Source of the DNA: a virus
IMG/VR virus record: IMGVR_UViG_3300020172_003216
Coordinates: 1-53,583 of that record
Reading direction: 5' to 3' (one strand)
DNA: 53,583 bases
Made by a program: the position numbers and the translations under genes. The notes beneath the pieces are model-generated. The model made no database searches. It worked only from the letters and a program-made list of their open reading frames with translations, and was not told the origin of the DNA. This document shows, in pieces, positions 1 through 53,583 of this stretch. Position 1 is the first letter of the stretch. Every line of letters starts with the position of its first letter.

Positions 1-558
1 ACATACAATTCAGCCAGTGGTGGATACATAAACTTTACTGCCTCTGGTCAGCAATATGCTTCGGCCACAAGTTTTGCTTCTATCTTATCTACATACACAG
101 TGGAAGTATGGCATCTTTTCACTGGCACAGCAACTGGTACGGCACCTGTGTTGTTTGGTGAAGGTCGTAGCTCTTATAGTAATTTCATGATGGGAACCAC
201 GGGCAGCGTAGTATCGCCACTCAAAATACAGGGTGGATTTTGGAACGGTGCTTGGCAACAAGGCACAAGCAATCCTGGTGATTACTATCAACCCTCAAAT
301 GGATGGCATCAATTTGTTAACACCTATGATGGAGCAGAAATCAAGTTCTATGCCAACAACACCCTACGACTAACCAAAACACCCAGCGACTTCACAATAG
401 CAAGAAGTGGACTTGGACTGAACATAATGCGTCGTCAAGATACGGCTAATAACCATTGGGGTGGCGGAGTGAGCATTGTCAGAGTCTATGACACCGCATT
501 ATCTGCGGCTGAAATAGAGCAAAATTGGAACGCCAATAGAGGAAGATACGGACTATGA
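1..558 (+). CDS. LamG-like fibre protein, 5' truncated
   Basis: The reading frame is open from base 1, so this is the C-terminal 185 residues of a longer protein that starts outside the window. The fragment has the alternating hydrophobic and Trp/Gly-rich look of a concanavalin A/LamG jelly-roll. It ends with a typical LamG tail: VRVYDTALSAAEIEQN followed by a short RYG-type end. Such modules sit at the tips of phage fibres and bind surface glycans. The binding role is inferred; the ligand cannot be read from the sequence. A GTG at 100 is internal and should not be taken as the start. Confidence 0.7.
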   Translation, partial: TYNSASGGYINFTASGQQYASATSFASILSTYTVEVWHLFTGTATGTAPVLFGEGRSSYSNFMMGTTGSVVSPLKIQGGFWNGAWQQGTSNPGDYYQPSNGWHQFVNTYDGAEIKFYANNTLRLTKTPSDFTIARSGLGLNIMRRQDTANNHWGGGVSIVRVYDTALSAAEIEQNWNANRGRYGL

Positions 559-593
559 CATTTATAAGCTCAATGTAAAGCAATAAGTATAGT

Positions 594-1295
594 ATGATTA
601 TACTTTATACCTTATTAGTTACTCACATCACCATAGCCTGTGTGACACTATATCTACATCGCAGCCAAGCACATCGTGGAGTAATATTTCATCCTGCGGT
701 AGCACATTTTATGCGAGCCTGGTTATGGCTAACCACAGGAATGATTACTCGGCAATGGGTTGCTGTACATCGCAAGCATCACAGATTCTGCGAACAAGCG
801 GAAGATCCACACAGTCCGGTGCATTATGGCATCGGTCGTGTTTTGTTTCAGGGAGCTTTGTTATATCATGCGGCAAGCAAAGATAAAGCAATGGTTGATT
901 CATATGGTGCTGGTACTCCTGATGATTGGATTGAGCGCAATGTATACACGCCTCACAGTAGACTTGGCATTGGTCTTTGCCTTGTGTTCAATGTCATCGT
1001 CTTTGGCGGTATTGGCGCCATAGTATGGTTAGTACAAATGCTTTGGATTCCTATATGGGCGGCCGGCGTTATAAATGGCATAGGACATTGGTGGGGTTAT
1101 CGTAACGGTGACACCAGAGACCAAAGTAGAAACATTGTACCAATTGGTATCTTCATTGGCGGCGAGGAATTACACAACAATCATCATTTAGATCCAGCCA
1201 GTCCCAAGTTGAGCTCACAGTGGTGGGAATTTGATATTGGTTGGTTCTATATACGAGTTCTACAATCATTAAAGTTGGCAACAGTTAAAATTTAG
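594..1295 (+). CDS. Fatty-acid desaturase (acyl-lipid/acyl-CoA delta-9 type)
   Basis: This 233-residue protein carries the three histidine boxes of membrane di-iron desaturases: HRSQAHR near residue 22, HRKHH near residue 59, and EELHNNHH near residue 197. The boxes are separated by hydrophobic membrane segments. The family introduces double bonds into acyl chains at the membrane. At 233 residues it is a compact form. It lies between a fibre gene and the primase gene, and a second desaturase occurs at 41876-42616. Desaturases are known auxiliary genes in cyanophages. A role in altering host membrane fluidity during infection is inferred. Confidence 0.88.
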   Translation: MIILYTLLVTHITIACVTLYLHRSQAHRGVIFHPAVAHFMRAWLWLTTGMITRQWVAVHRKHHRFCEQAEDPHSPVHYGIGRVLFQGALLYHAASKDKAMVDSYGAGTPDDWIERNVYTPHSRLGIGLCLVFNVIVFGGIGAIVWLVQMLWIPIWAAGVINGIGHWWGYRNGDTRDQSRNIVPIGIFIGGEELHNNHHLDPASPKLSSQWWEFDIGWFYIRVLQSLKLATVKI

Positions 1296-1303
1296 TATAT
1301 AAT
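1275..1303 (+). promoter_or_regulatory. Sigma70-like promoter upstream of primase
   Basis: TTGGCA (1275-1280) and TATAAT (1298-1303) are separated by exactly 17 nt. The primase ATG begins at 1310, about where transcription should start, so the mRNA may be leaderless. The -35 box lies inside the end of the desaturase gene. Confidence 0.6.
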
Positions 1304-1309
1304 AACACG

Positions 1310-2335
1310 ATGTTAGACTCTATACAGCAAACGGTTTTGCAGTTGTTGCCTGCCCGCAAACGAACGGGCCAGAACGGCTGGACCAGTTTTAATGCACCTT
1401 GCTGTGTACACAATGGAGAAAGTGCCGACACCAGAGGTCGCGGTGGTATCAAGACAAATGCAGGACAAGTTAGCTATCACTGTTTCAATTGTCAGTATAA
1501 AGCCAGTTTCATTCCCGGTAGACACTTAACCTTTCGGTTCAGAAAATTACTGACCTGGTTAGGAGCAGATGATCTAACTGTACGCAGACTGGTAATTGAA
1601 GCAGTAAGACTACGAGAACTAGTAGCACCAGAAGAACTTGAACAGGTTCCAGAAGAAGAAATTGTATATGAAGCACGGACATTACCTGAACAAGCAAGAA
1701 ATGTAGTTGAACTGGCTGGTTTTTATAGCATTGGTGATTATAACAATGTACCTGCCGAATTACTAGCAGCAATAGAATATGTACATCGTAGGGCATTAGA
1801 CCCAAATCGGTATAATTTTTATTGGACTCCAGAAGAAGCATATAATCTACATCGTAGAATTGTAATTCCGTATTACTATAAACAACAAATAGTAGGCTAC
1901 ACCAGTAGAGCAATTGCAGATGGAATCAAACCCAAGTACTGGTCCAGCCATCCCGCAGACTTTGTGTTTAATTTGGATATGCAAAAGCCTGACAGTAAAT
2001 TTGTTGTAGTATGTGAAGGACCATTTGATGCCATGAGCATAGATGGAGTCAGTGTTAGTGGAGCAGAAATATCCGATACACAAGTAGATCAAATTGATAG
2101 ATTACAACGAGAAGTCGTTGTAGTGCCTGATACAGATCGTGCAGGTAAAAAATTAGTAGATCGTGCTATAGAAGCAGGATGGACTGTGAGTTTTCCTGTA
2201 TGGCAAGAAACCTGTAAAGACATCAATGAAGCTGTTGTTAAGCATGGAAAATTATTTGTATTAAAAAGTATATTGGCAGCTAGAGAAACAAGTCGATTAA
2301 AAATTGAACTTAAGAAAAAGAAGTTGTATGCTTGA
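1310..2335 (+). CDS. DNA primase (DnaG/T4 gp61-like)
   Basis: The N-terminus has a zinc-binding set, Cys31-Cys32-x-His34 and Cys58-x2-Cys61, as in DnaG-type primases. A TOPRIM domain follows in the second half: VVCEGPFDAMS supplies the acidic Glu and VVPDTDRAGKK the DxD motif. It synthesises RNA primers for lagging-strand replication. At 341 residues it matches the short T4-like phage primases that lack a DnaB-binding C-terminal domain. The replicative helicase is two genes downstream. The stop overlaps the next start by 8 nt (ATGCTTGA). Confidence 0.88.
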   Translation: MLDSIQQTVLQLLPARKRTGQNGWTSFNAPCCVHNGESADTRGRGGIKTNAGQVSYHCFNCQYKASFIPGRHLTFRFRKLLTWLGADDLTVRRLVIEAVRLRELVAPEELEQVPEEEIVYEARTLPEQARNVVELAGFYSIGDYNNVPAELLAAIEYVHRRALDPNRYNFYWTPEEAYNLHRRIVIPYYYKQQIVGYTSRAIADGIKPKYWSSHPADFVFNLDMQKPDSKFVVVCEGPFDAMSIDGVSVSGAEISDTQVDQIDRLQREVVVVPDTDRAGKKLVDRAIEAGWTVSFPVWQETCKDINEAVVKHGKLFVLKSILAARETSRLKIELKKKKLYA

Positions 2336-3221
2336 TACATTAAAAGGGTTTCATATTGAACCAACAAACATTTGCACACTAAAATGTCCTAGGTGTTCGC
2401 GAACAAAATTTATAGATAAATTTCCTAATAAATGGAAAAATCAAGAACTAAATTTAGATCAATTAATTAATTTCATTGATATTCCAATACAAAATAAATT
2501 GTTTCGTCTCTGTGGAGATTATGGTGATCCTATATATTACAGTAGACTTTTTGATTTAGTAAAATGGATAAAAACCAATAATGCAAGAATATCTTTACAC
2601 ACTAATGGTAGCTATCGCACTCGCGATTGGTGGCAAGAACTTAGCTCTCTACTAGATGAAAATGATAGTGTAGTATTTGCTATTGATGGCGTTCCTGATA
2701 ATTTTACCACCTACAGAATAAATGCCGATTGGGAATCAATACAAATTGGTATAGAAGTTGCTTCAAAGAAAGCACATACTGTGTGGCAATATATACCGTT
2801 TAAATATAATGTGGACTATATTGAAGCAGCAAAAAGTCTAAGTCAACAACTAGGAGTAAAAGAATTTTTAATTTTAGATAGTTCTCGTTGGGATTCTGAA
2901 GATGATCCTTATCGACCTAGTAGTACCTCAAATGACAAAGAAATAAAATTTCAAAAAAACCTAAGATCACAAAATATTAGTCCTAGATGTAAGCAAACAA
3001 ATTCTGATCATTTTATTACTGCAGATGGATTTTATGCTCCGTGTTGTCATGTGCCTAATCATAACTTTTATTATAAATCTGAATTCTACAAAGACAGAGA
3101 AAACTACGATATAAGTAAAACAACACTTACACAAATTCTTGCAAGAACAAACAATTTTTATAACAATTTAGAAACAAATAAACCAATTTATTGCATTTAC
3201 AACTGTCCAAAATATGACTAA
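2328..3221 (+). CDS. Radical SAM protein inserted between primase and helicase
   Basis: The 297-residue protein opens with the radical-SAM [4Fe-4S] motif C16-x3-C20-x2-C23 (CTLKCPRC). Further Cys clusters lie near the C-terminus (CK, then APCCH, then YCIYNCP), as in SPASM-type auxiliary-cluster domains. It should cleave S-adenosylmethionine to generate a radical; the substrate is unknown. ATG 2328 is chosen over an upstream ATG at 2304 because AAGAAAAAG precedes it and the protein then begins just before the Cys motif. It overlaps the primase by 8 nt and the helicase by 8 nt. It looks more AT-rich than either neighbour. Confidence 0.85.
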   Translation: MLDTLKGFHIEPTNICTLKCPRCSRTKFIDKFPNKWKNQELNLDQLINFIDIPIQNKLFRLCGDYGDPIYYSRLFDLVKWIKTNNARISLHTNGSYRTRDWWQELSSLLDENDSVVFAIDGVPDNFTTYRINADWESIQIGIEVASKKAHTVWQYIPFKYNVDYIEAAKSLSQQLGVKEFLILDSSRWDSEDDPYRPSSTSNDKEIKFQKNLRSQNISPRCKQTNSDHFITADGFYAPCCHVPNHNFYYKSEFYKDRENYDISKTTLTQILARTNNFYNNLETNKPIYCIYNCPKYD

Positions 3222-4647
3222 AGATTATAACCCTGAGATTCAACGACTGTTTTTAGAAATGATGCTGCAAGACGCAGAAACTTATGTGCGTGTACAGAAC
3301 ATTTACAATGCAGAAAACTTTGATAGAAGTTTGCGAGAAGCAGCCCGCTTTATTAAAAAACACAGCGACGATCATAAAACATTGCCTGCTAGAGAACAGA
3401 TAAAGGCCACATGTGGTATAGAACTGAGAGAAGTACCTGAACTCAAAGATGGACACTATGAGTGGTTCCTAACAGAATTTGAAAGCTTTAGTCGTAAACA
3501 AGAACTAGAGCGAGCCATTTTACAAGCCGCAGACATGATCGAAAAAGGTGAGTTTGATCCTGTAGAAAAATTGATCAAAGATGCTGTGCAAATCAGTCTT
3601 ACCAAAGACATGGGCACAGACTATTTTGCCGATCCGTCTGCTCGTATCAACAAGTATTTTAATAGTGGTGGACAAGTAAGTACAGGATGGCCCAGTCTTG
3701 ATAAACTGTTGTATGGTGGATTCAGCAGAGGAGAACTAAACATCTTTGCTGGTGGATCAGGATCTGGTAAATCTCTTGTTATGATGAATATTGCCTTGAA
3801 CTGGCTACAATCAGGATTAAACGGTGTTTATATTACACTGGAACTGAGTGAAGAACTGACCAGCTTGCGTACTGATGCCATGTTGTCCAATATGAGCACA
3901 AAAGATATTCGTAAGGACATTGATACTACCACACTCAAAGTAAAAATGGTAGGCAAGAAAGCTGGAACATATCAAGTCAAAGGATTACCTGCACAAAGCA
4001 ATATCAATGACATACGTGCTTATCTCAAAGAATATCAAATTCAAACAGGTCGTCAAGTGGACTTTATCATGATTGATTATCTAGACTTGCTGATGCCAGT
4101 CAGTGCCAAAGTTAGTCCCAACGACTTGTTTGTGAAAGACAAGTATGTTAGTGAAGAACTACGCAATTTAGCCAAAGAACTAGGCATGTTGATGGTAACG
4201 GCTAGTCAGCTGAATAGATCAGCAGTAGAAGAAGTTGAATTTGATCACAGCCATATATCAGGTGGTATCAGTAAAATTAACACAGCAGATAACGTGTTTG
4301 GTATTTTTACAAGTAGAGCCATGCGTGAGCGTGGTCGCTATCAAATCCAGTGTATGAAAAGTCGTAGTAGTACAGGTGTGGGCATGAAAGTGGATTTAGA
4401 ATATAATATTGAAACCATGCGTATTACTGATCCCGGCCCAGATGCACAAAGTGAAAATGGTGGTCAGGGATTCCGTACAAGTAGTCAGATTATGGATCAG
4501 ATTAAAACATCTGCCGCAACAACCAGCCCGCCTATGATTGCAGCCAAACCCAAGCCAGGATTTGAGTTAGAAAAGTCTGTACATGCAACAGTTGATAACA
4601 GTAAACTTAAACAAATGCTTGCTGGTTTAAAAACTAAAGCTGAATAA
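3214..4647 (+). CDS. Replicative DNA helicase (DnaB/T4 gp41-like)
   Basis: This 477-residue RecA-fold helicase has a Walker A motif, GGSGSGKS, at residues 180-187. A Walker B motif (FIMIDYLDLL) is followed by the DnaB-type ASQLNRSA segment and a C-terminal arginine-rich region. The N-terminal ~150 residues are helical, as in DnaB N-domains. It unwinds the replication fork as a hexamer and should pair with the primase at 1310-2335. Its ATGACTAA start overlaps the preceding radical-SAM stop, so the two are probably translationally coupled. Confidence 0.92.
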   Translation: MTKDYNPEIQRLFLEMMLQDAETYVRVQNIYNAENFDRSLREAARFIKKHSDDHKTLPAREQIKATCGIELREVPELKDGHYEWFLTEFESFSRKQELERAILQAADMIEKGEFDPVEKLIKDAVQISLTKDMGTDYFADPSARINKYFNSGGQVSTGWPSLDKLLYGGFSRGELNIFAGGSGSGKSLVMMNIALNWLQSGLNGVYITLELSEELTSLRTDAMLSNMSTKDIRKDIDTTTLKVKMVGKKAGTYQVKGLPAQSNINDIRAYLKEYQIQTGRQVDFIMIDYLDLLMPVSAKVSPNDLFVKDKYVSEELRNLAKELGMLMVTASQLNRSAVEEVEFDHSHISGGISKINTADNVFGIFTSRAMRERGRYQIQCMKSRSSTGVGMKVDLEYNIETMRITDPGPDAQSENGGQGFRTSSQIMDQIKTSAATTSPPMIAAKPKPGFELEKSVHATVDNSKLKQMLAGLKTKAE

Positions 4648-4668
4648 AAATACTAGAAAGATATACAA

Positions 4669-5790
4669 ATGGCTGACCTTTATTGTCCAATGATCCACGG
4701 CGGACTTAATATTAATTTTAAAAACAACAATGGAGAGTTGGGCATAAATCAATGTTGTTTAAGTACCGAACCTTTAATGAGTTTAGACAATGATAAAATA
4801 TGGAAAAATTTAAAATTTACTAGTTTAAGAGAAGTAAACAATCAAAATCAATGGGATCCTAACTGTTGGGAGTGCAGACAGATTGAAGCTGGGGGACTTA
4901 AAAGTTTTAGAAAATCAATGCTCGAACACTACGGAAAAAAATATAACTTGTCTGGCCCGTTGAGAATTGATTTTTTATTTGATAGAGGTTGTAATTTAGC
5001 TTGTACTATTTGCGGTCCTGAGAGTAGTACTTTATGGCAACAATATCTAAAACAAAATAATATGTCCTACACTAATTTAAATAATTCTACGGACGTAGAC
5101 AAAGTAATATCTGCATTAAAAACTCTAGATTTATCTAACCTGGAACAGGTACATTTTTGTGGTGGTGAAACATTGTTAGGAACTTCATACTGGAAATTAG
5201 CTGAAGCGTTGGCCGAGCTTGTGCCCGATGCTGGAAAAAAACTTTTGGTAGGATTCCAAACAAATGGCACTCAATCAATAAATCCAAAATATTATAAAAT
5301 AATAGAAAAATTTCATCTAGTAAAAATTTTTATCAGTATAGATGGGGTAGAACAAAAATTTAATTATCTTAGATGGCCTGGCGACTGGAATCAAATGACA
5401 CAAAATATCATGCAAATGAGAGAAAAACTACCTGTGAATGTAATGTTTTGTATCACAGAAACTTTGAGTAATTTTAGTTTATTCTATTCTGGCGAAGTTG
5501 CAGCATGGATAAAAAATAATTTTCATGCAAATAGATTGGGCGATATAGTTGAGCATTCGCAGCAGTTAGCAGTACATAACTTGCTTGGTATAGATGCAAT
5601 AACAGAGGAGTATGCCCAGGTTATCAAAGATAGGAATACTAAACAAATGCTTCCAAATAACTGGAAGGAAAATCCAAGCAAAATTAAAAAAATGCTGTCA
5701 GAAACTGAAAAACATGATCAAATTAGAGGACAAAACTGGAAAAATACATTTCCTGAGATTGTGCAATACTATTCTCGATATTTACAATAA
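4669..5790 (+). CDS. Radical SAM protein with N-terminal Cys (twitch-like) module
   Basis: The radical-SAM motif is C108-x3-C112-x2-C115 (CNLACTIC), in the middle of the N-terminal half rather than at the start. It is preceded by a cysteine module: C6, C29-C30, C66, C69. The same order is found in the protein at 51359-52657, so the two are paralogues. After the core motif, FCGGETLL is the usual GGE-type SAM-binding segment and FISIDG a later strand. Substrate is unknown; such 'twitch domain' radical-SAM proteins are frequent in environmental phages. It follows the helicase by 21 nt. Confidence 0.85.
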   Translation: MADLYCPMIHGGLNINFKNNNGELGINQCCLSTEPLMSLDNDKIWKNLKFTSLREVNNQNQWDPNCWECRQIEAGGLKSFRKSMLEHYGKKYNLSGPLRIDFLFDRGCNLACTICGPESSTLWQQYLKQNNMSYTNLNNSTDVDKVISALKTLDLSNLEQVHFCGGETLLGTSYWKLAEALAELVPDAGKKLLVGFQTNGTQSINPKYYKIIEKFHLVKIFISIDGVEQKFNYLRWPGDWNQMTQNIMQMREKLPVNVMFCITETLSNFSLFYSGEVAAWIKNNFHANRLGDIVEHSQQLAVHNLLGIDAITEEYAQVIKDRNTKQMLPNNWKENPSKIKKMLSETEKHDQIRGQNWKNTFPEIVQYYSRYLQ

Positions 5791-5793
5791 ATA
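5786..5793 (+). promoter_or_regulatory. Possible late promoter box
   Basis: AATAAATA, one base from the T4 late -10 consensus TATAAATA, spans the radical-SAM stop codon and lies 20 nt before the next gene. Confidence 0.35.
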
Positions 5794-5812
5794 TCTAATA
5801 ACGGAGTAGATT

Positions 5813-6061
5813 TTGCAAAAACGCACCCGCAGCATCTTAGATGAATTAGCCCACATGCCCGTGAGTAAAGATCGGGAAAATCTAGTGGAAAGTCGTGCTA
5901 GTCATGTTATTCAAGGTGCTATTAATTTGATTAATTATATTAAAGAAAATTACGATGCAGAGCAATCAGCTGAACTAGAACGCAGATTGCTTAACAGTAT
6001 TCGTGCTCAAGATCCTGCAAAATTCGCCCGTGGAGTCAGGAGATTTAAGCGTGAAGATTAA
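5813..6061 (+). CDS. Small charged helical protein, unknown
   Basis: This 82-residue protein is predicted all-helical and rich in Arg, Glu and Asp. It has no recognised motif. The start is TTG at 5813, with GGAG at 5803-5806 giving a 6-nt spacing; no ATG in frame gives a comparable product. The end overlaps the next gene, which starts at GTG 6051. I do not recognise it. Confidence 0.6.
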   Translation: MQKRTRSILDELAHMPVSKDRENLVESRASHVIQGAINLINYIKENYDAEQSAELERRLLNSIRAQDPAKFARGVRRFKRED

Positions 6062-6713
6062 AGACATTGTTAACGAAGTTGGTACTAAAAGGGTTAAAGA
6101 TCCTTATTCATACGATTACGAAAAAGATCCCGAAACTGGAGAATACACTGGTAGGGAAGTACCCGACCCAAACTCTTTTGCAACTATGCTAAAAGGTGTT
6201 GGTGATAGATTAGGTGCCGGGTCAGGCAGCATGTGGGTGGATGCACCCGATGACAACGATCCAGAAAGAATTAGCCGCTATAAAGTAAAACCAGGTTTTA
6301 AGCTAACTGTTAATACCAAAGACGGAAGAGAATATTACAAACTTCCAGCCAAACCGGGAGCAAAAGATCCCACTGGATATTGGACAGATGCAGAAGGACG
6401 AGAAATATTTGCTGATGAATCAGTTAAAGCGTTGGAATCCTTGGTTAACAAAAACGGTAGATTGAGTGAAATACCAGACCAAACGCAAGAACCAGAATCC
6501 CCAATCGCTTCAGCCGATGAACCAATGCCTTCATCCACAGAAACGCCCTTGCATTCAGACATATCTGTAATGCAATCGTGGCCATTGGTTCTACAGTACA
6601 AAGGTAAGAGATTTGAAATGGATGACTTTGGAATATGGCATCCATTTGGTACAACAGGTAAAGTAACCCCTGCCTTGCAAACTTTCTTGACCAAAGAGAG
6701 AGGAAAGTTATAA
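6051..6713 (+). CDS. Unknown 220-residue protein
   Basis: I place the start at GTG 6051 because CAGGAG lies 8 nt upstream and the resulting N-terminus, MKIKDIVNEVG, is a common opening in this genome type. A longer frame from GTG 6003 has no such signal. The protein is hydrophilic and has a Pro/Glu/Ser-rich linker around residues 140-170, then a short FEMDDFGIWHPFG end region. It overlaps the preceding gene by 11 nt and the next by 1 nt (TAATG). Function unknown; the operon with two nucleotidyltransferase-like genes is the only clue. Confidence 0.7.
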   Translation: MKIKDIVNEVGTKRVKDPYSYDYEKDPETGEYTGREVPDPNSFATMLKGVGDRLGAGSGSMWVDAPDDNDPERISRYKVKPGFKLTVNTKDGREYYKLPAKPGAKDPTGYWTDAEGREIFADESVKALESLVNKNGRLSEIPDQTQEPESPIASADEPMPSSTETPLHSDISVMQSWPLVLQYKGKRFEMDDFGIWHPFGTTGKVTPALQTFLTKERGKL

Positions 6714-7456
6714 TGCAAATAAACGAAGGCGGTCATGTATTTAAAAGTCCCGATGGCCAGCCACTAACACAGCGTATCAATCGCGAAGATGTTCCGGCTA
6801 CCATTAAATGGATCGAACATGTATCGGATATTAGATTTCCTGAAGAATCCTGGTTAGGAACAACAGGAAGAAAAGCAAGTTCCGGCGATCTAGACTTAGC
6901 TGTTGACGAAACAGCTATAGACAAAGATACACTAATTAAAGTTTTACTGTCATCTGGTGTTGATGCCAAGGCAATTAAAAAATCTGGTGATAGCGTACAC
7001 ATAATGGTTCCAATTGGTGGTAGACTAGGACAAGGGTATGTACAGGCTGATTTGATGTTTGGTGATCCTAAATGGCAAGCATTTAGTATGAGCGGTGGCG
7101 CCGAAGGCAGTCAATTGACTGGAATGAGTCGTCATGTTATATTGGCCAGCATTGTTTCTGCATTGCAACCTGGTTTGAAGTGGAGTTATAAACACGGACT
7201 AGTTGACCGTATAACCAATACCACTATTGAAGATGGTAAAAGTCCTGCTACATTAAGCAAGATCACTGGCATACCTGCTGTCAAATTGAATTCAGCCGAC
7301 GATATCATTGATGCAATTAGTAAACGTCCCGACTACGATCAATTGATCGCCGCAGCCAGAGAAACTCTTGCCAAGAGTAATATACAACTACCAGAAGCAG
7401 CACCTGCACCGGGCACAGCAGCTTGGTTTAGAACATATACGGATAAATTAACATAA
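6713..7456 (+). CDS. Pol beta-type nucleotidyltransferase-like protein
   Basis: The 247-residue protein has the fold signature of pol beta-type nucleotidyltransferases: a Gly-rich stretch (LGTTGRKASSGDLDLAVD) giving Asp59 and Asp61, and a later VQADLMFG that could supply the third carboxylate. The family transfers a nucleotide to a hydroxyl or phosphate on RNA, DNA, protein or small molecules; the substrate cannot be deduced. It is fused by 1-nt overlaps to the gene before and to the ligase-like gene after, which suggests a joint function. Catalytic assignment is from motif only. Confidence 0.65.
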   Translation: MQINEGGHVFKSPDGQPLTQRINREDVPATIKWIEHVSDIRFPEESWLGTTGRKASSGDLDLAVDETAIDKDTLIKVLLSSGVDAKAIKKSGDSVHIMVPIGGRLGQGYVQADLMFGDPKWQAFSMSGGAEGSQLTGMSRHVILASIVSALQPGLKWSYKHGLVDRITNTTIEDGKSPATLSKITGIPAVKLNSADDIIDAISKRPDYDQLIAAARETLAKSNIQLPEAAPAPGTAAWFRTYTDKLT

Positions 7457-8568
7457 TGCATTTTGAATTTGTTGAGTACTTAATGGAAGCTACCAATCCT
7501 AGGACCCCACATCCCGAGGATGCAATACTGTCTGGCAGTGCTGCTGCGGCTCAACAAATCGCCGGATTAAAATCTGTAATATCTAATCCTAGAAACCTTA
7601 CTATCAAATGGGATGGAAAGCCGGCTCTCATATTTGGTAGAGACAAGGATGGTCAATTGGCGGTCATGGACAAATACATGTTTGATGCAGGATTCCTTGC
7701 TAAAAATGTAGACGATTGGAAACGCTATGATTCACAAAAAGCATCAGGTAATTTAAGAGGCAGTCTTTACGGTCTACTAGAAGCAATATGGCCGGCATTA
7801 AATCAAGCAACACAAGGACCAGGATTTTATTGGGGTGATTTATTATATGCGGGACAACTACAACCTCAACAAGGCAAGTTTGTATTTCAGCCAAACCTAG
7901 TTGAATATAGAGTAGCTACCAATAGCCCATTAGGAAAACAAATTACAGGTACCATTGGTGGTATTGTTGTACATCAGTATTTTGATCAAGTTGGTGGTCA
8001 GCCTGCACAATGGAATGGCAACGGATTAGCAAACGTACCAGGCGGTATGGCCATAATTTCACCAACTGCTGGTAATAAGTTTACTTTAAAAACTCCAGTA
8101 CAACAAGAACGAGCAGCAGAATCTGCTTTAAAAAAATATGGCGCGGCAGTTGATGAACTATTAGCATCTGTTCCGCAAAGCACTAGAGATAGAATTAAAA
8201 CATACTTTAATAAATTTATTACACGACAAACAAACGAGCCATTACATACTTGGTTGGCAGCGAATGTCAGTAAAGTACAATACAATGCATTAGCTGGCGA
8301 CGATTTTACAGGAAAGTTGTTTGCACAAACTCCTGACAAAGAAATAGTTGAAAGCCCTGCCTACGTTGGATTAAAGGCTATTTGGAATAATATATATGCC
8401 TTTAAACAAAATCTAGCTAAACAGTTAGCAGCACAAGTACAAGGCATTGAAGAATATGTTAGTGGGCAACCAGCAGGCGAAGGCTTTGTATTTCCCACAT
8501 CAAGCGGATTAGTAAAGATTGTAGATCGCGAAGTATTCAGCGCCGCAAATTTTGCAAAAAATAACTAA
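7456..8568 (+). CDS. Ligase-like (covalent) nucleotidyltransferase family protein
   Basis: This 370-residue protein contains what look like the motifs of ATP-dependent DNA/RNA ligases and capping enzymes. KWDGKP at residues 51-56 fits motif I (KxDG, lysine nucleotidylation). YWGDLLY near 125-131 fits motif III. GEGFVF near 342 fits motif IV and LVKIVDRE near 352 fits motif V. The order and spacing agree with the adenylation domain. I recall proteins of this type in marine T4-like phages labelled only as conserved unknown (a DUF6267-like family). Ligase activity is an inference; motif VI and a typical C-terminal domain are not obvious. Confidence 0.6.
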   Translation: MHFEFVEYLMEATNPRTPHPEDAILSGSAAAAQQIAGLKSVISNPRNLTIKWDGKPALIFGRDKDGQLAVMDKYMFDAGFLAKNVDDWKRYDSQKASGNLRGSLYGLLEAIWPALNQATQGPGFYWGDLLYAGQLQPQQGKFVFQPNLVEYRVATNSPLGKQITGTIGGIVVHQYFDQVGGQPAQWNGNGLANVPGGMAIISPTAGNKFTLKTPVQQERAAESALKKYGAAVDELLASVPQSTRDRIKTYFNKFITRQTNEPLHTWLAANVSKVQYNALAGDDFTGKLFAQTPDKEIVESPAYVGLKAIWNNIYAFKQNLAKQLAAQVQGIEEYVSGQPAGEGFVFPTSSGLVKIVDREVFSAANFAKNN

Positions 8569-9164
8569 TGAATTCAAAAAATTATTATATACCTCTTAAT
8601 TTACCTAATATTTCTGATGAATTAAAGCTACAAGAGGACATTGAGAGATTTCTTACATTTAATAATATGATTTGGTTCACGTTAGGAGGACATGTTATTC
8701 CTAATACAGCGATAGATTTTTTTAAAAAATTAGGATTAACAGCATCAAAAGAAAAAAGTATTTTGTATATTCAAGAAGCTCAAGAAAGACATAAAATTCA
8801 TATGGATTCTGATAACTCACTGACCGATGAGCATGATACAAAATACTTTAGAAATTTTGCAGTAAATTGGGTTTGGGGCGGAAAAACTATTATGGAATGG
8901 TATAACTTTCGAGGAAAATATAAGCCATATAAGGAAAAATTTTACGATCAATCGTATTTGTGGGTATATAACGAAGATTGTAGATTACTATTTAAGGACG
9001 AATTACAAGGTGCTAATCTAGTAAATTTAGACAAATATCATACAGTTTACAATAATTCACCTTACACTAGATATTGTTTAAGTGTCGCACCAGAGGAGAA
9101 CATAACTTACGAAGAAATGGCGGAACTTTGTGCTAGAAAAAAAGGTTTAATACGCGAAATTTAA
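8568..9164 (+). CDS. Possible 2-oxoglutarate/Fe(II) oxygenase
   Basis: The protein has the residue order of double-stranded beta-helix oxygenases: H78-x-D80 (IHMDSD), a distal H158 (KYHTVYN) and R168 (SPYTRYCLSV), with the spacing and context typical of the Fe ligands and the 2-oxoglutarate-binding Arg. Length, 198 residues, suits the fold. The substrate is unknown. The gene follows the ligase-like gene with a 1-nt overlap and is clearly more AT-rich. A second oxygenase with the same H-x-D...H...R layout is at 47910-48425. No overall family match is claimed. Confidence 0.5.
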   Translation: MNSKNYYIPLNLPNISDELKLQEDIERFLTFNNMIWFTLGGHVIPNTAIDFFKKLGLTASKEKSILYIQEAQERHKIHMDSDNSLTDEHDTKYFRNFAVNWVWGGKTIMEWYNFRGKYKPYKEKFYDQSYLWVYNEDCRLLFKDELQGANLVNLDKYHTVYNNSPYTRYCLSVAPEENITYEEMAELCARKKGLIREI

Positions 9165-9171
9165 CAATTGG

Positions 9172-9179
9172 TATAAATA
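9172..9179 (+). promoter_or_regulatory. T4-like late promoter
   Basis: A perfect TATAAATA box lies 39 nt before the ATG at 9219. The leader begins with ACATG, then TGCG-GTAAA-CGCA (short hairpin), then AAGGAG. The same arrangement recurs at 9711. Confidence 0.75.
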
Positions 9180-9218
9180 CAAACATGCGGTAAACGCAAA
9201 ATTTTAAGGAGAAATAAC

Positions 9219-9656
9219 ATGCCAATCGGAGTAACTAAAGTAAATGGCGATACAGGTGGCGTAAACAACGTCGATGGTGGTCGCATTCTAACAAACGCAG
9301 CAATTATCAGCACTGGTGTTGTTGGCCCAGTTAATGCATACAACATTCAGGTTGTTGCAGGTAATCTAGCAGCAGAACTAAGCCGCGGTACCAATGGTAC
9401 AGCAGGTGCAGTAGAAACACTATTAACAGCAATTTCTGCTAATGCAAGTATTTTAGCATATCAAGTTGATATTGGTGCAAGTGCAGCTAATACTCAGTTA
9501 AGCGTTATCACTGAGCGTAGTTCATGGACAAGTGCCCTAGCAATGCAAGTTGCATTACGTGCTACCTTGGCAAGCAACATTGGTGCAAACGGTCCAATCA
9601 CAACAACCACTATGGATGTTCGTAATGTTGGTATCAAACTAGCAGCATCAAGCTAA
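9219..9656 (+). CDS. Probable virion protein (MPIG family, 145 residues)
   Basis: The protein is rich in Ala, Gly, Thr, Ser and Val, with no Cys, as is usual for capsid or tail structural proteins. Its MPIGVTKVNG start resembles MPIGIDRSAG of the next gene, but the rest is only loosely alike. The gene is a complete transcription unit: late promoter at 9172, strong AAGGAG Shine-Dalgarno, and terminator at 9672-9702. That layout suggests an abundant late product. No specific family is recognised. Confidence 0.72.
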   Translation: MPIGVTKVNGDTGGVNNVDGGRILTNAAIISTGVVGPVNAYNIQVVAGNLAAELSRGTNGTAGAVETLLTAISANASILAYQVDIGASAANTQLSVITERSSWTSALAMQVALRATLASNIGANGPITTTTMDVRNVGIKLAASS

Positions 9657-9671
9657 TCAGAACTTTGTTCT

Positions 9672-9702
9672 AAAAAAAAGCAGACTTCGGTCTGCTTTTT
9701 TT
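9672..9702 (+). terminator. Rho-independent terminator
   Basis: GCAGAC (9680-9685), loop TTCG, GTCTGC (9690-9695), flanked by an A-run and followed by a T-run. A UUCG tetraloop makes this very stable. Confidence 0.9.
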
Positions 9703-9710
9703 GTGACCAG

Positions 9711-9718
9711 CATAAATA
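9711..9718 (+). promoter_or_regulatory. T4-like late promoter
   Basis: CATAAATA lies 8 nt after the preceding terminator and 42 nt before ATG 9760. The leader repeats the ACATG/TGCG-GTAATA-CGCA/AGGAGAAATAA pattern of the 9172 unit. Confidence 0.7.
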
Positions 9719-9759
9719 TTAACATGCGGTAATACGCAAATAATTTAGGAGAAATAAAA

Positions 9760-10140
9760 ATGCCAATCGGAATTGATCGTAGCGCAGGTTATAATTATGG
9801 TGGAGCCACTGGTTTATTAAATGGTATAGCAGCAACTAGTGCTCGTAGTCAAGAAGTCGGACAAAGTGTAGCACTATATCTAGTAGATGCTGGATTAGAT
9901 TTAAGTGGAGAAGATGATGCAGCAAACGAGGCGTTTGAAGCAATTATTTTAACAATGCCACCAGTTTTAGCATACTATGCTCATGCAACATCTGGTGCAA
10001 TTAGTTTTATTTGCGACGGTGTAAATGCACCAGCAGCATCAGCATTACAAACTGCCATCCAAGCAATTGGAACCAAAAAAGGTTTAGTAAACTTAGGTAG
10101 CACAACTGTCACAGCTGGTACCAGCTTTGTAGTAGCATAA
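9760..10140 (+). CDS. Probable virion protein (MPIG family, 126 residues)
   Basis: An Ala/Gly/Ser-rich 126-residue protein whose first residues (MPIGIDRSAGYNYGG) echo those of the gene at 9219. It has its own late promoter (9711), a strong AGGAG site, and a terminator (10157-10184) almost identical to that of its neighbour. The two genes therefore look like tandem units, possibly an old duplication. An abundant late structural role is inferred from the expression signals and composition, not from homology. Confidence 0.7.
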   Translation: MPIGIDRSAGYNYGGATGLLNGIAATSARSQEVGQSVALYLVDAGLDLSGEDDAANEAFEAIILTMPPVLAYYAHATSGAISFICDGVNAPAASALQTAIQAIGTKKGLVNLGSTTVTAGTSFVVA

Positions 10141-10156
10141 TAAAATATGCATTAAT

Positions 10157-10184
10157 AAAAAGCAGACCTTGGTCTGCTTTTTTT
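10157..10184 (+). terminator. Rho-independent terminator
   Basis: AAAAAGCAGACC-TT-GGTCTGC followed by seven T. The stem is the same GCAGAC/GTCTGC pair as the terminator at 9672. Confidence 0.88.
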
Positions 10185-10189
10185 ATGAC

Positions 10190-10197
10190 TATAAATA
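10190..10197 (+). promoter_or_regulatory. T4-like late promoter
   Basis: A perfect TATAAATA lies only 6 nt before ATG 10204, so transcription from it would begin at or just inside the start codon (leaderless). Confidence 0.55.
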
Positions 10198-10203
10198 TCA
10201 TAT

Positions 10204-10638
10204 ATGAAATTCTACACTGGCATTACACTTGTTGATATCACCGCTACCGGAATAACTCGTCACAGGGCCGGACAAGAAACTGCCAGAGACCAGCAACGCA
10301 ATTGGGAAACAGTTTTACAAGTCATTGGGTTAAGATCGCAACCTCAATTGATCGAAGGCCCAATAACAGCAGAATTTAACATTGACGAATTAAGTGAATT
10401 TGGAGAAATGTATTTTGGAAAGCAGCGTGTTTGGATTTTTTGCTTTGGAGTTGAACATGAGGATGTGTTCTTAGAAGACAACGATCCAGTGGGCGGACTA
10501 GATCGAGATTTTGCCCAAGTACCTATAATTTGTGGTCTAGACGAAACAGCAAGATTTATACTACCAATTTTTTATCCCTACGGTGCTATAAAAAACATAT
10601 ACTTTAAACCTGGCAGAATCAACTTAAATACAATTTAA
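10204..10638 (+). CDS. Conserved phage protein, unknown
   Basis: A 144-residue acidic protein with a mixed beta pattern. It begins MKFYTGITLVDITATGITRH and carries a run of Arg/Gln (RDQQRNWETVLQ) near residue 30. It has a perfect late promoter directly upstream and no visible Shine-Dalgarno. Similar openings occur in T4-like marine phage proteins of unknown function as far as I recall, but I cannot name a role. Late expression suggests a virion or assembly protein. Confidence 0.7.
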   Translation: MKFYTGITLVDITATGITRHRAGQETARDQQRNWETVLQVIGLRSQPQLIEGPITAEFNIDELSEFGEMYFGKQRVWIFCFGVEHEDVFLEDNDPVGGLDRDFAQVPIICGLDETARFILPIFYPYGAIKNIYFKPGRINLNTI

Positions 10639-10729
10639 ATCCTGGCACTTTTAAGGCACTTTTCTTTATGGCACATTATCTAGATACATTAACAGAACCC
10701 TGCATTTTTATAGAAAGAAGCAAAACAAA

Positions 10730-10996
10730 ATGGCAGCAAGTGAAAGAAATAGCCTTGAAGCGCACGTGGATTTATGCGCTGAAAGATATAAGGCATTGGA
10801 AGAAAAACTAGACAAACTAGAACAGCGTATGCATGCGATGGAAGAACACATCATTATCATACGCACGAAACTATCAGAATCTGCAGCCGAGGCTACGAGT
10901 AAAAGTAGCGGGCAGTTGATTACTATTGGCACAGCATTTGGTGTAGCAATGCTAACTGGTTTAATAATGGTTCTTGTACAACTTATTCTAAAATAA
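10730..10996 (+). CDS. Coiled-coil protein with C-terminal membrane segment (XhlA/holin-like)
   Basis: This 88-residue protein has an N-terminal coiled coil (heptads from about residue 17 to 50, LEEKLDKLEQRMHAMEEH) and one C-terminal transmembrane helix (residues ~64-87). That architecture matches the XhlA/hemolysin-like accessory holins and some tail-tip membrane proteins. The predicted role is membrane-associated, either lysis or virion; nothing decides between them. The 91-nt gap before it (10639-10729) holds no clear promoter, only a GAAAGAAG stretch that may serve as ribosome site. Confidence 0.6.
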   Translation: MAASERNSLEAHVDLCAERYKALEEKLDKLEQRMHAMEEHIIIIRTKLSESAAEATSKSSGQLITIGTAFGVAMLTGLIMVLVQLILK

Positions 10997-10998
10997 AA

Positions 10999-11205
10999 AT
11001 GAAGATAGTAGAATTATTAAATAAAGTTAGATTACCAATAACAAACGAAGAAGCAGATATCTTAGGCAAATTTAGCGAATCCGCGGAAGTATTAAAAAAA
11101 GATTTAACACCACGGGAAATACTATTAGCTAATCAATTGGTAAACAAAGACATATTATATAGAAAAAATGACGAAGGGCGCATTTACTACCGAAAGAAAA
11201 TCTAA
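10999..11205 (+). CDS. Small winged-helix-like protein, unknown
   Basis: A 68-residue basic helical protein with a C-terminal DEGRIYYRKK segment that looks like a beta hairpin. The pattern is compatible with a small winged helix, but no family is recognised. It starts two nt after the previous stop and overlaps the next gene by 38 nt in another frame. Confidence 0.6.
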   Translation: MKIVELLNKVRLPITNEEADILGKFSESAEVLKKDLTPREILLANQLVNKDILYRKNDEGRIYYRKKI

Positions 11206-11743
11206 TTTTGAAGCTGCAAGAGCAGCTTTTGCAGAATTTGGACTCAATTATATTCAATCATGGACTAAACAAGAACTAGCAAAATATAGATCGGAACCTG
11301 TAGTAATTCCATTAGGAGACTACAGGTTTTTTGTTGGACCTTTTCAAATTGAGGGTATACATCAGCAGTGCTGGACAGTAAGTCAAGTTGATGATAAACA
11401 TGTTCATGACTTTGTGGACAAGATTACAGCTATTTTGTATTGTTTATATGAGACTCGCAGGCAGTTCTGGAAAGCAGCTGAACTACTAGACTTAGATAAA
11501 AAAATTGGAAAATTGAGCTCGGACATTATGTATTACGAAAAAACAATACAAGCAAGAACAAAAAAAGAAGATAGTTTCAAAAAAGATGTTGCATTGAATA
11601 GATTATCAGATGCTAGAATGCAGCGTAGAGATTCAATTCAGATTTTGAAAAAAACTTTAATTTCGGCTAAATACTTTAACTTTAGGAACAACCGCTATGA
11701 GACTAACAGAAATGGGCACCAAGCCCACAGCAAAAAAAATTAA
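11168..11743 (+). CDS. Unknown protein with C-terminal coiled coil
   Basis: A 191-residue basic protein. The N-terminal half is mixed alpha/beta and contains VVIPLGDYRFFVGPFQIEG. The second half (about residues 105-165) is a long helix suited to a coiled coil. It overlaps the upstream gene by 38 nt and the downstream gene by 47 nt. Such overlaps are larger than the 1-8 nt usual here, so either start could lie slightly downstream. No family recognised. Confidence 0.65.
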   Translation: MTKGAFTTERKSNFEAARAAFAEFGLNYIQSWTKQELAKYRSEPVVIPLGDYRFFVGPFQIEGIHQQCWTVSQVDDKHVHDFVDKITAILYCLYETRRQFWKAAELLDLDKKIGKLSSDIMYYEKTIQARTKKEDSFKKDVALNRLSDARMQRRDSIQILKKTLISAKYFNFRNNRYETNRNGHQAHSKKN

Positions 11744-12374
11744 CAAAGTAATGGAAAGCCGTTTTGGCGTTAAGATTGATTATGCCAATTTGGACTTCAA
11801 ACGTGCTTATGTGCTGGCACGAGGATTAACTGAAAGCCTTGATCAAATCAAGCGCAGTCATGGAGTACATGTAGCAGAAAAGAATCCTAAGTATATGGAA
11901 CTTTTAATGGTACGTGAAGGCTTACATCGCTGGATGGTAGAAAATAAGCAACAGCTTATTATGGAAAGCGAAATGGGCAAGAGTCAAGCTATTCTAGCTG
12001 CCAAGGACATGGTTGACAGCGTTCAGGACATGCTTGAAGAAGTTAGCAAAATGCAGAACGAACAAATGCCTGCTCTACTAGATACCATCCGTGATCAAAT
12101 TGGTATGGAACAAGCAGATGCATTCAAGGCAGCAGTTGAGCCATTGCTAGCCAATATGTCTCAACAGTTAAGCTCAGCAAGAAGCACAGCAGATACCGCA
12201 GCTAGAGCATTAGCTGGTGAACAAGTGGCACAACCAATGGGTATGGGTGTTGCACCAGGAATGGCTCCAGATGTAATGCCAGCACCTGACATGGGCAGCG
12301 ATATGGATACTGATGAATTTGCAGCAACTGATGCAGCAGCTGGTCCTAACGTAATTGGCAGAGAAAAACGTTAA
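11697..12374 (+). CDS. Helical protein with Met/Pro/Asp-rich tail, unknown
   Basis: A 225-residue protein: about 170 residues of amphipathic helix including RAYVLARGLTESLDQIKRS and MVDSVQDMLEEVSKMQNEQM, followed by a low-complexity C-tail rich in Met, Ala, Pro and Asp. The layout resembles scaffold or assembly proteins in marine T4-like phages, but I cannot assign it. The next gene follows with a 1-nt overlap. A start at a second ATG (11709) is also possible. Confidence 0.65.
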   Translation: MRLTEMGTKPTAKKINKVMESRFGVKIDYANLDFKRAYVLARGLTESLDQIKRSHGVHVAEKNPKYMELLMVREGLHRWMVENKQQLIMESEMGKSQAILAAKDMVDSVQDMLEEVSKMQNEQMPALLDTIRDQIGMEQADAFKAAVEPLLANMSQQLSSARSTADTAARALAGEQVAQPMGMGVAPGMAPDVMPAPDMGSDMDTDEFAATDAAAGPNVIGREKR

Positions 12375-12784
12375 TGCGTATTCGTGAAATTATTACCGAG
12401 GACACAATTGATGAAATCCTCGAGGACGAAGCAGCAGATCCTGCAATTCTTGATTTAATGAATATTCTTGAAACTATGAGAAACCGCGCTCACGACAGTC
12501 ATGCTGTACCACGAGTGCGGGCCGATTCATTGATCAATTTAGTACAAATGCAGCATCCACAATTCACCTTAGATACACTAGATCAGGCTATGTCTAACAA
12601 TGAAGCCTTAAAATCTTTAATTAAAGATATCAAAGATGATGCCACTGGTGTAAAATATGTGTATCTTACTCCATTTGCCGACGACGAAGAAGAGGCAGCA
12701 ATCGGTGATCCAAACGCACCAAGAACTCCACCAGAGCGCACGGTAGACTCAATGGCCAAATCAGCTCTTGCAAAACGTAGTTAA
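12374..12784 (+). CDS. Unknown acidic protein
   Basis: A 136-residue acidic, mostly helical protein that begins MRIREIITEDTIDEIL. This resembles the openings of other short phage proteins in this window (for example MKIKDIVNEVG). A conserved-looking HAVPRVRADSLINLVQ segment lies in the middle and the last 35 residues are disordered. Coupled by 1 nt to the gene before. No function proposed. Confidence 0.65.
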   Translation: MRIREIITEDTIDEILEDEAADPAILDLMNILETMRNRAHDSHAVPRVRADSLINLVQMQHPQFTLDTLDQAMSNNEALKSLIKDIKDDATGVKYVYLTPFADDEEEAAIGDPNAPRTPPERTVDSMAKSALAKRS

Positions 12785-12796
12785 ATAATTTATACT
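12768..12796 (+). promoter_or_regulatory. Sigma70-like promoter for the iscU operon
   Basis: TTGCAA (12768-12773), 17-nt spacer, TATACT (12791-12796). Transcription would start near 12803, immediately before the AGGAG site (about 12805-12809) of iscU. Confidence 0.55.
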
Positions 12797-12815
12797 ATAC
12801 TATTAGGAGATAGCA

Positions 12816-13196
12816 ATGGCTTACTCAGGTCAAGTCTTGGATCACTATGAGAATCCAAGAAATGTTGGCAAACTAGACAAAAATGATCCCAATGTAGGAA
12901 CCGGTTTAGTTGGTGCACCAGCTTGCGGAGATGTATTACAGCTTCAAATCAAAGTAGAAGATAATGTTATTACTGATGCCAAGTTCAAGACCTATGGTTG
13001 CGGCTCGGCAATTGCAAGTTCGTCGCTTGTTTCAGAATGGGTCAAGGGCAAGACTCTTGAAGAAGCCGGGGAGATTAAAAATACGCAAATTGCAGAAGAG
13101 CTTGCTCTCCCTCCTGTAAAAATACACTGTTCTATATTAGCCGAAGACGCAATCAAAGCAGCACTAACTGATTATAAAAATAAACAAAATGCTTAA
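12816..13196 (+). CDS. iscU: IscU Fe-S cluster assembly scaffold
   Basis: This 126-residue protein is IscU over its full length. It has the three cluster-ligand cysteines C37 (GAPACGD), C62 (TYGCGS) and C105 (IHCSIL), plus D39 and H104. It also retains the LPPVK motif (98-102) that host HscA recognises. From memory, the sequence is close to that of gamma/betaproteobacterial IscU, with the segment around LPPVKIHCSILAEDAIKAA essentially the same. It builds [2Fe-2S]/[4Fe-4S] clusters with host IscS and HscAB. A radical-SAM gene and iscA follow, coupled by overlaps. Likely a recent host acquisition. Confidence 0.97.
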   Translation: MAYSGQVLDHYENPRNVGKLDKNDPNVGTGLVGAPACGDVLQLQIKVEDNVITDAKFKTYGCGSAIASSSLVSEWVKGKTLEEAGEIKNTQIAEELALPPVKIHCSILAEDAIKAALTDYKNKQNA

Positions 13197-14913
13197 AGTT
13201 TTATTTTATCATGCAAATGATACAATCCGTAATGACGCCGATAAAATAATATTTTTAGGTGTTGCAGCTTTATATTTAAAAACATGGATAGATCAAAATC
13301 GACCCAATATTGGAGAACAAATTCAATGGAGTGTACCAATTCAAAAAAAATTGTCAGATGAAGAATTAGTGCTTTTATTAAATAGAGAAAAACCTGATCT
13401 ATTTTGTAGCAGCCACTATATTTGGAATGATAGCTTTATTTGTGGTCAACTTAATAGAATTAAAAACTTGGTACCCGAGGATATTTGTTTTGTTGCCGGG
13501 GGGCCAAGTATTAATGTAAATATTGATCTAGATTTTTTCAATAAAAATCCGTTCGCTGATTATGCAATATATGGTGCAGGAGAGGTTGCTTTTGCAGATA
13601 TAGCCGAAAGTGTTTTGAGTCGTAAAAAGTTAATTGCTTTTAATACATCAAATGTTGCGTGGCATAACAAACAACAACAAAAAACTGTTGTTGCTGATTT
13701 TAAGTATGTTCCGCAATTGTCAATTAGTCCTTATACAAGCAATATTGATTTATTTACAAAAATGGTACAAAGTGAAAGCAATAGAGGGGTTAGTGTAGTT
13801 ATTCCCTATGATTTAACTAGAGGATGCCCTTATAGTTGCACGTTCTGCGACTGGAATAGTGGATTAACAAATAAAACCACTAGACGTAAAAATAGCTACA
13901 AGGAAGAAATTGACCTATTTCAAAAATTAGAGATTAAAAATATATATCTAGCAGACGCCAATGTTGGGCAATATCAAGAAGATATTGACATGATAGAATA
14001 TATGGGCAACAAGAATATTTTTGAAAATGCTGGTTTTAAAATTGACGGAAATTTTAGTAAATTAAGAAAAGAAAATAATTTAAAAATATATCATTTATTA
14101 GCTAAAGCAAATTTAATTACAGATTATGCAGGATTCACAATATCAGTGCAAGATATCAATAAAACCATTTTAGAAAATATTGATAGACCGGATGTAGGGT
14201 GGGATGTCCATCTTTCAATGATCAAGGAACTTAAACAAGCATATCCTCATATTAGCTCAAAAATTCAGTTAATACAGGGTTTACCTGGACAAACAGTTAA
14301 TTCGTGGAGGAAAACACTTAGTGAAATTAGCAAGCACGATTTGCAATTACAAATTTTTATAAGCGAGCTATTGCCAGCGAGCCCGGCAGCAAGAGATAAA
14401 AGCTATCAAGAAAAGTTTAAATTTGTATATAGTTCAAGCGAACGATTTAACGGAGAACACTATTTTAATGCAACGTTTCCTGCATCGTGTGTAAGCTTTA
14501 ATCAAAAAGATTTTGTAAAAATGACTATTTTATCTCACATCTATTCTGCATTGACTCAATTTAGAACTCAGTCAATTGCAGTTTTTAACTTAGAAAAAGT
14601 CGTTGATGATTTTCTAAAGTCGCCGATGTATAAAGCAGTTGAAGAAAATTTGTATTCTAATTGGATTAATTATAATAAGTTTTACTACACAATAGGTTTA
14701 GATGGAAATAAACTAGATGGTAAAGGTTGTCTTACTGCATGTTATATATTTAATACTGGCACGGCATGGATATACAATCATAAACTTTTATATCTAATTG
14801 CTAAAAATCTTGAACCAGGTGTATTAACTCCTGGCGAGTTTATAAAGAACAGTATTAAAAAAGAAGGCAAATCTGTAAATGTAAAATTCAAAAGTCTTAC
14901 AGGATACGAATGA
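13189..14913 (+). CDS. B12-binding-type radical SAM protein
   Basis: A 574-residue protein. The first ~180 residues resemble a cobalamin-binding Rossmann domain (VAGGPSINVN, then YAIYGAGEVAFADI), as in B12-dependent radical-SAM enzymes; a clear DxHxxG cobalamin-ligating motif is not visible. The radical-SAM motif is C213-x3-C217-x2-C220 in RGCPYSCTFCDW. The rest continues the TIM-barrel core. Members include methyltransferases and cyclases; substrate unknown. It overlaps iscU by 8 nt and iscA by 4 nt, so its cluster is plausibly supplied by those two products. Confidence 0.85.
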   Translation: MLKVLFYHANDTIRNDADKIIFLGVAALYLKTWIDQNRPNIGEQIQWSVPIQKKLSDEELVLLLNREKPDLFCSSHYIWNDSFICGQLNRIKNLVPEDICFVAGGPSINVNIDLDFFNKNPFADYAIYGAGEVAFADIAESVLSRKKLIAFNTSNVAWHNKQQQKTVVADFKYVPQLSISPYTSNIDLFTKMVQSESNRGVSVVIPYDLTRGCPYSCTFCDWNSGLTNKTTRRKNSYKEEIDLFQKLEIKNIYLADANVGQYQEDIDMIEYMGNKNIFENAGFKIDGNFSKLRKENNLKIYHLLAKANLITDYAGFTISVQDINKTILENIDRPDVGWDVHLSMIKELKQAYPHISSKIQLIQGLPGQTVNSWRKTLSEISKHDLQLQIFISELLPASPAARDKSYQEKFKFVYSSSERFNGEHYFNATFPASCVSFNQKDFVKMTILSHIYSALTQFRTQSIAVFNLEKVVDDFLKSPMYKAVEENLYSNWINYNKFYYTIGLDGNKLDGKGCLTACYIFNTGTAWIYNHKLLYLIAKNLEPGVLTPGEFIKNSIKKEGKSVNVKFKSLTGYE

Positions 14914-15239
14914 TGATTGTTTTAACTGAATTAGCAGCTAAAAAAGTTCAACAACACCTAACAAAGCGCGGCAAGGGCTGCGGCATAATGATTGGAGTTC
15001 GCACAACAGGCTGTTCGGGATTAGCTTATAAACTAGAATACGTCGATGCTCCGCCGATCACCAGAGACTGGATGACATACGACAGTAATGGCGTTAAGAT
15101 TTATGTTAATGGAAAAGATCTACCATATGTAAATGGATTGACAATGGACTACAAGCGGCAAGGACTCAATGAAGGATTTGAGTTCGTCAACCCAAATGAA
15201 CGCGACCGCTGCGGTTGCGGCGAAAGTTTTCGAGTTTAA
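14910..15239 (+). CDS. iscA: IscA/HesB-type Fe-S carrier
   Basis: A 109-residue A-type carrier with the three conserved cysteines C35 (TTGCSGLAY) and C101/C103 (DRCGCGESF). The length and ending are those of bacterial IscA, and RGKGCGIMIGVRTTGCSG is close to the E. coli form. A-type carriers deliver [4Fe-4S] clusters to enzymes such as radical-SAM proteins. The start overlaps the radical-SAM stop by 4 nt (ATGA), and a second ATG directly follows the first. The next gene begins at the base after the stop. Confidence 0.95.
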   Translation: MMIVLTELAAKKVQQHLTKRGKGCGIMIGVRTTGCSGLAYKLEYVDAPPITRDWMTYDSNGVKIYVNGKDLPYVNGLTMDYKRQGLNEGFEFVNPNERDRCGCGESFRV

Positions 15240-16346
15240 ATGATAGCGGTTTATACAGACAGTAAATTTTTTGATGATTACTGGTTAAATAAACTATCTT
15301 TTCCCTCGGAATATATTTTGTGTCATAGCAGGCATGAGTATAGTGCTGCACAAGCAAATAAAAAAATAGCTTTTACTACAGAACAGTTTGCACTAGATTA
15401 CGACATTGGTGATCCACCACGGCCACCTTGGCCATACTTGCCAAGACCAGACTTCCCTGATAAAATAAATGAATTAAGTTTGATCAGTGATTTAGTGTTT
15501 ACGTTCGGCGGCGAATTGCATAGCCATCAATGGGCAACCTGGGATAAATGTCATCATGATAATGTCTATTGGGTTATACCTGGGACCGTAACACAACCAT
15601 CGGTACTTAAAAACAATATTATTATATGGCATGATTGGTTACAGATTATAGCAAATTTATACAAAGATCATTGGCCCGACAAGTTAGCAGAAATTTCATA
15701 TAACTTACCTAAACCTAAATATTTTGATGCTTTATTAGGGCAGAAAAGAATCAACAGAGATGCAGTGTATGAGGGTGTTATTAATAATAACCTCCAAGAC
15801 AAATTTATAATGACATATTTAGGTGATGGCCCAATTACTGATAAAAGTGATTTTATATGGGAGAAAGACTGTTTCCCGGCTGAATCAAAAATGCATGGCA
15901 CAGTTAGTCGTTGTACATATAATGGTATAGAAATATTTTTAAGCAGAGTAATACCAATTGACGTTTTTAATCAAACAGCTTATAGTATAGTAGCTGAAAC
16001 TAATATAGATAATACAATAAGTTTTTATACAGAAAAAATTGCCAAGCCTATAATTGCCCGCAGACTGTTTGTGGTATTTACTGGTTATAAATTTTTAGAA
16101 AATTTGCGTAGTGCAGGATTTAAAACTTTTGATGGCATAATTGATGAAAGTTATGATCAGATATTAGATGATGTTGCTAGATATAGTGCAGCTATGGAAC
16201 AAGTAAAATTCTTATGCAATGCAGATCAAGTTAAAATATACAATAAAACAAAAGATATTCTTGAACATAACTACAATCTACTAACAGCAACTGACTGGAA
16301 TAAAGTAGTAATAGATCAGATCCAACAAAAAATAAATTCATTATGA
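15240..16346 (+). CDS. Glycosyltransferase-like protein (paralogue family, copy 1)
   Basis: A 368-residue soluble protein. The C-terminal third carries YTEKIAKPIIARRLFVVF followed by GFKTFDGIIDESYD. This matches the donor-binding end of GT-B type (fucosyltransferase/exostosin-like) glycosyltransferases: E-K-x2-K-P-x5-R/G, then a Gly-Phe-Lys-Thr-Phe-Asp block. Three more copies are in the window (16343, 24598, and 45459 on the minus strand). The acceptor is unknown. It follows iscA with no gap. The family assignment rests on the C-terminal signature only. Confidence 0.6.
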   Translation: MIAVYTDSKFFDDYWLNKLSFPSEYILCHSRHEYSAAQANKKIAFTTEQFALDYDIGDPPRPPWPYLPRPDFPDKINELSLISDLVFTFGGELHSHQWATWDKCHHDNVYWVIPGTVTQPSVLKNNIIIWHDWLQIIANLYKDHWPDKLAEISYNLPKPKYFDALLGQKRINRDAVYEGVINNNLQDKFIMTYLGDGPITDKSDFIWEKDCFPAESKMHGTVSRCTYNGIEIFLSRVIPIDVFNQTAYSIVAETNIDNTISFYTEKIAKPIIARRLFVVFTGYKFLENLRSAGFKTFDGIIDESYDQILDDVARYSAAMEQVKFLCNADQVKIYNKTKDILEHNYNLLTATDWNKVVIDQIQQKINSL

Positions 16347-17317
16347 TAGAAATTTCTGATGACAAAATTACTATAAGACCAGGTGCTTTTATTACTAAAA
16401 ATTATCAAACAATACAGCTACCACAATTGGAAGATGCTATTATACAAAATTATAGAGGGCAAGATTTAATTTTTGATGACTTCGATGGCACTAATATCAA
16501 GCTTCCTAACTTTATTAGTTGCGTGGATAATATTCGAACAGCACTAGACATTCCTATAGAGAAAATTTTATTCAAAACACAAATAAAACCGCCAGAACCG
16601 TATCATTGGATACCGCAACGGGACTATTATTTAATTCCAGACTTTGATCTTAATCAGTTTAATAAAGATTTATCAAATGCTAAATTTGTAGGGTGCCTTG
16701 GCGGCAGTCGTGCTAGTATGATGCGGGCCAGGATGTTGTATGAAATATTTGCCACATTTGGAGAAGACACTTTCTTAACTTGTGCTAAAGATTCATATAT
16801 TAATGCACTAAATTTCTGCAAATTCTTTAACGGGGAGTTTGTTTTTAATAAAGAAATTGATTGGATACAAAATAAACAGTTCAACAATGATATGCATGAG
16901 CATGGTCTTGACATGAATGTTGCGGCACAAGAATATCCAAAAATTTGGAATAAATTTAAAATTGAAGTAGTAATGGAAACTGATGAGTATCTCAGAGAAA
17001 GAATTACAGATAAACTAGCCAAAGTATTGTCAACTGGCAAACCCTTTGTGCTCTTAAGTGGCAAAGATTCTTTACAACATTTACAAGACTTAGGATTTAA
17101 AACTTTTTCTGATTGTTTGGACGAATCATATGATCAGTATTTGTTGCCATCATTGAGGATACGTGCTATAATAGATAGTCTAAATAAATTATATAATCGC
17201 CCGGACAGAGAAAGAATTATAGAAAATATGTATAATATTGCTCAGGAAAATATTAAAGTATATAACAAGATTTGCATAACAGATCCAACATCCAAAATGA
17301 AATATCTATTAAAATGA
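16343..17317 (+). CDS. Glycosyltransferase-like protein (paralogue family, copy 2)
   Basis: A 324-residue relative of the preceding gene. Its C-terminal signature is degenerate: ITDKLAKVLSTGKPFVLLSG followed by GFKTFSDCLDESYD. The N-terminal half differs and contains FVGCLGGSRASMMRARML, which resembles a Gly-rich loop. The start overlaps the copy-1 stop by 4 nt. Adjacent unequal paralogues suggest tandem duplication followed by divergence; the loss of the Pro after K suggests different specificity. Acceptor unknown. Confidence 0.55.
   Translation: MIEISDDKITIRPGAFITKNYQTIQLPQLEDAIIQNYRGQDLIFDDFDGTNIKLPNFISCVDNIRTALDIPIEKILFKTQIKPPEPYHWIPQRDYYLIPDFDLNQFNKDLSNAKFVGCLGGSRASMMRARMLYEIFATFGEDTFLTCAKDSYINALNFCKFFNGEFVFNKEIDWIQNKQFNNDMHEHGLDMNVAAQEYPKIWNKFKIEVVMETDEYLRERITDKLAKVLSTGKPFVLLSGKDSLQHLQDLGFKTFSDCLDESYDQYLLPSLRIRAIIDSLNKLYNRPDRERIIENMYNIAQENIKVYNKICITDPTSKMKYLLK
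17144..17172 (+). promoter_or_regulatory. Intragenic sigma70-like promoter
   Basis: TTGCCA (17144-17149), 17-nt spacer ending in TGC, TATAAT (17167-17172). It has the extended -10 of the other early promoters in the window. It lies inside the glycosyltransferase-like gene, 142 nt before the exonuclease start. Confidence 0.45.
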
Positions 17318-18012
17318 TTATACCAAAATTTGATTATACTCCACTAGCCAGAGAAAGCGTAGAGGGCAAGCGCCATTATGCCCTGCCTGATGGCAGCAGA
17401 GTTCCTAGCGTCACTACAATTCTAGACAAAACAAAACCCGCAGAAGCCAAGCAAAAACTTCAAGAGTGGCGCAATAGAGTTGGCGCGGAGCGGGCACAAC
17501 AAATTACCACAGAAGCTGCCAACCGCGGAACACGTATGCACACCTATCTTGAGCGGTACGTTAAAAACGATGATATTGGTGCGTTCCCTACAAATCCGTT
17601 TGCACAGCCCAGCTGGTTTATGGCAGCACAAGTTATTTTAGAAGGATTAGGAAATGTTGATGAATATTGGGGTTGCGAGGTGCCTTTATACTACTCTGGG
17701 CTTTATGCTGGTACTACTGACTGTGTCGGGGTATGGAAAGGACAGCCTGCAATCATGGATTTTAAGCAAACGAATAAGCCTAAGAAACGCGAATGGATCG
17801 ACGATTATTTTCTACAGCTCGCAGCATATGCGGCAGCTCACAATGACACACACGGAACAGATATTAGAACAGGTGTCATTCTTATGTGTACTAAACCAGC
17901 TGATGACGATTCAACCCCACAGTACCAGGAATTTGTGCTAGAACCCCAGGATTTTCAGTACTGGAGCGATCAGTGGATGCGTAGAGTTGAGCTCTACTAT
18001 CTAACAAGCTAA
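17314..18012 (+). CDS. PD-(D/E)XK exonuclease (RecB/MGME1-like)
   Basis: The 232-residue protein begins with a short beta region, VPSVTTILD, typical of this phage exonuclease group. Its core has the nuclease motifs in order: Glu in GCEVPLYY, GTTDCVG, DFKQTNK (the D-x-K element) and LQLAAYAAA (motif III Gln/Tyr). It is probably a metal-dependent DNA exonuclease used in recombination or host DNA degradation. Start at ATG 17314 overlaps the previous stop (ATGA); an upstream ATG at 17272 lies inside the preceding gene. An intragenic promoter at 17144 could express it early. Confidence 0.8.
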   Translation: MIIPKFDYTPLARESVEGKRHYALPDGSRVPSVTTILDKTKPAEAKQKLQEWRNRVGAERAQQITTEAANRGTRMHTYLERYVKNDDIGAFPTNPFAQPSWFMAAQVILEGLGNVDEYWGCEVPLYYSGLYAGTTDCVGVWKGQPAIMDFKQTNKPKKREWIDDYFLQLAAYAAAHNDTHGTDIRTGVILMCTKPADDDSTPQYQEFVLEPQDFQYWSDQWMRRVELYYLTS

Positions 18013-18036
18013 ATACACAATAATTGAGGATTTAGC

Positions 18037-19398
18037 ATGGCCGTTACACAGATAAGCAGAATTCAACATCGTAGGGGGTTAGAGCAAGATCTCCCGCAAC
18101 TTGCTTCAGCTGAATTTGGCTGGAGTTTAGACACCAGAAAACTTTACATTGGTAATGGTACGTTAGATGAAGGTGCACCCACTTTAGGCATAACCGAAAT
18201 TTTAACCCAATATTCTGATTTAACTGCATTGCTTGGAACCTACACATTTGTAGGAAATGCGACAGGATTTGCAGTACAAACTGGCAGCAGTTTATTAAAT
18301 CCAGCTGTTCGCAGTTTCCAACAAAAATTTGATGATTTCGTCAATGTAAGAGATTTTGGCGCAACAGGAAACGGTCTTGACGACGATTATGCTGCTATTA
18401 ATAGAGCCATTACTCAAATTTATAGAACAAGTTTAAATGAAAACGATCCACGTACTCGTAGAACAATATATCTACCAGGCGGTACATATCTAACATCCAA
18501 TACTATACAAATACCACCTTATGCTAGACTAGTAGGGGATGGAATTGATAGCACAATCATCAAGGCAAAGTTTGGTAATTTAGCAGTAGCTAACTTATGT
18601 GATTCTTCTTTTAACTCAGGGCCATTGATTGGTTCGGGCACAGCTATATTGCCGCAAGGCATTGAAATTAGCGGAATGTCGTTTATTAATCGGAGCGCCG
18701 GAGTAAATTATCCTATTTTAAATATTGACAGCGCATCTAATATTAGAATAGTAAACACTCATTTTGGGTCCAATGTTTCGGCTAGTGTTTATCCAAATGT
18801 CGTTCATATCTATAGTACAGTTTCCCCTGTAAATGCTATTACTTTTGATGGTTGCCATTTTATTGGTGGCGGCAACGGAATCGTTAATTTTGGAACTACC
18901 ACTAGAGCGTTGAATATAATGAATAGCAGATATGAGAATCTTTCTAATCTTGCTCTTGTAATGAATGCTATTGATTCTATATCATCAATAAACAACTATT
19001 ACGCAGGACAAGCAGGTGTATCGAGCAAAAATTCAGCTACAACGTTTTTTGGATTTGGTGAAACATTTCAAACTGGATCTGACCCTTCAACCGGTATGTT
19101 TTTGGGTAATTTGTTAACAGGAATGGCAAGAGGGGTAGCATTAAGTGGTACAACTTATGTTGCAGGACTTGTGCCTAATACCTCGGGAAAAGTAAGATAT
19201 GAAATTAGCAACAGTTCAGCTAAAAGATTTGGTTCATTTACATTCTCAACTGACGGTACGTATAGCAATTTCACCGATTCTTATACCGAATCAAATATTA
19301 GTTTAGGTGCAAATTTGTTTGCTAATTCTGATAGTCTTATTTGTTCTTTAAATTCTGGTACAGGCACCTTAAAATATAGTTTTACACAATTTGTATAA
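18037..19398 (+). CDS. Tailspike/tail fibre with pectate-lyase-like beta-helix
   Basis: A 453-residue protein. Residues 1-45 form a phage fibre attachment region (RIQHRRGLEQDLPQLASAEFGW), common at the N-terminus of tail fibres. From residue ~105, VNVRDFGATGNGLDDDYAAI is the start signature of the Pectate_lyase_3 family, followed by repeating beta-helix coils. Such spikes bind and may cleave surface polysaccharide; catalytic residues are not identified. A GCTAAATAC box and TTGAGGA precede the ATG. Confidence 0.85.
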   Translation: MAVTQISRIQHRRGLEQDLPQLASAEFGWSLDTRKLYIGNGTLDEGAPTLGITEILTQYSDLTALLGTYTFVGNATGFAVQTGSSLLNPAVRSFQQKFDDFVNVRDFGATGNGLDDDYAAINRAITQIYRTSLNENDPRTRRTIYLPGGTYLTSNTIQIPPYARLVGDGIDSTIIKAKFGNLAVANLCDSSFNSGPLIGSGTAILPQGIEISGMSFINRSAGVNYPILNIDSASNIRIVNTHFGSNVSASVYPNVVHIYSTVSPVNAITFDGCHFIGGGNGIVNFGTTTRALNIMNSRYENLSNLALVMNAIDSISSINNYYAGQAGVSSKNSATTFFGFGETFQTGSDPSTGMFLGNLLTGMARGVALSGTTYVAGLVPNTSGKVRYEISNSSAKRFGSFTFSTDGTYSNFTDSYTESNISLGANLFANSDSLICSLNSGTGTLKYSFTQFV

Positions 19399-19405
19399 TT
19401 AATAA

Positions 19406-19855
19406 ATGTTCAAATTATCTACTAGTAGGCGATTGGCCTATTGGAAGAATTTTCGAAATCAACTTGGCTCTATGCCATTAAAAAAAGCACTAGAAGCTAC
19501 TCAACAACTATGGCAATTGTGTCCGTTTACTCCTTTTTATCTGAATATCGAGCAGCCTGACTCATGGCCAAATCCTTGGGAATTAATTTCAGAAAACTAC
19601 TATTGTGATCTTGCTAAAGCTTTGGGAATAGTGTATACTTTACATCTAAGCGACCATGGCAAAGATCTTAGCCCAGAAATACGAGTATATAATGATACAG
19701 TTAGTCATTACCTTTACCATATAGCATACTTTGCCGATGGGAAATATGTTCTTAATTTGATTGAGGACGAGGTCGTAAATAAAGAACACATTAATCAACA
19801 ATTAAACTTAAAATATTGCTATACAGCAATAGATTTAAAATTAGAACAATACTAG
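19406..19855 (+). CDS. Unknown protein next to tailspike
   Basis: A 149-residue protein rich in aromatic residues (Trp, Tyr, Phe), with a possible zinc-like or metal site in YTLHLSDHGKDL that is too weak to claim. No signal peptide or membrane segment. It sits between tailspike and nrdA with 7- and 9-nt gaps. Product not recognised; its position could reflect either module. Confidence 0.6.
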   Translation: MFKLSTSRRLAYWKNFRNQLGSMPLKKALEATQQLWQLCPFTPFYLNIEQPDSWPNPWELISENYYCDLAKALGIVYTLHLSDHGKDLSPEIRVYNDTVSHYLYHIAYFADGKYVLNLIEDEVVNKEHINQQLNLKYCYTAIDLKLEQY

Positions 19856-19864
19856 AGGCAATAA

Positions 19865-22177
19865 ATGACGCAGATTCAAGTAACGAAAAGAGACGGAAGT
19901 AAAGAAATACTAGATTTAGAAAAACTACACCGGGTGGTATTTTGGGCAACTGAAGGTATTACCGGAGTTAGTGCAAGTGAAGTAGAAATAAAAAGTCATA
20001 TTCAATTTTACAATGGCATTCGAACATCGGATATACAAGAAACACTGATTAAATCAGCAGCTGATCTTATAAGCGAAGAAACACCCAATTACCAATATGT
20101 AGCTGGTAGATTGATAAATTATCATTTACGCAAGCAGGTATACAACGATTACACACCGTGGCCCTTGCTGGATTTAGTAAAAAAGAATGTGGAATCAGGA
20201 TTTTATGATACTGGCCTTCTCGCCGCCTACACTGATGAAGAGTGGAATATTTTAGACAGTTATATCAAACACGATCGTGATGAGAACTTTACCTATGTTG
20301 CCATGGAGCAATGGCGCGGTAAGTATCTAGTACAGAACCGTGTTAACAACGAAATTTACGAGACTCCGCAAATAGCTTATATGCTGATTGCGGCAACCTT
20401 ATTTCAAAATTACCCTGTATGGGGCGATTACACTCGTTTACAATGGATTAAAGATTATTACGATGCTATCAGTTTACATGATATTAGTTTGCCTACTCCT
20501 GTCATGGCCGGTGTTCGCACTCCGCAAAAGCAGTTCTCTAGCTGTGTGCTTATTGAAACAGATGATAGTCTTGACAGTATCAATGCTACCACTAGCAGTA
20601 TTGTTAAGTATGTCAGTCAGAAAGCCGGCATCGGGATTGGAGCAGGTAGAATACGAGCACTTGGGAGCCCAATACGAAACGGAGATGCTTACCACACGGG
20701 GGTTATACCTTTTTACAAGCTGTTCCAAAGCGCAACAAGGAGTTGTAGCCAAGGGGGTGTCCGTAATGGCGCCGCTACATTGTACTACCCGATCTGGCAC
20801 CTCGAGATTGAGGACCTAATTGTTCTCAAAAACAACAAAGGGACCGATGACAATAGAGTGCGTCATATGGATTATGGCGTGCAATTTAACAAGTTGATGT
20901 ATGAAAGACTAATTACAGGTGGCGACATTACCTGCTTTAGTCCCAATGATGTACCCGAGCTGTACTCTGCTTTTTTCAACGATCAAGAACGATTCAAAGA
21001 GCTATATGAGCGAGCAGAGCGTAATACCAAGCTGAGAAAGAAGACCTTCAAGGCTAGTGATTTGTTTAGTAGATTCATGCAGGAACGCAAGGATACTGGT
21101 CGTATCTATCTACAGAATGTGGACCATGCCAACACTCATAGTCCATTTGATGAAAAGGTAGCACCGATCAAGATGAGTAATCTTTGCGCTGAAATAGATT
21201 TGCCAACTGTGCCGTTACGAGATGTCAACGACGAGGATGGTAGGATCGCCCTGTGTACTCTGTCAGCGATCAATTGGGGCAATGTAAAAAGCCCACATGA
21301 CTTCGAAAAGATGTGTCGGTTGGCGGTGAGAGGATTGGATGCGCTGTTGAGTTATCAAAATTATCCAATTCTTGCAGCACAATTAGCAACAGAAGAATTT
21401 AGGCCAATTGGGGTTGGTATTATCAATTTTGCCTACTTCCTAGCTAAAAATGATGTCAGTTATAGTGATCCTGAAGCGTTAGCTTTAGTTGACGAGTATG
21501 CAGAAGCATGGTCGTACTATTTGATCAAGGCTTCTGCAGACCTCGCTGAAGAACAAGGAGCTTGCACTAGATGGCAAGATCTAAAGAGTGCAAAAGGTGT
21601 ATTACCTATTGACACACGTAAACGAGACGTGGATGAATTGGTGCCCTACCAAGAGCGCATGCCTTGGCAATCACTCCGCGAACAGATTCAACGTACCGGA
21701 CAACGCAACGCCACATTGATGGCACTAATGCCTGCAGAAACATCTGCACAAATTAGTAATGCTACTAATGGAATTGAGCCACCACGCAGTTATGTGTCAG
21801 TTAAACAGAGCAAGCACGGCGCACTAAGACAAGTGGTACCTGAATATCGTAGACTTAAAAACAAATATGAATTACTATGGGATCAGGTCAGCCCTGAGGG
21901 TTATTTAAAATTATGTGCAGTATTACAAAAATACATTGATCAAGGCATTAGTGTAAATACTTCCTACAATCCACAATACTACGAAGATGAAAAGATTCCT
22001 ATGAGTGAGATGTTGCAACATCTAATCATGTGCTACAAATATGGATTGAAGCAGCTTTACTATTTTAACACTTTTGATGGACAAGGTGAAATCAATATTG
22101 ATAAACTAATGGAATCAAAATCTGTTGAAGAAACAGAAACCAATGATCAAGAAGATTGTGATAGTTGTGTAATCTAA
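19865..22177 (+). CDS. nrdA: Ribonucleotide reductase class Ia, alpha subunit
   Basis: A 770-residue NrdA. Residues 1-90 are an ATP-cone (TKRDGSKEILDLEKL). Active-site cysteines are C227, C441 (NLCAEID, with E443) and C464 (LCTLSAIN); these are equivalent to E. coli C225, C439 and C462. The C-terminal CDSC pair is the redox-shuttle cysteines reduced by glutaredoxin. The enzyme converts ribonucleoside diphosphates to deoxy forms for phage DNA synthesis. Its partner nrdB follows one short gene later, and a glutaredoxin lies at 25761. Length is in the usual range. Confidence 0.97.
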   Translation: MTQIQVTKRDGSKEILDLEKLHRVVFWATEGITGVSASEVEIKSHIQFYNGIRTSDIQETLIKSAADLISEETPNYQYVAGRLINYHLRKQVYNDYTPWPLLDLVKKNVESGFYDTGLLAAYTDEEWNILDSYIKHDRDENFTYVAMEQWRGKYLVQNRVNNEIYETPQIAYMLIAATLFQNYPVWGDYTRLQWIKDYYDAISLHDISLPTPVMAGVRTPQKQFSSCVLIETDDSLDSINATTSSIVKYVSQKAGIGIGAGRIRALGSPIRNGDAYHTGVIPFYKLFQSATRSCSQGGVRNGAATLYYPIWHLEIEDLIVLKNNKGTDDNRVRHMDYGVQFNKLMYERLITGGDITCFSPNDVPELYSAFFNDQERFKELYERAERNTKLRKKTFKASDLFSRFMQERKDTGRIYLQNVDHANTHSPFDEKVAPIKMSNLCAEIDLPTVPLRDVNDEDGRIALCTLSAINWGNVKSPHDFEKMCRLAVRGLDALLSYQNYPILAAQLATEEFRPIGVGIINFAYFLAKNDVSYSDPEALALVDEYAEAWSYYLIKASADLAEEQGACTRWQDLKSAKGVLPIDTRKRDVDELVPYQERMPWQSLREQIQRTGQRNATLMALMPAETSAQISNATNGIEPPRSYVSVKQSKHGALRQVVPEYRRLKNKYELLWDQVSPEGYLKLCAVLQKYIDQGISVNTSYNPQYYEDEKIPMSEMLQHLIMCYKYGLKQLYYFNTFDGQGEINIDKLMESKSVEETETNDQEDCDSCVI

Positions 22178-22184
22178 GAGCAAT

Positions 22185-22631
22185 ATGAATTTAAGAAAAT
22201 ATATCAATTTGATTGAAGATGCCAATGGTATTAGCGAAGAATGGTTTGCTCAAGGTGCATTTAAAACTTACAAGCAACCAAACCCTGAACAATACGAAAT
22301 TGCTCAAGAGGATGGCACTATACAGACCTTAGAAGGTCCGGTGAATTATAAACGAGGTTTTTATATTCTAACCGGGCCCAAAGGTGAACAGTATCCTATA
22401 CCACCAGAAAAGTTTCGTGAATTAAAAGACGACGCCGGTGATGGTATATGCTACCCTAAAAAGATTATCAAATTGGCCAAGCTGGCTGATCATGATGGTT
22501 CTGTTGCAACCAGCTGGGGTGAAACACTAAACTATCAATCCGGTGAAGATTATATAGTTAGACATGGTCCTGGAGATTATGGTGTGGTAAAACGAGATAT
22601 ATTTGCAAAAACTTATGTACAGGAACAATAA
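22185..22631 (+). CDS. Unknown protein between nrdA and nrdB
   Basis: A 148-residue protein with a C-terminal pattern SGEDYIVRHGPGDYGVVKRDIFAKTY. This resembles the small beta-barrel 'GDYLV...FxxTY' domains seen in phage and bacterial small proteins of unknown role. The centre has PKKIIKLAKLADHDGSVATSWGE. It sits in a short gap between the two reductase subunits (7 nt after nrdA, 3 nt before nrdB), so a link to nucleotide metabolism is possible but not shown. Confidence 0.65.
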   Translation: MNLRKYINLIEDANGISEEWFAQGAFKTYKQPNPEQYEIAQEDGTIQTLEGPVNYKRGFYILTGPKGEQYPIPPEKFRELKDDAGDGICYPKKIIKLAKLADHDGSVATSWGETLNYQSGEDYIVRHGPGDYGVVKRDIFAKTYVQEQ

Positions 22632-22634
22632 TAA

Positions 22635-23762
22635 ATGAGCGTATTTAACATTAATAACAAGAATAAGCATACGGAGTCGTTGGCATTTTTAGATGCTTCC
22701 GGAGCACAACCAATACAACGGTATGATACACTGAAATATAGACAGTTTGATAAACTAACAGACAAACAATTAGGCTTCTTTTGGCGTCCAGAAGAAGTTG
22801 ATGTACTTCGAGATAGTAAAGACTTCAAAGAACTTACAGAACATGAACAACATATTTTTACAAGTAATCTTAAGCGACAAATCCTTTTGGATAGTGTTCA
22901 AGGTCGTAGTCCCAATCTTGCTTTTCTTCCCATCGCTACTATTCCTGAGCTCGAAACTTGGATTCAAACTTGGGCGTTCAACGAAACTATTCATAGTCGC
23001 AGCTATACTCATATTATACGTAATGTTTATAGCGATCCTAGCATTGTATTTGATGAGCTGACTGACATAGAAGATATTGTCGATTGTGCCAAAGATATTA
23101 GCCGTTATTATGATGAGCTAATAGAATCTGTACAATATTATAATTTGCTAGGTGTAGGAACACATACAGTCAACGACAAGAAGATTGTTGTTGATATGTA
23201 CGAACTAAAAAAGAAATTGTGGTTATGCTTAAACAGCGTAAACGCATTGGAAGGAATCCGCTTCTATGTTAGCTTTGCCTGTTCGTGGGCATTTGCAGAA
23301 CTAAAGAAGATGGAAGGCAATGCCAAAATTATCAAACTGATTGCACGAGACGAAAACGTTCATTTAGGGTCCACGCAAACCCTTCTCAAATTGCTACCTC
23401 AGGATGATCCTGACTATGCTTCTATAAAAGAAGAAACTCGTGCAGAATGTGAAGCAATGTTTTTGGCGGCAGCAGCACAAGAAAAAGCCTGGGCACATTA
23501 TTTGTTCAAAGACGGAAGCATGATTGGTCTTAACGAACAATTGTTGGCACAGTATGTGGATTGGTTGACCTGCAAGCGCATGACCGCAGTGGGATTGAAT
23601 TGTGGTATAAAGCCGGGATCTAATCCCTTACCATGGACTGCTAAATGGATTGCTGGTGCAGAAGTTCAAGTGGCACCACAAGAAACAGAAATTTCAAGTT
23701 ATGTGATTGGTGGTACCAAACAAGATGTAGACAACAACACGTTTAAGGGTTTTAGTCTTTGA
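22635..23762 (+). CDS. nrdB: Ribonucleotide reductase class Ia, beta subunit
   Basis: A 375-residue NrdB. Di-iron ligands are D86 (LLDSVQG), E117 and H120 (FNETIH), E206 (NALEGIRF), E240 and H243 (ARDENVH). The radical tyrosine is Y124 (HSRSYTHI), and W50 and the C-terminal Tyr in SSYVIGG are kept for radical transfer. Residue offsets are +2 relative to E. coli NrdB. The enzyme supplies the tyrosyl radical to NrdA. The sequence closely resembles enterobacterial/betaproteobacterial NrdB from memory. All required residues are present. Confidence 0.97.
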
Positions 23763-24601
23763 CAGCTCGAGCAGTATTTGTTGGTGGATACAGAATGGGA
23801 CATGCTATCATGTCCTTTCAATTTGACCACTTTCTTGAAGGCATAGATAAAACATATATTATCAGCAACATATCGGAACATCATTACCGAGCCACACTAG
23901 AAAAATATGTAGATGATCCCAGTAGATTTATATATGTAAATGATCAAGAATTAATTGATGCTTATCCTGAAATTTTACATTGGGATCAACCCGGAGACTA
24001 TCGCGGTACCTGGTTGAGACAACAGGCACTTAAAATTGCTTGTCTAGATTATTTTAACGAAGAATCATTTTTAATTCAAGACCCAGATACGTTTGCAATA
24101 CGGCCATACAAATGTTTTGATGGTAAAACACCTAATTTCTTTGTTTTACCCAACACTACACACAGTCCTGGTTATTATTCAGTAATTGAGGACAGTTTAG
24201 GCATAAAAAGACAGACAACAGACTGTTTTATTACAGAATTTTTACCTTTTCTTAAAGAAGATTGGGTAGCTATGCGCCAGCAGATAGAACAAAAACACAA
24301 CAAACATTTCCTTGATGCCATAATTGACAGTTGTCAGAGAGAAGCCGAAACTAACCTAATATGGTTTAGTGAATACGAATTGCTCGGCAATTATGCATTG
24401 ACCAGAAGAAACATAGATACGACTGTACAACATAGATGTGAAATAAGAAACATCGGAGATTTGTCGAAACTTAACAGTGTTGATTATAACTGTTATGTGG
24501 ATGCCTGTCCTAACTTAGATGACAGTATATTATTTGAATTTGTTTCTAACACTGTTATCAATTTTGATAAAATTTACAACGACATAGCCAGTCGTATATG
24601 A
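23759..24601 (+). CDS. DUF6492-like putative glycosyltransferase
   Basis: A 280-residue protein starting at TTG 23759, overlapping the nrdB stop by 4 nt; the only in-frame alternative is ATG 23795, which would remove the first beta strand RAVFVGGY. Features of the DUF6492 group include a D-x-D-type centre (LIQDPDTF), [22 protein letters not shown] and a late [13 protein letters not shown]. The group is annotated as glycosyltransferase-like. Target unknown. It is followed by another glycosyltransferase-like gene with a 4-nt overlap. Confidence 0.6.
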
Positions 24602-25731
24602 ATCAATTCAAGTATAAAATTTTTACGCTGCTACCTCCGCATGCAGCAATTGATTCTATGCCAGACTGGCAAGGAGAAGACTATCCTGCATTTGAGACCA
24701 CAGACGATTTACAAGAATGTCTAGCCCAACCTTACAAAGTGGCTGCTGTTCCAACACTGTTCAATCAACAAGGTGGGTATGCATATAACAGTGAACTTTG
24801 TTCAATTGATTGGAGCAAATTTGATCTTGTTATCCTGTCGGACATTGAAAACTCAACAACAGATGTTATTTTAGAACATGTACACAAAGCAAATATTCAA
24901 AATTATCTTGTTGCATTAGGAGGACTTACTGATCCTATTAGCGATGCAAACTTTGTTTATAGGCCGTGGTGGATATTTCAGCACATGCGATTGAATTCAT
25001 TTCGTCCTGGCACTACAAAAAAATCATTTTTATTTGAAGCACTGCTAGGAGCGCAAAAGATTCATAGATCTTATGTTATGTCTAGATTTAATCTTAAACA
25101 AGATATATTGCAGAAATCCGTAATCACTTATAGAAAAGAGTTTGGGTCCGATCAGCACGATCCCAAAATCTTTCTAGACAAGGAAGCAGCCGATGTTGTT
25201 AATAGCAATTTAATTTGGCCCTATATATCTCCCAATCTAGATCCTGCGTGGGAAGTGGCAAACGAAATTCGTCGAGACATCAGTGAAATCACACCTTGGG
25301 CTATTTACGATAGAACTTACTACAGTATTTGCTGCGAAACAATATTCCAACATCCTTCTCCTGACAGATACCAAGATCCAGGACCTTTTTTTATAACTGA
25401 AAAGACAGCCAAAGTATTGTTAGGGCAAAGATTGTTTATAATGTTTGGGCCACAGCATACTCTCAAATTTCTTAAAGAACTAGGATTTCAAACTTTTGAT
25501 AATGTGATTGACGAATCGTATGACAACTGCACAGATGCCAGTTCAAGATTTAAAATGGCATTTGATCAGGTGGAATATTTAAGCACACTAGATCCAGAAA
25601 CAGTAATGCAACAAACAGAACAAATTCGTTTGCACAATTACAATCATCTTTATCAATATCAAAAACAAACAAAAAATAAAATGCATCAGATGATCCTGGA
25701 CAAAATACCCGAGCAATTTAAATTTGCGTAA
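24598..25731 (+). CDS. Glycosyltransferase-like protein (paralogue family, copy 3)
   Basis: A 377-residue protein with the best-preserved form of the family ending: FFITEKTAKVLLGQRLFIMFG followed by GFQTFDNVIDESYD. It has no membrane segment. It follows the DUF6492-like gene, so two sugar-transfer proteins sit inside the nucleotide-metabolism block between nrdB and glutaredoxin. The acceptor could be virion protein, DNA or lipid; the sequence does not say. Same family as 15240, 16343 and 45459 (minus). Confidence 0.6.
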   Translation: MNQFKYKIFTLLPPHAAIDSMPDWQGEDYPAFETTDDLQECLAQPYKVAAVPTLFNQQGGYAYNSELCSIDWSKFDLVILSDIENSTTDVILEHVHKANIQNYLVALGGLTDPISDANFVYRPWWIFQHMRLNSFRPGTTKKSFLFEALLGAQKIHRSYVMSRFNLKQDILQKSVITYRKEFGSDQHDPKIFLDKEAADVVNSNLIWPYISPNLDPAWEVANEIRRDISEITPWAIYDRTYYSICCETIFQHPSPDRYQDPGPFFITEKTAKVLLGQRLFIMFGPQHTLKFLKELGFQTFDNVIDESYDNCTDASSRFKMAFDQVEYLSTLDPETVMQQTEQIRLHNYNHLYQYQKQTKNKMHQMILDKIPEQFKFA

Positions 25732-25752
25732 ATACAAAACATTAACTATAAT
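25724..25752 (+). promoter_or_regulatory. Sigma70-like promoter for glutaredoxin
   Basis: TTGCGT (25724-25729), 17 nt, TATAAT (25747-25752). The ATG of the next gene is at 25761, so the transcript would have almost no leader. No Shine-Dalgarno is visible. Confidence 0.5.
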
Positions 25753-25760
25753 ATAAAACT

Positions 25761-26003
25761 ATGCTTACAATATATTCTAAAAACAATTGTCCGTTTTGCG
25801 ATCGAGCAAAACAATTACTTGAAAGTAAAAACGTGCCTTTTAACGAAATTAACATCGAGAACGATTCAGAATCGAGGCAGATGTTGTTAGATAAAGGCTT
25901 AAGGAGCGTGCCGCAGATCTTCCACGGGTATGAATTAGTTCCAGGAGGATTCGACGGTCTAAACAAACAACCAGCAGATTTTTTTGAAAAGGTAAAAAAC
26001 TAA
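25761..26003 (+). CDS. Glutaredoxin
   Basis: An 80-residue glutaredoxin with the dithiol active site CPFC (residues 10-13) and the cis-proline loop SVPQIF. It should reduce ribonucleotide reductase (T4 NrdC plays this role) using glutathione. Size is the compact phage/bacterial form. It lies about 2 kb after nrdB with two glycosyltransferase-like genes between, and appears to be driven by its own promoter at 25724. Confidence 0.93.
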   Translation: MLTIYSKNNCPFCDRAKQLLESKNVPFNEINIENDSESRQMLLDKGLRSVPQIFHGYELVPGGFDGLNKQPADFFEKVKN

Positions 26004-26314
26004 TGTTAGTATCACGAGGTTATCAACAAGGCGATATTGTCAGTTTCAAATTGATTACCGGCGACGAAGTGGTAGCAAGAATTGTCGATGCCGGGCCCAA
26101 CGGATTTGAAATTTCTAAACCATGCACAGTAATGCCCAGTCCACAAGGTATGGGACTTATTCAAAGTTTATTCACTGCCGACGCCGATGCTGGTGTTGTG
26201 CTACAAAAAGAACATGTCATTATGCATGCTCCTAGCATTGACGCTATGCAGAAACACTATATTAAAACTACCACTGGCATAGAACCTGTGACCAGGGGAA
26301 GTATCATAACCTAA
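26003..26314 (+). CDS. Small Sm-like beta protein, unknown
   Basis: A 103-residue protein. The N-terminal half, GDIVSFKLITGDEVVARIVDAGPNGFEISKP, is a five-strand pattern like an Sm/LSm or SH3-like barrel. The middle, SLFTADADAGVVLQKEHVIMHAPS, continues it. Related small proteins are common in marine T4-like phages as I recall, without a known role. Overlaps glutaredoxin by 1 nt (TAATG). Confidence 0.65.
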   Translation: MLVSRGYQQGDIVSFKLITGDEVVARIVDAGPNGFEISKPCTVMPSPQGMGLIQSLFTADADAGVVLQKEHVIMHAPSIDAMQKHYIKTTTGIEPVTRGSIIT

Positions 26315-26315
26315 C

Positions 26316-26771
26316 ATGTTTGTAACGCCTAGTACACTACCGGCTGTTGGAGAAGATGTTGATCTTAATTTAACATTTAATGTAAACACCAACATCGGCG
26401 ATCCTGCAATTACATCTGTAAGCGCAACGTGTTCGGCATTGGGAAATGTGGCAATTGTGGTAGGTGCACCAGTTGGGATTGATGGCAATACAACAATTAC
26501 CGTCAGCGGTAGGTATAATGATAATTTTGATAAATCAATTACTTACGAGGACAGTGATAAGGCGGTGCAAAGTGCATCAAGATTTAAAGACATTGCGCCA
26601 GGGTACAATTTTGTGTCTGAGTATGTGGCAGCAAGTGGTGGTACTGCTACAGCTACATACACTGTGATTGTAAATGGTACTCCGTTTACTATAACTCAGA
26701 CTATAAATAATACTAGTTTCACACCAGGACAAAAATATCTTGTCCAATATGTAGCTCAAGGAAAATACTAA
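26316..26771 (+). CDS. Ig-like beta-rich protein next to PAAR gene
   Basis: A 151-residue protein rich in Thr, Val, Asn and Ser with alternating beta strands, suggesting an Ig-like domain. No catalytic residues are apparent. It starts 2 nt after the previous stop and overlaps the PAAR gene by 1 nt, which points to a baseplate or tail-spike accessory role. Function inferred from neighbourhood only. Confidence 0.6.
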   Translation: MFVTPSTLPAVGEDVDLNLTFNVNTNIGDPAITSVSATCSALGNVAIVVGAPVGIDGNTTITVSGRYNDNFDKSITYEDSDKAVQSASRFKDIAPGYNFVSEYVAASGGTATATYTVIVNGTPFTITQTINNTSFTPGQKYLVQYVAQGKY

Positions 26772-27067
26772 TGCCACCAGTCACAAGAACCAATGTTGAT
26801 CCAAGTACCGGGCATGGCGGGTACGTTCCGCGTCCAAGCACACCCAACGGAAGCCCGGACGTTTTTATCAATGGCCAGGGTGTTGTTCGAGTGTCTGATG
26901 CCTGGCCCGATCATACCGATCCAGGACCGCCTGACACTCACGGCAGTTCTCAGTCTGGTGGTAGTTTGACCTTTTTTGTCAACGGTTTGGCCGTGGCAAG
27001 AATTGGTGATGCCATTGGTTGTGGTGATGCCGCAGCCGCCGGTAGTCCGGATGTGATTGCCGGATGA
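26771..27067 (+). CDS. PAAR-domain spike-tip protein
   Basis: The 98-residue protein shows two PAAR-type blocks: SPDVFINGQGVVRVSD in the first half and LTFFVNGLAVARIGDAIGCG in the second, ending GSPDVIAG. PAAR proteins cap the gp5/VgrG needle of contractile tails and pierce the outer membrane. T4 gp5.4 is the phage equivalent. This is a direct sign that the phage has a contractile tail. Lysis genes follow. Confidence 0.85.
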   Translation: MPPVTRTNVDPSTGHGGYVPRPSTPNGSPDVFINGQGVVRVSDAWPDHTDPGPPDTHGSSQSGGSLTFFVNGLAVARIGDAIGCGDAAAAGSPDVIAG

Positions 27068-27074
27068 TACAACC

Positions 27075-27134
27075 GTAATGTACTCATATTACTTGTAAAA
27101 AACCAGAAAAAATGCTATAATGTACTCATATTAC
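27075..27134 (+). repeat. Direct repeat flanking a promoter (operator-like)
   Basis: TAATGTACTCATATTAC occurs at 27076-27092 and again at 27118-27134, 42 bp apart (four helical turns). Each copy is itself an imperfect inverted repeat (GTAAT...ATTAC). The first copy abuts the -35 and the second overlaps the -10 of the promoter listed next. Confidence 0.75.
27093..27121 (+). promoter_or_regulatory. Sigma70-like promoter with extended -10 for endolysin
   Basis: TTGTAA (27093-27098), 17-nt spacer ending TGC, TATAAT (27116-27121). It lies 88 nt upstream of the endolysin gene, which has a strong AAGGAGG site. Confidence 0.7.
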
Positions 27135-27208
27135 GGGGTTATAGCAGTTGTTTTCTCAAAAATATCATTGTTATATAAAACTACAACCTTAAAGAAGGAG
27201 GAAAAAAG

Positions 27209-27763
27209 ATGAGACAACATTTGCCAAACATTGCAAAATTTGTATCAATCGTTTTTGGTATGTGGCTTGCCACATACGCCCTGGTAGAGGTCACCAAAAA
27301 CAAATTTGAATCACTCAAGGCCGAAAAGGCTGAGATGGCTGCTGTGCATCCGGTAACTGGAGAAGAAAGATCTCGCCAGCTACGATGCCTCACGCAGAAC
27401 ATTTATTGGGAAGCCGCCAGCGAACCGTTTGAAGGAAAAGTAGCTGTGGCTCAAGTAACACTCAATCGCGCTAATAGTAGCCAGTTTCCCAATGACATCT
27501 GTGCAGTTGTATATCAGAAAAATGTCATCTACTCAAAAGTAGTTTGTCAGTTTTCATGGTACTGTGAAGGCACTCATAGAGTAAAACCAGTGCATCAACC
27601 TCTGTACAATGAAAGTGCAGAAGTTGCTAAAAAAGTTCTACTGGAAGGATTCCGTTTACCTAGTATCAAGAATGCAATGTATTATCATGCTGACTATGTT
27701 CAACCAGGGTGGGGCAAAAAACCCATTGCCAAAATTGGGCGCCATATTTTTTATGGTAGTTAA
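27209..27763 (+). CDS. SleB/CwlJ-type cell-wall hydrolase (endolysin)
   Basis: A 184-residue protein. Residues 9-27 form one hydrophobic segment (KFVSIVFGMWLATYALV), a likely signal-anchor. After a linker, CLTQNIYWEAASEPFEGKVAVAQVTLNR is the hallmark of the Hydrolase_2 (SleB/CwlJ) domain, with the catalytic Glu in YWEA. NAMYYHADYV and GRHIFYG complete it. It should cleave peptidoglycan glycan strands at lysis. The signal-anchor would export it without a holin pore. Preceded by AAGGAGGAAAAAAG. Confidence 0.88.
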   Translation: MRQHLPNIAKFVSIVFGMWLATYALVEVTKNKFESLKAEKAEMAAVHPVTGEERSRQLRCLTQNIYWEAASEPFEGKVAVAQVTLNRANSSQFPNDICAVVYQKNVIYSKVVCQFSWYCEGTHRVKPVHQPLYNESAEVAKKVLLEGFRLPSIKNAMYYHADYVQPGWGKKPIAKIGRHIFYGS

Positions 27764-27777
27764 GCAGGACAATACGA

Positions 27778-28140
27778 ATGCCAATTTTAACTTCAACTTC
27801 AAAATCTAAGATTATGGAAAATTCAAACAAAATTGATTTCGATCGCGTTAAACAAAGTGTGGTAGAGTTTTTCTCTACCCACTTTAGTAAAATCTCAGCT
27901 GAGACAATGGGTTGGTTAGCAGCTATTGCTTTACATGCTGCTACCATTCCTACACTACTGGCCTTGCTTACTGGATTAACAGATAGCACCCCTAGTGTAG
28001 ATGTTGTTCTTTTTATGTGGCTGGGTCTCGTATTGTTGTTTGGTCGAGCAGTAATTCTTCGAGACCTACTGAATATTGTAACCATTGGATTAGGTTTTGT
28101 TATCCAAGCAACATTGATGGCACTTATCCTGTTCAAGTAA
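27778..28140 (+). CDS. Small membrane protein next to endolysin (holin candidate)
   Basis: A 120-residue protein with an N-terminal soluble part and three hydrophobic stretches (about residues 46-65, 76-92 and 100-119). It begins at ATG 27778, 14 nt after the endolysin stop with GCAGGA before it; an internal ATG at 27814 is an alternative start. Its position right after the endolysin makes a holin or lysis-regulator role plausible. No family is recognised, so this is based on place and topology. Confidence 0.6.
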   Translation: MPILTSTSKSKIMENSNKIDFDRVKQSVVEFFSTHFSKISAETMGWLAAIALHAATIPTLLALLTGLTDSTPSVDVVLFMWLGLVLLFGRAVILRDLLNIVTIGLGFVIQATLMALILFK

Positions 28141-28142
28141 TC

Positions 28143-28150
28143 CATAAATA
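28143..28150 (+). promoter_or_regulatory. T4-like late promoter
   Basis: CATAAATA directly after the previous stop codon, 21 nt before ATG 28172, followed by an ACAGGAGGC site. Confidence 0.55.
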
Positions 28151-28171
28151 CTCATAGAACAGGAGGCTACG

Positions 28172-28396
28172 ATGACCAAACGAGCCGAAATCGAAATAGA
28201 AGAACTAGCATACAGTATTGAAGACGAAATTGGGGAAGAAGATTATGGATTTGTCTTTGACGCAGATGGGAATTTAAAGTTTGCGTTCATCCCCGAAGTC
28301 GTTCCTAACAAACCACCCAAGAATATTGCCAAGATAATGAAGATCTTGGGTGTCATTGATCTAGCACAATTTAACGAAGACTTAACAATTCATTAA
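28172..28396 (+). CDS. Small acidic protein, unknown
   Basis: A 74-residue strongly acidic protein (IEIEELAYSIEDEIGEED...). It reads as a beta hairpin (DYGFVFDADGNLKFAFIPE) followed by a helix. A strong AGGAGG site precedes it. No family recognised; acidic small phage proteins often mimic DNA or bind host proteins, which is only a possibility here. Confidence 0.6.
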   Translation: MTKRAEIEIEELAYSIEDEIGEEDYGFVFDADGNLKFAFIPEVVPNKPPKNIAKIMKILGVIDLAQFNEDLTIH

Positions 28397-28399
28397 CAC

Positions 28400-28428
28400 T
28401 TGACCATAAAGGTCCTTTTTGCTATACT
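28400..28428 (+). promoter_or_regulatory. Sigma70-like promoter with extended -10
   Basis: TTGACC (28400-28405), 17 nt ending TGC, TATACT (28423-28428). ATG 28435 lies where transcription should begin; there is no Shine-Dalgarno between. Confidence 0.75.
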
Positions 28429-28434
28429 TAGAGC

Positions 28435-28665
28435 ATGAAAAAGGACACCGTATTTTATCTTAAGTGGCTTGCAACTTTTATAACAATTGTTGGAGCCATT
28501 TGCACTTCCATTAATCTTTATCCGCTAGGCCCTGCTTTGCTTAACTTTGGTGCCCTACTGTGGCTCATTGTTGCAATAAAATGGCGAGAGTGGAGTCTTA
28601 TTGTTATAAATGCAACACTTCTTGCAATTTATACAACAGGATTACTTGTTAAATTAGCAACATAA
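28435..28665 (+). CDS. Small membrane protein, probably leaderless
   Basis: A 76-residue protein that is almost wholly hydrophobic, with two or three membrane helices (about 9-26, 29-48 and 52-72). It begins at the predicted +1 of the promoter at 28400. Function unknown; a role at the host inner membrane early in infection is inferred from the promoter type. Confidence 0.65.
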   Translation: MKKDTVFYLKWLATFITIVGAICTSINLYPLGPALLNFGALLWLIVAIKWREWSLIVINATLLAIYTTGLLVKLAT

Positions 28666-28671
28666 AAACGG

Positions 28672-28701
28672 TAGACCAAAAATACCCATTTTTGCTATAA
28701 T
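28672..28701 (+). promoter_or_regulatory. Sigma70-like promoter with extended -10
   Basis: TAGACC (28672-28677), 18-nt spacer ending TTTTTGC, TATAAT (28696-28701). Same family as 28400 and 28925 (ACC...CCATTTT-TGCTATA). Confidence 0.65.
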
Positions 28702-28731
28702 CAATGTATAGTAATTAACAAGGAGTTAACC

Positions 28732-28917
28732 ATGCCAACATATATTGCTTCAAATTTGCCCATGGATCAGTTGGAAGTATTACGTCCAAAATACACAACA
28801 TTAGCAAAATTACAAGGCAAGCGATGTGTAGTTCGTTATCGTGGCCCTCGTTATGATTTAACTAAGGCCACATGTCTTAAGAAAAATGCAAGATATTGGG
28901 CTGTGTACTTTTATTAA
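28732..28917 (+). CDS. Small basic protein, unknown
   Basis: A 61-residue basic protein (MPTYIASNLPMDQ...) with an RCVVRYRGPRYD beta region and a basic, aromatic C-terminus. Preceded by AAGGAGTTAACC. Charge and size suggest nucleic-acid or protein binding. No family recognised. Confidence 0.6.
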   Translation: MPTYIASNLPMDQLEVLRPKYTTLAKLQGKRCVVRYRGPRYDLTKATCLKKNARYWAVYFY

Positions 28918-28924
28918 AAAACGG

Positions 28925-28953
28925 TTGTCCATAATTACCCATTTTGCTATACT
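28925..28953 (+). promoter_or_regulatory. Sigma70-like promoter with extended -10
   Basis: TTGTCC (28925-28930), 17 nt ending TTTTGC, TATACT (28948-28953); AAAGGAG and ATG 28984 follow. It drives the run of overlapping small genes to about 30963. Confidence 0.75.
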
Positions 28954-28983
28954 ATAGGCTAAGTTAAACAAAAGGAGCCAAAA

Positions 28984-29211
28984 ATGACAGAATTTGAAAA
29001 GAACTGCTACGGTATGTCCCAAGAAGATATCCGTGAACAGTACATGCAATCAATTACTGCTCGCCTGAGTGGTCTGGAAATGGTAGTAATGGGCATACTG
29101 TCGGATGCACAGGAATTGGCAGCTATGGGTCAATCAGCTGCTACTCGCAAGCAACTGAATATCGCCAAGTTCATTCTTTCCGAAATGATGGACGCTAAGG
29201 AGGCAGCGTAA
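28984..29211 (+). CDS. Small helical protein, unknown
   Basis: A 75-residue helical protein with an N-terminal MTEFEKNCYGMSQEDIREQ and a long central amphipathic helix. First gene of a coupled array; its stop overlaps the next start (TAATG). Function unknown. Confidence 0.6.
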   Translation: MTEFEKNCYGMSQEDIREQYMQSITARLSGLEMVVMGILSDAQELAAMGQSAATRKQLNIAKFILSEMMDAKEAA

Positions 29212-29414
29212 TGAGCATTCAATTTATTACAGATGGCTACAACGGTCGTGACGAGCGTGTTGTTTTGTGGCGCACCGGCGAATACACTTACGAACTTGAA
29301 ATTGGTTCAGGTATTCGTAAAAGATCTGTCAAGTTGTTGAATACAGAATACTACAATGCCCTGGAGCAGTTTGGTGTCATGGTAGAAAATTATCACGAAT
29401 TGGGGGAAGCGTAA
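29211..29414 (+). CDS. Small beta-rich protein, unknown
   Basis: A 67-residue protein with several beta strands (RVVLWRTGEYTYELEIGSG) and a C-terminal helix. Coupled by 1-nt overlaps to genes on both sides. Function unknown. Confidence 0.6.
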   Translation: MSIQFITDGYNGRDERVVLWRTGEYTYELEIGSGIRKRSVKLLNTEYYNALEQFGVMVENYHELGEA

Positions 29415-29563
29415 TGGCTGATCAAACTTTGATTGATTGCCTGTACAACGAGCTGATCAATCTTGACGAACAGGCTGGTTGCTTTGACGAAGAAACCAAC
29501 CGTTTTATTGACGTTCAGCGCGAGAAACTTTTTAAACAGATTTTAGAGTTGGAGGCAGCATGA
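29414..29563 (+). CDS. Tiny helical protein, unknown
   Basis: A 49-residue acidic two-helix protein: MADQTLIDCLYNELINLDEQ, then a second helix ending ILELEAA. Start ATG 29414 overlaps the previous stop (TAATG) and its stop overlaps the next start (ATGA). The coupling and coding-like composition support a real gene. Confidence 0.55.
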   Translation: MADQTLIDCLYNELINLDEQAGCFDEETNRFIDVQREKLFKQILELEAA

Positions 29564-29712
29564 GAACGGCAATGACTAAAGAAGAAAAAGAGATATTCGA
29601 AAAGCGATTTTTAGAAGCGATGCGAAAGCGTGAAAAGTTGGTCAAGGCAGGTCGTAAACTACGTGCCGAGGCTCGTCAAGCAGCAATCCAAAAATACATG
29701 GGTCAAGTATGA
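29560..29712 (+). CDS. Tiny basic helical protein, unknown
   Basis: A 50-residue Arg/Lys-rich single helix (KEEKEIFEKRFLEAMRKREK and on). ATGA overlaps join it to both neighbours, and GTTGGAGGCAGC precedes it. A nucleic-acid-binding role is possible from charge alone. Confidence 0.55.
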   Translation: MRTAMTKEEKEIFEKRFLEAMRKREKLVKAGRKLRAEARQAAIQKYMGQV

Positions 29713-30104
29713 ACTTTGATCGGCAAGTAAATTTTATTACCAAAACCGACGGTCGGGGTTTTTGGTCCGGCAAGGTCAAAGCCGTAAAGATCAATCGTGT
29801 GCGTCTAGCCTATATAGATGAAGACACCGGTGATTTTGGAGAGCTTAGAGCCTACTTTGATCCCAAAGAGTGGGATGTGGACAACGATGGCTTGATTTAC
29901 ACCGACATGATGTGGAAGCATTCTTTTCTGACTTGCATGGAAAACAGTTTGGGCTTTAGTCCTGAAGCTATACTTGATGTATCTTACAGCGAACAGGGCA
30001 TGCAAGGCCACAATTATGTGAGCATGGATGTTGGTCTGCAGTTTATTACTGAATGCAATGCACTTTATCAATTTGTTGTACATAAACAAGCAGTAAATAG
30101 TTAA
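29709..30104 (+). CDS. Unknown 131-residue protein
   Basis: A protein with an N-terminal beta domain (GRGFWSGKVKAVKINRVRLAYID) and acidic DxDNDG sequence (residues ~57-61, WDVDNDGLIYTD), which could bind calcium. It has no recognised family. ATGA overlap with the preceding tiny gene. Confidence 0.6.
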   Translation: MNFDRQVNFITKTDGRGFWSGKVKAVKINRVRLAYIDEDTGDFGELRAYFDPKEWDVDNDGLIYTDMMWKHSFLTCMENSLGFSPEAILDVSYSEQGMQGHNYVSMDVGLQFITECNALYQFVVHKQAVNS

Positions 30105-30106
30105 TC

Positions 30107-30253
30107 ATGAAAAAGATTGTAAAAATACCGTACCAAAAGACTCGAGCACACCGTGTGCTATTCGAAGCTGGCTCACCATTCAAGAGCCGTACGGTAGAAA
30201 ATAAACGGCAGTTCAAGCGACAACCCAAGCATCGCAAGCAGGAGGCTGTATGA
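30107..30253 (+). CDS. Tiny very basic protein, unknown
   Basis: A 48-residue protein with about 16 Arg/Lys (ending KRQFKRQPKHRKQEAV), probably nucleic-acid binding. It starts 3 nt after the previous stop and its stop overlaps the next start (ATGA). Confidence 0.5.
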   Translation: MKKIVKIPYQKTRAHRVLFEAGSPFKSRTVENKRQFKRQPKHRKQEAV

Positions 30254-30456
30254 CCGCAGGCTGGATCTTGATTGTTGCATTACATACTACCAGCGGTAAG
30301 TTTGTTGACAAGTTTGAACTTGGTCCTTTTCCTACCAAGCAGGCTTGTATGGCCACAAAAATTTCTGGACTTAATCAGTTCAAGAAAAACAAGGTTTGCG
30401 TTAGCCAAGCGCATTGGGAAGGCCGCGATATTGATTCTGGTGTAGCACCCGACTAA
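30250..30456 (+). CDS. Small protein with hydrophobic N-terminus, unknown
   Basis: A 68-residue protein starting MTAGWILIVALHTTSG, possibly a weak signal or anchor, then two Cys (CMATK, VCVSQ) that could form a disulfide. Preceded by GCAGGAGGCT. Function unknown. Confidence 0.55.
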   Translation: MTAGWILIVALHTTSGKFVDKFELGPFPTKQACMATKISGLNQFKKNKVCVSQAHWEGRDIDSGVAPD

Positions 30457-30466
30457 GGAGACTCAG

Positions 30467-30679
30467 ATGGAACCCAAAGACTTTAGTAATACTTTTAACC
30501 GAGCGCGACAAGAAATACGTTATGCTCAAGGGTTAGGACGCAAGCGTCAGATTATCAATCGACAACTTGAGGAACTGCATTCTATACACATGGAAATGAT
30601 TGAAGGTGCAGTACAAGCAAAAGAATATGCGGGTTTTCCAGAAGCCAATGAAGTTATCAACCATGTGCGGAGCCTGTAA
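30467..30679 (+). CDS. Small helical protein, unknown
   Basis: A 70-residue helical protein, MEPKDFSNTFNRARQEIRYA..., with a clear AAGGAG site 6 nt before the start. Coupled by 1 nt to the next gene. Function unknown. Confidence 0.55.
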   Translation: MEPKDFSNTFNRARQEIRYAQGLGRKRQIINRQLEELHSIHMEMIEGAVQAKEYAGFPEANEVINHVRSL

Positions 30680-30963
30680 TGGACGTTGAAGCTTTGGTAG
30701 AAAATATCCTGGAAGATCGTATTGCTATCGCCGATCTTGACATTCCGCAAATGGAGGCGGTAATTGATTTCATGCGCGAGCATGTGTCCAATATTGACAA
30801 CGATGAGTACAGAGAAGCACTAATGGGACTAGTTGATGCTATAGAAATTTCTGCAGAAAATAGATTTGTAAATGAAGCAGCGGGCGATTGGGACGAAACG
30901 ATTGAAGCAAGTGTTGCCCGTGGTAATAGCTATTTTGAACTAGAAAATTATGTAATGCAGTAG
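30679..30963 (+). CDS. Small acidic protein, unknown
   Basis: A 94-residue strongly acidic helical protein (VEALVENILEDRIAIADLDIPQMEAVIDF). Last gene of the coupled small-gene array, followed by a terminator at 30992-31016. Function unknown; DNA mimicry or host-protein binding would fit the charge but is not shown. Confidence 0.6.
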   Translation: MDVEALVENILEDRIAIADLDIPQMEAVIDFMREHVSNIDNDEYREALMGLVDAIEISAENRFVNEAAGDWDETIEASVARGNSYFELENYVMQ

Positions 30964-30991
30964 TCGTGTAGTGCTTCTTAAGCAGTATTTT

Positions 30992-31016
30992 AACCCGCTT
31001 CGGCGGGTTTCTTTTT
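30992..31016 (+). terminator. Rho-independent terminator
   Basis: AACCCGC-TTCG-GCGGGTT followed by TCTTTTT. Ends the small-gene transcription unit. Confidence 0.9.
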
Positions 31017-31029
31017 GCTAAATACTCTT

Positions 31030-31329
31030 ATGAAGATTACAGATATTATCCGCAGCGTATTAGATGTTATAGATAATGCAGAAGCTCCTGCAGAACCTGC
31101 TCTGGCCATTGCAGTACAAATTGATCCTGAGCAAGAAATGCAGGACATGCAGCGCCTGGCTGGAATTTTAGATCTTGAAGACGCAGAATTTGCCAACGAA
31201 CCAAACACTATTGTAGCACCAATGGGTGCAGCATATCCAGCTGGGGACGATGTGCATTACAGTAAAAATCCCGCAGACATCAGAACCAATGCACCCAGTA
31301 TGTTCCCGGATTGGCAAGCAAGGAGTTAA
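31030..31329 (+). CDS. Unknown acidic protein
   Basis: A 99-residue acidic protein. ATG 31030 gives MKITDIIRSVLDVIDNAEAP, a form of opening shared by several genes here; a frame extended to 31015 has no start signal. A GCTAAATAC box lies just before (31017-31025). Its position before two virion-type genes suggests a late assembly role. No family recognised. Confidence 0.6.
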   Translation: MKITDIIRSVLDVIDNAEAPAEPALAIAVQIDPEQEMQDMQRLAGILDLEDAEFANEPNTIVAPMGAAYPAGDDVHYSKNPADIRTNAPSMFPDWQARS

Positions 31330-31331
31330 TT

Positions 31332-31565
31332 ATGTCAGCAAATGGAATCGCACAACTAGCATTAAAAAGAGCTCGTCAAGATGCCAAACTAGCTTTAGCA
31401 GGTACAGATCGAGCCAATCGTAATACAGTTCAACCAGGTAGATATGCAGATACCACTGCTGATGCTACACAGCTACCAACCAGATACAATGCTTCCAGCA
31501 ATACTGGCGCACTAGTAGATAATCCCAACACTGGCGGATTACTGAAAAAAAGACCTTGGGCGTAA
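31332..31565 (+). CDS. Small unstructured protein, unknown
   Basis: A 77-residue Ala/Asn/Thr-rich protein. ATG 31332 is preceded by AAGGAGTTAAT at the right distance, whereas an upstream frame from 31311 is not. It ends GGLLKKRPWA. It lies between the gene at 31030 and the large structural protein at 31569, so a virion role is likely but unproven. Confidence 0.6.
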   Translation: MSANGIAQLALKRARQDAKLALAGTDRANRNTVQPGRYADTTADATQLPTRYNASSNTGALVDNPNTGGLLKKRPWA

Positions 31566-31568
31566 TCA

Positions 31569-33377
31569 ATGGCTGCTCGCGGTGACACAAGAATAAATTC
31601 AACCTCTTACGAGCACCCACAGGAACGTAATCTATTAGACCTGCATACTGCTTTACAATATCGTTATCTAACTGGCGAACCGGAACTGCGTGTCAATCTT
31701 GGACCAAATGCTTTTGTAATTTCGGGCAATGTTCTTATTCCCGGAATAGTGCAAGTTTATTCATCAATTGACAATCCCGTACACAATCATATAACTGAAG
31801 TTGGTACCGGCGGTAATCTGCAAGTGCCTTGGCTACCCGTTGCCGGTAATGTCACAGTGGATTCTGGAAATATCATGGTGACTCAAGGCACCATACCGTG
31901 GATAGTTAGTAATTCCAATGTGGCCGTAATTGGAAATATCACAGGCATAACCACACTACCAGCCATTACTGGCAATGTTGGTGTAAGTGGAAATGTATCA
32001 ATAACCCAATTACCGGCCATTACAGGTAATGTCAATGTAGATAATTTTCCTTCAAATATTCGTATTACTGATATGCCTGGTATTACAGGTAATGTGCATG
32101 TGTATGGTGGTAATGTCAATGTCACTCAAGGTACAACTCCTTGGTCAGTGACTGGCAATGTTGGCTTGACTGCTAATACCAGCGTGACCATATCAGGATT
32201 TGGACAATCGGCAGATGCGTTTGGTCGTTTGCGTGTAAGCAACCCTTTTACCCTGTTCGACACTCAGGCAAGATACTATGATCACGGTCAATTCAGTAAT
32301 GTAAATGTGGGCACAGCCAATGTGGTTTATGTGGCCAGTCAAAGCAGTTATCAATTGAATGTTGGCTCTGCCAATGGAGATTCTGTCATAAGAGAAAGCA
32401 AACGAGTGTTTGCCTATCAGCCCGGCAAGAGTCAATTGACCATGAACACATTTTGTTTTGCTACCCCAAAAACCAATTTAAGACAACGAGTTGGTTTGTT
32501 TGGGGCCAATAACGGTGTGTTTTTTGAAAACGACGGCACCTATAATTACATGGTCATTAGATCCCAATCGTTTGGCAACGAAGAACGAGTGCGCCAGGAT
32601 GCCTGGAACGGCGACAGACTGAATGGATCAGGTGGTATCACGAATCCGTCCAATATTACACTATATCCCGATAGAACACAAATTTTCTATGCTGATGTAG
32701 AGTGGTTGGGTGTAGGGTCTGTTCGTTGCGGATTTGTCGTCAACGGTGCTTATGTGTTGTGCCACACATTTCATCACGCCAATCAATTGGGTTTTGATCG
32801 AGTGTATATGACCACAGCTACATTACCTATACGATATGAAATAACTAACACCGGCGCTACTAGTGGTGCTAGTATGATGACACAGATTTGTAGCACTGTA
32901 ATTTCAGAGGGCGGCTACAATTCATTTGGTACTACAGAAAGTTATGGCACAGGCACAACACAAAAGCGATTGTCCAACAGCGGCACCTATTACCCTGTGG
33001 TCAGCATTAGACTGAACGCAGCCAGACTGGATGCCATTGTGGTACCAAGGCAAATTGATGTTCTCAGCCCCAGTGTCAACTACTATCGTTGGGCACTATT
33101 GAACAATGCAACTTTGACTGGAGCCACTTTTGCTCAAACCAGTCAAAGTGGCACAGTGGACATAGACACCGCAGCCACCGCAGTGGCTGGTGGCTTTGAA
33201 ATTCAATCTGGTTATGCCAGCAGCAGAGAACTTACTCAACTAAGTTCAGTTGATTTTTTTCAATTTCAATTGGGCCGTACTATGCAAGGTGTCAGCGATG
33301 TGGTCACTTTGGCCATTGCCGCCACTGCCAACAATGCAGATGTATTGGCCGAACTTGGATGGCAAGAATTGAATTAA
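31569..33377 (+). CDS. Large virion protein with ITGNV repeats
   Basis: A 602-residue beta-rich protein. Residues ~95-205 contain imperfect repeats of the type LPAITGNVxVxG and NVTQGTxPWxV. They lead into a FGRLRVSNPFTLFDTQ element that is common in phage structural proteins. The remainder is a large Gly/Asn/Thr-rich beta domain. Likely part of a fibre, baseplate appendage or head decoration. It lacks enzyme motifs. The repeats probably form a beta-solenoid stalk. Confidence 0.75.
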   Translation: MAARGDTRINSTSYEHPQERNLLDLHTALQYRYLTGEPELRVNLGPNAFVISGNVLIPGIVQVYSSIDNPVHNHITEVGTGGNLQVPWLPVAGNVTVDSGNIMVTQGTIPWIVSNSNVAVIGNITGITTLPAITGNVGVSGNVSITQLPAITGNVNVDNFPSNIRITDMPGITGNVHVYGGNVNVTQGTTPWSVTGNVGLTANTSVTISGFGQSADAFGRLRVSNPFTLFDTQARYYDHGQFSNVNVGTANVVYVASQSSYQLNVGSANGDSVIRESKRVFAYQPGKSQLTMNTFCFATPKTNLRQRVGLFGANNGVFFENDGTYNYMVIRSQSFGNEERVRQDAWNGDRLNGSGGITNPSNITLYPDRTQIFYADVEWLGVGSVRCGFVVNGAYVLCHTFHHANQLGFDRVYMTTATLPIRYEITNTGATSGASMMTQICSTVISEGGYNSFGTTESYGTGTTQKRLSNSGTYYPVVSIRLNAARLDAIVVPRQIDVLSPSVNYYRWALLNNATLTGATFAQTSQSGTVDIDTAATAVAGGFEIQSGYASSRELTQLSSVDFFQFQLGRTMQGVSDVVTLAIAATANNADVLAELGWQELN

Positions 33378-33387
33378 ACCAAAACTG

Positions 33388-33416
33388 TTGACTTCCAACA
33401 AACAATCTGCTATATT
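33388..33416 (+). promoter_or_regulatory. Sigma70-like promoter with extended -10
   Basis: TTGACT (33388-33393), 17 nt ending TGC, TATATT (33411-33416), 30 nt before ATG 33446. An AAATAAATA late-like box (33431-33439) lies between, so the next gene may be expressed in both phases. Confidence 0.7.
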
Positions 33417-33445
33417 AGCAAGACTATTCTAAATAAATACTGACT

Positions 33446-35077
33446 ATGATATTCGGATACCTAATGTTGGTGATAGCGATCACCATTTCCGCAATCGCTG
33501 CCTGGTACTCAGTGGCTGGACTTGCTGCCATCTTTGCAGCAGCAGTTGTACCAGTTATAATTATGGGCGGTGCCCTGGAAGCTGGCAAGATTGTGGCCAC
33601 CGTTTGGTTGCACAACAATTGGCAACGAGTGAGTTGGGCATACAAAACTTACCTGGTTCCTGCCATTGTGTTTCTCATGCTGCTGACCAGTATGGGCATC
33701 TTTGGTTTCCTATCAAAAGGACACGCTGACCAAAGCATTGTAAGCGGCGATTCAATGAGCAAGGTTGCCATCTACGATGAGAAAATCAAGACCGAGCGAG
33801 ACAATATAGATCAAGCCAAACGGGCACTTGAGCAAATGAATGCACAAGTAGATCAAATGATGAGTCGTACTGACACTGATCGTGGTGCCGAACGTGCTGT
33901 GGCCATTCGCAAACAGCAGGCTCGAGAACGTGCAAACCTACAAGCAGAAATTACTAAGTCGCAAAAAGCAATACAAAAATTACAAGAAGAACGTGCGCCC
34001 TTGGCAGCAGAGTTTAGAAAAGTTGAAGCCGAAGTTGGTCCTATCAAGTATATTGCCGCCTTGATATATGGTGACAATCCTGATCAAAATTTACTTGAAG
34101 CAGCAGTACGTTGGGTTATTATTCTAATTGTGATTGTGTTTGATCCACTAGCATTATGTTTGATCTTGGCCGCTAACAAACAGTTAGAATGGGCACGAGC
34201 AGGTGTAGGTGGTTGGGTGCATGATGAGGAAGCTGCTCAAAATATAAATCCCAATCCGCCTGGAGTAGTACAACGACCATGGACTGAAGAAGAGATGGCA
34301 GCACTTAATAGAGTCGATGAAAAAATAAATCCTGACCGCGAAGAAGATGAGTTTTTTGATCGTGCTCGGTATGCTGCACTAACTGCGGATATAATGGAAG
34401 AGCAACGCAGAGCTGAAGAAGCCAATACTGTGATAGCTGAGATAGAACAGCCAGAACCGGACCTTGATATACCAGTTTTAGAAAATGAAGAAATGTGGGC
34501 ACAACGTGTTATTGATGAGCAACCCAAATACGAACAGGATGATGGCCCATTAACACAAGCACAAATTGAACAAATTAAATCATCTGTGGAGGAAGAACAA
34601 ACAGGTTCCACAACCACTGCGACAGCGGAACCGCCAGCAGAGTCGCCACCCGAGGCGGATGAATTTAGTACCCCTGTGCGTCGCGGTGCAGACTACGCTG
34701 TTAGATATAAAGGTAAAGTTTACAACCTAGATGCGTTTAATAAACTGTATCCTGGAATGGCCATACAGGCTGACAATGATAAACTTGAAGCTGCTAGTCA
34801 ATGCGGATTTGGCGAAAGATTCCCAGATGATCCACTGAAAGGCGATATGTTTATTAGAACAGATTATCTGCCAGACCGTTTGTTTAAATGGAATGGAACC
34901 AAATGGATTGAAGTAGACAAAAATTCCACAGACAGCTACACTTACAATCAAGCTTATATACAATACCTAATTCAAAAACTTGAGGCCGGTGAGTACGAAA
35001 TTGAGGATTTAAGTGATGCAGAGCAATCTCAAGTTGAACAACAAATTGAAGAAATATTAAAAGGCAAACGTGTATAG
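33446..35077 (+). CDS. Multi-pass membrane protein with coiled coil
   Basis: A 543-residue protein. About three transmembrane helices lie in residues 1-90. A long coiled coil follows (~100-195; repeats such as AKRALEQMNAQVDQMMSR and KSQKAIQKLQEERA), then another hydrophobic pair (~213-240, VRWVIILIVIVFDPLALCLILAA). The C-terminal half is acidic and disordered, with a small domain at the end (GDMFIRTDYLPDRLFKWNG). I recall proteins of this architecture in marine T4-like phages, with no known function. The role may be at the host membrane. Its stop overlaps the next start. Confidence 0.75.
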   Translation: MIFGYLMLVIAITISAIAAWYSVAGLAAIFAAAVVPVIIMGGALEAGKIVATVWLHNNWQRVSWAYKTYLVPAIVFLMLLTSMGIFGFLSKGHADQSIVSGDSMSKVAIYDEKIKTERDNIDQAKRALEQMNAQVDQMMSRTDTDRGAERAVAIRKQQARERANLQAEITKSQKAIQKLQEERAPLAAEFRKVEAEVGPIKYIAALIYGDNPDQNLLEAAVRWVIILIVIVFDPLALCLILAANKQLEWARAGVGGWVHDEEAAQNINPNPPGVVQRPWTEEEMAALNRVDEKINPDREEDEFFDRARYAALTADIMEEQRRAEEANTVIAEIEQPEPDLDIPVLENEEMWAQRVIDEQPKYEQDDGPLTQAQIEQIKSSVEEEQTGSTTTATAEPPAESPPEADEFSTPVRRGADYAVRYKGKVYNLDAFNKLYPGMAIQADNDKLEAASQCGFGERFPDDPLKGDMFIRTDYLPDRLFKWNGTKWIEVDKNSTDSYTYNQAYIQYLIQKLEAGEYEIEDLSDAEQSQVEQQIEEILKGKRV

Positions 35078-35429
35078 TAATTTTATAACTCCACCAGATT
35101 TTGTAGAAGATCAATTTCATACTGTAACAGTAGTTAATGCCTCCACTGAAGAAGTCGAATTGCTAGGACGCATGTGTAAAGGCAGCGATGATCAATTTAA
35201 CTTGTACTTGTATCGCTCAGAAATGAATGATTATGTGTGGTTAAGAAAAGCAGTCGAAATAAGCGATGCAATTATTGTTAATACAAGCATAACTGATAAT
35301 ATCTTAGAAGAGTTGCTTTTACTAGATAAAACATACTACTATGGCGGAAAAAGTTTTTTAGTCAAAGCAAATAAAGTGGATAATGTTTTTCACTATTTTG
35401 CTATTAGATATCATCAACAAAATAAATAA
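35070..35429 (+). CDS. Unknown 119-residue protein
   Basis: A mixed alpha/beta protein starting at GTG 35070, which overlaps the preceding stop by 8 nt and has AAAAGGCAAAC before it. Segments include TVTVVNASTEEVELLGRM and AIIVNTSITDNILEELL, which give a Rossmann-like rhythm without a nucleotide motif. Function unknown. Confidence 0.55.
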   Translation: MYSNFITPPDFVEDQFHTVTVVNASTEEVELLGRMCKGSDDQFNLYLYRSEMNDYVWLRKAVEISDAIIVNTSITDNILEELLLLDKTYYYGGKSFLVKANKVDNVFHYFAIRYHQQNK

Positions 35430-35432
35430 CTT

Positions 35433-35669
35433 ATGTTTGATAAATCCAATAAAGTTAACGGTAATCGAGTACTAGTTGTCAATGATAACGTAGAAAAAGC
35501 TCTACGCAAATTCAAAAAGAAAGTAAACGATAGTGGACTTTTGCAGGAATTACGCGAGCGCGAATTCTACGAAAAGCCTACTACAGCACGTAAAAAAGCC
35601 AAAAGCTCTGCTCGTCGTCGCTGGTTAAAAAAACTTTCTAGTGAACAGCTACCTAAAAAGTTATTCTAA
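35433..35669 (+). CDS. rpsU: Ribosomal protein bS21 homologue
   Basis: A 78-residue basic protein that matches bS21: a short N-terminal strand (NRVLVVNDNVEKALRKFKKK) followed by GLLQELREREFYEKPTTARKKAKSSARRRWLKK. bS21 sits near the anti-Shine-Dalgarno of 16S rRNA and influences initiation. Virus-encoded bS21 is known in aquatic phages and is thought to enter host ribosomes and favour phage mRNAs. Here the C-terminal tail is slightly longer. Starts 3 nt after the previous stop. Confidence 0.93.
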   Translation: MFDKSNKVNGNRVLVVNDNVEKALRKFKKKVNDSGLLQELREREFYEKPTTARKKAKSSARRRWLKKLSSEQLPKKLF

Positions 35670-35914
35670 TGTATATTGAATTCCGTTTGCCCTCAGGTGC
35701 AGGCGGAGTAGCAGCCGGCACAGCTCTGACCCATATCAATATTGATATTGATACCTGGGTTAGGACGCATGAAATTGCTTGGCATAAAACCAAGTTAAAC
35801 AAATACAAATACAGATTGTGTCTGTCCGGGGATAAGGAATACACATTATTTGCACTCACTTGGGATCCAAAATATTCTGCATCAAAATATTTTGATTTTG
35901 TTAATCCAAAATAA
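35669..35914 (+). CDS. Unknown 81-residue protein
   Basis: A small protein with N-terminal MYIEFRLPSGAGGVAAGTAL and Trp-rich central part (TWVRTHEIAWHKTKLNKYKY). I recall similar short proteins in marine T4-like phages, with no known function. Overlaps the bS21 stop by 1 nt (TAATG). Confidence 0.6.
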   Translation: MYIEFRLPSGAGGVAAGTALTHINIDIDTWVRTHEIAWHKTKLNKYKYRLCLSGDKEYTLFALTWDPKYSASKYFDFVNPK

Positions 35915-35937
35915 TTGCAAAAAAACACTAAATCGTG

Positions 35938-35945
35938 TATAAATA
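35938..35945 (+). promoter_or_regulatory. T4-like late promoter for Hsp20
   Basis: A perfect TATAAATA, followed by ACATG and a leader hairpin (GTAGC-g-CC-GATA-GG-GCTAC, 35951-35969), then AAAGGAG and ATG 36004. Confidence 0.8.
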
Positions 35946-35950
35946 TACAT

Positions 35951-35969
35951 GTAGCGCCGATAGGGCTAC
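35951..35969 (+). promoter_or_regulatory. 5'-leader hairpin of Hsp20 mRNA
   Basis: GTAGCgCC-GATA-GGGCTAC can fold into a seven-pair stem with one bulged G and a GATA loop, at the expected 5' end of the late transcript. Confidence 0.55.
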
Positions 35970-36003
35970 ACAGTCATACTTGCTTATTTGAAAGGAGAAA
36001 ATT

Positions 36004-36456
36004 ATGACACAATTCAGTATCAACACTCTTGACCTTCCACAACTATCTGCACAAATCCATCGCCATGCTATTGGCTTTGATCGTTTGTTTGATGAGCTAG
36101 GCCGCACTTGGGCCAACAGCGCAAAAGCAGAAAACTATCCCCCATACAATATCATCAAAGTTGATGAAAACAATTGGGCTATTCAAGTTGCCGTTGCCGG
36201 CTTTGGGGAAGATGAACTAGACATTGAACGCAAAGACAATGTACTACACATCAAAGGTGAGCGCAAGGTAAAAGACGAGCAAGAATACGTACATCGTGGT
36301 ATTAGTGCTCGTGCGTTTAATCGTTCATTCACACTTAACGAAAACGTCGAAGTAAAAGGTGCCACTGTAATCAACGGCATTCTTGCAATCAGTCTTGAGC
36401 ATATTGTTCCTGAAGAACAAAAACCCAAGAAGATTGCTATTACTTTCACTAAGTAA
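36004..36456 (+). CDS. Small heat-shock protein (Hsp20/IbpA family)
   Basis: A 150-residue protein with an alpha-crystallin domain (residues ~40-135): YPPYNIIKVDENNWAIQVAVAGF, then DELDIERKDNVLHIKGERK and SFTLNENVEVKGATVINGILAISL. Small Hsps hold unfolding proteins; T4-like cyanophages commonly carry one, expressed late, as an assembly chaperone. It is preceded by a perfect late promoter and leader hairpin. The C-terminal KKIAITFTK contains the usual I-x-I-like tail. A 10-bp stem-loop follows. Confidence 0.92.
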   Translation: MTQFSINTLDLPQLSAQIHRHAIGFDRLFDELGRTWANSAKAENYPPYNIIKVDENNWAIQVAVAGFGEDELDIERKDNVLHIKGERKVKDEQEYVHRGISARAFNRSFTLNENVEVKGATVINGILAISLEHIVPEEQKPKKIAITFTK

Positions 36457-36470
36457 TATAGTGTAATAAC

Positions 36471-36493
36471 AGTAGGAGCATCTTGCTCCTACT
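36471..36493 (+). terminator. Perfect 10-bp stem-loop between hsp20 and clpS
   Basis: AGTAGGAGCA-TCT-TGCTCCTACT, a perfect stem with a 3-nt loop, but no T-run after it. It may be a weak terminator or an RNA-processing/stability element. Confidence 0.6.
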
Positions 36494-36510
36494 GAAACTT
36501 AAATGAGATT

Positions 36511-36822
36511 ATGAGTAAAACTGATACCATCAATAAACCCAAGATAGCAACAAAGCAATCAGTTCAACCTCCGAGTCTGTTCAATGTTATCTACATGAAT
36601 GATAATGTTACAACTATGGAATTTGTTATTGAAAGTTTGAAAGCAATTTTCCATCATGATGAAAACACTGCCTATGAATTAACTAAAAAAATTCATGAAG
36701 ATGGTAGTAGTGTAGTTAAAACTTTGCCGTACGAAATTGCCGAACAAAAAGGTGTAGAAGCTACACTGTTGGCAAGAACAAACGGGTTCCCACTCAACGT
36801 AAAACTAGAACCAGCTAACTAA
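36511..36822 (+). CDS. clpS: ClpS-like protease adaptor
   Basis: A 103-residue ClpS. After a disordered 24-residue tail comes FNVIYMNDNVTTMEFVIESL, which holds the ND pair of the N-degron pocket, and later KKIHEDGSSVV with the conserved His. ClpS delivers N-end-rule substrates to ClpAP and blocks other substrates. A phage copy would change host proteolysis. It lies 17 nt after a strong hairpin and directly before a cytidylyltransferase gene (1-nt overlap). Confidence 0.9.
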   Translation: MSKTDTINKPKIATKQSVQPPSLFNVIYMNDNVTTMEFVIESLKAIFHHDENTAYELTKKIHEDGSSVVKTLPYEIAEQKGVEATLLARTNGFPLNVKLEPAN

Positions 36823-37298
36823 TGATATTCAATAAAATTAGAGACCTTAAGGACAAAGGACTTAAGATTGGAATCACCTTCTCCACTTTTGATTTATTTC
36901 ACGCCGGACATGTGGCAATGCTGGCAGAGGCTAAGAATCACTGCGACTATCTTATTGCCGGACTTCAAACAGACCCCACAATTGATCGTCCAGATACAAA
37001 AAACAAACCGGTCCAATCAATTGTGGAAAGACAGATTCAATTGGCAGCGTGTCGCTATGTGGATGAAGTGGTTGTGTATCAGACCGAACAAGATCTGATT
37101 GACATTATCTTGACATTGCCCATTGATGTGCGTATACTAGGAGAAGAATACGCCGACAAAGACTTTACTGGTATGGAAGAAGGTTATAATAGAAAAATTG
37201 AATTGGTGTTTAACCGAAGAGATCATTCGTTTAGTTCAAGCAGTCTGCGTCGTCGGGTGGCAGCATCCGAGGCAGACAAAGCACTTAGGAGTCAATGA
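36822..37298 (+). CDS. Cytidylyltransferase-like protein (TagD/RfaE type)
   Basis: A 158-residue nucleotidyltransferase with the H-x-G-H active site HAGH (residues 27-30, preceded by GITFSTFDLF) and a C-terminal SSSLRRRV in place of the ISTS-R motif. Middle segments IVERQIQLAACRYVDEVVV and DVRILGEEYADKDFTG also fit. The family makes CDP-glycerol, CDP-ethanolamine or ADP-heptose type activated intermediates. The substrate is open. Overlap of 4 nt with the next gene. Confidence 0.85.
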   Translation: MIFNKIRDLKDKGLKIGITFSTFDLFHAGHVAMLAEAKNHCDYLIAGLQTDPTIDRPDTKNKPVQSIVERQIQLAACRYVDEVVVYQTEQDLIDIILTLPIDVRILGEEYADKDFTGMEEGYNRKIELVFNRRDHSFSSSSLRRRVAASEADKALRSQ

Positions 37299-37846
37299 TG
37301 GATGTAATGTTAGATATAGAAACACTAAGTACCAGACCTTGGTCAGTAATTCTTACCTTAGGCGCAGTTAAATTCAGTCCATGGGATGAGGATGTTGATA
37401 CAGAATCTGGATTATATATTCGTCCCGATGTTGATGAACAACTAGCCTTAGATAGACATGTGCAGGACGAAACTGTTGCTTGGTGGGGAACTCAACCTGA
37501 AGATGTTAGAGAAGAAGCACTAGGCACTAGTGGTCGTATTAGTGTTAACGAAATGTTAGATCAATTGAATAGATTTCTAGTTGGTGCAGATAATATTTGG
37601 TGTCAAGGTCCGGCATTTGATATTGTAATCTTAGAAGATTTATATAGACAAATGGGACGCCCAACTCCGTGGCAGTTCTGGCAAATTAGAGATAGCCGTA
37701 CCCTGTTTAGTGTACACGGTGATCCAAGAGAAAAAGGTCGGCATGGTGCTCACAATGCATTGATTGATTGTTATTATCAAGCCAGGGCAGTGCAACAGAT
37801 ATACAAAAATGTTGGAATCAAAAAACGCACATACGAAAGCAAATAA
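37295..37846 (+). CDS. DEDDh 3'-5' exonuclease (T4 DexA/Rv2179c-like)
   Basis: A 183-residue RNase H-fold exonuclease. Motif I is LDIETL (D7, E9). A later FDIVIL supplies the second Asp, and HGAHNALIDC the His and final Asp. The VQDETVAWWGTQP segment is typical of the DUF5051/Rv2179c subgroup of phage exonucleases. It likely degrades DNA or RNA ends. Two ATG codons (37295, 37298) are both possible starts; the first overlaps the previous stop by 4 nt. Confidence 0.85.
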   Translation: MMDVMLDIETLSTRPWSVILTLGAVKFSPWDEDVDTESGLYIRPDVDEQLALDRHVQDETVAWWGTQPEDVREEALGTSGRISVNEMLDQLNRFLVGADNIWCQGPAFDIVILEDLYRQMGRPTPWQFWQIRDSRTLFSVHGDPREKGRHGAHNALIDCYYQARAVQQIYKNVGIKKRTYESK

Positions 37847-38160
37847 TGGATATAATTTTTTCAAGACAAACAGCCGAAGAACTGTCAGAAAGATATGTAG
37901 TTCTTGAATTAGAACCACATGTAGTACAAGATAATATATTAGAAACTTTTTGTGTAGTACCTACTGAAAAAATTCCTTTAACAGAAATAACAATGCTTGA
38001 TCATTGGAAAAAACTACACAAAGAGTTTGTTCAAGCCAATAAGGATAAAAACGGAAAACTTTGTTGTGATTTAGCAGAATATTTAAAAGGCAAGTTTGGT
38101 GGTGATCTAGATGAATTTTATGATATAGTTTGTTCAAGATTTGATCTAGTACAAGAATAA
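37846..38160 (+). CDS. Unknown 104-residue protein
   Basis: ATG 37846 overlaps the exonuclease stop (TAATG) and starts MDIIFSRQTAEELSERYVVLELEP. A 26-residue longer frame starts inside the exonuclease and is unlikely. Acidic, mixed alpha/beta. I recall a common small protein with similar start in T4-like phages, no function known. Confidence 0.65.
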   Translation: MDIIFSRQTAEELSERYVVLELEPHVVQDNILETFCVVPTEKIPLTEITMLDHWKKLHKEFVQANKDKNGKLCCDLAEYLKGKFGGDLDEFYDIVCSRFDLVQE

Positions 38161-38275
38161 CTACACTTAATTTTTTTCAAAAGCTCCTTAAATAAAATAA
38201 AGGAGCTTTTTTCTTCTATACAAATTTTCAATCACAGCTCCTCAATAAAAAGAGGCTGAAAGCCCAGGAGCAAAA
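38161..38275. other. Intergenic region with terminator and leader
   Basis: No gene is seen. It holds the terminator below and, before the next gene, an AU-rich stem-loop candidate (CAG-ct-CCTC-AATAAAAA-GAGGCTG, 38235-38258) and a CAGGAGC ribosome site. Confidence 0.6.
38179..38212 (+). terminator. Rho-independent terminator
   Basis: AAAAGCTCCTT and AAGGAGCTTTTTT pair over a 10-nt AT-rich loop; a T-run follows. Confidence 0.8.
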
Positions 38276-38740
38276 ATGAAAAAAGTATTACTAGCAGTTG
38301 CGATGTTAACATCGACCGCTGCTTATGCAGTTGACCCTATTATCACAGATTCTACTTCACGAAGTGTTACAGAATCAACATCTACAACCACAGTTAAATC
38401 TCCACCACCTACAGCAGTAGCACCTGCTATTACCACACTCAACAATGATCTTTGTGCAGTTGCAGCCAGCGGTGCTGTACAAACACAAATTTTTGGTATC
38501 TCTGTTGGTAAAACATTTGTAGATAAAAACTGTGAACGTCTAAAATTATCCAAAACACTATTTGACATGGGCATGAAAGTAGCAGCCGTGGCAGTAATGT
38601 GTCAAGACGAACGTGTGTTTACTGCCATGATGAATGCCGGAACACCTTGTCCTGTAGATGGTAAAATTGGTGAAGCTGCTAGAGAAATATGGGATGCTGA
38701 TCCAAAGCGTCAACCACAAAACGTTAAGAGCAAAGATTAA
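38276..38740 (+). CDS. Secreted protein, unknown
   Basis: A 154-residue protein with a clear signal peptide (MKKVLLAVAMLTSTAAYA, cleaved after residue 18), then a Ser/Thr-rich linker and a domain with four Cys (DLCAVA, KNCERL, VMCQDE, TPCPVD), likely disulfide-bonded in the periplasm. It is directly followed (1-nt overlap) by a large secreted repeat protein. Function unknown. Phage-encoded exported proteins often act at the envelope, for example in superinfection exclusion. Confidence 0.75.
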   Translation: MKKVLLAVAMLTSTAAYAVDPIITDSTSRSVTESTSTTTVKSPPPTAVAPAITTLNNDLCAVAASGAVQTQIFGISVGKTFVDKNCERLKLSKTLFDMGMKVAAVAVMCQDERVFTAMMNAGTPCPVDGKIGEAAREIWDADPKRQPQNVKSKD

Positions 38741-40890
38741 TGAAACAATTCCTAGCAATTGTATTGTTAGGGTTATCTAGTTTTGTAAGTGCTCAAACCG
38801 TAGAAACAACACCTAACCAAATTACTTCAGGTAGTTCTCATACCTGGACAGGTGTAACCACGGGCCCACTACCGCCCGGTTATATGCCAGGCGGTCCGCA
38901 ACCATTATACGATCCAGCCTCTAATACTATCAGTTTCAGCTACGGTCAAGGAACAGTAGCGCAAACTTTTGCTATTAACCAGGCATTACAAAATGCCGGC
39001 GCAGGTATCACTGTACAAGGATACAGTTATTCCTGGGACATTCGCAACATGAACGGCGATAACAGACAACCAGCAACTGATACATTAACTGCCACTGTCA
39101 GTACCTTTGCTGCAAATAACACTACCATTCGAAGAACTGATACATGGACTTACGGCACTAAAATTGACTGGACTACATTTAGTGGTATTATAAATTACAA
39201 CAATCCTGGGTCAGTAAGCAATTTTGGTAATATTAGAGTACAGTTCAGCGGTAATGACGTAGGATTCTGGGCCGGATACTTTGGACCAGAAGTTCGTAAT
39301 GTCAGCATAGGATTAAGATATACAGTAGATCCTTGCTTTAGTAATCCGGCATATTCGCCAACATGTGCAAATTACAATACTGTATCAATCAGTGAAAATT
39401 TATTATCCGGTATTACTGGTACTCAAGCTTACGCCATTAATCAAGCATTATCGAATGCTGGTGCTGGTGCAATGATACATGGATTTAATTATGGATATGA
39501 CTATAGTGTAGCTGGAAGACAATGTTCATTCCTTGTGTTTGATTTGTGTTTAGGTGGTTATAATTATTCTGACGCTGGAGTTGCAACTGTTATAACAGAT
39601 AGTAATAGTGCTACCATCTATAGTGAGTCTAATACTCACAATGGTGGGGACCACGGAACGTCTGGTACCTATTCAAAACAGTTCAGACTTGGTTCCTCTC
39701 TGCCAATAACAACTTTGGGAGGATTTGCCATGTCCCCGTGGACTAGCGGAAATGCCACTATAACAAATATGTATAGTCAGGCAGTGTATACTGCCGATCC
39801 TTGTGTTGCTAATCCTTTGTCTAGCAATACTTGTACAGGTTATGCCGCAGCGTATTATACTCAACAATGTAGTATAAGTGCATTATATGATTCTGGTTGC
39901 CCAGGGTACGCACAGGCAATGTTCGCACAACAATGTAATATTAATCAACTGTCAGATCCTGCCTGTCCTGGATATGCAGTTGCATATTTAAATTATCAAT
40001 GCTCTTTGAATCCTTTATACAGTACTACATGTACCGGATACTCTGCTGCGTTAACTCAATGTAATATAAATCCATTAGACAACTCAATGTGCCCAACGTA
40101 TCAAACTGCAACCACACAATGTAGTGTAAATCCTTTATATGCAGCCTATTGTCCAGGATATGCTTTTGCTTATTCTTGTAGCCAAGACGGACTGTATAGC
40201 AATCAATGTCCTAACTATTCAGAAGCTTACGCTAAAAAGAATATTTTAAATATTGGATCAACAACCACAACAACGACTAATACAACTTCGTCTACAATTG
40301 TATTGGCTCAGGCATCAGATCCTGTTGCACAAGCAGCACCTGTGGTTGCAGATCCGGTAGTTAATAGTGTTGTTACTACAAGAAGCACAGCCGCCACCGG
40401 TGAAACAAATCCTGCTGCGGCAGTTAAATTAACTGCACCATCAACTACAACAACTGCTACCGCTGTACAAGAAACCGCGGCTACTAAAGAAAATAAAAAA
40501 GCCGAAACTACTGCTGCTGCGCCTGCTCCCAAGGATGGAGTTAGACCTGACAGGCCTACCACCGCTAGAGAAGCTGTTGCAGAACAAAGACGTGAAGCAG
40601 CAAAGAAAGAAGCAGTTCAGAAAGGTAAAGATTTAGCTAACGAAATGGGCAAGGCAGCAGATATGCAGGCACAAATGGAAGTGCAAAATGTGGTAATCCA
40701 GGCAATGGGATATACCCCGGGGTTTGATAATTACGGAAGATTTATACTACCAGACGGGCAAGCATATCGACCATATACCATTTACAACAATCAGCGTACT
40801 GTGGATACACCAGCCGGTAGAGGACTGTTTGGTGGTAGCGACAGTGTTCATCAACAAATGATTGATTCACAATATAACTTAGGAAAATAA
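38740..40890 (+). CDS. Large secreted Cys-repeat protein
   Basis: A 716-residue protein with a signal peptide (MKQFLAIVLLGLSSFVSA, cut before QTVETT). The N-terminal half has two copies of a beta domain, marked by FAINQALQNAGAG and YAINQALSNAGAG. Then, at about residues 350-500, come roughly eight short repeats of the form C-x2-N-P-L-Y-x3-C-P-G-Y. The C-terminus is a Thr/Ala-rich linker with coiled-coil (EAVAEQRREAAKKEAVQKG) and ends with a small Gly/Asp-rich domain. Repeat cysteines probably form disulfides outside the cytoplasm. No family known to me. Confidence 0.75.
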   Translation: MKQFLAIVLLGLSSFVSAQTVETTPNQITSGSSHTWTGVTTGPLPPGYMPGGPQPLYDPASNTISFSYGQGTVAQTFAINQALQNAGAGITVQGYSYSWDIRNMNGDNRQPATDTLTATVSTFAANNTTIRRTDTWTYGTKIDWTTFSGIINYNNPGSVSNFGNIRVQFSGNDVGFWAGYFGPEVRNVSIGLRYTVDPCFSNPAYSPTCANYNTVSISENLLSGITGTQAYAINQALSNAGAGAMIHGFNYGYDYSVAGRQCSFLVFDLCLGGYNYSDAGVATVITDSNSATIYSESNTHNGGDHGTSGTYSKQFRLGSSLPITTLGGFAMSPWTSGNATITNMYSQAVYTADPCVANPLSSNTCTGYAAAYYTQQCSISALYDSGCPGYAQAMFAQQCNINQLSDPACPGYAVAYLNYQCSLNPLYSTTCTGYSAALTQCNINPLDNSMCPTYQTATTQCSVNPLYAAYCPGYAFAYSCSQDGLYSNQCPNYSEAYAKKNILNIGSTTTTTTNTTSSTIVLAQASDPVAQAAPVVADPVVNSVVTTRSTAATGETNPAAAVKLTAPSTTTTATAVQETAATKENKKAETTAAAPAPKDGVRPDRPTTAREAVAEQRREAAKKEAVQKGKDLANEMGKAADMQAQMEVQNVVIQAMGYTPGFDNYGRFILPDGQAYRPYTIYNNQRTVDTPAGRGLFGGSDSVHQQMIDSQYNLGK

Positions 40891-40891
40891 A

Positions 40892-41524
40892 ATGTCAGAC
40901 AAAAATAACAACATCGACGAAAAAGTCGAAGAACTAGAAGCTGCTAAGGAAAAATACCTTAGCGAAAACACTGTTATCAGCATTGGTGGGTATGCATTTA
41001 CTCCAGCCAAGTTAATGATAGCAGCCACTATTGTCAGTACTGTGCTAGGCGGACTGTACGGAGCATTTGAAGTGTACAAAGACTACATGGATATGAAGAC
41101 AAAGATCGCAGAATATGTTACTCCTGACTTGGGAGAAATATACAAAAAGCTAGAGGTGCTTGAAGCCAGTACCAACAAAACTGTTGAGTACAGTCAAGAT
41201 ATCAAAAACGATCTCAAAAGCGATATCCGCAGATTAGAAAATGTAGTCGAAAGTGTAGAGCGCGATAGCAAAGTAGCACAACGTGATACTGATAAAAGCG
41301 TACAGGATGCCCGTAAAGATGTTCGTGATACCAAAGCAGAAGTAGACAAAATTACTCGTCAACTTGAAAAAGATACTGCTACACAAAACAAAGAGCTACA
41401 GCGTCAAGTTGATAGTGCAGTACGCCAACTACAAAAAGAAAACGAGCAGGAAATTAAACAACTGCGTCGTGAGCTAGACGATAAAATTAAAAAAGCATTA
41501 GATAATCCACTAGCAAACAAATGA
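40892..41524 (+). CDS. Single-pass membrane protein with long coiled coil
   Basis: A 210-residue protein with a short acidic N-terminus, one membrane helix (residues ~35-56, PAKLMIAATIVSTVLGGLYGAF) and a C-terminal coiled coil of about 130 residues (heptads through DARKDVRDTKAEVDKITRQLE). It starts 2 nt after the secreted repeat protein. The layout resembles spanin or cell-envelope anchor proteins. Function uncertain. Confidence 0.7.
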   Translation: MSDKNNNIDEKVEELEAAKEKYLSENTVISIGGYAFTPAKLMIAATIVSTVLGGLYGAFEVYKDYMDMKTKIAEYVTPDLGEIYKKLEVLEASTNKTVEYSQDIKNDLKSDIRRLENVVESVERDSKVAQRDTDKSVQDARKDVRDTKAEVDKITRQLEKDTATQNKELQRQVDSAVRQLQKENEQEIKQLRRELDDKIKKALDNPLANK

Positions 41525-41534
41525 TATATACTGT

Positions 41535-41876
41535 ATGAAGACGATATTAGCTGCCATCTTACTGGCCACAATAGCCTCGGCAGCTAACGCCGAACCTAGA
41601 TCCAGAAAACTGCAGAGTATGTGCGGTAGTTTTGAGGACGTAGAAGCAACCATGGAAAAATACGGCGAAAAGTTAATCATGGCTACTCAATCACCAAATG
41701 AGCAGACTGTGAACTTGGTTTATGTTAATTTTGAAACAGAAACCACAAGTTGGTTTATACATGATTTGCAAACCAACGAATATTGTATGGTAGGAGTAGG
41801 CAAAAAGATCTATATACCAGATGAAAGTCCATTGAAACAAGGTACAGCATTTGGAATTAAAACAATTTTTAAGTAA
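41535..41876 (+). CDS. Small secreted protein, unknown
   Basis: A 113-residue protein with a signal peptide (MKTILAAILLATIASAANA) and two Cys after it (QSMCGSF, EYCMVG), consistent with one disulfide. Third exported protein in a row. Overlaps the following desaturase by 1 nt. Function unknown. Confidence 0.7.
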   Translation: MKTILAAILLATIASAANAEPRSRKLQSMCGSFEDVEATMEKYGEKLIMATQSPNEQTVNLVYVNFETETTSWFIHDLQTNEYCMVGVGKKIYIPDESPLKQGTAFGIKTIFK

Positions 41877-42616
41877 TGTGGCTTAACTTAACTGTTTTTC
41901 TAATATTGCTAACAATAAGTAATCTGGCAGTAACAGTTTACTTGCACAGAGTTCTGACACATAGAAGTATTAGATTACATCGATCATTAGAACATTTTTT
42001 TAGATTAGCACTCTGGATGCTTACCCCATTTCCTCCCAAGATTTGGGTAGCAGTCCATAGATATCATCATAAAACAGCAGATAGCAAACGAGATCCTCAT
42101 AGCCCTATACATACAGGGTTCTGGCCAATTATGATCAAAAGTGCGATCTTTAATATAAAACAAAATTTAGGTACAGCACTGCCTCAGATTGTCCAACTTT
42201 ATTCTAAAGATCTCAAAGATTCTAAATTAGAAACTTTCTATTTAAATCATCCATACTTAGGAAAATTTATTTTGTTAGTTCCTGTTGTATCATTGTGTGG
42301 CGTTGGTTGGGGGATTGTTATTTGGTTAGGTGCAATATCATGGATGCATTTAATGGAAGAGAGAATTCATGTTGTGTTAGGTCATTATTTTGGATATAGA
42401 AATTTTAATACAAACGACAATTCTAAAAATATTATACCATGGGCGTTTTTTTTATTTGGTGAGGAATTGCATAATAATCATCATGCCAAACAAAACGATT
42501 GGTCTTTTAGATCAAAATGGTATGAAATTGATCCAGCAGCAATTTTTATACAACTTTGTATATGGTTAAAATTAGCGTATCCACTGAATAAAAACAAAAC
42601 TAGTGAACCTCTTTAA
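41876..42616 (+). CDS. Second fatty-acid desaturase
   Basis: A 246-residue membrane di-iron desaturase with boxes HRVLTHRS (residue ~24), HRYHHKT (~62) and EELHNNHH (~196). It has an extra acidic insert (DLKDSKLETFYLNHP) that the first desaturase (594-1295) only partly shares. Both keep the VAVHR and GEELHNNHH blocks, so they are paralogues with possibly different positional or chain specificity. The gene runs into a terminator that overlaps its stop codon. Confidence 0.87.
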   Translation: MWLNLTVFLILLTISNLAVTVYLHRVLTHRSIRLHRSLEHFFRLALWMLTPFPPKIWVAVHRYHHKTADSKRDPHSPIHTGFWPIMIKSAIFNIKQNLGTALPQIVQLYSKDLKDSKLETFYLNHPYLGKFILLVPVVSLCGVGWGIVIWLGAISWMHLMEERIHVVLGHYFGYRNFNTNDNSKNIIPWAFFLFGEELHNNHHAKQNDWSFRSKWYEIDPAAIFIQLCIWLKLAYPLNKNKTSEPL

Positions 42617-42630
42617 AAGAGGTTTTTTTA
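42606..42630 (+). terminator. Rho-independent terminator overlapping desaturase stop
   Basis: AACCTCTTTAAAAGAGGTT followed by seven T; the loop includes the TAA stop of the desaturase. Confidence 0.85.
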
Positions 42631-42874
42631 TGAAGGGAAATATATTATGTTATATTGGTACGCACATCGACCTCCTAAAAATCCGCCTCAACCTATACCA
42701 GTAACACCGCCGCATAGAATGTGATATTCTGCCCTATAGAACTTTTTTACTTTAATTAAAATAAGTAATAATAAGTTCAATTATTATTGGTCCATCAAAA
42801 AACAACTACAAAGGATCAACAATGTTTAGCCCGATATATAGGGTTATAATACTATCACGTAAGGAGCGGGGGAT
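42617..42874. other. Largest intergenic region in the window
   Basis: It contains the terminator tail, a 25-codon Pro-rich reading frame (next entry) and an AT-rich spacer. There is a TATAAT at 42845-42850 before the next gene, but no acceptable -35 at 17 nt. Confidence 0.6.
42647..42724 (+). CDS. Tiny proline-rich peptide, possible
   Basis: A 25-residue frame, MLYWYAHRPP... through PVTPPHRM, with 8 Pro. GAAGGGAAA lies about 8 nt before the ATG. Coding status is uncertain; it is listed because the ribosome site and composition are unusual. Confidence 0.3.
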   Translation: MLYWYAHRPPKNPPQPIPVTPPHRM

Positions 42875-43657
42875 ATGGATCCGTTAACCCTCTTTGCCCT
42901 TGCCAATGGTGCTGTACAGGCCGTTAAAAAAGGTTGTGAACTATACAAAGAAATCAAAGGTGCAGCCGGAGATGTCAAAGAGGTTCTCAAAGACCTCGAC
43001 GACCAATTTGCCAATAAATTCCGAGATCGTGCTCCTACTGTAGCTGAACGCAATCAGTTCGTTACAGAAAAAAATCGTATAATAGAGCTCAATAAGAAGG
43101 GCGGCGAAACAACTAATATCTATACAGAAATTGGCCAACAGCTAGGTGCCTACTTTGACAACTATTACAAATGTATAGCTGTGTTTGAGGAAGAAGAACG
43201 CCGTAGTCGAACGGAAGTATATCACGGTGAAGATAGTCTAGGTAAACGAGCACTACAGCGTGTATTACTCAAGAAACAACTGGAACACATGAGCGCAGAA
43301 TTGCGTGAAATCATGGTCTATCAAAGTCCACCAGAGTTAGGTCCGTTGTATCTCGATGTCGAAGCAATGATGGCGAAAGTGGGTAAAGAACAAAGCATTG
43401 TTATTGCTGCAGAAATGCGACGAAATGCAGAACGTAGAAAAATACAAGCACGTCGCAGAAAACGCATTCGATATAAAATAATGTGCTGGAGCATGAGCAG
43501 TCTTGCTGTATTATATCTATTTTGGATGTGTTGGGCTATAGTGCAAATACGCATAGAACAGCAACCTGATTTGGGTGTTTGTTTTATACCCAAAGGGCAA
43601 TGGCCTTACGAGCATTACAATAACTTAAAATGGATAGATTGTGAACCAAGGCGATGA
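42875..43657 (+). CDS. Helical protein with C-terminal membrane segment
   Basis: A 260-residue mostly helical protein: an N-terminal domain with charged repeats, a basic stretch (ERRKIQARRRKRIRYK, ~185-200) and a membrane helix (~203-225, MCWSMSSLAVLYLFWMCWAIVQI), with a short outside tail. By the positive-inside rule most of it is cytoplasmic. A GAGCGGGGGAT site precedes the ATG. I recall similar architectures in marine T4-like phages, no known role. Confidence 0.7.
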   Translation: MDPLTLFALANGAVQAVKKGCELYKEIKGAAGDVKEVLKDLDDQFANKFRDRAPTVAERNQFVTEKNRIIELNKKGGETTNIYTEIGQQLGAYFDNYYKCIAVFEEEERRSRTEVYHGEDSLGKRALQRVLLKKQLEHMSAELREIMVYQSPPELGPLYLDVEAMMAKVGKEQSIVIAAEMRRNAERRKIQARRRKRIRYKIMCWSMSSLAVLYLFWMCWAIVQIRIEQQPDLGVCFIPKGQWPYEHYNNLKWIDCEPRR

Positions 43658-43806
43658 TCGAATACACATTCAAAGTAAATGTCAATTTGGTTTTACGCAT
43701 GTTCAGAGATCACAATTACAGTATAGATGATATCTGTTTGCGATTGAGATATACTACAGAGGCAGTTGAGTACGTGCTAAAAAAACATGGATTAATTCTT
43801 AATTAA
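43654..43806 (+). CDS. Tiny helix-turn-helix-like protein
   Basis: A 50-residue protein (MIEYTFKVNVNLVLRMFRD..., ending KKHGLILN). The core YSIDDICLRLRYTTEAVEYVL has the length and hydrophobic pattern of a helix-turn-helix. ATG 43654 overlaps the preceding stop by 4 nt. A regulatory role is inferred from the pattern only. Confidence 0.45.
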   Translation: MIEYTFKVNVNLVLRMFRDHNYSIDDICLRLRYTTEAVEYVLKKHGLILN

Positions 43807-43815
43807 TATTACAAC

Positions 43816-43844
43816 TAGACAAGTTCAAAGTTTTGTAATATAAT
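43816..43844 (+). promoter_or_regulatory. Sigma70-like promoter
   Basis: TAGACA (43816-43821), 17 nt, TATAAT (43839-43844). It lies 19 nt before ATG 43864 and is not of the TGC-extended type. No good Shine-Dalgarno follows. Confidence 0.5.
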
Positions 43845-43863
43845 AAAAAATTATCAATTACAA

Positions 43864-44703
43864 ATGATTTTATCAAAAAAGATTATAGCCAATTATCAAC
43901 CAATGCTGAATGATCATGCTAGAAACGCATGGTTCAAAAAACATATTCAAAATTTGGCGTTAAATAAAACCTTTGTTGATGTTGGTGCCGGCACTGGAAT
44001 TTTATCTGCTTATGCATTGGAAGCTGGGGCAAAGCATGTGCATGCCATTGAAATAAACAAAGAAGCTTCAACGGTGGGCAAACACATATTGTCCAATATA
44101 GGTTATAGCGATAGATTGACTTGGACAAACAATGATTTTAAACAGGTTGATATAAAAACAGCTGATATAGTTATTGCAGAACAAGTAGGTCCTGCATTGT
44201 TTGACGAACTGCAATTAGATATTTGGAAACATTACAATAAAGTTTTGAGTCAAGATTATATTTCTATTCCCGATGAACTGTGTGTAGACCTGTATATATA
44301 CGCAGGAGACCGAACAATGTTTGTTGATCAATGTATACAAGACGACGAGACTTTACCACACGGATTTTATGCAATGTTAGAAAAACTAAGCATACGTCCA
44401 GATAAGATAATCAAGAATTTTATTTCTATAACAAACAAGTCGATGAATTTAGAAAAAATTGAACAAACGATCATGTTAGATTCTTTTGATCAAGCAACCT
44501 TAGTGTTTGTAAACAAAATAGGATACCAGAAAGATTATCTTTATTTAACTCGCTCGTCAACGCAACCCTGGAGATTTCCTCCTAGACTGTTGATAACAGA
44601 TTGTTCTCAACCACTACGCATATATTGGAATCCTGCACTTTCCAATATAGAGAATCCCTGCGATACCTTGTATAAGGGATATTGGAATAGCGAGCCAGTT
44701 TAA
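43864..44703 (+). CDS. PRMT-like SAM methyltransferase
   Basis: A 279-residue protein built like a protein arginine methyltransferase. It has the N-terminal YQPMLNDHARNAWFKK element, then VDVGAGTGILSAYALEAGAKHV (SAM-binding motif I, residues 38-60) and AIEIN (E63, ribose-binding). Next comes AEQVGPALFDELQLD, which resembles the double-Glu loop of PRMTs, and a beta-rich C-terminal part. PRMTs are common in eukaryotes but rare in bacteria and phages. The substrate is unknown; other Rossmann methyltransferases remain possible. Confidence 0.65.
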   Translation: MILSKKIIANYQPMLNDHARNAWFKKHIQNLALNKTFVDVGAGTGILSAYALEAGAKHVHAIEINKEASTVGKHILSNIGYSDRLTWTNNDFKQVDIKTADIVIAEQVGPALFDELQLDIWKHYNKVLSQDYISIPDELCVDLYIYAGDRTMFVDQCIQDDETLPHGFYAMLEKLSIRPDKIIKNFISITNKSMNLEKIEQTIMLDSFDQATLVFVNKIGYQKDYLYLTRSSTQPWRFPPRLLITDCSQPLRIYWNPALSNIENPCDTLYKGYWNSEPV

Positions 44704-44723
44704 ACAATAATAAGTATACTACT

Positions 44724-45458
44724 ATGAAATTTTTATTATTCTTATTATTATTTCCCACGTTAGTTCAGTCGGTTAATATTGATGCAAAAGCATGGGCCAT
44801 TGCCGATGGTGCCGGAAATGTGATTGAAGAACTCAATATTGAAACTGTACAGCCAATTGCCAGCATCACCAAGTTAATGACTGTGATGGTAGTTCTTGAC
44901 AGCAACGAAAGTTTAACTGAATTTACAAAACTAAACAAATTTCGCGGTATGAGTATTACCAGACAGCAATTGATTGATCTTGCAATGGTACGTAGCGACA
45001 ACGATGCTGCCACTATGCTTTGTAAAATTTACAGACGTGGATACAACGGTTGCATTGAAGACATGAATCATAAAGCAAAGGTGCTTGGTATGAACAATAC
45101 CGCATTTTATGACAGTACTGGTTTAGACAATCGTAATGTCAGTAATGCATCGGACTTATTAAGATTGCTGTTAGCGGCTGAAAAATACACAACTATAGTA
45201 AACGCAAGCAACCACAGCATCATCGAGTTGGTTAAGAAAAAAAGAAAACTAAGATTTGCAAATACAAATCCTCTAGTATCCAAGTATAACGTAATTGTCA
45301 GTAAAACAGGTTATGTGAGATTAAGCGGAGGTTGTTTAGTAATGAGCGCCTTTATTAAAGGACAAAAAAGATTGTTTGTTGTTTTAAACAGTAAGACAAC
45401 ACGAACAAGAATACATGATATGGAAACTCTTATTTTAGATACCATTACTAAAACTTAG
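44724..45458 (+). CDS. D-Ala-D-Ala carboxypeptidase (PBP5/6, S11 family)
   Basis: A 244-residue protein with a signal peptide (MKFLLFLLLFPTLVQS) and all S11 motifs: SITK (S47-x2-K50), SDN (91-93) and KTG (194-196). The family trims D-Ala from peptidoglycan stem peptides or acts as an endopeptidase. The C-terminal beta domain and membrane anchor of cellular PBP5 are absent. A phage copy may prepare the wall for lysis or alter cross-linking. Its stop is adjacent to the stop of the convergent minus-strand gene. Confidence 0.88.
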   Translation: MKFLLFLLLFPTLVQSVNIDAKAWAIADGAGNVIEELNIETVQPIASITKLMTVMVVLDSNESLTEFTKLNKFRGMSITRQQLIDLAMVRSDNDAATMLCKIYRRGYNGCIEDMNHKAKVLGMNNTAFYDSTGLDNRNVSNASDLLRLLLAAEKYTTIVNASNHSIIELVKKKRKLRFANTNPLVSKYNVIVSKTGYVRLSGGCLVMSAFIKGQKRLFVVLNSKTTRTRIHDMETLILDTITKT

Positions 45459-46703
45459 TTATTCCAATAGAAGCTTTTTGACATTGTCAAAATTAACTTG
45501 GTGTGCCGGAACCTGTCTCCAGTCTGACAGATGCAAATTATATTTTTTTAGACAGCCTTCAAAATTATCAACTAATTCATTGACAATAATTTCTTTAAAT
45601 TTACCATAAAAATGTTGATGATTAAATTCTAAGATATCTGTCATATCGTTGTACATACTAGATAATTCTTCCGATGACATTTTACAAAGATTTTGTAATT
45701 GTTCAACAATCAATGCAATTCTTCGATCATCGTCTTGTTCGTCATCATAACTCTCGTCAATGTATTTGTCAAAAGTTTTAAAACCGTATCTCTTAAGATA
45801 AGCAAGATTTCCTGGTGATGATACTAGTATAAACGGTCTACGAGTAGCAATAGGTTTAAATATTTTTTCTGTCAGGTGTAGTTTATCATCATAAAAATTT
45901 GTTTCTGTAACTACGTTCCAAAGAGCGTTATGATGAAAATCACTTATTTCGGCGCTGGCATTATTATAATTACTATTAGAATCTAAGATAACAGGTTGAG
46001 CCGTTGGCATCAAGTGATTTAAAATATGTTTTTTGGTTTTTACACTAAGTCTAGAATTTGGATCAGTAATTTCTTTTTTTATGACATCCTTAGTTAATAA
46101 CGGAGCTGACACATATCCAAATTGTTCTAATTTTTTCTCTCGTAAATTAGAGAGCAAGTTTAATCTATAACTACGATTATTATTAATCAAATGATTTAAG
46201 CAAATAAATACTTTATTGATAGCGCAGTGTTTGAAAGTCAAATATTTATAATTTCGAAACCAGTCTAATGCAGCAAATCCATGAAAGAAAAAATACCAAT
46301 CGTATAAAGGATATTCCTTTAAAAATTGTTTCTTCAACGGACTAATTTCAGAATTAGCAAAAATATGTATATTGCAATCATACATTCCACTTCTACATGA
46401 TGGCATATAAGGTGTATCAGGCGAAGTGTGGTATTCTGCAGCAATGTATATTAGCAATTCTGGTATATAGATATTATAATATTGTAATTTGTGCAAATCT
46501 ATGCTATTTAGGGGCTCTTCGTACCAAAGAATACATCTACCGGCTTGTCTTCCGGCTTCTCCGGTACAATAAGGGTGCCAAAAAAGATATCTAAAATCTT
46601 TTATATCAGTTGAATAACTAGGATCATATCCCCATGATTTTATTAATAACGGAGATAAAAGTTGTTCATGTATAATATTTTTAAATTTTTCAACGGAGAA
46701 CAT
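45459..46703 (-). CDS. Glycosyltransferase-like protein (paralogue family, copy 4)
   Basis: The only minus-strand gene. A 414-residue protein with the family ending LTEKIFKPIATRRPFILVSS followed by GFKTFDKYIDESYD, the clearest match to the signature. The N-terminal ~290 residues are unlike the other copies and rich in Tyr, Asn and His. Its stop abuts the stop of the carboxypeptidase, and its start codon lies 2 nt from the start of the sugar dehydrogenase on the other strand. Inversion or independent acquisition is likely. Confidence 0.65.
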   Translation of the reverse strand: MFSVEKFKNIIHEQLLSPLLIKSWGYDPSYSTDIKDFRYLFWHPYCTGEAGRQAGRCILWYEEPLNSIDLHKLQYYNIYIPELLIYIAAEYHTSPDTPYMPSCRSGMYDCNIHIFANSEISPLKKQFLKEYPLYDWYFFFHGFAALDWFRNYKYLTFKHCAINKVFICLNHLINNNRSYRLNLLSNLREKKLEQFGYVSAPLLTKDVIKKEITDPNSRLSVKTKKHILNHLMPTAQPVILDSNSNYNNASAEISDFHHNALWNVVTETNFYDDKLHLTEKIFKPIATRRPFILVSSPGNLAYLKRYGFKTFDKYIDESYDDEQDDDRRIALIVEQLQNLCKMSSEELSSMYNDMTDILEFNHQHFYGKFKEIIVNELVDNFEGCLKKYNLHLSDWRQVPAHQVNFDNVKKLLLE

Positions 46704-46705
46704 AA

Positions 46706-47932
46706 ATGAATGTGGGTTTTATAGGTTTAGGTAAATTAGGACTGCCGTGTGCAGAAACTATAGCTGAAAAACATTCGGTTACTGGATATGATATTTACTC
46801 AAAGACAAGTGATAGAATTAAAATATCTGACAGCTTACGAGGAGCAGTAGCAGGCAAAGATATTATATTTGTTGCCGTGCAAACGCCACACGATCCTGAT
46901 TATGATGGTTCAAAACCAATAACACATTTACCAAATAAAGATTTTGATTATACCACTGTAAAAGAAGTTTTAAAACAAATTGATGCATGGGCTGCACCTG
47001 AACAGTTGGTAGTTCTTATTAGTACAGTATTACCTGGTACTGTACGCAGAGAACTTAGAGATTGTATTACTGTACCTCGTTTTATCTACAATCCTTATCT
47101 TATTGCAATGGGTAGTGTAGAATGGGATATGGTCAATCCTGAAATGGTAATTATTGGTACAGAAGATGGTAGTGAAACTGGCGATGCGGATATCTTAATT
47201 AATTTTTATAAATCATTAATGAAAAACAATCCTAGATATGTTGTAGGAACATGGGATGAAGCAGAGTCGATTAAAATATTTTATAATACCTTTATTAGCA
47301 CCAAAGTTGGTTTAGTAAACATGATTCAAGACGTAGCAATGAAAAATGGTAATATAAATGTTGATGTAGTAACCCAAGCACTTGCTAACAGTACTATTAG
47401 GATAATGAGTTCAAAATACATGACTGCTGGAATGGGTGATGCAGGTCCCTGCCATCCAAGAGATAACATTGCGCTACGTTGGCTAGCAGAAAATCTTCAT
47501 CTAGGCTATGATATATTTGATACTGTGATGCATGCTAGAGAACAACAAGCAAAAAATCTAGCTAGATATCTAAAAAAAATACAGATACAAAAAAATCTTC
47601 CTATTTTTATTCTTGGCAAGGCATACAAACCAGATGTGGACTATTGTGATGGTAGTTATAGTTTATTGATAGGACACTATCTAGATGAAATACAAGCGAA
47701 GTATTTTTTCATTGATCCGTTAACTGGCGATAAACCGCCTTTTGAAGAAATTCCTGTTATAGCATTTTTAGCACACAATAGATTTATTACATATGGGTAT
47801 ACTGGAGATCAACCGCAGCAAGAATTATACATTAATCTAGAACCAGGCAGTGTCGTAGTAGACCCTTGGAGACAATATAGCACCAATCAAGATATAGAGG
47901 TAATACACTATGGCAACACACGAATCCTTTGA
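46706..47932 (+). CDS. UDP-/GDP-sugar 6-dehydrogenase
   Basis: A 408-residue NAD-dependent dehydrogenase. GFIGLGKLGLP (residues 4-14) is the Rossmann dinucleotide loop, VAVQTPHD the sugar-binding region, K200 is in the central helix, and C249 in AGPCHPRDN is the catalytic cysteine (usual form GGxCxPKD). The family oxidises UDP-glucose or GDP-mannose to the uronate. It heads the decoration cassette, with an oxygenase gene overlapping its 3' end. ATG 46706 is 2 nt from the divergent start; ACGGAGAAC precedes. Confidence 0.88.
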   Translation: MNVGFIGLGKLGLPCAETIAEKHSVTGYDIYSKTSDRIKISDSLRGAVAGKDIIFVAVQTPHDPDYDGSKPITHLPNKDFDYTTVKEVLKQIDAWAAPEQLVVLISTVLPGTVRRELRDCITVPRFIYNPYLIAMGSVEWDMVNPEMVIIGTEDGSETGDADILINFYKSLMKNNPRYVVGTWDEAESIKIFYNTFISTKVGLVNMIQDVAMKNGNINVDVVTQALANSTIRIMSSKYMTAGMGDAGPCHPRDNIALRWLAENLHLGYDIFDTVMHAREQQAKNLARYLKKIQIQKNLPIFILGKAYKPDVDYCDGSYSLLIGHYLDEIQAKYFFIDPLTGDKPPFEEIPVIAFLAHNRFITYGYTGDQPQQELYINLEPGSVVVDPWRQYSTNQDIEVIHYGNTRIL

Positions 47933-48425
47933 GTTAGCAAAATTTTGGGATGATGAATTTAAAAATTTAAATTACGTCAAAGAAAAATTTAACGATCCTG
48001 CAACTCAAATTGAATGGGAGGATGCAGGATTCAGAGGACCGTTTGGCGGATGTATGTGTGATATGCGTAATCCTCAACCAAGCTGGAACAAACAATTTGT
48101 TGATTTCTTTAAGCGTTATGAACACTGGAAGGATATTGGTACAAGTTATTATCGCATGGATCCTGGCAGCAGTTTACCTAATCATGTTGATACGTATAGA
48201 AAATATATAGATCTTTTTGAACTCAAAGGAAAAGAAAGTTCAATTAGACGTGCAGTAATATTTTTAGAAGATAGAAAACCTGGGCACTTTGCAGAATGTC
48301 AAGGAGTTGGGTATGCAGATTGGAAAGCAGGATTTACCTTGGTATGGCCGTGGGATGCTCCGCACAGCGCATTTAACATGGGTTTTGAACCACGATATAC
48401 CCTTCAGATCACTGGGCATTTATGA
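47910..48425 (+). CDS. 2-oxoglutarate/Fe(II) oxygenase (Asp/Asn hydroxylase-like)
   Basis: A 171-residue protein with the complete residue set: H92-x-D94 (LPNHVDTYRKY), H152 (DAPHSAFNMG) and R162 (EPRYTLQITG), as in the aspartyl/asparaginyl beta-hydroxylase cupin group. It would hydroxylate a protein, sugar or amino-acid residue using Fe(II), O2 and 2-oxoglutarate. It overlaps the sugar dehydrogenase by 23 nt and the amidinotransferase by 4 nt. A candidate relative lies at 8568-9164. Confidence 0.72.
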   Translation: MATHESFELAKFWDDEFKNLNYVKEKFNDPATQIEWEDAGFRGPFGGCMCDMRNPQPSWNKQFVDFFKRYEHWKDIGTSYYRMDPGSSLPNHVDTYRKYIDLFELKGKESSIRRAVIFLEDRKPGHFAECQGVGYADWKAGFTLVWPWDAPHSAFNMGFEPRYTLQITGHL

Positions 48426-49339
48426 TATACAGTATCAATGAATGGGATCCACTTCATGAAGTAGTTGTTGGTACCGCTGACTTTGCCAATTGGCCAACTG
48501 CGGATCCTGTGTTTAGTTTAGAAAGCCAAAAAACTACTTGGACAGAAACCGCAGTTCCAAGTGGTCCAGTTCCTGATTGGATAATTGATGAAGCAAATGA
48601 AGACCTGGATATATTGGCCAATACATTAGATCAACTAGGCGTAGTGGTACATAGACCCAAAGTTAAAAACTATCAACAAATTGACGGTATGTACAACTAT
48701 TGTCCACGGGATAGATTGTTAATACACGGTAGTACTGTGGTTGATCCAGCAATGATGTATCCCTGTAGAGATGTTGAAATTGAATCCTTGGATTTTGTAA
48801 TTTATAGAGCAGATGATGTTTACAAGATGCCTAGAGATGCGGGCATGATTTTAGATGCCGCTAATGTTTTACGGCTCAATGATACTATGCTATACTTACA
48901 AAGTGCTAGCGGAAATCACAAAGCAGCTCAATGGTTGCAGTATAAATTTCCTGATGTTCGAGTTGAAGTTTGCGAATTTTATTCAGGAGTGCATATTGAC
49001 AGCACTATAGTTCCGTTGAGAGAAGGCCTAGTGCTAGTTAACGCCAGTAGAGTTAATATGCACAATTTGCCCAGGGTATTCGATAATTGGGAAGTTGTTT
49101 GGATTGATGACGTAGTGGCACAAGATTTTTATCAATATCCTTATGCCAGCAAATGGATAGCACTGAACATGCTAGTAGTAGATCCGTATACTGTTATTGT
49201 TGACAAACAGCAAACAATGTTGATTGATATATTGGAAAATTATAATTTTACCGTAATACCCTTGGAATTGCGACATTCTAGAACACTGGGCGGTGGGTTC
49301 CATTGCGTTACGTTGGATTTATTACGTCAAACTCAATAA
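48422..49339 (+). CDS. Amidinotransferase (glycine amidinotransferase-like)
   Basis: A 305-residue protein with the amidinotransferase fold motifs. It starts INEWDPLHEVVVG; then D97 lies in CPRD and D145 in MILDAANVL; H191 is in GVHIDST; and C295 is in GGGFHCVTL. The Cys-His-Asp set matches the GATM/StrB group, which moves an amidino group from arginine to an amine. In a decoration cassette, it could create guanidino-sugars or modified residues. The usual DAAD motif is DAAN here. Substrate unknown. Confidence 0.85.
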   Translation: MIYSINEWDPLHEVVVGTADFANWPTADPVFSLESQKTTWTETAVPSGPVPDWIIDEANEDLDILANTLDQLGVVVHRPKVKNYQQIDGMYNYCPRDRLLIHGSTVVDPAMMYPCRDVEIESLDFVIYRADDVYKMPRDAGMILDAANVLRLNDTMLYLQSASGNHKAAQWLQYKFPDVRVEVCEFYSGVHIDSTIVPLREGLVLVNASRVNMHNLPRVFDNWEVVWIDDVVAQDFYQYPYASKWIALNMLVVDPYTVIVDKQQTMLIDILENYNFTVIPLELRHSRTLGGGFHCVTLDLLRQTQ

Positions 49340-49342
49340 ATA
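49335..49342 (+). promoter_or_regulatory. Possible late promoter box
   Basis: AATAAATA spans the amidinotransferase stop, 27 nt before ATG 49370. Confidence 0.35.
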
Positions 49343-49369
49343 ACTACACAACAAAAAATAAAGGTTATC

Positions 49370-50110
49370 ATGAGCTTTGAGAGTTATACAGATTGTTTGT
49401 TTAGAGCATTTGAATCGCATACAAAACCAGCAGAAATAATTAAGCGTAAAAAAGAAATAATTGATGGTGTTGCAGGGTTCCACAATTATGTACCAGATTC
49501 GATATTGTTTGTTGGATTTAGTCCCGCAATCTTGGCAAGCAATTGCAAGAGCTTGTCAGTTACTGAAATAAGCAATGAAGCAAAAAATTTACTTGATTCT
49601 TACAATATAAAGTATAACTATATTGACAAGAAAGATTTAATAAATTATCAAAGATCTTTTGATGTGGTTGTTGCTCTAGATGAATACTTTACATTTGCTG
49701 AATCAGATTTGGCCCAAAAAAACAAAGTCATTGAGATTTGTAATCTAGCTAAAGAATATGTGATAACTACGTGTAAGGATTACAAAAATCAAGATTTCAA
49801 AGACAAAGAGTTTTCCATTCCTGCTCTAATTAGAGGATCAAAAGTTAATCATGTTTATTTAGAATTTCACGATTACGATCTTCAAGACAGAAATAAATGG
49901 ATTACAAAAGTTCATGAAATAATCAATAATCAACTAGTTAATTCTGGACCATTTGATCGTAGATCGATGTTTTTTAAACAGCTTGCGAAATTTAGTGCAG
50001 ATGCAGGAGCAGTTGGTTTTAGCGTACATAAAAATTTAATGTACAAGAGTTTAATCAAGAAAAATTACGAACATGTAATTAGTATTCAATTAGATAATAA
50101 TGGACCTTAA
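49370..50110 (+). CDS. Possible SAM methyltransferase, degenerate
   Basis: A 246-residue protein with Rossmann-like rhythm: ILFVGFSPAI (motif I position, with the Gly-rich loop reduced), LSVTEISNEAKNLL (E after beta 2), then FDVVVALDEYFTFAE and EYVITTCKDY. That is consistent with a class I methyltransferase whose loop has lost glycines. The C-terminal part carries SVHKNLMYKSLIKKNYEHV. It lies before a fibre gene with an 11-nt overlap. The activity is uncertain. Confidence 0.5.
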   Translation: MSFESYTDCLFRAFESHTKPAEIIKRKKEIIDGVAGFHNYVPDSILFVGFSPAILASNCKSLSVTEISNEAKNLLDSYNIKYNYIDKKDLINYQRSFDVVVALDEYFTFAESDLAQKNKVIEICNLAKEYVITTCKDYKNQDFKDKEFSIPALIRGSKVNHVYLEFHDYDLQDRNKWITKVHEIINNQLVNSGPFDRRSMFFKQLAKFSADAGAVGFSVHKNLMYKSLIKKNYEHVISIQLDNNGP

Positions 50111-51359
50111 CGAAAATATAAGTCAAATTGTTGATCAAATAGTAGGAGAAATTACAACAAATGTTTCGACACGAGTTGACAAGTTAATTCTAGACGCCAT
50201 CTCTTCTCGTCTAGACTCGTTTGATTACAATACACACGTACAGCAGGCCGCTAATGCTGCGCTTGATAAAAAAGCATCTCAATATACGATTGATAATAAA
50301 AAATTAGAAAAACGTATTACTGACCGAATTAATGAAACAATTGATGGCGCTCAATCATCTACCGCTGAGTTGGTGAACAAAATTGTTTCTGAGAAACTTG
50401 AAAAAATTAATGTTAATCAAGCTGTAACTGATGCAACTGCTGCTTTAATTATAGACAGATTACGTGATATAACTTTTCCGGAAGATAGTATCAATCCAAC
50501 TGCTTTAAAATTAAATGAACTGATAATTACTGGAGATAACGTCAGAGGTGGTTTAATAGAAAATTTTAGTAGTACGGGTATTGACGATCGTGCTACAGGA
50601 GTTGCTCTAACTATATTAGATGATGCCACTGTAATTGAAAACAATTTATTAACTAAAGATTTAACAGTTGAAGGATTGGTTTCTATTAACGGTAATCTTT
50701 CAGTGAATGGCCAAGTGGATAAAGATTGTTTATTTTATACCGATTTGATTAAAGAAACTACCACTTCAGCTTTGTCAAATATGGATAGAGGATTGTTTGA
50801 CAGTTTTAGTTCTTTGGTATTTGATAGAATTAAAACTGAAGGTTTAAATTTAACTAAAATAAAATTAAACGATAATGAAGTCATAAGTGATAATCGACTT
50901 GGTTCCACTATCATAAGCAGTAATCTACAACATCTTGGAATTCTTAAAGAATTACAAGTAAGTGGCGAATCTCTATTTGCCGAAACACTTTATATAACGC
51001 CAAAACGAGTAGGTATAAACACCATTGAACCAAGTGGCGCATTAGCTATTTGGGATCAAGAAGTTGAAATAGTGTTTAACAAAAAATCAGCGGACGTTGG
51101 TAGCATTGGTACTCCCCGAAAACAAAAACTAATACTGACTTCAAATGGTAAGGAAAACATTCTATTAGATGATGATGGTTCTGTAAATATAAACAATTTA
51201 AAAATTGGCGGAATGAGATTTACTGCTGCATCAGAGCCACCTAGTTATGTAAGTCAAAAAGGTCATGTGGTTTGGAATACCAATCCCAATCTTGGAGGTC
51301 CACTAGGGTGGGTGTGTCTTGGCGCATCCAACTGGGCCAACTTTGGAATAATAGACTAA
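50100..51359 (+). CDS. Tail-fibre/baseplate protein
   Basis: A 419-residue protein. The first ~120 residues are helical and may form a trimeric coiled coil. Repeating beta segments follow (LTVEGLVSINGNLSVNGQV), then RVGINTIEPSGALAIWD, a pattern common in fibre shafts, and a C-terminal block with GWVCLGASNWANFGIID. It ends with a 1-nt overlap to the fourth radical-SAM gene. It is the most likely substrate or neighbour for the decoration genes. Confidence 0.75.
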   Translation: MDLNENISQIVDQIVGEITTNVSTRVDKLILDAISSRLDSFDYNTHVQQAANAALDKKASQYTIDNKKLEKRITDRINETIDGAQSSTAELVNKIVSEKLEKINVNQAVTDATAALIIDRLRDITFPEDSINPTALKLNELIITGDNVRGGLIENFSSTGIDDRATGVALTILDDATVIENNLLTKDLTVEGLVSINGNLSVNGQVDKDCLFYTDLIKETTTSALSNMDRGLFDSFSSLVFDRIKTEGLNLTKIKLNDNEVISDNRLGSTIISSNLQHLGILKELQVSGESLFAETLYITPKRVGINTIEPSGALAIWDQEVEIVFNKKSADVGSIGTPRKQKLILTSNGKENILLDDDGSVNINNLKIGGMRFTAASEPPSYVSQKGHVVWNTNPNLGGPLGWVCLGASNWANFGIID

Positions 51360-52657
51360 TGCCAAATAAAGATATTTTTTGTGCCATTCCGTGGCATACT
51401 TCTCACCTCTATTGGGACGGCTATTATGGTGCATGTTGTGAGGAACGATTTAAACCAAATGGAGAAGTAAAGAATATAAGCGAAGTAGGACTAGATGAGT
51501 GGTACAATAGTTCTGCTATGCGTAATTTTCGATTGCGTATACTTGGTGATGTTAAATTGCCCGAATGTGCAAGCTGTTATAAAAATGAATTGCACGGACA
51601 CGAAAGTAAAAGAGTTAGAGAAAATTTCAAAGTTGGAATTTTTACAAAACAAGCATTTGAAAAAAGTTTTTTGCAAAGTCCGTGGTATGAAAAATTCAAA
51701 GAATCTGCCAATGAAGGATTAACAGATTGTCGCCCAATTGATTTACATATAGATTTTGGAAATCAATGCAACCTTGCCTGCAAGATGTGTACTCCTAGCG
51801 CAAGCAGTCGTATAGCACAACAGTATGATTCCTGGAAAATTTCTTTTGATAAAAGACCAAATTGGTCGGATTCCGAAGAGTCTTATCAGCAGTTGTTGAA
51901 AAATATCAAAGGTATTAAAAAAATTCATAGAATACATATAATGGGCGGAGAGCCTACTATTAACAAAAAATTTTATAAATTTTTAGATTGGTTACTAAAC
52001 AACAATTTGCAAGATGTAAGTTTGAGCTTTGTTAGTAATGGAACACAATTCAAAAGTGAACTTGTTGAAAAACTGTTGAAGTTTCAATCAGTTGATGTTG
52101 AAATTAGTCTTGAAAGCGTAGGCGATAACAATCACTATATAAGACAAGGCAGCGAAACAAAACAAACACTAGAAAACATTTATAAACTTTTAAATAGTCG
52201 ATCTAGTTCTTTAAACGTGGTATTACGTAGTGTGCCGCAGCTTCTTAATGTCAATAACTACCATGAGTATATAAAATTTGCATATACGAATAAAATAAGC
52301 ATACAAAGTATTCCTTTAACAGCACCAAACTATCTTGCAATTGGGGTACTACCTAAAAAAATAAGACAAAGTTTGGTTGATAACTATCAAAAAGTGAAAC
52401 AAGAAATACTAGAGAATGTTGAAAATACACAGACTCTTACAACAGGTAGAGATACATCAAGACTTGAACAACAACTTGCCAAGGAATGCGATACAGTTAT
52501 AAGTCTACTGGAACAGCCAGAACCGAACAATCTAGCCGAATTACAACAAGAACTGGTAAAGTGGTTATTAAAATGGGACAAAGTATACAATCTTGACGCA
52601 ACAAAGATCTATCCAGAATACAGTGAATTTTTAAAAGACCGTGGATACCAGCTTTAA
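51359..52657 (+). CDS. Radical SAM protein with N-terminal Cys module (paralogue of 4669-5790)
   Basis: A 432-residue protein. The start at 51359 overlaps the fibre stop (TAATG), and the longer frame from 51272 lies inside the fibre gene. The N-terminal Cys module is C8, C26-C27, C70, C73 (CAIPWH, YGACCEE, ECASC). The core motif is C137-x3-C141-x2-C144 (CNLACKMC), then IMGGEPTI. It shares the architecture of the protein at 4669-5790. The C-terminal ~120 residues are helical. Substrate unknown; being next to a fibre gene suggests a protein-modifying role. Confidence 0.85.
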   Translation: MPNKDIFCAIPWHTSHLYWDGYYGACCEERFKPNGEVKNISEVGLDEWYNSSAMRNFRLRILGDVKLPECASCYKNELHGHESKRVRENFKVGIFTKQAFEKSFLQSPWYEKFKESANEGLTDCRPIDLHIDFGNQCNLACKMCTPSASSRIAQQYDSWKISFDKRPNWSDSEESYQQLLKNIKGIKKIHRIHIMGGEPTINKKFYKFLDWLLNNNLQDVSLSFVSNGTQFKSELVEKLLKFQSVDVEISLESVGDNNHYIRQGSETKQTLENIYKLLNSRSSSLNVVLRSVPQLLNVNNYHEYIKFAYTNKISIQSIPLTAPNYLAIGVLPKKIRQSLVDNYQKVKQEILENVENTQTLTTGRDTSRLEQQLAKECDTVISLLEQPEPNNLAELQQELVKWLLKWDKVYNLDATKIYPEYSEFLKDRGYQL

Positions 52658-53084
52658 CCTAGTAATCAAACCGCGTTGGTGGCAAACTGTGCCTATTATT
52701 ACCTACGGTATAGACGATGTTCAAATTGATACCATATCAGTCAACAACACTATTACTTTATCATTTGACCGTACATTCACCCCCGGGGAACACAAATTTT
52801 GGATTTACTTTCAAAACAAAAACTACAAAGAATGCATACTAGATCAAAATTTAGATATGGCTGTAGAAATAGAATCTGTCTCATTCGAAGGCATGACGTT
52901 TGATAGATTCAAATGGGCTGGATTTTTTTATCCTGACTATCCGTTGGATTATCCAGACAAACAACCTGTTATTAAATCAGCAACATATTTAGGTTGGAAC
53001 GGGCGTTGGGAATTGCCCTTTACTACACCTATTTTTACCTGGATTCATCGATTGGAAAATCTAGGTTGGTTGTACGAACCTTGA
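52641..53084 (+). CDS. Beta-rich unknown protein
   Basis: A 147-residue protein starting at GTG 52641, overlapping the radical-SAM stop by 17 nt. It is beta-rich with many aromatics (WAGFFYPDYPLDYPDK, LGWNGRWELPF), suggesting a carbohydrate-binding or structural sandwich. No family recognised. Confidence 0.6.
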   Translation: MDTSFNLVIKPRWWQTVPIITYGIDDVQIDTISVNNTITLSFDRTFTPGEHKFWIYFQNKNYKECILDQNLDMAVEIESVSFEGMTFDRFKWAGFFYPDYPLDYPDKQPVIKSATYLGWNGRWELPFTTPIFTWIHRLENLGWLYEP

Positions 53085-53109
53085 CCTAATTCAAATATAC
53101 TGCTATAAT
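53081..53109 (+). promoter_or_regulatory. Sigma70-like promoter with extended -10
   Basis: TTGACC (53081-53086, over the preceding stop codon), 17 nt ending TGC, TATAAT (53104-53109). ATG 53115 lies at the expected transcription start. Confidence 0.75.
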
Positions 53110-53114
53110 GCAGT

Positions 53115-53345
53115 ATGACTACTGTTGTACTCAAACATCAAGAATGGACTGCTATTCGGCAGCGTATTGATGCTGACTATGGTAAAATTAATACCTTGGT
53201 TTCATGGCGTCTCAAAGCAACTTTGGGATTTACTGTACGTCATCATAGAGGACATAACCCAATTAATGGGCATTGGGTTGATGACATTCGTTTAGATTTT
53301 GTTAACGAAGATTCGAGAACCTTTTTTCAGTTAAAATATCTATGA
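53115..53345 (+). CDS. Small unknown protein, probably leaderless
   Basis: A 76-residue protein with two possible beta-strand regions and a HHRGHNPINGHW segment rich in His. It begins at the predicted +1 of the promoter at 53081 and has no Shine-Dalgarno. Its stop overlaps the next start (ATGA). Function unknown; early expression is likely from the promoter type. Confidence 0.6.
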   Translation: MTTVVLKHQEWTAIRQRIDADYGKINTLVSWRLKATLGFTVRHHRGHNPINGHWVDDIRLDFVNEDSRTFFQLKYL

Positions 53346-53583
53346 CTACCAACGCATATCTTGTTTATTGGTGCGAAGAAGGCTTGGAAAGTGTGATTCC
53401 GATTACTGAATACGAACAGTGGGATCGAGATAACACTTTTAAAGTGTTAAATAATCAAGAGCCGGTCCGTAATCCACTCAATCAAATGATACAAAACATG
53501 ATCCTAAGAGCCAAGTTCAATGGACAAAGGCACTATGAATTGTATGCGATTGATTGCCAAGATACAATTAGTAAAGAAGATAT
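53342..53583 (+). CDS. Unknown protein, 3' truncated
   Basis: Eighty codons of a protein starting MTTNAYLVYWCEEGLESVIP run to the window end without a stop. It overlaps the previous gene by 4 nt (ATGA). No motif is visible in the fragment. Confidence 0.65.
   Translation, partial: MTTNAYLVYWCEEGLESVIPITEYEQWDRDNTFKVLNNQEPVRNPLNQMIQNMILRAKFNGQRHYELYAIDCQDTISKED

Follow-up and report, generated by a model that had tools for sequence, protein, structure and literature searches.

An apparently undescribed, probable sugar-tailoring gene core and an adjoining, separable, predicted late fibre-like unit in T4-type water viruses

Results

Layout of the locus and reading frames

We analysed the 53,583-base record of an uncultured virus, IMGVR_UViG_3300020172_003216 (the whole of this stretch is hereafter called the window), which derives from a T4-type water virus and also carries genes for ribonucleotide reductase and a DnaB-type replicative helicase. 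An open reading frame check recovered, in place, all seven genes that a first-pass annotation had recognized in a row (Table 1): a glycosyltransferase-like gene (GT), a dehydrogenase (DH), an oxygenase (OX), an amidinotransferase (AT), a methyltransferase-fold protein (MT), a fibre-like protein (FIB) and a radical SAM protein. GT and DH are divergent, with 2 nt between their start codons. From DH onward, the junctions comprise overlaps of 23 and 4 nt, a 30-nt gap between AT and MT, and overlaps of 11, 1 and 17 nt, the last with an ORF that starts at 52641; the earlier count of five overlaps in six plus-strand junctions, with a single gap after AT, is therefore exact. We place the start of the radical SAM gene at an ATG (an alternative TTG at 51272 falls 5' of the conserved domain); this start lies one base inside the FIB stop codon, so that the radical SAM gene falls outside the end originally assigned to the cassette. 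The gene identities proposed at first pass are supported by domain, profile, fold and motif evidence.

Table 1. Coordinates of the genes and features discussed in the text
Feature	Description	Position	Strand	Basis
GT	glycosyltransferase-like, GT-B-like fold; cassette copy of a large family	45459..46703	-	ORF list
DH	nucleotide-sugar 6-dehydrogenase superfamily member, Tyr131 replacing catalytic Glu	46706..47932	+	PF03721/PF00984
OX	Fe(II)/2-oxoglutarate oxygenase, weakly AspH-like	47910..48425	+	invariant HxD...H...R
AT	amidinotransferase, StrB1/AGAT (pentein) type	48422..49339	+	profile match to StrB1
ATAAATA	candidate T4-type late-promoter core, 34 nt before MT start codon	49336..49342	+	
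MT	methyltransferase-fold protein, degenerate SAM loop, FIB neighbour	49370..50110	+	AF2 + Foldseek
FIB	fibre-like protein	50100..51359	+	C-terminal motif common to Bellamy gp27
Radical SAM	radical SAM with twitch/SPASM domain, variable member	51359..52657	+	NF033640
GT paralogue	GT-family paralogue	15240..16346	+	HMM E 7e-76
GT paralogue	GT-family paralogue	16343..17317	+	HMM E 3e-28
GT paralogue	GT-family paralogue	24598..25731	+	HMM E 6e-49
Endopeptidase	D-Ala-D-Ala endopeptidase, exported/envelope gene just 5' of cassette	44724-45458		
Desaturase-like	desaturase-like gene, exported/envelope, 5' of cassette	41876-42616		

Conservation of active-site residues in DH, OX and AT

The DH matches Pfam PF03721/PF00984 (UDPG_MGDP_dh) and belongs to family phrog_9148. 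Like the UDP-glucose 6-dehydrogenase family, it has Rossmann and central domains and an invariant catalytic Cys/Lys/Asn/Asp set: G7, G9, K190, N194, C249 and D253, which make up the NAD-binding GxG and the catalytic residues, are retained in 96 of 96 relatives. Unlike that family, which has a glutamate in the NPEFL loop (Glu161 of human UDP-glucose dehydrogenase, UGDH), the phage enzymes always have a tyrosine at this position, Tyr131 in all 96 sequences when aligned to the human enzyme, and the same residue is found in all 107 readable DHs from a further scan. The E161Q mutant of the human enzyme was crystallised with a thiohemiacetal intermediate, which the mutation traps (PMC3184952). Because the catalytic Glu is Tyr, we file DH only as a superfamily member and not as a UDP-glucose 6-dehydrogenase. 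The uronate suggested as a possible product of the gene set in the first-pass annotation is accordingly doubtful, since DH lacks the glutamate required for normal UDP-glucose dehydrogenase turnover; as a lead and not a result, the product might not be a uronate, or a uronate may be reached by another route. Dehydrogenases of this family are also found in clusters of phages Bellamy and HTVC008M, which differ from the cassette in having carbamoyltransferase and NadE-like partners and in lacking both AT and a GT of the cassette family.

In OX, the iron triad (HxD...H; H92, D94 and H152) and the 2-oxoglutarate-binding R162 are present in 99 of 99 sequences. Sixteen of 36 members match PF05118 (Aspartyl/asparaginyl beta-hydroxylase) weakly (best E 0.0047); the window OX itself matches neither PF05118 nor any other family. 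Profile searches of the PDB with OX, MT, GT and FIB found no relatives. The corresponding search with AT returned StrB1 (inosamine-phosphate amidinotransferase; 1bwd, E 3.7e-86), followed by HsvA, SxtG and glycine amidinotransferase (AGAT). AT shares with StrB1 and AGAT a full-length profile match and the Asp-His-Cys triad (D145, H191 and C295, in 96 of 96 sequences), differs from them in being ~40 residues shorter, and forms a phage clade whose bacterial relatives are only 25-39% identical. StrB1 amidinates an amino-cyclitol; AGAT and HsvA act on non-sugar amines.

The GT family and its paralogues

GT has no Pfam match, and GT10 (Glyco_transf_10) was not matched in 31 members. The AF2 model (pLDDT 86.9) is GT-B-like; among its PDB matches, which are weak (best E 1.5e-3, TM about 0.3), most are GT-B enzymes, and in BFVD, where the matches include viral glycosyltransferases, the strong ones are only to unnamed phage proteins. 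E63, R180, E267, T278-E279-K280, P284 and D320 are kept in 83-84 of 84 sequences. One BFVD entry, A0A6J5TB28, a protein of 788 aa, bears the name UDP-glucose/GDP-mannose dehydrogenase but has a match of 358 columns to the GT model; name and match together suggest a DH-GT fusion.

The family is large, with up to 14 matches per large relative and four in the window. In some large relatives, copies lie near relatives of gp23, terL, the sheath gene and gp13 and near fibre-like genes, and many others sit in islands with radical SAM, SGNH-like, carbamoyltransferase-like and epimerase-like genes. A GT scoring 300 bits or more against the model was taken as cassette type, and such a GT is present in all tested large contigs that carry AT, in one of them (G022) away from the cassette. 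In the AT-less large contigs tested, DH and a cassette-type GT were not found, and some of these contigs carry distant GT paralogues. Membership of the GT family at large was rejected as a marker of the cassette, since distant copies also turn up in genomes without AT, G016 among them; only the cassette type tracks AT.

Conservation of the GT-DH-OX-AT core

Scanning virus contigs yielded 149 AT relatives, of which 80 were retrieved; the counts of distinct AT loci below exclude duplicates. The order GT(minus)-DH-OX-AT is the rule among relatives, on T4-type contigs of up to 374 kb; because it recurs in most of about 100 distinct AT loci, this order is not a product of chance. Upstream of the 97 distinct AT genes with more than 4.2 kb of 5' sequence, OX is found in 93, DH in 90 and GT in 84. 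These relatives are T4-type, with terminase, capsid, protease, gp13 and polymerase relatives found; MAG contig L169, apparently a misbinned phage, served only as context.

Parts of the core are linked in other settings as well. In a DH-profile scan, 25 of 33 AT-less loci have a GT-family gene at most a few genes away from DH, several of the remaining ones ending short on the upstream side; 27 pelagiphage-type loci harbor DH with other partners and no GT of the cassette family. OX and AT occur as a pair of overlapping genes on a Bdellovibrionota contig, with UvrC nearby and together with a GT relative and an aminotransferase-like gene, and in the glycan cluster of cyanophage S-SCSM2R. The latter resembles the cassette in that the OX homologue lies directly 5' of the AT homologue with a 4-nt overlap and that glycosyltransferases and a radical SAM gene surround the pair, and differs from it in that an adjoining DH is not annotated and the GT and FIB families of the cassette are absent. 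For Campylobacter phage CP220, we considered an OX homologue next to AT and rejected it on testing. Six genomes have a second AT type, and in five of them (G001, G003, G022, G034 and G037; not G007) it directly adjoins two GT paralogues. OX-AT is an add-on to the DH/GT linkage, and a role in making and attaching a sugar, as envisaged in the first-pass annotation, gains support from this linkage of AT, DH and GT genes in several independent settings.

The MT-FIB pair is separable from the core

The AF2 model of MT (pLDDT 93) adopts a class I methyltransferase fold (best Foldseek E 2.4e-10, TM 0.66), with matches to the sugar N- and natural-product methyltransferases TylM1, CalS10, CgnL and CypM; in the MT family, the canonical glycine-rich SAM loop is absent (VGFxPAIL instead), and there is no conserved acidic residue after strand 2. 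FIB has a C-terminal motif in common with the cyanophage Bellamy gp27 "tail fiber" (a short match, E 7.5e-4) and shares short motifs, with weak E-values, with ORFs of 1000-2500 aa in relatives. FIB adjoins MT in 67 of 68 cases and the two thus form an obligate pair. The radical SAM gene (271 bits against NF033640; cut-off 170) varies in position, lying between OX and AT, or between DH and OX, in some relatives.

Among 78 distinct AT loci with enough downstream sequence, MT-FIB lies 3' of AT in 54 and FIB is absent from 21. Five contigs, two of them large (355 and 158 kb), carry MT-FIB without AT and without any GT-family gene. When MT-FIB presence is mapped on the AT tree, the label changes three times, compared with 24 when labels are shuffled. 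The first-pass annotation had regarded scattering of the genes among relatives as a reason to abandon its proposal; such scattering is found for MT-FIB with respect to the core, and not for GT, DH, OX and AT.

The position of a candidate promoter leads to the same division. ATAAATA, the core of the T4 late promoter, has 12 copies in the window; most stand immediately 5' of genes, and one is at the AT-MT gap. Across relatives, it is found upstream of MT in 50 of 70 cases, versus 0/97 for OX, 1/103 for AT, 3/95 for DH, 0/74 for FIB and 2% in random windows; 47 of 64 AT-MT junctions harbor it, compared with none of 34 other AT junctions, as do four of the five MT-FIB-only loci. MT-FIB thus has a TATAAATA-type motif a short way 5' of its first gene in the form of ATAAATA, the full TATAAATA being present in only 5. 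Occurrences at -95/-96 of 14 GT genes were not counted, as they overlap DH coding sequence on the opposite strand (probably GYDIY codons). Since the motif precedes MT and is all but absent before DH, OX and AT, MT-FIB is predicted to be a late unit 3' of a separately expressed core. The absence of a late motif before DH, OX and AT, taken with a modest excess of TATAAT 5' of DH (26/79, compared with 5%), suggests earlier core expression; such timing would be equally compatible with a role in modifying DNA or the envelope. Genome co-occurrence and promoter-motif position led us to reject MT and FIB as part of the sugar pathway, and the notion of a single decoration cassette ending in a fibre gene is not supported: MT-FIB is separate, has its own late-promoter motif, and each unit occurs alone.

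Discussion

A guanidine-bearing sugar as the probable product

The conserved residues and gene linkages described above are consistent with a pathway in which the GT-DH-OX-AT set is likely to make, and to attach, an unusual sugar bearing a guanidine group. DH would oxidise C6 of a nucleotide-activated hexose, AT would transfer the amidino group from arginine to an amine on the sugar building block, OX would hydroxylate this building block or the residue to which it is attached, and the divergent GT-B-like enzyme would transfer the finished sugar. A sugar acceptor for AT is favoured because its nearest solved relative is the cyclitol enzyme StrB1. The second unit (MT, FIB and often the radical SAM gene) would represent a late fibre gene with a dedicated methyltransferase-fold partner. 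With modest confidence, we lean toward this arrangement of two adjacent units, a sugar-making and -transferring core and a late fibre unit, with virion proteins as the most likely target; they are favoured because, in large relatives, some GT paralogues lie close to capsid, terminase and sheath genes. Several observations count against this explanation: no aminotransferase that could supply the amine is found in the cassette, the GT fold matches are weak, DH has Tyr for Glu, the pelagiphage-type DH loci lack GT, and GT copies also sit in non-structural islands. A more elaborate version, in which DH, for want of the usual glutamate, yields or passes on a C6 aldehyde or thioester and not a uronate on the way to the guanidino-sugar and lineage-specific GT copies spread the sugar over several virion proteins, is speculative and rather unlikely to hold as a whole.

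Alternative targets and substrates

The core might instead remodel the host envelope, placing the sugar onto LPS, capsule or lipid and, for example, blocking superinfection. The exported or envelope genes just 5' of the cassette (the D-Ala-D-Ala endopeptidase and the desaturase-like gene), the metallophosphoesterase and GT4-type genes downstream in some relatives, which resemble lipid-remodelling genes, and the lack of a late-promoter motif before DH, OX and AT all point this way. The cassette contains neither a flippase nor a polymerase, however, and GT paralogues also adjoin structural genes, and on this evidence we judge an envelope target unlikely.

That the seven genes form one system whose product decorates FIB, as first proposed, now appears distinctly improbable. 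MT has its own late-promoter motif, the 355 and 158 kb contigs harbor MT-FIB in the absence of AT or any family GT, and about a quarter of loci have the core without FIB. In favour of the single system stand the frequent placement of MT-FIB 3' of AT, a second GT-family gene nearby downstream in 25 FIB-bearing loci, and the divergence of GT and FIB, the least conserved of these proteins (mean identity 0.34 and 0.41, compared with 0.56-0.67 for DH, OX and AT), as is expected if acceptor and transferase co-vary.

Equally improbable is a role for OX and AT on amino acids or protein side chains (e.g., lysine to homoarginine, or a hydroxylated residue) and not on a sugar. It would accord with the weak similarity of OX to AspH, a family with protein and amino acid substrates, and with the non-sugar amines used by AGAT and HsvA, which AT also matches; the recurrent AT-GT and DH-GT linkage and the closer relationship of AT to StrB1 argue otherwise.

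Transfer of the sugar onto a modified DNA base is the least probable target, and a very unlikely one: the GT-B-like fold, GT-B folds being used by known phage DNA glucosyltransferases, and the probably non-late expression of the core would suit it, but OX resembles AspH, if anything, and not the JBP/TET types, many divergent GT copies are odd for a single substrate, and thymidylate synthase/hydroxymethylase family genes, which we rejected as an indicator of DNA modification, do not follow the cassette from genome to genome, being present in cassette-free G009 and G012 and not found in cassette-bearing G001, G010, G022 and G034.

Relation to known phage glycosylation

Phages are known to modify DNA, host O-antigen and some virions with sugars. 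A review (PMC12619734) covers known glycosylation by phages, whether of DNA, host or virion, and the roles of phage glycosyltransferases, and the virion glycosylation of mycobacteriophages, as cited in that review (Freeman 2023), offers a functional analogy only, in that phage-encoded glycosyltransferases act on virion proteins. In the open-licence literature, we found neither a described system with this gene set, in line with the first-pass annotation, nor a phage amidinotransferase system, nor any instance of phage sugar modification in which an amidinotransferase and a 2OG oxygenase take part. We know of no amidinotransferase/oxygenase donor pathway in the mycobacteriophage case. The conserved, probable sugar-tailoring module is real and apparently undescribed.

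Under the preferred reading of a guanidine-bearing sugar on virion proteins, the sugar would be positively charged and, if so, would alter particle adsorption, stability or recognition. The conserved set provides four testable enzymes, and it serves as a marker for large T4-type phages of fresh and marine waters, a broad group that is uncultured. The DH family offers a naturally altered active site that is relevant to the mechanism of UDP-glucose dehydrogenase. Finally, in these large phages a single glycosyltransferase-like family can take up as many as 14 gene places in one genome.

Late-promoter motifs and genes outside the cassette

The motif ATAAATA, the core of the T4-type late promoter, is found at 12 sites in the window versus 26 expected by shuffling, yet most of these sites lie directly upstream of plus-strand genes; this scarcity and placement give the sequence pattern that would be anticipated for a functional late promoter avoided elsewhere. 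Upstream of the cassette (Table), the methyltransferase matches Pfam PrmA above the cut-off and PRMT5 weakly, and it is seldom present in relatives. The D-alanyl-D-alanine endopeptidase occupies its upstream position in many relatives. This single phage contig also encodes two desaturase-like proteins, both of which belong to phrog_35201.

Table. Methyltransferase, endopeptidase, and desaturase-like genes in the window
Feature	Position	Basis
Fatty-acid desaturase-like protein (phrog_35201)	594-1295	
Fatty-acid desaturase-like protein (phrog_35201)	41876-42616	
Methyltransferase, PRMT-like features	43864-44703	YxxML, VGAGTGILS, possible double-E loop
D-alanyl-D-alanine endopeptidase (S11)	44724-45458	

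Gene neighborhoods in related loci

Downstream of the cassette, L036, L043, L063, L076, and other relatives harbor c38, a metallophosphoesterase of 264 aa, and after it c34, a GT4-type gene of 331 aa. Lipid-remodeling gene pairs are known from phosphate starvation, and the c38–c34 pair resembles them.

In L202-L221, the partners of genes of the glycosyltransferase-like (GT) family are SGNH-like proteins, which carry GDSWTYGDSLG, together with radical SAM genes, in groups that sit as insertions among T4-type structural genes. In L208, L216, and L218, the family member and a large ORF (610-1199 aa, MFDVFYxGxKP) have back-to-back starts, so close that hardly any intergenic sequence separates this further divergent pair. 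Finally, a bacterial StrB-like gene, often preceded by a gene encoding 338-342 aa, is followed by a gene of 1400-1700 aa in L165, L166, L168, L171, L173, and L177; these StrB-like genes come from several phyla, and the cluster is a recurrent one.
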